A DNA stretch of 33,730 bases from Heliobacteriaceae bacterium (GTDB taxonomy: Bacteria > Cyanobacteriota > Vampirovibrionia > Gastranaerophilales > Gastranaerophilaceae). The translations under genes and the position numbers were made by a program. A model generated the notes under the pieces. That model was not told the DNA's origin. It did no database searches and saw nothing but the letters and a program-made list of their open reading frames with translations. Shown here in pieces: positions 1-33,730 of this stretch. Every line of letters begins with the position of its first letter. The first letter of the stretch is position 1. Where the stretch lies: the NCBI GenBank assembly GCA_031265495.1, contig JAISCP010000017.1, positions 1 through 33,730 on the forward strand, given 5' to 3'.

Positions 1-3
1 TTC

Positions 4-91
4 GTCATTGCGAGGACGAATGAAATGAGGACGAAGCAATCCAGTAAATTCAACGTTTTTGACTGGATTGCTTCGCTGCGCTCGCAATGAC
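4..91. repeat. Dispersed inverted-repeat element (GTCATTGCGAG...CTCGCAATGAC, inner GAAGCAATCCAGT/ACTGGATTGCTTC)
   Basis: 11-bp terminal IR at 4-14/81-91 and 13-bp inner IR at 33-45/62-74; second, interrupted copy at 23929-24130. Confidence 0.85.
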
Positions 92-218
92 AGAGCAATG
101 CAAAGTTAACACTCTCCCCTCAAGGGGAGGGTAATTTTTCCAACCTGCTAATTACTTAACATGTACGACAATGACCTCATTAAGAAATTCATCCTCTCCT
201 GTAAGGAGAGGTCGTTAA

Positions 219-737
219 CTATTCAACCCTTTTATTTTTTCTTTTTTTCCGCTTGTGTGTTTCGGGTTCTAAGGACAGCTGTTCTGTTTGCTCTTCGTCA
301 ACTTCTTCTTCTTCGGTTTCTTCTTCAATATCTTCGCTGATTTCTTCTTCGCCGATTTCCGCTTCGGTGTCTTCTTCGGTGTCTTCCTCAGCTTCTTCTT
401 CGCGTTTACCGATTTCTTCATCAGCGGTGGAAGCTTCTTCTATTTCGTCTTCGTCTTTCGCGCGAATTACCGGAATTGAAAGCATCAGAGCCATTTGCTC
501 TCCGTCATGCTCCAGATTTAACTCCAAAGCATCCTTGTCCATCTCAAGATATTTAGAAAGCAGCGCCACCAAGTCTTGTCTCATGCGCTCAAGCAGGGCC
601 GGGTTAAGATTTGTTCTGTCCTGCATCAGCACAACTCTCAAACGGTTGCGGGCAACATCTTTGGCGTTTTCCCGCTGTTCGGCCTGACGAAAAAATCCGA
701 GCACTTTGTTGTATATATCAGTAAAAATTTCTCTCAT
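219..737 (-). CDS. minE: Cell division topological specificity factor MinE with long acidic C-terminal tail
   Basis: N-terminal ~90 aa MinE-like; directly downstream of minD, stop/start overlap by 1 nt. Confidence 0.9.
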   Translation of the reverse strand: MREIFTDIYNKVLGFFRQAEQRENAKDVARNRLRVVLMQDRTNLNPALLERMRQDLVALLSKYLEMDKDALELNLEHDGEQMALMLSIPVIRAKDEDEIEEASTADEEIGKREEEAEEDTEEDTEAEIGEEEISEDIEEETEEEEVDEEQTEQLSLEPETHKRKKRKNKRVE

Positions 738-1555
738 TATTTTTTCTCCTTTTTGACCAGACCGGAAAAGAATTTTTTAACCTTAGCAACCACGCCGGTT
801 TCTTCTTCCAGATTAATAAAAGGAATATCCGCGCCGGCAATCCTCTTGGCTACATTGTGAAAAGCTCTGCCGGCAAGTGATTTTTCATCGTTAACAATAG
901 GTTCGCCTTTGTTGGTGGAAGTTATGATACCCGTGTCTTCGGGAATTATACCGATTAATTCAGCCGAAAGTATTTCAACAACATCATCTACGCTCATCAT
1001 ATCATTTGATTTAACAAGATTAGGTCTGACGCGGTTAATTAATAATTTATAAGTTTCAATTTCTTCTTTAGCTTCAAGCAGTCCGATAATTCTGTCTGCG
1101 TCGCGCACGGCGGACATTTCCGGAGTGGTAACAACAATCGCCTCCGACGCGCCTGCAACAGCATTCTGAAAGCCCTGCTCAATTCCTGCGGGGCAGTCAA
1201 CCAGCACGTAATCAAAATCTTTTTGTAAATCTTTGCATATATTTTTCAACTGCTCATCCGAAACCGCTGATTTATCGCGCGTCTGCGCTGCGGCAAGCAG
1301 ACAGAGGTTTGGATTTTTTTTGTCCTTAACCAGCGCCTGTTTAAGCTTGCAGCGTTCTTCCACCACATCTACAATAGTATAAACAATTCTGTTCTCCAGC
1401 CCCAAAAGCAAATCAAGATTACGCAGTCCCAAATCAGTATCAATCATTACGACTTTTTTACCGGCTTTTGCAAGCGCCGTACCTATATTGGCATTGGTGG
1501 TCGTCTTGCCGACGCCGCCCTTGCCGGATGTAATTACTATAACCCGACCACTCAT
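737..1555 (-). CDS. minD: Septum site-determining protein MinD (ATPase)
   Basis: Deviant Walker A GKGGVGKTTTNANIG, MinD signatures, C-terminal amphipathic tail. Confidence 0.96.
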   Translation of the reverse strand: MSGRVIVITSGKGGVGKTTTNANIGTALAKAGKKVVMIDTDLGLRNLDLLLGLENRIVYTIVDVVEERCKLKQALVKDKKNPNLCLLAAAQTRDKSAVSDEQLKNICKDLQKDFDYVLVDCPAGIEQGFQNAVAGASEAIVVTTPEMSAVRDADRIIGLLEAKEEIETYKLLINRVRPNLVKSNDMMSVDDVVEILSAELIGIIPEDTGIITSTNKGEPIVNDEKSLAGRAFHNVAKRIAGADIPFINLEEETGVVAKVKKFFSGLVKKEKK

Positions 1556-1589
1556 TTTTTTATCTCCTTAAAATTATTTTGCCTGTATT

Positions 1590-2552
1590 TCATAGTTCCT
1601 CATGTAATTTTTGTATTACTATTCTGGAATCTTTTATACTTGCTTCTTCAGGTATGTACGAATCCGATTTTTGAATGTACGCCGCATTTGAACTGTCCGG
1701 TCTGCGCGCAAAAACATCCGCAATTTTAAGCTGGATTGCATGCATTTTTAAAGCTCTGATGCGTGCGTATCTGTTGCCTTCAGAGCCTGCGCGGGCAATC
1801 CCTCCCAGAATCCCCCATACAGTAATATCACCCTTTGCAATAATCTCGGAACCCGGATGGGCGCTGCCGATTACTACTATATTCCCGTCGGACGTAATAC
1901 TCTGGCCGGAACGGATATTTCTTTGAATGTATAACGTCGGAAGTTTTTCTGTCATGCGAATATTCTTCTTAACTTCTTCTGTTATGTCATTTCCTTCTTC
2001 ATCAAGAATAATTTTTGTTTTAGCGCTCTGCTGATACTCGTCTTTGTCGGGAACATGTTCGTTCAGAGCAATTTTTATTTCTTTTTCAAGCGAGATTTCC
2101 GGCAGATTTATTTCCGGAATTTCCTCATTGACAGGCTCCGCGTCAGTTTTTGGCGCTTCCTCATATTCGTAAGTGCTGAAATAATCATCTCCGAAAATTC
2201 TGTCTAAAGCTTTTTCAAGTTCATCTCCGGCTTTTTGTTCATTAAATTCGGGAGTGCAGACCTTATTTTCAATTTCCGCAACCCTGATATTAAGCTCATT
2301 TGCAGAAGCCGTTGTTTCCGGTGAAACTGCAGACACGGATTTTATTTTGGAATTCATGCATTCTACGAGCGCCTTAATGCTTTTAAGCTGTGAGACAGTC
2401 AAATCAATTTCCCCGAGCTTTAAACAAATGCTCTGACTTTGCGCGTCCGGCATGTTAAGAATATTACTCAATTCGTAGATAATCTCCGAAGCTTTGCGGG
2501 CATTGCTGACGTCCACTATGAAGCCGTTTTCACCTTTATTTTTTTTATCCAT
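1590..2552 (-). CDS. minC: Septum site-determining protein MinC
   Basis: C-terminal MinC domain (SGQSITSDGNIVVIGSAHPGSEIIAKGDITVWG.L.G.ARAG); start moved from 2567 to the ATG at 2552 because AAGGA lies inside the longer ORF as an SD. Confidence 0.88.
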   Translation of the reverse strand: MDKKNKGENGFIVDVSNARKASEIIYELSNILNMPDAQSQSICLKLGEIDLTVSQLKSIKALVECMNSKIKSVSAVSPETTASANELNIRVAEIENKVCTPEFNEQKAGDELEKALDRIFGDDYFSTYEYEEAPKTDAEPVNEEIPEINLPEISLEKEIKIALNEHVPDKDEYQQSAKTKIILDEEGNDITEEVKKNIRMTEKLPTLYIQRNIRSGQSITSDGNIVVIGSAHPGSEIIAKGDITVWGILGGIARAGSEGNRYARIRALKMHAIQLKIADVFARRPDSSNAAYIQKSDSYIPEEASIKDSRIVIQKLHEEL

Positions 2553-2627
2553 TATGTGTCCTTCCACAAGGTCTTACAACACAATACACAAAAAAAAAAC
2601 GAACTTCAAGAATATATTACAAAAAAT

Positions 2628-2650
2628 AAAGCCGGCTTCATGCCGGCTTT
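2628..2650 (-). terminator. Intrinsic terminator
   Basis: AAAGCCGGC-ATGAA-GCCGGCTTT followed by ATTTTTT on the minus strand. Confidence 0.8.
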
Positions 2651-2667
2651 AACAAAATCCCTAACAG

Positions 2668-2781
2668 CTATGGTTCAATCTTTTTCATAAGTTCATCAAT
2701 TTGCTTTTTGATATATTCCAAAAACAAACCGATTTCCTGTTTAAAGCTGTATGCTCCGGGCCAAATTAAATAATTATACAT
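2668..2781 (-). CDS. Small ORF, 37 aa: MYNYLIWPGAYSFKQEIGLFLEYIKKQIDELMKKIEP
   Basis: Strong SD AAAGGAG 6 nt before ATG, own terminator 17 nt downstream; below ORF-track length cutoff. Confidence 0.6.
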   Translation of the reverse strand: MYNYLIWPGAYSFKQEIGLFLEYIKKQIDELMKKIEP

Positions 2782-2830
2782 AATATACTCCTTTAACCTT
2801 GCGGCATTGCTAATACCGATAAAACCTGCA

Positions 2831-2905
2831 CGTCACCCTGAACTTGATTCAGGGTCTATCAGTTTAATTAAAATGGATAGATTCCGGGTCAAGCCCGGAA
2901 TGACG
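2831..2905. repeat. 75-bp two-hairpin composite repeat (CGTCA...TGACG)
   Basis: Inverted copy at 13313-13387, 72/75 identical by eye; contains CACCCTGAACTTGATTCAGGGTC and ATTCCGGGTCAAGCCCGGAAT. Confidence 0.9.
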
Positions 2906-3249
2906 CTTTATCCACTTGAAAATTTTAACGAGACAGTTGTGGAAACAAGTTCGGGATGACGTTTTATCTATGCAGGATTAGCAATGCCAACCTTACAAAC
3001 TAATTAACGGCATATTCCGTAAAAACTTTAATTTTTCGGGGGCAGTTGTAACGAATTGTGAAGATGGATTTTGAGAAAATAGCAATTTTTTAATTCACAA
3101 TTTCTTTATAAATATACGAGGAAAATTTTAGAATATTGAATTGGGGAACCAAACTGCACAGTTGTTATGAACTCACACATTTACGGTGAGTCTCGGAGCT
3201 GCTGTGAAATTTTTTAAGGTACAAAAACGGGGAAAAAGGGGAATTTATC

Positions 3250-6200
3250 ATGGTTAACAAAGTTACTGAAACTACATTTACTTATGCACAAGGCGGAAAA
3301 ACAAAAAAGGTAACTATTGATTTTGGAAAAGGAACTTTTAATAAGGCAGAGAAAGCTTATATTAAAGCTATACTAAAATTTGCCGCACCTGAAGAATTGG
3401 TAAAATTTAACGCTGTATTACCGAATTTAAGCAATTATCAGGAGATAGACGAAATCGCTAAGATGATTGACGGGAATATTACTGCAAAAGATGTTACCGA
3501 ACCGAGACTTAAAGTTTTAAAACAAATGAAGGGAACAATATCAACAAAATTACTGCCACTTCCTGAATATAACGCACGTATCGATGAAATTAGAGATAGA
3601 AAATTAGATAAAGAAAACAAATTAAGGGAAGAAATAACGCGAGAAAAAGTTAAGTCAGATGTCAAACCGGCGGCGGTTAATCCCGAAGTTAAGCCCGAAG
3701 TTAAGCCGGAGGTTAAGCCCGAAGGCAAACCGGTAGAGATTAAGCCCGAAGTTAAGCCCGATGTCAAGGTTGAAGAATGGGAAAGGCTCGGCGTGAAATA
3801 TGAAAACATTCACGAAAACGGAAAACATGTAAAACAAATACAAATACTCAATGACGGCAGTGTCAATGAACTTATACTTGACGAAAAGGGTAATGAGAAA
3901 ACATTTACCAAAAAAAATGCAAAAGGGGAAATATTTGAAGTTCAAGAACATACACGTGACGCAAAAGGTAACCCTAAAACAGTAACCTTCAAAAATGCAA
4001 AAGGGGAAATATTTGAAATTCGAGAATGGACACTTGACGAAAAAGGTAACCCTAAAACAGGAACAGTCAAAAATGCAAAAGGGGAAATAATTAAAGTCGA
4101 AGAATATACATTTGATGCAAAAGGTAATCATACAGGAACTAAGGATATAACTGAGCAGACAAAAAAGGCTGCAGAGGTTAAGCCCGAAGGCAAACCGGAT
4201 GTCAAGGTTAAAGAATGGGAAAGTGGGAATGGCACTAAATATAAAGAATTTTACGAAAACGAAAAAAAGGTAAAACAAATACAAACGTACTCTAACGGCA
4301 GTGTCGATGAATATACATATGGCGAAAACGGTAAGATGAAAACAGTAACATACAAAAAGCAAGGCTGGGGAGTAACTGGATCTAAAGAATATACATATTA
4401 CGAAAACGGTAAGGAGAAAACAATAACATCCAAAAATCCAAAAGGGGAAATATTTGAAATTCAAGAATATACACATGACGCAAAAGGTAACTCTAAAACA
4501 ATAACATTCAAAGATGCAAAAGGGGAAATAGTTGAAATTCAAGAATATACACATGACGCAAAAGGTAATATGAAAACAGAAACATACAAGAATGCAAAAG
4601 GGGAAATAACTAGTGCTTACGAACATACACTTGATGCAAAAGGTAATCAGATAACTAAGGATATAACTGAGCAGGCAAAAAAGGCTGCTGAGGTTAATCC
4701 GACGGAAGTCAAACCGGTAGAGATTAAGCCCGAAGTTAAGTCTGAGGTTAAAGAATGGACAGATAAGAATGGCACTAAAGTTAAAACATTTTACGAAAAC
4801 GGAAAACCGGTAAAGCAAATACAAATATTCAATGACGGCAGTGTCCAGGAATATACACATGACGCAAACGGTAAACCTAAAACAGAAACCTTCAAAAATG
4901 CAAAAGGGGAAATAATTAAAGTTCAAGAATGTACATATGATGCAAAAGGTAATTATACAGGAAATAAGGATATAACTGAGCAGGCAAAAAAGGCTGCTGA
5001 GGTTAATCCGACGGAAGTCAAACCGGAGGTCAAACCTGAGGTTGAGTCAAATGTTAAAGAATGGACAGATAAGAGTGGCACTAAAGTTAAAGAATTTTCC
5101 GAAAACGGAAAACGGGTAAAAGAAATACGAACATTCCTTGACGGCAGTGTCGAAGAATATACATATGGCGAAAACGGTAAGATGAAAACATTTACCGAAA
5201 AAAATGCAAAAGGGGAAATAATTAAAGTTCGAGAATGTACATATGATGCAAAAGGTAATCAGATAACTAAGGATATAACTGAGCAGGCAAAAAAGGCTGC
5301 TGCTGAGGTTAAGCCCGAAGTTAAACCCGAAGTTAAGCCGGAGGTTAAGCCCGAAGGCAAACCGGTAGAGATTAAACCCGAAGTTAAGCCGGAGGTTAAG
5401 CCCGAAGGCAAACCGGTAGAGATTAAGCCCGAAGGCAAACCGGATGTCAAGGTTAAAGAATGGGAAAGGGCTGGCGTGAAATATCAAGACGTTTTCGAAA
5501 ACGGAAAACGGGTAAAACAAATACAAACACTCCCTAACGGCAATGTCAATGAATTTATATATGACGAAAACGGTTATGCGAAAGCATGTACCCAAAAAAA
5601 TTCAAAAGGGAAAATAACCGGATTTGAAGAATATACAAATGATGAAAACGGTAAGCGTAAAACAACAACCTTCAAAAATTCAAAAGGGAAAATAACCGAA
5701 TTCTGCGAACATACATATGATGCAAACGGTAAGGAGAAAGGAAAAACATACAAAAATACAAAAGGAAAAATAACCGCAGCTTACGAATATACATATGACG
5801 AAAACAATAAGCATACAGGAACTAAGAATACAACTAAAGAAGCGCAAAAAGCAGCAAAAGAAAAAGCTAAAGCAGACCTTGAACAAGCTAAGAAAGGAAA
5901 AACCGATAGCAAACAAGGGTTGAAAGATGCCCAAAAAGAACTAAAAGAGGCCCAAAAAGCTCATAAAGCCGGCTCTACTCCGGAAACACAAGCTAAATTA
6001 ACAGAAGCTGAGACGAAATTAAATACAGCAAAAAATTCACTCAAAAATTCAAAAACAACCTTAAAAGCAGCAGCAAAAGGCGCTAAGAAGCCAATTGGAA
6101 CAGGCAGAGTAGCAATGGCAAGTCTTTTTGTAATAGGTGTGGGTACTGTGGCAAGCTGGATTTTCGGCGGCAAGAAACCAGAAGATACCGATACTACCGC

Positions 6201-6789
6201 AAAAATACCACCTCTGGTAACGAGTGACTCCACACAAGTAGTTGCGCCACCGTCATTAAGTGATACAACACAAGTAGTTACACCACCGTCATTAAGTGAT
6301 TCCACACAAGTAGTTACACCACCGTCAGGAGACGGTACGCAGCCACCGGCAGGAGACGGTACGCAGCCACCGGCAGGAGACGGTACGCAGCCACCGGCAG
6401 GAAACGGTACGCAGCCACCGGCAGGAAACGGCACACAAACACCGTCAGGCACACAAACAAATAAAGTAATCGTTCAAAACGGCGAAACACTTATAAAATT
6501 AGCTAACAAGTATGGGGTATCCGCACAAAAAATTATAGAACTGAACAAAAATAAAATTAAATACTTTAGACACGCATCTAATTGCAATGATAACAAAAAA
6601 TACGCGGGTTTCCTTGTTGGCGCTGAAATCACATTACCGGACGGCATATACGATTTATCCGGCAACAAATTAAAAGCAGATACAATTAAGGATTACGAAG
6701 ATTACATAGTCAAAAAGAAAAACATCTTCTGTCAGGACAGACTCGACCAGATTTGTACTTCTGAATTCAGACAGGCAGTCAACTGGTAA
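3250..6789 (+). CDS. Modular repeat protein: five large EW..GTK..ENGK..(Y/T)DAKGN repeat modules, KPEVKPE linkers, one TM segment, GDGTQPPA repeats, C-terminal LysM
   Basis: Long ORF with SD (AAAGGGGAATTTATCATG); repeat modules visible in translation; LysM-like VIVQNGETLIKLANKYGVSAQKIIELNK. Confidence 0.85.
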   Translation: MVNKVTETTFTYAQGGKTKKVTIDFGKGTFNKAEKAYIKAILKFAAPEELVKFNAVLPNLSNYQEIDEIAKMIDGNITAKDVTEPRLKVLKQMKGTISTKLLPLPEYNARIDEIRDRKLDKENKLREEITREKVKSDVKPAAVNPEVKPEVKPEVKPEGKPVEIKPEVKPDVKVEEWERLGVKYENIHENGKHVKQIQILNDGSVNELILDEKGNEKTFTKKNAKGEIFEVQEHTRDAKGNPKTVTFKNAKGEIFEIREWTLDEKGNPKTGTVKNAKGEIIKVEEYTFDAKGNHTGTKDITEQTKKAAEVKPEGKPDVKVKEWESGNGTKYKEFYENEKKVKQIQTYSNGSVDEYTYGENGKMKTVTYKKQGWGVTGSKEYTYYENGKEKTITSKNPKGEIFEIQEYTHDAKGNSKTITFKDAKGEIVEIQEYTHDAKGNMKTETYKNAKGEITSAYEHTLDAKGNQITKDITEQAKKAAEVNPTEVKPVEIKPEVKSEVKEWTDKNGTKVKTFYENGKPVKQIQIFNDGSVQEYTHDANGKPKTETFKNAKGEIIKVQECTYDAKGNYTGNKDITEQAKKAAEVNPTEVKPEVKPEVESNVKEWTDKSGTKVKEFSENGKRVKEIRTFLDGSVEEYTYGENGKMKTFTEKNAKGEIIKVRECTYDAKGNQITKDITEQAKKAAAEVKPEVKPEVKPEVKPEGKPVEIKPEVKPEVKPEGKPVEIKPEGKPDVKVKEWERAGVKYQDVFENGKRVKQIQTLPNGNVNEFIYDENGYAKACTQKNSKGKITGFEEYTNDENGKRKTTTFKNSKGKITEFCEHTYDANGKEKGKTYKNTKGKITAAYEYTYDENNKHTGTKNTTKEAQKAAKEKAKADLEQAKKGKTDSKQGLKDAQKELKEAQKAHKAGSTPETQAKLTEAETKLNTAKNSLKNSKTTLKAAAKGAKKPIGTGRVAMASLFVIGVGTVASWIFGGKKPEDTDTTAKIPPLVTSDSTQVVAPPSLSDTTQVVTPPSLSDSTQVVTPPSGDGTQPPAGDGTQPPAGDGTQPPAGNGTQPPAGNGTQTPSGTQTNKVIVQNGETLIKLANKYGVSAQKIIELNKNKIKYFRHASNCNDNKKYAGFLVGAEITLPDGIYDLSGNKLKADTIKDYEDYIVKKKNIFCQDRLDQICTSEFRQAVNW
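6220..6327 (+). repeat. In-frame 36-bp tandem repeats (DSTQVV[AT]PPSLS), about 3 units
   Basis: Direct reading of sequence. Confidence 0.8.
6328..6447 (+). repeat. In-frame 24-bp tandem repeats (GDGTQPPA), 5 units
   Basis: ggagacggtacgcagccaccggca repeated with minor drift. Confidence 0.9.
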
Positions 6790-6804
6790 AAGGTTAATAA
6801 AACA

Positions 6805-6832
6805 AATACAGCATGACGAGTCATGCTGTATT
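6805..6832. terminator. Perfect 13-bp inverted repeat, possible terminator/palindrome after the LysM repeat-protein gene
   Basis: AATACAGCATGAC-GA-GTCATGCTGTATT; no clear U-tract on the plus strand. Confidence 0.45.
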
Positions 6833-7151
6833 CGTGTGTCTGCCGATATCAGTGATTAAGTGATTGGGATTGGTAAAATCACACCATAACCATCCTGTCA
6901 TCCTGAACTTGTCTTGGATTATCGGCGTTCGGCGTGATGTTTTTATATTGAATGTCGACACTGCCCGGCAAAAGGACTTAATCATACAATAGAGCTGCCC
7001 CTAATTGAAATGTTACTAACCAAATACAGGAAGTCATTTTAGAATTTATTTACCAATTGTGAAAGCATTGTTAAACTAAAGGCAATTCTTCATAAGTCAA
7101 ATATATGAAACTATGTTAAAGTTATTTGTGGAATGAAACCCTACCGGATAA

Positions 7152-7616
7152 TTATGGAGAATCTACTAAAAAATCCCATTCAGCTTGATTTTCAGCCATA
7201 TCCTTCCAAAATATTTTTTGATATTCAGGTGTATTTTCAATAGCTTTCATCTTTTGTTCTTTTGATAATTTTTTATCTAAAATAATCGCGTTGAAAAAAT
7301 CTTCATTATATTCATCTACACATTCTAAAACTCGACGAATACTTTGACTCTTATAATAATCAGTCTTAGTAAATTGTTCGTTGTCCTCTAGCATAAGCCA
7401 TTTGGCAATGTTCAAGTTATCTTTATTTATAAGTCCCCACATAGATTTAAATGGTGATTTTTCATCACTTATTTCTGTTTTGAATTTTTCTAAATCTTTT
7501 TCATCAGTATCAGCTTGGAAACATACCAAGTCGGCGGCATATTGATGTTTACAAGTATTAGTGATGCTGCTCTTATTTCTTAAAATATTGAATTGAGTAA
7601 TAGGTTGTATTTTCAT
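7152..7616 (-). CDS. Hypothetical protein, 154 aa
   Basis: ORF with AAGGACTTAAATTC upstream of ATG; no recognised domain. Confidence 0.6.
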   Translation of the reverse strand: MKIQPITQFNILRNKSSITNTCKHQYAADLVCFQADTDEKDLEKFKTEISDEKSPFKSMWGLINKDNLNIAKWLMLEDNEQFTKTDYYKSQSIRRVLECVDEYNEDFFNAIILDKKLSKEQKMKAIENTPEYQKIFWKDMAENQAEWDFLVDSP

Positions 7617-7720
7617 GAATTTAAGTCCTTATTAATATAATCTTTATAAGATACATTAAAAACTCAACATTATTTTTTTTGCCTAAAATTTAAGAAACGA
7701 GGTTTAATTCTTTACTCATT

Positions 7721-7757
7721 AAAAAATTCCTTGGGCTTTTGTCCTAAGGAATTTTTT
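7721..7757 (-). terminator. Terminator hairpin downstream of tRNA-Gln
   Basis: AAAAATTCCTTAGGACAAAAGCCCAAGGAATTTTTTAA on the minus strand. Confidence 0.85.
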
Positions 7758-7831
7758 GGCTGGGGCGGAAGGATTCGAACCTCCGAATGCCTGGACCAAA
7801 ACCAGGTGCCTTGCCGCTTGGCGACGCCCCA
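7757..7831 (-). tRNA. tRNA-Gln (anticodon UUG), CCA encoded
   Basis: TGGGGCG/CGCCCCA acceptor, CCTGG-TTTTGGT-CCAGG anticodon arm, GGTTCGAATCC T-arm, G+CCA 3' end. Confidence 0.95.
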
Positions 7832-7931
7832 TTATTAAATTTTTGTGCCGAATCTCATTTTTGTTAAGTACCGAAGTCCCGCCAAACCGTGACTGCTTCG
7901 CTTATTAAGTATATTTTAACTGCTCAATATG

Positions 7932-8609
7932 CTATGTCAATATAAACGGACTTCTTTCATCAGCATAAACTATTTCAATTTTATCCGCAAATAAACCCGC
8001 AAGCACCTTTAATACAGGGATTTCGCTCTCAAAATGTCCGATATCAAACAATACAATTTCACTCTCCAGCGCTGTATGGAATTTTAAATCTCCTGTTACA
8101 AACGCGTCAGCCCCATTGCACACAGCCTCCTCTATAAACTCCGAACCGCTGCCCGCACAAAACGCTATCTTACAAATTTCCGAAACATTTTTATTATTAA
8201 CCAGCCGGACATTATTGGAAACGATTTTTAATCTTTGCCCTAAATCCCGTACAGAAGTCTCAAGCTCCACATAGCGTACAAAATCAGATGTTTCTGTTAC
8301 TGTAAATCCTAAAATTCTTACCAATTCATCCGTTGTGCCTCCCCGCGTACGGTCAAGGTTTGTGTGCGCGCAGTAAATCGGTATATCTTTATACTCAAAC
8401 GGAATAAAAAACAACGGATGATGCGACACAATCATATCCGCGCCCGCCTCGTGCGCCTGACGCACAACATCACCGGTAACGGTCAATGCAAGCATAATTC
8501 TGTTCACCGTAATATCACTTCGAACCGCAAAACCGATACAATCCCATGTTTCCGCCAGCTCCGCCGGTGCAAAGTTTTCTATAATTTCAGCAATTTCATC
8601 AATGTTCAT
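7932..8609 (-). CDS. NIF3/YbgI-family dinuclear metal center protein
   Basis: ADMIVSHHPLFF, IYCAHTNLD, GADAFVTGDLKFHTA, DIGHFESE motifs. Confidence 0.9.
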   Translation of the reverse strand: MNIDEIAEIIENFAPAELAETWDCIGFAVRSDITVNRIMLALTVTGDVVRQAHEAGADMIVSHHPLFFIPFEYKDIPIYCAHTNLDRTRGGTTDELVRILGFTVTETSDFVRYVELETSVRDLGQRLKIVSNNVRLVNNKNVSEICKIAFCAGSGSEFIEEAVCNGADAFVTGDLKFHTALESEIVLFDIGHFESEIPVLKVLAGLFADKIEIVYADERSPFILT

Positions 8610-8695
8610 TTAGATATCTTAACAAAATCGGAAACGGATAGCAAATTTATTTTTTTTTGAGTATTATATGTAAAAGGTGTGGAAGGAGAAATTAT

Positions 8696-9055
8696 ATGCG
8701 GATATCGGGTGTTGACAATAGGAGTTGTAATAATTCAATTAATTTTAAGGCATATTTGAGCGAAGATGGAAAAAAATTCCTTAAAAAATACTTGCCTCCG
8801 GATGAGTTTAAAGAAATTTCAGAATATAAATTTCCGGGAAGTGATTCTTTAGAAATAAATTTTAGCGAAAAAGAGGATAATGTTACAGTTCATATAAATA
8901 ATATTAGCGTGAATGAAGGTGTCAAGGTAGAATATAGAGGCGAAGATATTCTGAGTGCTGAATTGTTAAAAAGCCGGCTTGATGAGAAAAAATTGGATTA
9001 TTGTGAGTCGTTTACATTGGAGTTAGCAAGAACCTATATTGGCAACCAAGGCTAA
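8696..9055 (+). CDS. Hypothetical protein, ~119 aa, N-terminal INFKA motif
   Basis: SD GGAAGGAG before ATG at 8696; ORF-track start 8657 lies upstream of the SD. Confidence 0.6.
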   Translation: MRISGVDNRSCNNSINFKAYLSEDGKKFLKKYLPPDEFKEISEYKFPGSDSLEINFSEKEDNVTVHINNISVNEGVKVEYRGEDILSAELLKSRLDEKKLDYCESFTLELARTYIGNQG

Positions 9056-9194
9056 TGTTTGCACCCTCTCCAGCAGGGCAGTGTTAGCTTCCTATTGCTT
9101 TGTCATTGCTGTACATGTTAAGCAATTACTTACATGATTTTTTAAGAAGACAACGATTTCTGTAATTCCTAAATTTGCCATGTCATCGCGCCCC

Positions 9195-9358
9195 TGTCAT
9201 CCTGAACTTGTTTCAGGATCTGTACATGACAAAAGCACACCAAACAATCCTGAACGACAGGATTGGCCTGTTTCAGGTTCTGACCACCGAAATATTCAAT
9301 ACCTTTAAGCTTTACTTCCCCGTACAGAAGGCAGATGCTGAAACAAGTTCAGCATGAC
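9195..9358. repeat. ~165-bp composite dispersed repeat (uninterrupted copy)
   Basis: Matches 20791-21046, which carries an 89-bp insertion; contains CCTGAACTTGTTTCAGG and ends GAAACAAGTTCAGCATGACGG. Confidence 0.85.
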
Positions 9359-9430
9359 GGGAATTAGGTTTTAGTGTCAACACGACCTAATTACTTGACA
9401 TGTAAAATTGCGAGCGAAGTACTATGCCTC

Positions 9431-10603
9431 TCACAAAACTTCCTCTAATATTTTTGCTGCAATGACGGTTTTTGGGGCTTTGTCAAGTTTTTTGATATTG
9501 AGGTTTTTGTCAATGATGTAAACCTCGTTTTCATCGCTGCCAAACCCGATATCAGAGCGCGAAATGTCATTTGCAATCAGGTAATCGCAGCCTTTATGCT
9601 GAATTTTGGCTTTAGCGTTTTCGATTAAATTTTCGCTTTCCGCGCAAAATCCAACGATAATTTGCCCTTCACGTTTATTTTTGCATAATTCTTGCAGGAT
9701 GTCCGGATTTTTGACAAGTTTTACGGAAAGCTCGTTATCATCCGCTTTTTTAAGTTTTTGTGCGGAAACCTCTTTTGGGCGGTAGTCCGCCACGGCAGCG
9801 GACATGATTATGCAGTCGGCGGTGCCGGATTCTTTTTCAACGGCAGCTTGCATGTCGAGTGCGGATTGGACTTTAACGGTTTTAATACCCCCTCCGGGGG
9901 CATCGGCTGTTGTAATTAAGACAACTTCCGCGCCTTGTGCGGCGGCATTTTGCGCAAGCGCCGTTCCCGTTTTTCCGGAAGAATGGTTTGATAAGAACCT
10001 TACAGGGTCAATGTTTTCGATTGTGCCGCCGGAGGTTATTACTATTTTTTTGCCCGCAAGTTTACGGCTGTTGGCTAAAATTTCCACTGTTTTGTCATAA
10101 ATTTTTTCTATTTTGCAGAGTCTGCCCTGCCCCCGTGTACCGCAGGCAAGAAAACCGCTTTCAGGTTCAAGGATTTCAAAGCCGGAAAGTCGTGCGAAGT
10201 TTTCCTGAATAATCGGGTTTTCCCACATATTGCAGTTCATCGCCGGAGCAATAATCACCGGCTTGTTGAAAGCGCAGACAATAGACGTTAAGAGGTTATC
10301 GCAGCAGCCGTTTGCGATTTTTGAGAATGTATTCGCGGAGCAGGGCGCGATTACCATAATATCCGCCTCGTCAGCGCAGGAGATGTGTTCCGGCTTGAAT
10401 TCATTAACCTCAAATTGCTCAACGGCAACTTCATTTCCGCTCAGACTCTGTAAAGTCAAACGCGTAACAAAATTCAGGGCATTCGGGGTGCATACAACGC
10501 GGACATTTGCGCTGCTGCGTTTAAACATGCGTATAAGGTCGCAGATTTTGTAGGCTGCAATTCCGCCGGTTATTCCTATTAGTATTGTTTTTCCGCTAAG
10601 CAT
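9431..10603 (-). CDS. coaBC: Bifunctional phosphopantothenoylcysteine decarboxylase/phosphopantothenate--cysteine ligase
   Basis: GITGGIAAYK, APAMNCNMW, ITSGGTIENIDPVRFLSNHSSGKTG. Confidence 0.96.
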   Translation of the reverse strand: MLSGKTILIGITGGIAAYKICDLIRMFKRSSANVRVVCTPNALNFVTRLTLQSLSGNEVAVEQFEVNEFKPEHISCADEADIMVIAPCSANTFSKIANGCCDNLLTSIVCAFNKPVIIAPAMNCNMWENPIIQENFARLSGFEILEPESGFLACGTRGQGRLCKIEKIYDKTVEILANSRKLAGKKIVITSGGTIENIDPVRFLSNHSSGKTGTALAQNAAAQGAEVVLITTADAPGGGIKTVKVQSALDMQAAVEKESGTADCIIMSAAVADYRPKEVSAQKLKKADDNELSVKLVKNPDILQELCKNKREGQIIVGFCAESENLIENAKAKIQHKGCDYLIANDISRSDIGFGSDENEVYIIDKNLNIKKLDKAPKTVIAAKILEEVL

Positions 10604-11150
10604 TTTTAATTACCTCCTCAAGCCGGGATACGGCGCTGCTTATGTTGTCGTTGGTTATTGTGTAATCGAACTGTTTTGAGAGTTCAAGCTCTTTTTGCAT
10701 AAAATTGAGGCGTTTTTGTATTGCTTCTTCATCTTCGGTGCTGCGTCCGCGAAGCCGGGCTTCAAGCTCTGCCGCAGACGGCGGGAGGATGAAAATCAAA
10801 ACAGCGTTTGCTCCCATTTTTTTTCTAACCTGTAATGCGCCTTGCGTATCAATTTCAAGGATTAATTTTTTGCCCTGTGACAGACATTCTTCTACAAAGC
10901 GTTCTTTTGTACCGTAGAGGCTGCCGGCGAATTCCGCCCATTCAAGGAATTCATTATTTTTTACAGCGGTTTCAAATTCGCTGCGGGAAAGATAGAAATA
11001 ATTCACGCCTTCGGCTTCCTGCGGGCGTTTTTGACGCGTGGTGCAGGAGATTGAGAGGTTGAAATCAGGATTTCTATTCAGAAATCCGCCAATTACAGTA
11101 CCTTTACCAACGCCTGACGAGCCTGAGATTACAAACAGTTTTTTATCCAT
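10596..11150 (-). CDS. gmk: Guanylate kinase
   Basis: ISGSSGVGKGTV P-loop, SISCTTRQKRPQE.EGVNYFYLS, Gmk length; overlaps coaBC by 8 nt. Confidence 0.95.
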   Translation of the reverse strand: MDKKLFVISGSSGVGKGTVIGGFLNRNPDFNLSISCTTRQKRPQEAEGVNYFYLSRSEFETAVKNNEFLEWAEFAGSLYGTKERFVEECLSQGKKLILEIDTQGALQVRKKMGANAVLIFILPPSAAELEARLRGRSTEDEEAIQKRLNFMQKELELSKQFDYTITNDNISSAVSRLEEVIKNA

Positions 11151-11350
11151 GTAATGTATTATACAACAAACCGGCAGGTCAATTGTAACTAATTGTAAAA
11201 AAAGATTAAAATTTCCGTAAATTAAGAAATAGTCTCCTACGGGGTATGGTGAGAGGCTATATGCCGGAGGTGTCCGTTAGCAATATTTTCCGCAAGAAAT
11301 ATTTATATATTATATAGAGTATATATAATATTTATATGAAGGAAATATTA

Positions 11351-13003
11351 ATGACTAAAAGTTTTACCCAAAATGTTACTGAAAATGCTGCCGACAATGT
11401 TTACACAATTCAAAAGAATGATTGTCCGTGGAAAATAGCTGAAAAGTTACTAAAAAAGGAAAACAGTACTAAGAGGCTGACAACTAAAGCCATTATAGAC
11501 GAAATGAACCGTCTGGCACAAGCTAACGGCTGCACGGATACAACTGATTTTCAAAAAAGATTTTTTTTAGCAGTCGGGAGTGAGATACAATTAGATACGC
11601 CGGATAATATAACGCATGCAGAATCTGTTAACCCCGCTGAAACTCCGGAAACTCCTAAAGCTGCGGTAGAGCGGACAGCATGGCGAATTCAGGTTCCGCC
11701 TCAAGACAGCAAAGAATTGGATGAAATAAATAATCTGCCGACCGATAAAGAGCGGGTCATTGAATGGCATAAGAGGAATTCAAATACCATAAAAGGTAAT
11801 TATGTTATTGTTGACAAAAAAGCTTGCTCAGCAACCGTATATAGTGCAGACGGAACAGAGCTTGCGGTTTTTGAAACAGGTTTGGCTGCAAGAAAAGGCG
11901 ACCAAAAAGGCCAAAAAGGCGGAGATATACATACGTTACCTGCGAACCAAATGGACTCGTTTACAACTGCGGGTGAATATACAATCAGCGATCCCGGAAA
12001 TAGTGAAGATGTTCATAATAAATTTAATGACAACGTGTTTGACCTTAAAGGTTTCGGTTATGAACAAGGCAATGTAAGACTTGCAATACATCAGATTCCT
12101 ACACACTTAGAAAATACAAGAGGCCGTAAATTTAATAATAATAACTTAGCTGATAACAGAATGTCCTACGGGTGTGTAAATCTTCTCAGAGAAGATTTTG
12201 AAAGGCTGAAAACTTTAGTCGGCGCTGATGATTCAAAACTCTATATTCTTCCTGAAGAAGAAGACAATAAACTTATGCTTGCAGACACCGGCGAAGGCTA
12301 TAAGTTTATTAACAGCAAATACGAAAAGTATACACCAAACTCAAAGGCAAAACCGTTAGTAATTTCTTCCAATTCAAAAAATGTAAATAAAAAGGCGAAA
12401 AATTTTGCCTCCGGCTTGATGAAAAATAAAGAAAAATTAATGACAGATTTGCGCATTAGCAATGAAACCTACGATAAGCTTGCATTGCTTGCTCTTGGAA
12501 TCGGGTACAATGAGTCAAAATTTGGTGATGGTAAATATTGGGGTTGGGGCGAGTATGATGCTAAAGAAGCCCACATTTTTGGATTGGAATTCGGACAAAA
12601 GCTCTTCGTACGAGGTAAGAAGTGGTGGAATCGTACAGTTAATAATGAGAAGACCAGTCCGATCAACTCAAGAGGTTTGACGCAAATGAAACTTGAATCA
12701 TACACAGACAAGGAAACAAGAAGATTGCTTGATGAGGAATGGAAAATAACAGGGAATGATCTTCGTAATCCTGAAAAATCAGCTACCGCAACAATGATAG
12801 TCCTTGCAGCTATGTATAAAAATGAGTTACCTGCTTTAAAAGAACAAATGACAGCTCAAAATATCAGCGAAGAAGAAGCGCTGTTATACCTCTGGCTCGG
12901 TAAACGTACAGAGCTAAATAAAGGAATAGCGGCGCCTGACAAAAAGCCATATGTTCAAAATGCCAAAACATACATTAATAATTTCAATATATCCAGAGCT
13001 TAA
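11351..13003 (+). CDS. LysM-like / L,D-transpeptidase-like / lytic transglycosylase-like fusion protein
   Basis: N-terminal LysM-like; IHQIPTHLE...MSYGCVNLLREDF (YkuD-type H..S.GC); C-terminal GYNESKFG...SRGLTQMKL (SLT-type). Start set to ATG 11351 after SD AAGGA. Confidence 0.75.
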   Translation: MTKSFTQNVTENAADNVYTIQKNDCPWKIAEKLLKKENSTKRLTTKAIIDEMNRLAQANGCTDTTDFQKRFFLAVGSEIQLDTPDNITHAESVNPAETPETPKAAVERTAWRIQVPPQDSKELDEINNLPTDKERVIEWHKRNSNTIKGNYVIVDKKACSATVYSADGTELAVFETGLAARKGDQKGQKGGDIHTLPANQMDSFTTAGEYTISDPGNSEDVHNKFNDNVFDLKGFGYEQGNVRLAIHQIPTHLENTRGRKFNNNNLADNRMSYGCVNLLREDFERLKTLVGADDSKLYILPEEEDNKLMLADTGEGYKFINSKYEKYTPNSKAKPLVISSNSKNVNKKAKNFASGLMKNKEKLMTDLRISNETYDKLALLALGIGYNESKFGDGKYWGWGEYDAKEAHIFGLEFGQKLFVRGKKWWNRTVNNEKTSPINSRGLTQMKLESYTDKETRRLLDEEWKITGNDLRNPEKSATATMIVLAAMYKNELPALKEQMTAQNISEEEALLYLWLGKRTELNKGIAAPDKKPYVQNAKTYINNFNISRA

Positions 13004-13312
13004 AAATTTGCAATTATTCCTTCAGGCGTAGTAAAACTCCGTCATCCTTGCACAGGTTGTTGTGTGAGTTCGTTAATACTCGGTGTACATCGTCATTGCT
13101 GTACATGTCAAGTAATTAGGGCGTGTCGACATTGAATATAAAAACATAATGCTGAGCGTCACGTCATCCTGAACTTGTTTCCATAACTGTCCCGTAAAAA
13201 TTTTCAAGTGGATAAAGCAAAATTTGAAGATTAAAAAAATAATATACAAGTTTACACTATTTTGTTCCTTTGAACTTATGAGCAATGCCTCTCCGTCATT
13301 CTATCATATCAG

Positions 13313-13387
13313 CGTCATTCCGGGCTTGACCCGGAATCTATCCGGTTCAATTAAACTGATAGACCCTGAATCAAGTTCAGGGTGACG
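13313..13387. repeat. Inverted copy of the 75-bp two-hairpin repeat
   Basis: Reverse complement of 2831-2905 with 3 mismatches. Confidence 0.9.
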
Positions 13388-13722
13388 TGGAGGTTGTTGA
13401 ATGTTTTTTACTAATAATTATGAGTTTAAAAATGAGATATTACGAACAAAAACGCCGGAAAAACCCGAACCAATTCGCATTCCGGATAACCTCTTAATTT
13501 TAACGGGACAGTTGTGGAACTTGTTTCAGGATCTGTCCACCGAAAAAATATACAATCTCTGTAAGGTTTTCTTCCCTGTAAAGATGGACAGATGCCGGAA
13601 CAAAATTGAGAAGATAGTGCTATTTGCCAAGTGCCGGATCCTGAAACAAGTTCAGGATGACAGGATGGTTATGGTGTGATTTGTCATGTGCAGATACTGA
13701 AATAAATGCAGCATGACAGGGA

Positions 13723-13766
13723 GGTTAAGGTGGGCTATCCTTTGCTGTTCCCTCTTTCCTGTTTAC
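13723..13766. repeat. 44-bp repeat, identical inverted copy at 23854-23897
   Basis: ggttaaggtgggctatcctttgctgttccctctttcctgtttac. Confidence 0.95.
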
Positions 13767-13911
13767 TATTCACTAATTTAGCTATACCTCCAGCCTCTAT
13801 ACCTCCTATTAACTATTTACTAATCACTATTTACTAATTTCAGCTATACCTCCGAAATCGTTTCACAGAATAAGAATTGATTTGATGTTTTTTTGGTGCG
13901 ATAATTAAATT

Positions 13912-16731
13912 ATGCAAGACTTGATTAGGATAAAAGGCGCTAAAGAACATAATTTAAAAGATGTTTCACTGGAACTGCCCAAAAATGAATTAATTGTGTT
14001 TACCGGAGTTTCCGGCTCGGGTAAAAGTTCGCTTGCTTTTGATACGATTTTTGCGGAAGGTCAAAGGCGTTATATTGAAAGCCTTTCTACTTATGCGCGG
14101 CAGTTTTTGGGCCAGATGGACAAGCCCGATGTCGAATATATTGACGGACTTTCGCCGGCTATTTCAATTGACCAGAAGTCAACACACAATAACCCGCGTT
14201 CAACTGTGGGAACGGTTACGGAAATTTATGATTACCTGCGTCTGCTCTATGCCCGTACAGGAACTCCGTTCTGCCCGCAGTGCGGGGATGCTATCAAGCC
14301 GCAGACCATTGATGAAATCGTGAATAGTATTATGAAATTTGAAGAAGGTGCAAAAATTCAAATTCTTGCGCCGGTTGCATACGGTAAAAAAGGCGAGTTC
14401 CGGCCGATGTTTGAAGAATTAAGGCAGGAAGGCTTTGTAAGGGTAAAAGCGGACGATAAAGTTTATAATCTGGATGAAGATGAAATTAAACTTGCCAAAA
14501 CAGTCAAGCATAATATTTTTGTAGTTGTTGACAGAATTGTGGTGAAGCCCGCAGCGCGTTCGAGGATTGCGGACAGTGTTCAGATTGCGCTTCAGAAATC
14601 CGACGGGCTGGTTGTGATAGACCGGGAAGGCAAAGAAATCATTTACAGCGAAAAGCTGGCATGCACAAAGTGTAATCTCAGTTTTGAAGAACTGGCGCCG
14701 AGAATTTTCTCATTCAATGCTCCTTACGGTGCGTGCGAAAAATGTCACGGTATAGGGATTGATTATCAGGTTTCACCTGATTTGGTAATTCCCGACAAGA
14801 CAAAATCCGTAAATGAAGGGGCGATTTATCCGTGGAGTAAATCTTCCACCCCGTTTTATAATGATATTTTGCGTGCGGTTTCGGAACATTTCGGAATAAA
14901 CCTTGACACGCCGTTTCGGGATTTGCCGGAAGAACACCGGAATATAATACTTTACGGCAGCAGCGACCTTGTGAAAATGCGTATCCGCTCATTTATGACA
15001 AAACGCTACGAAACCAAGTACAGCAGGTTTACCGGAGTAATAAATTATTTGATGAATAAATATCACGATTCGGACGGAGAGTACTGGCGTGAGGAAATTG
15101 AAAAATATATGATTATGAAACCCTGCGAAGTCTGCGGCGGAGCAAGGTTGAAGCCGTTTCCGCTTGCCGTGAAGATTAAAGATATTAATATATATGAATT
15201 CACTTTAATGTCTGTTGATAATGCATATAATTTTATTCAAGACCTCTATTTGGACTTTAGTGATTACCATATGCAGATTGCAAAGCAAATTTTGGATGAA
15301 ATCCGTGCGCGTTTGAAATTCTTGCAAGATGTAGGTTTGAGTTATTTAAATTTAGCCCGCATGGCAGGAACGCTTTCCGGCGGAGAAGCCCAGCGGATAA
15401 GACTTGCAACCCAGATTGGCAGCGGGCTTTCCGGAGTTTTGTACGTTCTGGACGAGCCGTCAATCGGCTTGCACCAGCGTGATAACGAACGTTTGATAAG
15501 CACTTTAATCAAGCTCCGCAATCTCGGAAATACTCTTATAGTGGTTGAACACGATGAAGAAACTATCAAAAATGCGGATTATATCGTGGATATTGGCCCG
15601 AAAGCAGGGATTAACGGCGGCAAAATCGTTGCCAAAGGCAAAATCGAAGATATTATCGCGGCAAAACAGTCAATTACGGGTAAATATCTGAGCGGTGAAA
15701 AATCTATCCCGCTTCCGGCAGGAATTCGTGAAGGCAGCGGGGAATTTTTATATGTAAAAAACGCTTCATTAAACAATCTTAAAAATATTGACGTTCAAAT
15801 CCCGCTGGGTAAGATTAACGTGCTTACCGGAGTTTCCGGCTCGGGCAAGTCAACTCTTATGCAGGATTTAATTTATGAATACGCTGTTCACAAGCTGCGC
15901 GGAAACAAGCCGAAACCGCAGGGTGTGGATGAGATTACGGGATTTGAACATATAGACAAAATCATTGACATTGACCAGTCGCCGATAGGCAGAACTCCGC
16001 GTTCAAATCCTGCAACTTATACGGATGTTTTTACACACATAAGAGAACTGTACTCAAAAACTAACGAGGCAAAGCTGCGCGGCTACAAGCCGGGCAGGTT
16101 CAGTTTTAATGTTAAAGGCGGACGCTGCGAGGCTTGCAAAGGCGACGGACTTATTAAAATTGAAATGAATTTTCTGTCGGATGTTTATGTAAAGTGCAGT
16201 GTCTGTAAAGGCAAACGTTACAACCGTGAAACTCTGGAAGTTAAATACAAAGGCAAAACGATTTCCGATGTACTTGATATGAGCGTTAAAGAGGCGCTGG
16301 AATTTTTTGGGAATATTCCTTCAATTCAGAATAAACTGAAAACCCTTAACGACGTCGGGCTTGATTACATAAAACTCGGACAGAGTGCGACAACGCTTTC
16401 CGGCGGGGAAGCCCAGCGGATTAAGCTTGCTTCCGAGCTGAACAAACGCGCGACAGGCAAAACTCTTTACCTGCTTGACGAACCGTCGGTGGGGCTTCAC
16501 TGGTCTGATTTGGATAAACTTATAAAAATTATACAAAAGCTTGCTGACAGCGGAAACACTATTCTGGTAATCGAACACAATCTCGATTTGATTAAAATTG
16601 CCGACCACATAATTGATTTAGGCCCCGAAGGCGGCACAGGCGGCGGTAATGTTGTTGCACAGGGCACGCCGGAGGAAGTTGCAAAGAACAAAAAATCTTT
16701 CACAGGCAGGTATTTGAAACGAACTGTATAG
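13912..16731 (+). CDS. uvrA: Excinuclease ABC subunit A
   Basis: Two ABC ATPase halves, LSGGEAQRI twice, zinc-finger CxxC motifs, full-length 939 aa. Confidence 0.98.
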
Positions 16732-16975
16732 GTGGTGACAAAAATGTTTTTTACCTATTATTCATAAAATAACTACTTTTTCAAACTTATAATCATAGCT
16801 TCTATTTTGTGGATTTATATTCATTTTGTATATAGGAATTATATTTCAGCATGATGGAGAGGCATTTGCTCATAAGTTTATCCACTTGAAAATTTTAACG
16901 GGACAGTTCCGGAAACAAGTTCAGGATGACAGGACGGTTATGGTTTGTTTTTACCAATCCCAATGTCGACACTGC

Positions 16976-17761
16976 CTAGTCATTATTAGGAAGTATGTGT
17001 GCGTCAATCCATTCCTTTTTGTCCTGATATATCTGTACAAGGCAGTTGGTGTAAACTAACGCTATTACTGTACCGAAATAAGACCCGATTACAGCAGACG
17101 GGTATACAAGCATGTAGTTAAACTTGCTCAGACTGACTGCCATACCGGATAATGTTATTACACCGGCTGCTGCTACCAATACAATAACCAACAGCATGTA
17201 AAATCCTAATATGGACAAAATATACTTAACCATTAAAATAATCCAATCTGCAAAAAGCCCTCTCATGAACTTAAAAGGCAAAAATATGTTCCATAACCCT
17301 TTTTTATCAAAGTTCTTTGCGTATGCGACCATTACAAACTGTTGAAAAGACAGGTACAAAAAACAGACTATTGCTAACGGTATTGCTGCATTAAAGTTTA
17401 TTGTACCAATTGTGAACGCAATCGACAGCACTAAAAAAATTCCTAAAAAGATATCGTATATAAACCAGACAAGAGCAAGCCGGAATACGCCGCCGGCTAC
17501 TTTGAACAGGCTTAAATTAAAATCGGGCAGCGTAAAATTTTCATCAAAAGAATTGTGCATAAGCTGAATATTGTAACACCCCATATATACAAGAATTACA
17601 AGAGCAACAGCAATGGCCGTAAATATTAACGGAACAGACTTTGAGTCGGAGGCTAACGAAATACCTGTCGAAATAACCGCCAGCGCGAGAAATGCCAAAT
17701 GAACCTTAAGCGCATTGGGTGATTTGTAAATTTTCTTAACAGCTTCAATAATACTTGCCAT
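16976..17761 (-). CDS. Multi-pass membrane protein, paralog of the upstream gene (possibly DUF4013-like)
   Basis: Hydrophobic segments; shared YAKNFDKKGLWNIFLPFKFM; start set to MASIIEAVKK after SD AAGGAGAAAATC. Confidence 0.7.
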   Translation of the reverse strand: MASIIEAVKKIYKSPNALKVHLAFLALAVISTGISLASDSKSVPLIFTAIAVALVILVYMGCYNIQLMHNSFDENFTLPDFNLSLFKVAGGVFRLALVWFIYDIFLGIFLVLSIAFTIGTINFNAAIPLAIVCFLYLSFQQFVMVAYAKNFDKKGLWNIFLPFKFMRGLFADWIILMVKYILSILGFYMLLVIVLVAAAGVITLSGMAVSLSKFNYMLVYPSAVIGSYFGTVIALVYTNCLVQIYQDKKEWIDAHILPNND

Positions 17762-17771
17762 GATTTTCTCC

Positions 17772-18581
17772 TTATCTTTCTGTCCCGGCTGCTCCTGTAC
17801 CGGCAAAAACCCTTGCAATACAATAGCTCCAGAGGAAAGTTAAAATGATTTCAAGGTATGCGGACAGGACGTCCATTACGAATAATTTTTGATAGAAAAA
17901 GTCCTCAACTATGGTAACGTTAGACTGCATTTTAGACGGCAGGTTAGTGTAGTAGGTTAAGAAAACAAATATTGCTGCCAGAAACCACAGCGGAGCAAAC
18001 TGTATAATAAGTTTATACAGCTCTTTTTTCATTTTTATAAAACGGAAGGGCAGTCTTATATCAAATAATCCTTTTTTGTCAAAGTTTTTGGCATAACACA
18101 CCGGTATAAAGGACAAAAAAGGCACGAAAAGCAGAAACAGTAAAGCAACAGGTATTGCGGTATAAACATAGAATGTATTGCGCAGGTAAAATATTCCCGC
18201 ACAAAGAGCGCACGGTATTATTGCATAATAAATAAACCAGTAAACCTGCGCCGGAAAATAATTGAAAAAGACTTTATACGGCGCGTTGTCAATATCCGGC
18301 AGTATTGTAGCTTCGTTTTTTAGAGAGCGGTTAATTATGATAAGGTTATAGCCTGCTATATAAATGTTAAAAAGGATTAAGGCAACGGAAGAAATAGTAT
18401 TTGTTACGTCATGGTAGGTTTTATAATCCTGATATTGAAACATGTCCATTTTTACAAGCATTTCGGGATAAAGCGAAACAGCGATTATTGCGCACAGAAT
18501 TACCAATGTCAGGGAATGTATAGGCGGAGCATACTCATCTTTAAAAATCTTGTCCAAACCTTCGGATATATAATTACTCAT
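17772..18581 (-). CDS. Multi-pass membrane protein, paralog of the downstream gene
   Basis: Shared YAKNFDKKGLFDIRLPFRFI; start set to MSNYISEGLDK after SD AAAGGAGGTAGC; N-terminal 37 aa of the track ORF lies in repeat DNA. Confidence 0.7.
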   Translation of the reverse strand: MSNYISEGLDKIFKDEYAPPIHSLTLVILCAIIAVSLYPEMLVKMDMFQYQDYKTYHDVTNTISSVALILFNIYIAGYNLIIINRSLKNEATILPDIDNAPYKVFFNYFPAQVYWFIYYAIIPCALCAGIFYLRNTFYVYTAIPVALLFLLFVPFLSFIPVCYAKNFDKKGLFDIRLPFRFIKMKKELYKLIIQFAPLWFLAAIFVFLTYYTNLPSKMQSNVTIVEDFFYQKLFVMDVLSAYLEIILTFLWSYCIARVFAGTGAAGTER

Positions 18582-18876
18582 GCTACCTCCTTTGTTAATT
18601 ATACTATTTTTTTTTACGCAAGGCAATAGGGAGTTAATAGGGGTTAGTGACCGGTGTTGAATAGTTGAAAGGTTGAATGGTTGAAAAGACACCGGTTTCC
18701 AGTCTCTAATGGACGGTTGTTCAGCATGACAGGAAGGTTATGGTAGGTTTTTAACAATCCTATTAACCAATCATGTAGCTAATTACTTGACATGTACAGC
18801 AATGACGATCCTGTTCCCTCTTTCCTATTCACTATTTACTAACCACTATTCCCTTTTTTATTGTATAATAAATAAC

Positions 18877-19881
18877 ATGAAAGAAATTATCTTATCAGGA
18901 ATGAGACCTACCGGAAAGCTCCATCTGGGGCACTATTTAGGAGTTATTCAAAATTGGGTTCGGCTTCAGGAAGACTATAACTGCTTCTTTTTTGCGGCGG
19001 ACTGGCATGCGCTTACTACCAAGTACGACAAAACGGAAACCCTCAGGCAGGATACTCTGGAAGTTGTTATTGACTGGCTTGCCTGCGGGATTAACCCTGA
19101 AATTTCAGCGGTTTACGTACAGTCCGGAGTGCCGGAAATCGCGGAATTGAATACTTATTTGAGCATGGTAACTCCTCAAAACTGGGTTGAACGCGACCCG
19201 ACCCTGAAAGATATGGTGAAAATGCTGCATTCCAAAGAGGGCGCGAATTCTCATGTAAGTTACGGTCTAATGGGCTACCCCGTGCTGATGAGTGCGGATA
19301 TAATGATGTTTAATGCGCACGCCGTGCCCGTGGGAATTGATCAGGTTGCGCATATTGAAATTACCCGTGATATTGCCGGACGTTTTAATAATATTTATAA
19401 AACGGATTTTTTTGTTGAGCCAAAACCGCTGTTAAATAACTGCTCATTGATTTGCGGACTGGACGGAAACAAAATGGGCAAGTCTTACGGAAATGATATA
19501 AAAATTTCCGATACAGCCGGAGAAACTTCCAAAAAGATTATGAGCGCAATAACCGACCCTGCAAGGATACGGCGTGACGATCCGGGAAATCCCGAACATT
19601 GCGCGGCTGTTTTCAAATACTGGAAAATTTTCGGGACGCCGGAACAGGTTGAAAATACGGAATACGAATGTAAAAAAGGGCTTCGCGGCTGTACGGACTG
19701 CAAAAAGCAGCTGGGAGATATTATAAATGAGAAATTCGCCCCGATAAGAGAACGCAGAAGCTATTATGAAAAGAATGTTCACGAAGTAACGGAAATAATC
19801 AGAGACGGAACCGTTCGCGCGCGTGCGGAAGCCCGAAAAAATCTTGAGAGAGTTAAAGATATTATAGGGATTTATCGTTAA
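18877..19881 (+). CDS. trpS: Tryptophanyl-tRNA synthetase
   Basis: SGMRPTGKLHLGHYLG (HIGH-type) and GNKMGKSYGN (KMSKS-type); start corrected to ATG 18877. Confidence 0.96.
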   Translation: MKEIILSGMRPTGKLHLGHYLGVIQNWVRLQEDYNCFFFAADWHALTTKYDKTETLRQDTLEVVIDWLACGINPEISAVYVQSGVPEIAELNTYLSMVTPQNWVERDPTLKDMVKMLHSKEGANSHVSYGLMGYPVLMSADIMMFNAHAVPVGIDQVAHIEITRDIAGRFNNIYKTDFFVEPKPLLNNCSLICGLDGNKMGKSYGNDIKISDTAGETSKKIMSAITDPARIRRDDPGNPEHCAAVFKYWKIFGTPEQVENTEYECKKGLRGCTDCKKQLGDIINEKFAPIRERRSYYEKNVHEVTEIIRDGTVRARAEARKNLERVKDIIGIYR

Positions 19882-19974
19882 TAAATGCAGAGTGTTAACT
19901 TTTTACTGCTTTGTCATTGCTTGACATGTACAATGTGAAATAGCAAACTTTTTTTTGCAGTGTTTTATAATATT

Positions 19975-20697
19975 ATGATCACAATACTTGCAAGAGCATA
20001 TACACCCGTTCGAAAAGGCATCAGACCGGATGACTTAGGTTATGTCTTTGGCAATAACAGAATAAACTTTGCCAACAGAAACGTTGCGCAGAAGTTTGCA
20101 AAAAACTGGGTACTCAAAGGCTTGCACTGCAAAGTACCGCATGAGAACGCTGCTGTTGTAAAAGATAATAAAGTACTGTTTTTTACGCGTGGTACAACTT
20201 ATGGTGTAGAAGTACCGACAGATGATGTGTGGAATTTGGGTCAAAATTATAGTAATATGACGGTTTTTCACGGACACACGGACTCATATGGAGCCAAAGC
20301 TTCTCCACTTAGTTACGGTGATTTGTATATATTCAACCAAAATAAATTATACTCAAAACTAATAGCATACAACAAAGAAGGCGAAGCATCAATATTTATC
20401 AAACTCTCTAAATTTAAAAAATTAAATATGGATAAATTTTTTAGGGTACGCCAAGATATGGAAACAGCGTTGCTGCAAAATCCAAGCCCGGAACAAAAAG
20501 AAGTTATAAATGAATTTCATGCATGGGATAAAGCGCGCGGACACCTTGAAGATTATGAATTCTATTCAAGAAAGACCGACCTTTTTTATAATGAAATGCG
20601 TACAGCTTACGGCAGAAAAAAGATGCACGATTTTTACAAAGAGGAACTGCCGTGGCACAGATTGAAATATGTGACGAATTTTAGCAATGCGAAGTAG
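19975..20697 (+). CDS. Hypothetical protein, ~240 aa, with a JAMM-like HGH...S.GD motif
   Basis: ORF; VFHGHTDSYGAKASPLSYGD; start uncertain (GTG 19960 or ATG 19975). Confidence 0.55.
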   Translation: MITILARAYTPVRKGIRPDDLGYVFGNNRINFANRNVAQKFAKNWVLKGLHCKVPHENAAVVKDNKVLFFTRGTTYGVEVPTDDVWNLGQNYSNMTVFHGHTDSYGAKASPLSYGDLYIFNQNKLYSKLIAYNKEGEASIFIKLSKFKKLNMDKFFRVRQDMETALLQNPSPEQKEVINEFHAWDKARGHLEDYEFYSRKTDLFYNEMRTAYGRKKMHDFYKEELPWHRLKYVTNFSNAK

Positions 20698-20790
20698 CAT
20701 TTTAAAGATATTCTTCACCCTTAAATAGTTATTGGATTGCCGCGTCGGGCTGATGCGCTGCAATGACGAAACGAGAAAGAACAACCATCC

Positions 20791-21046
20791 TGTCATCCTG
20801 AACTTGTCTTGGATTATTCGCAGTTCGCAGAAGCGTGGTTCTGCTCACTTGGACGAGTTTCGGGCTTTGCCCTCCACTCTTGCGAAAATCCGCTGTTTCA
20901 GGATCTGCCAATGGCAAAAGCACACCACAACCTATACAATCCTGAATGACCGGATTGTTTCAGGATCTGACCACAAAAACATTGAATACCTTTTAAGCTT
21001 TACTTCCCCGTACAGAAGGCAGATGCTGAAACGAGTTCAGCATGAC
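20791..21046. repeat. Composite dispersed repeat, second copy, interrupted by an 89-bp element (about 20807-20895)
   Basis: Alignment to the uninterrupted copy 9195-9358. Confidence 0.85.
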
Positions 21047-21115
21047 AGAACGGTTATGGATGGTTTTTAACAATCCTGTTTACTCATAATTGCAAAGATT
21101 TTTATACATGGGCAA

Positions 21116-21158
21116 TTGACAAATAATAATTTAGATGACATAATGAGAATTATTATCA
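21116..21158 (+). promoter_or_regulatory. Sigma70-type promoter overlapping a Fur-family box
   Basis: TTGACA (21116-21121) -17 nt- CATAAT (21139-21144); TGAGAAT-T-ATTATCA (21144-21158) matches the 7-1-7 Fur box at 14/15 positions. Confidence 0.85.
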
Positions 21159-21171
21159 GTTTAGGTGTAAT

Positions 21172-21543
21172 GTGAACTATTCAAGACAAAGACAGATTAT
21201 TTTAGAATCGCTTCGCGAAAATGCCGTTCATCCCGGCGCAGAATATTTGTATGATATTGTTAAGAAAGAAGAACCTAATCTCAGCCTTGCAACTTTGTAC
21301 AGAAATCTTAACCGGCTGGCAGGCGCGGGCATAATAAAAAAAATAGAAGGGCTTGAAGAATCCGCTCATTATGACCACAATACGCACGAACATTACCACT
21401 TTTTGTGTACAAAATGTAACAAAATATTTGACGTAAGCAGCGACGTTGCACCTGATTTGTTACAAAAAACAGAAAGCCAAACAGGTTTTAAAGTAGAAAG
21501 TTATGATATAATATTTAAAGGTATATGTAACGAATGTAGATAA
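21172..21543 (+). CDS. Fur/PerR-family transcriptional regulator, GTG start
   Basis: HTH LSLATLYRNLNRLAGAGII, HEHYHFLCTKCNKIFD, C-terminal CNECR. Confidence 0.93.
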   Translation: MNYSRQRQIILESLRENAVHPGAEYLYDIVKKEEPNLSLATLYRNLNRLAGAGIIKKIEGLEESAHYDHNTHEHYHFLCTKCNKIFDVSSDVAPDLLQKTESQTGFKVESYDIIFKGICNECR

Positions 21544-21555
21544 GGAGAGAAAACA

Positions 21556-21693
21556 ATGGAAAATTATGTATGCAGTGTTTGCGGTTATATTTATAACCCG
21601 TCGGAACACGGAGGAGTTTCGTTTGAGTCACTGCCGGAAGATTACGAGTGCCCTTTGTGCGGCGTAGGTAAAGACATGTTTGAAAAGGAATAA
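21556..21693 (+). CDS. Rubredoxin, 45 aa: [45 protein letters not shown]
   Basis: CxxCG...CPLCG; SD AAGGAGAG; too short for the ORF track. Confidence 0.95.
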
Positions 21694-21703
21694 AGGAGGA
21701 AAT

Positions 21704-22243
21704 ATGAACTTAAAAGGAACAAAAACAGAAAAGAATTTGCAGACAGCGTTTGCCGGCGAATCAATGGCTAGAAATAAATATACATATTATGCTTCCCAAG
21801 CAAAAAAAGAAGGTTATGTACAAATAAGCCAAATTTTTGAAGAAACGGCAAACAATGAAAAAGAACACGCTAAAGTATGGTTCAAATGGCTTCACGGCGG
21901 CAAAATCGCCGATAACATGACAAACCTTGAAGATGCAGCTGCCGGTGAGAATTACGAATGGACGGAGATGTATGCGTCATTTGCAAAAGAAGCCAAAGAA
22001 GAAGGTTTTGATGAGCTTGCAAAATTATTCACTATGGTAGGAAAGGTTGAGAAATACCACGAAGACAGATACAGAACGCTGATTTCCAATATTAAAAACG
22101 ATAAAGTTTTTGAACGCAGCGTTAAAGTAAACTGGGAATGCTCAAACTGCGGCCATACTTATGAAGGCCAAAAAGCAATTGATCTTTGCCCGGTATGCAG
22201 CCACCCTCAGGCATACTTTATGATTAAAGCGGAAAATTATTAA
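21704..22243 (+). CDS. rbr: Rubrerythrin
   Basis: Ferritin-like diiron N-terminus plus C-terminal rubredoxin-like [10 protein letters not shown]...CPVCSHP; SD AAAGGAGG. Confidence 0.96.
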
Positions 22244-22260
22244 CACGGAGCGGAATTATA

Positions 22261-23415
22261 ATGAAAGAAATAAAAAACAATGTGTATTACTGCGGGATAA
22301 CCGATTCCGGCAGAAAGTATTTTGATGAACTAATCCCGTTGGAGCACGGAACGGGTTACAATTCGTATTTTATCAAAGGCAGCAGGAAAAATGCCCTGAT
22401 TGATACGACTTATACGCCTAAAACAGAAAAATTTATTGAAAATCTGGGCGGCGTCCGCATTGACTATATTATTGCAAATCACGGCGAACAGGACCATACC
22501 GGAGCAATTCCGGCTCTGCTTGAAAAATATCCGTCAGCGCTTGTACTGACAAACCCCAAATGCAAAGCGAATATTATGGAAATGCTTTCGGTACCGGAAG
22601 ACAGAATTCGTATTGTTGCGGACGGCGAAGAGGTTTTGCTCGGAGATAAAACTTTAAAATTCATTTACGCCCCCGGAGTTCACTGGCCTGATACAATGTT
22701 CACGTATTTGCAGGAGGATAATCTGCTTTTTACCTGTGATTTTTTGGGCGCGCATCAGGCGTTCAACGCAAAACTTGATTTGGAAAGCGCAAAACGTTAC
22801 TATGCGGAGATTATGATGCCGTTTGCGCCTATGTGCAGGAAATATATTAAGCTGGTGCGCGAAATCGCTCCTTCTGTAATTCTGCCGAGTCACGGCCCGA
22901 TGTATACGAACCCCGAAATTATCCTTAATGCTTACGAAGACTGGACAGCCGCTGAAGGGAAAAATCTTGTGCTTATGCCCTACATATCAATGTACGGCAG
23001 TACAAAAGAAATGGTGGATTATACTGCCGAAAAACTTGAAAAAAACGGCGTAAAAACCTTAATTTATGATGTTTTAAACGGTGATTTGGGCGAATTTGCA
23101 GTCGGACTGGTTGACGCAACGACAATAATTCTTGCAAGTCCTATGGTACTTGCCGGCCCGCACCCGATAATAATAGGTCCGGCGTATCTGTTAAGCGTTC
23201 TGCGCCCTAAAATGAAATTCCTTTCATTTATAGGTTCTTACGGCTGGGGCGGCGATTTGTTCACCAGACTCGGGGCGTTCCTGAGCAACCTTCATTATTG
23301 CGAACCGTGCGAACCTGTTTTAGCCAAAGGCAAGCCAAAACCGCAAGACTTTGCAAAGCTTGACGACCTGGTTAACGCTATATCGGAAAAGCATAGAGAA
23401 CTCGGACTTGTTTAG
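22261..23415 (+). CDS. fprA: A-type flavoprotein FprA (FMN-dependent O2/NO reductase)
   Basis: NHGEQDHTGA metallo-beta-lactamase diiron motif plus C-terminal flavodoxin domain (SMYGSTKEM). Confidence 0.93.
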   Translation: MKEIKNNVYYCGITDSGRKYFDELIPLEHGTGYNSYFIKGSRKNALIDTTYTPKTEKFIENLGGVRIDYIIANHGEQDHTGAIPALLEKYPSALVLTNPKCKANIMEMLSVPEDRIRIVADGEEVLLGDKTLKFIYAPGVHWPDTMFTYLQEDNLLFTCDFLGAHQAFNAKLDLESAKRYYAEIMMPFAPMCRKYIKLVREIAPSVILPSHGPMYTNPEIILNAYEDWTAAEGKNLVLMPYISMYGSTKEMVDYTAEKLEKNGVKTLIYDVLNGDLGEFAVGLVDATTIILASPMVLAGPHPIIIGPAYLLSVLRPKMKFLSFIGSYGWGGDLFTRLGAFLSNLHYCEPCEPVLAKGKPKPQDFAKLDDLVNAISEKHRELGLV

Positions 23416-23750
23416 ACTATAAGGTTGAACGGCAATCTTGCAAGTTCTTCTCTGGCGTCTCTTGAAACAATTCCCATTCTATTTTCAACTTCATAAAATA
23501 AACGCTGATTATCGGAATAATCGGCATCCACACCCAGCTCAGCCAGCCGGGCTCTCATATAAGAATCACTCGCCTGCGGCACAAGTATATATCCGATTCC
23601 ACTGATAAAATGTTTATAGCCGCCGGCTGCTTCAACTTCCGGCTGCACTTGGCGAATTAACTCCTGATCTCTGTCGTGGTATTCGTAAAGCCTACGGTCA
23701 CTAAGTCTGAAAACACCTTTGAAATTCGGCTGTATTCTGTTAATCTGCAT
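23412..23750 (-). CDS. Hypothetical protein, ~112 aa, N-terminal QPNFKG motif
   Basis: SD AAAAGGAGAAAC before ATG at 23750; converges on fprA with 4-nt overlap. Confidence 0.65.
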   Translation of the reverse strand: MQINRIQPNFKGVFRLSDRRLYEYHDRDQELIRQVQPEVEAAGGYKHFISGIGYILVPQASDSYMRARLAELGVDADYSDNQRLFYEVENRMGIVSRDAREELARLPFNLIV

Positions 23751-23928
23751 TGTTTCTCCTTTTTTGTTATGTAGTGTTATCCGGTATAATAAAGTAAACA
23801 CAAAAAAATTTGTTAGTTAACAGCTTCAAGTATTAATAAATATTAAGTTAATGGTAAACAGGAAAGAGGGAACAGCAAAGGATAGCCCACCTTAACCACC
23901 CTATTTATTATTAAATCCATGTAATTTC

Positions 23929-24130
23929 GTCATTGCGAGGCGCTTGCACGGCAAGCAACGAAGCAATCCGGTAAATTCAACGTTTTTGACTGGATTTTCC
24001 TCTCACAAAATGATACTTTGTCTTGGATTACCGGCAGTTCGCAAAAGCGTGGTTTTGCTCACTATGGGCGTTTCATGCCCGCCGGAATCCGCAATCATTT
24101 TGTTCGGCACAGTGCTGCGCTCGCAATGAC
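23929..24130. repeat. Inverted-repeat element, second copy, with a ~117-bp nested insertion (23997-24113)
   Basis: Matches 4-91 up to ACTGGATT and again from GCTGCGCTCGCAATGAC. Confidence 0.85.
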
Positions 24131-24227
24131 AAAGCAGTAGAAAATGAACACTCTCCAACGTGACGGGGGCAGCATAACGCGTGCTGTTCCCTCTTTACTC
24201 TTCCCTCTTTACTGCTATAATTGATTT

Positions 24228-25124
24228 ATGATTAAAAATGTTCTGATATGCGGAATAGGCGCCGTAGGAAGCGTTTTTGCGCACAAAATACTTGAAAATT
24301 TCGACGGGTCTTTAAAGGTTTTAGTTGACGAAAAACGTTTAAAAAATTACACGGATAACCCGCCTGTCTTGAACGGTAAAACGCTTAATTTTGACTATAT
24401 TTTGCCGGAAGCAAAGGATTATAAAGCGGATTTAATTATTATTGCGGTAAAATTTATGAACTTAGACGAGGCTGTTAAGAATATTGAAAATTTTGTATAT
24501 AAAAATACATTGATTATACCGCTGCTAAACGGGGTTACCAGCGAGGAAACAGTAGCCGCAAAATACGGCCGGGAACACGTTTTATACTCCTATTTCATAG
24601 GACACAGCGCCATGAGAACAGGAAACGAAGTTACGTCCGGCTCCCTGAATAAAATTGTTTTCGGCTCTGAAGTTCCTTATGAAGAACGGATTTTAAGAAT
24701 GAAAAAATTCTTTGATAAAGTCAAAATTGATTACCGTATTCCCGAAGACATAAAACGTTCATTGTGGCTTAAATTCATGATGAATGTCCCTTCTAACCAG
24801 CTTTCAGCTGTCTTGCGCATGACTTTCGGAGAAATGACCGGCAGCGAAAAAATAATGGATTTAATGGTTAAGATTATGAAAGAAGTTGAGGCTGTTGCGC
24901 GCGCGCACGGAATTAAAAACACGGAAACTATGATAGATGAAACGCTTGAAAACTTAAAGCTGATGACGCCGGAAGGTAAAACTTCCATGCTCCAGGACAT
25001 TGAAGCGGGACGCAAGACAGAAGTTGAAATGTTTGCCGGAGTAATGGTTGAATTCGGGAAAAAGTATAATATTCCGACTCCGTACAATCAAGCGCTTAAA
25101 GATATAATTGAGGCAATGGTCTAA
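24228..25124 (+). CDS. Ketopantoate reductase PanE/ApbA-family protein
   Basis: ICGIGAVGSVFA Rossmann start, LLNGVTSEE, C-terminal TSMLQDIEAGRKTEVE. Confidence 0.92.
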   Translation: MIKNVLICGIGAVGSVFAHKILENFDGSLKVLVDEKRLKNYTDNPPVLNGKTLNFDYILPEAKDYKADLIIIAVKFMNLDEAVKNIENFVYKNTLIIPLLNGVTSEETVAAKYGREHVLYSYFIGHSAMRTGNEVTSGSLNKIVFGSEVPYEERILRMKKFFDKVKIDYRIPEDIKRSLWLKFMMNVPSNQLSAVLRMTFGEMTGSEKIMDLMVKIMKEVEAVARAHGIKNTETMIDETLENLKLMTPEGKTSMLQDIEAGRKTEVEMFAGVMVEFGKKYNIPTPYNQALKDIIEAMV

Positions 25125-25330
25125 TCTTCATCCGCCGGGACAGAAACGGCTTTTTGGCGCATCTGTTCAATTTCATTAATCATTTCATCAGCCTGCTGTT
25201 TTGCATCGGGAGTTTTTACCGGACCCTTTTTACCGCTGCTGCCGGTTAATTCAGGCATCAGCAGTATAAAAAGCGCCGCCGTTATCAAAATTCCCATCAA
25301 TATATCTATTACACCAAAACCTTTACGCAT
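25121..25330 (-). CDS. Small single-TM protein with pilin-like N-terminus, 69 aa
   Basis: MRKGFGVIDILMGILITAALFILL. Confidence 0.55.
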   Translation of the reverse strand: MRKGFGVIDILMGILITAALFILLMPELTGSSGKKGPVKTPDAKQQADEMINEIEQMRQKAVSVPADED

Positions 25331-25340
25331 AAAACCACCT

Positions 25341-25538
25341 TTATTCTAACTTGTTTTTATTTATGAAGAAAATAACCGCTTCATCAACCGAATTCAAAGT
25401 ACCGGAACCGCCCTTTATAAAGATTTTTTTGTACAGATAAAGTATTACAAAAAGCAGGAGAACCGACACGGCAACACCGCCCATTGCGTACAAAAAGCGG
25501 GTTATTGCCGGATGATGCGTTAATAAAGCGCTAAACAT
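25341..25538 (-). CDS. Small single-TM protein, 65 aa
   Basis: Hydrophobic helix GGVAVSVLLLFVILYLY; same strand and spacing as neighbours. Confidence 0.5.
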   Translation of the reverse strand: MFSALLTHHPAITRFLYAMGGVAVSVLLLFVILYLYKKIFIKGGSGTLNSVDEAVIFFINKNKLE

Positions 25539-25546
25539 ACGAAAAC

Positions 25547-27301
25547 TTACTCCTCAGCTTCCGCCGGCGTAACCTCTGAATTTTTCGGCCGGTCCGGTTT
25601 ACCTTTTTTGGAGGCGCCGCGATTAGGTCTGCGGTTTTTTTTAGGCTGTTTCCCGAAAGTCTCCGTATTGCCGGAAACCTCAACAGGCTGAACCGTTTCG
25701 TCATGTTGAACAATTTCAGCAGTCTCAGCGGCTTCAACAAGTTGAACCGTTTCGGTATTTTTAACAATTTCAGCGGTCTCAGAGGTTTCAACAGGCTGAA
25801 TCTGTTCTGCAGCTTCGGGTTTCCGCTGTTCTTTTTTCTCGAAATCCTTACCTTTTGATTGTTTTATTTCAGGAGAAATCTCACCTGCCGCAGTATTTTC
25901 AACCTGCTCTGTCTGCCGGTTGTCTTTATTAAATTTGTTGTTTTTGTTATTTTTTCCGCCTGAAGGAAGTTTTAATTTAGCGGCTTTTGCACGGTATTCG
26001 CCTTCTGCTGTCGGTGCGGAAAACTTAAAATCCACAACCGAATAACCGCTGCCCTGACAGTGCGTGCATTTTTTCGTGAAAATTTCCGACAAGCTCTGTC
26101 CCTGCCTGTGGCGCGTTAACTCCACAAGCCCCAAATCGGAAAGCTGTCCGACCTGCGGTTTGGATTTGTCGGGTTCCAGCGCTATTTCAAGCTCCTCCAT
26201 AATCGCAAGTTTATCCGCACGCGAAAGCATGTCGATAAAGTCAATAATAATCATGCCGCCTATGTTTCTGAGGCGAAGCTGGCGGGCAATTTCATGAACC
26301 GCTTCTTTATTCGTTTTCAGGATTGTCTCATCCTGAGTTGCGGAACTTATAAATTTGCCGCTGTTAACATCAATTACGGTTAACGCTTCTGTCTGCTGTA
26401 TGTACAGATAACCGCCGGAGGGCATGTTAACTTTCGTTTGCAAAGCTGCTTTAATCTCTTTGTGAATATCATTTGCAATCAAAATAGGCTCGGTACCTTT
26501 GTACAAATTCACCTGAATATTTTTGCTCATGTGCCAGTTTTGCAGAATACTCTGCACACGGCTTAGCGCAAAAGCCGTATCTACAAGTATTTCCTTTGTA
26601 TTCTCGGTACAGGCTTCTCTGATAACGCGGTAAAGCAAATCCTGATCCCTGTAAATTAAATTCGGAGGAGTCAGGGTTTCTGCAGAGGTAATAATATTAT
26701 TCCATTTTTCCAGCAGGATTTCTAAATCCTCCTGAATATCGGCTTCCGAAAGCCCTTCCGCTTCCGTTCTTATGATAACGCCCACTCCCACAGGCTTAAT
26801 CAAGCTTACAATTGATTTAAGACGCGCACGTTCTTTTGCGCTTTCAATTTTTTTGCTCACGCTTATACCCGGCTCGCTGGGCATCAGTACAATGAACCTT
26901 CCGGGCAGGCTTATCTCTGTTGTAACTCTCGGGCCTTTGTGTCCTGTCGGCTCTTTTGTAACCTGTACAATGAGCTTTTGTTTCGGGGAAAGTTTGTCTT
27001 TCAAAGCTCCTTTGCCCATAACATCCTGTGCATGCAAAAAGCCCATCTTCTCGGTTCCGACGTTAACGAACGCTGCGTCAATACTGGGCAGAATGTTGTC
27101 CACCGTTGAAAGATAAACATCGCCCAGCAAAACTTCGCCTCTGTGAATGAAAAAATCCGTAACTTTTCCGTTCTCAAGCACTGCCGCAAGGTTGTCCCGC
27201 TCCGCAATAATAATTTTCTTTTCAGCCGCATTCTCGCTGCTGCTGTTGCCGTTTGAATTGCCCGAAGGGCGGTTTTTTCTAAAATTTCTGTTTCTGTTCA
27301 T
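25547..27301 (-). CDS. Ribonuclease E/G family protein
   Basis: S1-like N-terminus, DVNSGKF, GMIIIDFIDM, CTHCQGSG zinc-link. Confidence 0.95.
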   Translation of the reverse strand: MNRNRNFRKNRPSGNSNGNSSSENAAEKKIIIAERDNLAAVLENGKVTDFFIHRGEVLLGDVYLSTVDNILPSIDAAFVNVGTEKMGFLHAQDVMGKGALKDKLSPKQKLIVQVTKEPTGHKGPRVTTEISLPGRFIVLMPSEPGISVSKKIESAKERARLKSIVSLIKPVGVGVIIRTEAEGLSEADIQEDLEILLEKWNNIITSAETLTPPNLIYRDQDLLYRVIREACTENTKEILVDTAFALSRVQSILQNWHMSKNIQVNLYKGTEPILIANDIHKEIKAALQTKVNMPSGGYLYIQQTEALTVIDVNSGKFISSATQDETILKTNKEAVHEIARQLRLRNIGGMIIIDFIDMLSRADKLAIMEELEIALEPDKSKPQVGQLSDLGLVELTRHRQGQSLSEIFTKKCTHCQGSGYSVVDFKFSAPTAEGEYRAKAAKLKLPSGGKNNKNNKFNKDNRQTEQVENTAAGEISPEIKQSKGKDFEKKEQRKPEAAEQIQPVETSETAEIVKNTETVQLVEAAETAEIVQHDETVQPVEVSGNTETFGKQPKKNRRPNRGASKKGKPDRPKNSEVTPAEAEE

Positions 27302-27313
27302 GATAAAAATCCT

Positions 27314-30300
27314 TTATAACTCTACTAACTTTTCGTCAAAAAACTTTGTACGCGTAATATCAAAAATAACGCCGGGTGCAGCCGCATTCATCAGAACATC
27401 AGCGCGCAAAGCCGGGATATCCGTTTTTTGACCTGTTTTTAATACTATGAATAAACATTCATCCACATTATCGCCGCTGCCTGAGGATGCCTGTGAAAAA
27501 CACCCGCCCTCAAACCGGTACGATTTAACCGATGGTTTTATGTTTATTTTTTGAATTAAACCTTTTTTGTTTTTCTTCTCAATAAAAATTTCTTCAGAAG
27601 ATAAAACCTTATTCGTATTATATACCAAATCTTTAAAATCGTAAAGGGGGTAAATATTCTTATTGTTAAAAATCTTCACTTTGTATTCCGCCCAAACAGC
27701 GGTGTGATCTATTGCCGGAGCTGATTTATCTATTTGTTTAACATCAATAATTTTCGCCTGATACGGCAGAACTTTCTCCAACTTTAGTTTTAGATTTTCA
27801 GGTGAAATACTGTCATAAATCTCAATATCGGCAAGTTCGCATTCGCTCCGGGCAAACAGCGGCAGCGCAATTCCCATAGAAATCTTCATACCCGGATTAA
27901 ACCCCTGCGAAAACGCTACATTCAAATCCGTACGGCCAACCGCTTTGAAAAAAGTGTTCTGCCAGTCAAGATGTGAAAAATAACGTAAAATTCCTGTTTT
28001 AGTTAGCTTGATACGGTACCTGTAAACATTTCTTTCAGCAGGGTTGAAATTCGTACCCGCATCGGTTATAATAGAATCAGAGGTTTCGGCGCCCCCCTGG
28101 GTTGTAGAGATACTATCGGGGCAAGCGGTGAAACCTCTTTCATTATTATTAACGGAATTTAATAACCAATATCTGTTTTGCTTTTTGTCGGCCGCTATTT
28201 TTATGCGCGCATATTTGTACTGTCCCGAATATCTATATTTTGCATATAAAACATGAAAACCCGCAATATAGTCTTTTCGTTCTTTGTATAATTTTTCAAA
28301 TCCGTAATATTCACCGTTTAATATAAGTTCGTCAATCTTAGAAAGCAAAAATAAATTTTTAGACTTGTTTTTTGCAATAGTTTCTTCCAGTCCTTTTCTC
28401 GTTAAAAGAATATTTCCGATATCCGGGCGTATTATTGTTTTACCCTGAAAGTCTTGTCTGTACTTTGCTTTAATACTGCCTTTTATTTTGTAATTGTCAA
28501 CATCCTGTTGTGTAAAAGAAACTGTTTTGTCATGACTATATTTGTCCGCCATTGTCTTTTTTGTTTTAAGGTTCCTGCACACTCCGCAATTCACGCACTC
28601 TGTATGGCATGTCGGGGTAAAATCTTTAATATCGGCTTTGTATTCTTTTATAAACCATTCTTTATCAATGCCAACGTCAATAAAATCCCACGACAAAGGT
28701 TCATTGAGAGGATAATTCTTTTCCGCAAGCCCGGCAAGGTCAATTCCCAGCTCCTGCGCTGTTTCATGCCAGATATTTTTGTCAAAATGTTCGCTCCATG
28801 CATCTAAATAACAGCCTTTTTTATAAAGCGCCTCAATATACCGGTTCAGCGATGCATCTCCGCGCGTAAGAACCGCCTCGATTTGAGAGGTAAACTTGTC
28901 ATGGTAATTAATTTTCAAGCCTTTTATGTGCCTTGTTTTATCCTTTAAGTAGTTAATATGTCCGGTTACTTTTTCCAAACTCATCTGGCCGTGCCATTGA
29001 AACGGCGTAAATGGTTTTGGCACAAAGATTGACAGGGTGCAGGTTATTTGCAGCTTCGGGGCTGTTTTCTTAATCTTACCCAGAAGTTCCGCCATTTCGT
29101 CCATGTCTTCAAGCGTTTCGGTCGGAAGCCCGCAGATAAAGTACAATTTAATTCTTGACCGGCCGTTTTCGTACAAAGCTGTCACTGCATCAAGGATTTG
29201 GTCTTCCGAAATATTTTTTTTAATCACGTTTCGCAAGCGCCGGCTGCCGGCTTCGGGCGCAAGCGTCACAGTAGATTTGCGCACGCTTTGAACAAGATTT
29301 GCAAGTTCGGTATCAAACCCGTCAATGCGCTGGCTGGGAAGCGACACTGATATTTTTTTCTTATCAAATTCCGCAGCCAGTTCTCTTATAACTTCTTTAA
29401 TATTTGAATAATCGTTTGAAGAAAGCGAGAGCAGGGAATACTCATCGTAACCGGTATTTGTAACCAGTTCTTTTGTAATTTTGATAATATCTTCAGCGCT
29501 TCGTTCGCGTACCGGGAGGGTTACGTGTCCGGGCTGGCAAAAACGGCACATGCGCCCGCAGCCGCGCCGGACTTCAACAATTGCCCTGTCATGTACCGAT
29601 GACGAAAACGGTATTGGATAGGATTTCAGCGCTGTTTCGTAATCCAATTGCGCAATCCGTTTGGTAACATTCCCGCCTGTCAGAGCCGACCAGCGGCCTG
29701 AATTGTTAATATTCCTTTCTGCAGGGTTGAAATCTAAAGCGTTATCGGTTATAATATAATTGATAGCACCTTTGTCAGGCGAGCCTAACCGGTTATCCGG
29801 TGTAACTTGCAGACTGGCGGGTGCTATTATTTTTACGGTATGACCGGCGTATATTGGTAAAAACTTGTCATATAACGGTATATCAACCTTAAACTCCACC
29901 CGATACTGAATATTATCTATTTCTATTGCACTATAATATATGTTTTGACCTTTTACTTTACCGGCATGTTTTTCGTCAGCAGGTCTGAATTCATAAAAAA
30001 CCGATAACCGCAATAATTCCCTGATTTTAGGATAGACGGAATTGTGCAGAGTTTCTTTGTACCCATGCTTAATTACATCCCGTTTTGCACTTGCATTTGG
30101 TAAAAATATTTCCTGACCCGTAGATTTTATGGTAATGCAACGTTGTTTTGCAAATTCTTCCTGAAGCCACTTTGCCAAAGTTTTTTTATTTTTAAAACAG
30201 GGAATTTCATTGGTGTTAGTTTTTACATGCTGAATTGTTGTTTTTCCCTCTACCAGCGCCTTAATCCGCTGTGCGCGCGGCATGTTTTTTGTTTTCTCCA

Positions 30301-30826
30301 AAATTTCGCAGACCTCAACAATACTGTCTTCTCCGTCGCCAATCATAAAAACGTCAATAAAATCCGATACGGGCAAAGGATTGAAAGCGCATGGGCCGCC
30401 CGCAAAAATAATCGGGTCGTCTTCCGTGCGCTCATCGTTACGGTAAGGAATTCCGGCCATTTCCAGCATTTTTAAAACAGTCGGGTAAGCCATTTCGTAT
30501 TGCAGAGAAAACCCCACAGCGTCAAACTCTTTTAACGGTCTTTTGCTTTCCAGCGCGTACAAAGGCTCGGGATGAAAATCCTTTTGCGGAGCATAAACCC
30601 TGTCCGCCATAAAATCCCGCTGTGAATTTATTCTGTCATACAAAACGCGCAGCCCTAAATTGCTTATTCCGATTTCATACTTGTCAGGGAAGGCAAGGGC
30701 AAAACGCACTTTTGCTTTATCAAAATCTTTATTGCACGATAAAAATTCTCCGCCGACATATTGGTAAGGTTTGCTGCAATTAAAAAGAGCCGTATGATAA
30801 TCTTCAAAGAAAGTACCGGTATTCAT
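27314..30826 (-). CDS. Radical SAM protein (TIGR03960-like) fused to DUF2344/TIGR03936-like domain, with two large in-frame insertions
   Basis: VRRGCGRMCRFCQPGHVTLPVRERS cluster motif; C-terminal YRIKLTKTGILRYFSHLDWQNTFFKAV; insertions at about 29700-30245 and 28025-28540. Confidence 0.9.
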   Translation of the reverse strand: MNTGTFFEDYHTALFNCSKPYQYVGGEFLSCNKDFDKAKVRFALAFPDKYEIGISNLGLRVLYDRINSQRDFMADRVYAPQKDFHPEPLYALESKRPLKEFDAVGFSLQYEMAYPTVLKMLEMAGIPYRNDERTEDDPIIFAGGPCAFNPLPVSDFIDVFMIGDGEDSIVEVCEILEKTKNMPRAQRIKALVEGKTTIQHVKTNTNEIPCFKNKKTLAKWLQEEFAKQRCITIKSTGQEIFLPNASAKRDVIKHGYKETLHNSVYPKIRELLRLSVFYEFRPADEKHAGKVKGQNIYYSAIEIDNIQYRVEFKVDIPLYDKFLPIYAGHTVKIIAPASLQVTPDNRLGSPDKGAINYIITDNALDFNPAERNINNSGRWSALTGGNVTKRIAQLDYETALKSYPIPFSSSVHDRAIVEVRRGCGRMCRFCQPGHVTLPVRERSAEDIIKITKELVTNTGYDEYSLLSLSSNDYSNIKEVIRELAAEFDKKKISVSLPSQRIDGFDTELANLVQSVRKSTVTLAPEAGSRRLRNVIKKNISEDQILDAVTALYENGRSRIKLYFICGLPTETLEDMDEMAELLGKIKKTAPKLQITCTLSIFVPKPFTPFQWHGQMSLEKVTGHINYLKDKTRHIKGLKINYHDKFTSQIEAVLTRGDASLNRYIEALYKKGCYLDAWSEHFDKNIWHETAQELGIDLAGLAEKNYPLNEPLSWDFIDVGIDKEWFIKEYKADIKDFTPTCHTECVNCGVCRNLKTKKTMADKYSHDKTVSFTQQDVDNYKIKGSIKAKYRQDFQGKTIIRPDIGNILLTRKGLEETIAKNKSKNLFLLSKIDELILNGEYYGFEKLYKERKDYIAGFHVLYAKYRYSGQYKYARIKIAADKKQNRYWLLNSVNNNERGFTACPDSISTTQGGAETSDSIITDAGTNFNPAERNVYRYRIKLTKTGILRYFSHLDWQNTFFKAVGRTDLNVAFSQGFNPGMKISMGIALPLFARSECELADIEIYDSISPENLKLKLEKVLPYQAKIIDVKQIDKSAPAIDHTAVWAEYKVKIFNNKNIYPLYDFKDLVYNTNKVLSSEEIFIEKKNKKGLIQKINIKPSVKSYRFEGGCFSQASSGSGDNVDECLFIVLKTGQKTDIPALRADVLMNAAAPGVIFDITRTKFFDEKLVEL
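28079..28138. repeat. Translated palindrome inside radical SAM insertion 2
   Basis: AGAGGTTTC (28079-28087) / GAAACCTCT (28130-28138), perfect 9-bp IR. Confidence 0.8.
29763..29827. repeat. Translated palindrome inside radical SAM insertion 1
   Basis: ATAGCACC (29763-29770) / GGTGCTAT (29820-29827), plus inner CCGG/CCGG pairing. Confidence 0.8.
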
Positions 30827-31167
30827 GCCAGCCCTTCGGGAAAATACTTCTCTATTTCAATAATTGTTCCGTCAAGAGTATTTTCCTCAAAGGATTTTAC
30901 AAATTTAAACAAATCTTCATTCGGAACATCGTAGTTATACAGCACGGCTTCTCCGCCTGTTTCGCGCATAACCCGCACAATATAATGGCATTTTTCCGAA
31001 TATTTCAGCAGGTGTTCGGCGTTGAATTTGTTGCCGTTGTTGTCCCTGTCAAGCCGCACGTAATTAAATCCCGCATAAAACTTCACTTCCTCTTTGCTTG
31101 CCGGCGGAAGCTCCTTCTTGTGCCGCGAAAAAATATCTATAACCTTTTTATTAATATCGCCCTTCAT
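30823..31167 (-). CDS. Hypothetical protein, 114 aa, translationally coupled to the radical SAM gene
   Basis: ATGA overlap at 30823-30826. Confidence 0.65.
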   Translation of the reverse strand: MKGDINKKVIDIFSRHKKELPPASKEEVKFYAGFNYVRLDRDNNGNKFNAEHLLKYSEKCHYIVRVMRETGGEAVLYNYDVPNEDLFKFVKSFEENTLDGTIIEIEKYFPEGLA

Positions 31168-31207
31168 TAGTCAATTAAACTACATTTGAAAAATTTTGTC
31201 TAAAATG

Positions 31208-31417
31208 TTAATCAAAATTTACGAAATCTTTAACAGGAACTTTTAAAACATCAGAAATTAAAAATAACTTTCTAAAGCTTATATAGGCTTTGCCTGTTTC
31301 AATGCTCGCCAGATGTTCTCTCGACAGGTTAACCAGCTCCGCAAGCTGATTTTGCGAAAATCCTTTTTTTAAACGGTATTTTTTAATATTTCTCCCCAAA
31401 TAAATAAGTCTTGACAT
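31208..31417 (-). CDS. XRE-family HTH transcriptional regulator, ~69 aa
   Basis: IKKYRLKKGFSQNQLAELVNLSREHLASIETGKAYIS; start set to MSRLIYLG (31417). Confidence 0.88.
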   Translation of the reverse strand: MSRLIYLGRNIKKYRLKKGFSQNQLAELVNLSREHLASIETGKAYISFRKLFLISDVLKVPVKDFVNFD

Positions 31418-31450
31418 AATGTTATTTTCGTATAATAGTAGTTTCAAGTA

Positions 31451-31469
31451 TGTAATATAACATATTACA
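31451..31469. promoter_or_regulatory. 8-3-8 inverted repeat, candidate operator between XRE gene and acyltransferase
   Basis: TGTAATAT-AAC-ATATTACA, perfect. Confidence 0.6.
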
Positions 31470-31484
31470 CAAATAAGGAGGTTG

Positions 31485-32171
31485 ATGTTTAAGATTAACA
31501 TATTGGGAATAAAAATAAGCTGGAATTATAAAAAACGCAAAGACAGTGAAGTTATTGTTGTCAAAACTAACGGCAAAGAAATAAAAAAACGGGTTAAAGG
31601 TTTAGAAGTTAAACACAGAGGAAAAGGCTCCGTTATAAAAGTCTATGAACCGCTTCCGGGATTTGAAAGATGTTCAGTTGAACACGGGGATAATTATGAA
31701 GTTGTATTTGGCTCTTCCGCTTATCCGATTCGCGATTTACATGTATTCCTTAACGAAAGCAATAATTGCAAAATTAATATCGGGAAAGATTTTTCATGTG
31801 GAAGTATGAGGCTGAATATGCAAGGATGCAACGGTACGGAAATTAACATAGGAGAAGACTGTTTATTTTCATGGGGGATTAATATAAGCTGTACAGACCA
31901 TCATGTAATAACAGACGCAAAAACAGGACTCCCTTTGAATAAAAACGGCAGCGTAGCAATAGGAAACCATTGCTGGCTGTGCCTTGATGTAACAGTAAAT
32001 AAAAATTCGGAAATTCCGCACTATACAATAGTCGGCTGCAAGTCCGTTGTCTGCGGGAAATTTAAAAAAACAAATACAATTTTAGGCGGAATTCCGGCAA
32101 GAGTTGTTAAAGATGAAAACACAAGCTGGGAACATCCGGCGTATGAAGCTTACATAAAGCAGCTTACTTGA
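31485..32171 (+). CDS. Left-handed beta-helix (hexapeptide) acyltransferase
   Basis: Hexapeptide-type repeats, CTDHHVITD, GNHCWLCLDVTVNKNSEIPHYTIVGCKSVV, GIPARVVK; SD AAGGAGG. Confidence 0.9.
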   Translation: MFKINILGIKISWNYKKRKDSEVIVVKTNGKEIKKRVKGLEVKHRGKGSVIKVYEPLPGFERCSVEHGDNYEVVFGSSAYPIRDLHVFLNESNNCKINIGKDFSCGSMRLNMQGCNGTEINIGEDCLFSWGINISCTDHHVITDAKTGLPLNKNGSVAIGNHCWLCLDVTVNKNSEIPHYTIVGCKSVVCGKFKKTNTILGGIPARVVKDENTSWEHPAYEAYIKQLT

Positions 32172-32214
32172 CACCGTATTCTTTTTCTTTAATAATAAGA
32201 AAAAGGGATGAAGA

Positions 32215-33156
32215 ATGTTTTCCATAAGATTTACAAAGTCTACCGGACGGATTTTCGTAGAAATATTTGGTTTTGTAGTAAAGTTTCGTTTACCGTCTAA
32301 GAAAAAAGATGCTGCCGCGCTTCTGGCTAATCTGCCGTATGAGCTGGCTGACCCCAGAACAGCAGTTAAACTTCCGGTTGTTGAAAGCAAGGATAACACT
32401 TTGAAAGCGCTCATGAATTCCACAAAATCTGTTGTACGGCTCGGAGACGGGGAATTTAAACTGATGAGCGGTGAAAATATCTGCTTTCAAAAATACACTC
32501 CCGTTTTGGAAACCCGTCTAAAAGAAATCATTAAAAATGATGATGATAATATCTTAACAGCTGTTACGGACATGTTCGGGGGAAATGTTGACGATTACCA
32601 CCGGTGTGTTATAGTCGATTTAAGACAAATGCTGTATCAAAATATGGATTTGTCTAAAAAGTATTACAACACACTTTTTTCAAGAAAACTCCGGTTTAAA
32701 AATCATACCGAAGGGAAAAAATATTACAATAATTTTAAAAAACTGTGGAATAAGAAAGACGTTGTGCTTGTTGAAGGAGAAGGCTGCTATTTGGGAATCG
32801 GGAATGACTTGTTCGACAACGCAAAATCCATAGAAAGAATTGTCTGTCCGATGAAAAATGCTTTTTCCAAATACGATAAAATCCTTGCACAATGCTTAAA
32901 ACAGCCCAAATCAAAACTTTTTATAATGGCGCTGGGACCAACGGCAACCGTTTTGGCTTACGATTTGGCGAAACAGGGTTACAGAGCGCTGGACGCAGGG
33001 CATATTGATACCGCGTACGAAGCTTTCCTGCGCAATTCTGACAGATTTGTCCAAATTGAAGGAAAAATAGTTTTCAACAAAGACAGAAGAAGAAACAAAA
33101 TAAAAGAATGTTCCGACAAAAAATATTATGAACAAATTACCGCAAAACTAACCTGA
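32215..33156 (+). CDS. GT-D fold (SP_1767/DUF1792-type) glycosyltransferase
   Basis: SVVRLGDGEFKLMSGE, LVEGEGCYLGIGNDLFDNAKSIERIVCP, ALGPTATVLAYDLAKQGYRALDAGHIDTAYEA. Confidence 0.88.
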   Translation: MFSIRFTKSTGRIFVEIFGFVVKFRLPSKKKDAAALLANLPYELADPRTAVKLPVVESKDNTLKALMNSTKSVVRLGDGEFKLMSGENICFQKYTPVLETRLKEIIKNDDDNILTAVTDMFGGNVDDYHRCVIVDLRQMLYQNMDLSKKYYNTLFSRKLRFKNHTEGKKYYNNFKKLWNKKDVVLVEGEGCYLGIGNDLFDNAKSIERIVCPMKNAFSKYDKILAQCLKQPKSKLFIMALGPTATVLAYDLAKQGYRALDAGHIDTAYEAFLRNSDRFVQIEGKIVFNKDRRRNKIKECSDKKYYEQITAKLT

Positions 33157-33441
33157 AGCAGACAGAAAATCGATAATTTCCAGAGCAAGCTGTTTACGAA
33201 TTTCTTCGGGTGCGTTTTTCAGATACTCCACAGCATGCGAAACTTTAATATTTTTATCATACCAGCGGCGCATAATATAATCGTACTGGTCTTCCAGAGA
33301 CATTTCAATATCAAAATCAAAACTTTTCAATTTATCAACAATAAAATCCGCACAGCGAATTTGAATGTTATTTTGTGCTTTCTCAAGTTTGGTTATTGCG
33401 GCGCTCACAGCCGGGTCTGTATCGTACCAGCGTTTAAACAT
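33148..33441 (-). CDS. Hypothetical protein, 97 aa, internal duplication of an RWYD motif unit
   Basis: FKRWYDTDPAVSAAITKLEKAQNNI vs MRRWYDKNIKVSHAVEYLKNAPEEI. Confidence 0.6.
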   Translation of the reverse strand: MFKRWYDTDPAVSAAITKLEKAQNNIQIRCADFIVDKLKSFDFDIEMSLEDQYDYIMRRWYDKNIKVSHAVEYLKNAPEEIRKQLALEIIDFLSASG

Positions 33442-33529
33442 GAGCTCATTATAATGCCTTTGGGAAATTTTTGCAAGAGCCGGAGGTCAATCCGGTGTTT
33501 CAGCATGACCCGGCTGTTTCAGATAACTA

Positions 33530-33730
33530 CTAGAACTTCCAAGACAGCCCCAGCTGAAAGCCAACACCTGTTCTGCCGCCGTTGCGAACTACAAACTGAA
33601 CGTAAGACGATAATCTGTCCTGCCAAGTCTTCGTTGCCCCAATCCCGTACTCCAAATATCCGTGACGCATACTTAAACTAGGAAGGTTAACGGAGCCCGC
33701 ACGACCTCCTACGCTGTCATTTATGTTATA
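33530..33730 (-). CDS. C-terminal fragment of an outer-membrane beta-barrel (autotransporter-like) protein, truncated by window edge
   Basis: Minus-strand open frame YNINDSVGG...GYLEYGIGATKTWQDRLSSYVQFVVRNGGRTGVGFQLGLSWKF* with alternating strands and terminal Phe. Confidence 0.8.
   Translation of the reverse strand, partial: YNINDSVGGRAGSVNLPSLSMRHGYLEYGIGATKTWQDRLSSYVQFVVRNGGRTGVGFQLGLSWKF

Follow-up and report, generated by a model that had tools for sequence, protein, structure and literature searches.

Two in-frame inserts in a radical SAM gene were found to contain LPD3 (large polyvalent protein-associated domain 3; Iyer et al. 2017, PMC5512222; Pfam PF18798), and each ends in a predicted small RNA gene written on the opposite strand. 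Related modules occupy several other host genes, the corresponding sites are empty in orthologs, and the antisense promoter, hairpin, and terminator are conserved beyond what coding requires. We put the probability at about one-half that LPD3 and the antisense RNA form a two-part mobile module, either polymorphic toxin-like with RNA immunity or a type III-like pair. The module looks like a selfish toxin/RNA-antidote-like element lodged inside genes that the cell cannot easily lose. Neither an RNA partner of LPD3 nor its insertion into housekeeping genes appears in the excerpts of PMC5512222, and no description of either was found in the open-licence literature. Positions refer to the window, the whole 33,730-nucleotide stretch of DNA that was analyzed.

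LPD3 modules in the radical SAM gene and other host genes

The profile architecture of the 1,170-residue ORF was TIGR03960, Radical_SAM_N2, Radical_SAM, and TIGR03936-DUF2344, with two LPD3 stretches. An earlier reading of this DNA, made from the letters alone (the sequence-only reading), had proposed two in-frame inserts in this gene and had likened them to LPD3, a domain of polyvalent mobile-element proteins, and to BECR-type nucleases. Both inserts were recovered (Table 1), and each matched LPD3 on its own (E = 1.7e-12 and 4.1e-15), scoring 56.4 and 48.0 bits against a curated cut-off of 27. The association with polyvalent proteins is supported by excerpts of PMC5512222, in which PBECR and LPD3 are neighbors in phage polyvalent proteins. 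The nuclease proposal was not supported. AlphaFold models of the two inserts (mean pLDDT, 80 and 73) matched no solved fold well; a Foldseek search of both against the PDB gave no match with an E value below 0.02, no BECR nuclease among the matches listed, and no solved RNase matching LPD3. No ToxN-like fold was found. A BECR-fold RNase was rejected as being without structural support in these models. A search for PBECR2 gave 0 matches in the source genome and likewise 0 in control genomes, and is therefore no evidence of absence. To our knowledge, an activity of LPD3 has never been established.

Table 1. Host gene, inserted modules, and predicted RNA genes, with positions in the window
Feature	Position	Strand	Remarks
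Radical SAM host gene	27314..30826	-	TIGR03960-family B12-binding protein fused to TIGR03936/DUF2344; 1170 aa; two in-frame modules
Module 1	29708..30244 (~537 bp)	-	Host ...RIKALVEG / insert / NNSGRW...; edges accurate to a few codons
LPD3 domain, module 1	29885..30190	-	Class common to the TsaD and MurD inserts
Module 2	28025..28540 (~515 bp)	-	In the linker preceding YRYRIKLTKTG
LPD3 domain, module 2	28169..28489	-	Profile match; AlphaFold mean pLDDT 80
-35 TTGAAA, module 1 RNA gene	29727..29732	+	Encodes FN of FNP on the opposite strand
-10 TATAAT, module 1 RNA gene	29750..29755	+	17-nt spacer; encodes II of IITD on the opposite strand
Predicted small RNA 1	29763..29835	+	Hairpin stem ATAGCACC/GGTGCTAT, T-run TATTTTTA; the palindrome of the sequence-only reading
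-35 TTGAAA, module 2 RNA gene	28044..28049	+	Promoter pattern
-10 TATAAT, module 2 RNA gene	28067..28072	+	17-nt spacer
Predicted small RNA 2	28079..28146	+	Stem AGAGGTTTC/GAAACCTCT, then TTCATTAT

Both inserts were missing from the radical SAM orthologs of one genome of the same genus (G001) and three of the same family (G003, G012, and G015); in the alignments, the module 1 site was empty in G001, G003, and G012, and the module 2 linker was empty in all four. Because these orthologs are without both inserts, the inserts are not an ancestral part of the radical SAM fold, in agreement with the mobile, frame-preserving cassette that had been proposed. Other modules were found at the same places: G002 carried a module of a different LPD3 class at a position nearly identical to that of module 1, and G013 carried another LPD3 module at the module 2 site (radical SAM site 2). 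At site 2 of G002, a short unrelated repeat translating as HVIPNLFRDLAASTDGKTLNRVQGD was observed; the same loop accepts unrelated repeats. In the 95%-complete source genome, the radical SAM, TsaD, and IleRS genes each appeared without a second close copy, and the interrupted genes are therefore presumably in use.

A 10-bp direct repeat, AACAATTCAG, flanks module 1 (29698-29707 and 30230-30239). It is a possible target duplication, but its 532-bp spacing is off by one in frame, and no counterpart was present at the other insert sites. With this repeat as the only candidate, an IS element or MITE was rejected: no transposase, terminal repeat, or consistent target duplication was found.

Related in-frame modules were identified in the genes for TsaD, IleRS, MurD, and FolC, in a GNAT gene, and at three sites of the radical SAM gene, while the copy in an SNF2 helicase was an N-terminal fusion; this recurrence at several sites and in several genes again supports a mobile insert that preserves frame. 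All five LPD3 matches of the source genome lay in host genes (two in radical SAM and one each in TsaD, IleRS, and the SNF2-type helicase). LPD3 was also present in TsaD, MurD, and the radical SAM gene of G002, which is of the same genus, at radical SAM sites 2 and 3 in G013, G017, and G067, and in FolC and a GNAT gene in G038. The host-gene sample comprised 14 LPD3 copies at nine sites, in genomes all of one order. Over 292 genomes of the phylum, matches to the LPD3 profile were confined to genomes of this order; a genome scan with a TsaD-class profile returned relatives from this group only, and a search of the genus of G017 found only two already-known carrier genomes. LPD3 also occurred here in phage-type polyvalent and portal-like proteins and in small standalone genes. 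Scans of viral contigs with single proteins found no relatives, and the PADLOC defense library gave no match.

Compared with empty orthologs, the module edges were clean, and the sites were loops of naturally variable length that also house other, unrelated short repeats. Assembly chimeras or misread frames could be suspected, given that most of these genomes are drafts broken into numerous contigs. However, the TsaD insert occupies the identical site in two genomes with clean flanks, long open frames cross both edges, and the same kind of insert recurs in unrelated contigs and genomes; an artifact is therefore extremely improbable.

Other repeats were observed in the source genome. The MurD gene (contig C30) has a different in-frame insert of about 96 residues, which is not LPD3 and resembles a composite of short repeats, and the IleRS gene contains a TTCAACC microsatellite, also in frame. 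Elsewhere in the window, positions 3250-6789 encode what may be a surface or repeat protein, a 1,179-residue ORF with repeated K/G-rich units (YTYDAKGN...KNAKGEI) whose C-terminal part is LysM-like.

The antisense small RNA gene

The tails of the two inserts were 77% identical over 57 nt, and the block pattern reported from the letters was exact (23/26 identical, a 10-nt variable block with 2/10 identical, then 13/13). The palindromes, with stems GGTGCTAT and AGAGGTTTC, were also present. A reading of the shared exit peptide and adjoining palindrome as a protein-level or transposon-end signature was not supported; on the other strand they constitute a small RNA gene, with a TTGAAA-N17-TATAAT promoter, a hairpin RNA of 45 to 75 nt, and a U-run terminator. 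FNP corresponds to the -35 element, IITD to the -10 element, and KII to the terminator, and the spacing of the DNA beneath IITD..x.FNP was constant across different proteins and genomes. The exit peptide as a protein cleavage signal was rejected, the conserved nucleotides being those of the promoter. An integron attC site or IS200/605 end was rejected as well; fixed promoter spacing, copy-specific stems, and promoter matches elsewhere fit the RNA gene better.

The exact form of the exit module occurred only twice in the source genome. Of 383 genomes of the order, 126 carried a looser motif, TATAANNNAT-N12-TTCAACCC (a reversed control pattern gave only a handful of matches). Most of the 30 looser matches inspected were ordinary promoters. 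Those away from LPD3 were opposite-strand promoters of the form GGGTTGAAA-N17-TATAAT, as seen ahead of fliD-like genes and ahead of a gene for a small structured RNA that was observed in several genomes. The promoter in LPD3 modules is directed back into the module. In G005, 18 copies of the promoter-like motif were spread over many contigs, and several lay close to the end of a contig; a repeat present in multiple copies and bearing a strong promoter is suggested.

All 14 host copies had the antisense promoter, with a 17-nt spacer and at least 11 of 12 consensus bases; by our count, so did about 47 of 66 LPD3 loci. Most phage or standalone LPD3 genes carried the antisense RNA gene. At some loci, among them several that encode large polyvalent ORFs, no clear promoter or hairpin was present near the LPD3 domain. 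In most copies, the stem began 5 to 8 nt past the -10 element and closed 50 to 80 nt past it, followed by a T-run; the stem sequence was different in every copy. Inserts were rewritten with synonymous codons in 200 trials each, and a combined promoter, stem, and T-run score was taken. For 10 of the 14 host copies, no more than 3 of the 200 recodings came up to the native score (0 of 200 for module 2); for the remaining 4, which are individually not significant, 10 to 15 of 200 did. In stems picked without favoring G-U over A-C, G-U pairs numbered 53 and A-C pairs 14 in the antisense reading, which places the RNA on the antisense strand.

Most copies had a single RNA unit. Two tandem units were recognized by eye in FolC, in MurD of G002, and in G292 and by a covariance model in G292 and G204. 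Rfam gave no match in 27900-30400 up to E = 1, and a group I or II intron was rejected on this result; across eight further loci, Rfam gave one weak, sub-threshold match.

The RNA was alignable for standalone LPD3 genes of class 4, where it comprises a terminator stem (P1), P2, P3, and a proposed H-type pseudoknot. Covariation was strong in this class: 99.6% of cells were paired, 13 of 24 pairs were compensatory, and the level was reached by 0 of 500 shuffles. The pseudoknot helix is a proposal, since its pairs hardly vary. The class-4 covariance model matched in 22 of 288 family genomes, mostly adjoining an intact or broken LPD3 gene. In G156, an RNA of this type adjoins a PBECR2 RNase-like gene with no LPD3 there, and the family may serve more than one domain. 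In G230, G291, and G075, LPD3 was absent and the RNA lay close to a relative of the phage late transcription activator genes; it had the promoter TTGACT-N17-TATAGT, a largely retained stem, and no T-run.

These features bear on a quite unlikely alternative, in which the RNA pairs with the host mRNA as a type I-like or cis-antisense regulator, controlling the host gene or a toxin mRNA, and is not bound by LPD3. Complementarity between the RNA and the mRNA through which it is written is complete, and convergent antisense antitoxins are known from type I systems (e.g., in excerpts of PMC3543317). Perfect complementarity, however, does not need the folded multihelix RNA that is under selection here, and in three genomes the RNA lacks a complementary gene.

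The pairing of LPD3 with an RNA was also seen in phages of other lineages. A Helicobacter prophage and a Burkholderia phage had a convergent hairpin with a T-run and a recognizable -10 element behind LPD3 (the Helicobacter promoter is weak, with 8 of 12 consensus bases), and the pairing thus extends beyond this lineage. In Microcystis and Achromobacter phages, strong stems were present behind LPD3, with no clear T-run.

Joint exchange of core and RNA and a candidate two-part element

Comparison of closely related loci showed that the LPD3 core and the RNA interior are swapped jointly while the module ends stay constant. At radical SAM site 3 of G017 and G067, host DNA was 95 to 97% identical and the module ends were 94% and 88% identical; the core, including the RNA interior, had large gaps and was 68% identical where positions could be aligned. 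In G002, two standalone modules arranged in tandem had an identical left segment and stem and a near-identical promoter, with different LPD3 cores and RNA loops. The pattern looks like the exchange of cognate pairs seen in polymorphic toxin/immunity and toxin-antitoxin loci.

A working mechanism can be outlined for the two-part module. Phages would carry the LPD3-RNA pair in polyvalent or portal-type proteins and would spread it. In this bacterial group, modules have entered loops of single-copy housekeeping genes in the one frame that remains open across domain and RNA gene alike, and the host enzyme would thereafter bear an LPD3 domain. The LPD3 core would be the active part, with the cell as its target; its cognate folded RNA, transcribed from its own sigma70-type promoter to its own terminator on the opposite strand at the module 3' end, would bind and neutralize it. 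Loss of the RNA or imprecise deletion would then be harmful, and the element would persist. If the LPD3 domain is harmful without the RNA, every host copy would be expected to retain the promoter. A further reading, offered tentatively and at somewhat below even odds, is that the modules are a new class of mobile element, with an exchangeable protein core on one strand and a cognate structured RNA gene on the other, that colonizes single-copy core genes in frame and makes the cell dependent on it by way of the host enzyme.

The modules could instead be passive repeats that spread at the DNA level and are tolerated in surface loops, with domain and RNA functionless in the host gene. Like rickettsial palindromic elements, they are in frame and presumably translated (excerpts of PMC3733652 and PMC10969869 mention in-frame palindromic repeats), and the loops that they occupy vary in length and accommodate unrelated short repeats as well. 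We consider this unlikely: unlike a decaying passenger, the modules retain promoter hexamers and 17-nt spacing in 14 of 14 host copies, their hairpins exceed synonymous recodings in most copies, and their cores, instead of decaying, give way to other LPD3 cores.

It is very unlikely, in our view, that LPD3 is a carrier without toxicity, binding the small RNA for delivery into cells by phage polyvalent proteins. LPD3-bearing polyvalent proteins are predicted to be injected (excerpts of PMC5512222), and cognate exchange of core and RNA fits binding equally as well as neutralization. An antidote is nevertheless the better fit to the presence of this RNA family next to a PBECR2 RNase-like gene and to LPD3-free RNA copies in a phage-like setting.

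Comparison with known systems

These findings connect LPD3 to an RNA partner and so make the function of this phage domain directly testable. Being encoded in reverse within coding sequence, the partner readily escapes notice, and the case cautions against treating conserved exit peptides as protein features. Toxin-like mobile modules inside IleRS, TsaD, MurD, and other core genes would be a new route to becoming hard to lose.

Inteins are likewise in-frame parasitic segments in conserved single-copy genes, and they have conserved splice-junction residues. The modules described here lie in variable loops, in contrast. An intein was rejected, with no Hint-type domain among the Pfam matches and no constant residue after the exit, and neither an intein nor an intron signature was found in the inserts (Pfam profiles; Rfam over 27900-30400).

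A rickettsial palindromic element is a short repeat of about 100 to 150 bp with a shared palindrome sequence. The likeness that the sequence-only reading had drawn to these elements, at a larger size, is supported: in both cases palindrome-bearing repeats lie in frame in protein genes and are retained, and here they are missing from orthologs. The present modules, however, are about 500 bp long and contain a conserved folded domain and an RNA gene, and their palindrome is a terminator stem that differs in sequence in each copy.

In type III toxin-antitoxin systems, an endoribonuclease toxin is neutralized by an RNA with tandem repeats, whose gene lies upstream of the toxin gene and is co-directional with it. 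Here, the RNA is convergent, antisense at the 3' end, under its own promoter, and usually a single unit. ToxIN and CptIN are nevertheless alike in combining a toxin-like protein with a small folded RNA, and a structured RNA was found here. Possible further likenesses are the pseudoknot proposed in one class and the tandem RNA units recognized in a few copies; type III repeats and a pseudoknot RNA are described in excerpts of PMC8860590 and PMC5772629.

The protein part of the module is the same domain as the LPD3 of PMC5512222. Polymorphic toxin/immunity loci, such as those of the MuF toxins of temperate phages (excerpts of PMC5576092), resemble the modules in having exchangeable cores beside a cognate partner, constant ends, and a phage association; here, by contrast, an RNA serves as the partner, and housekeeping genes harbor the module.
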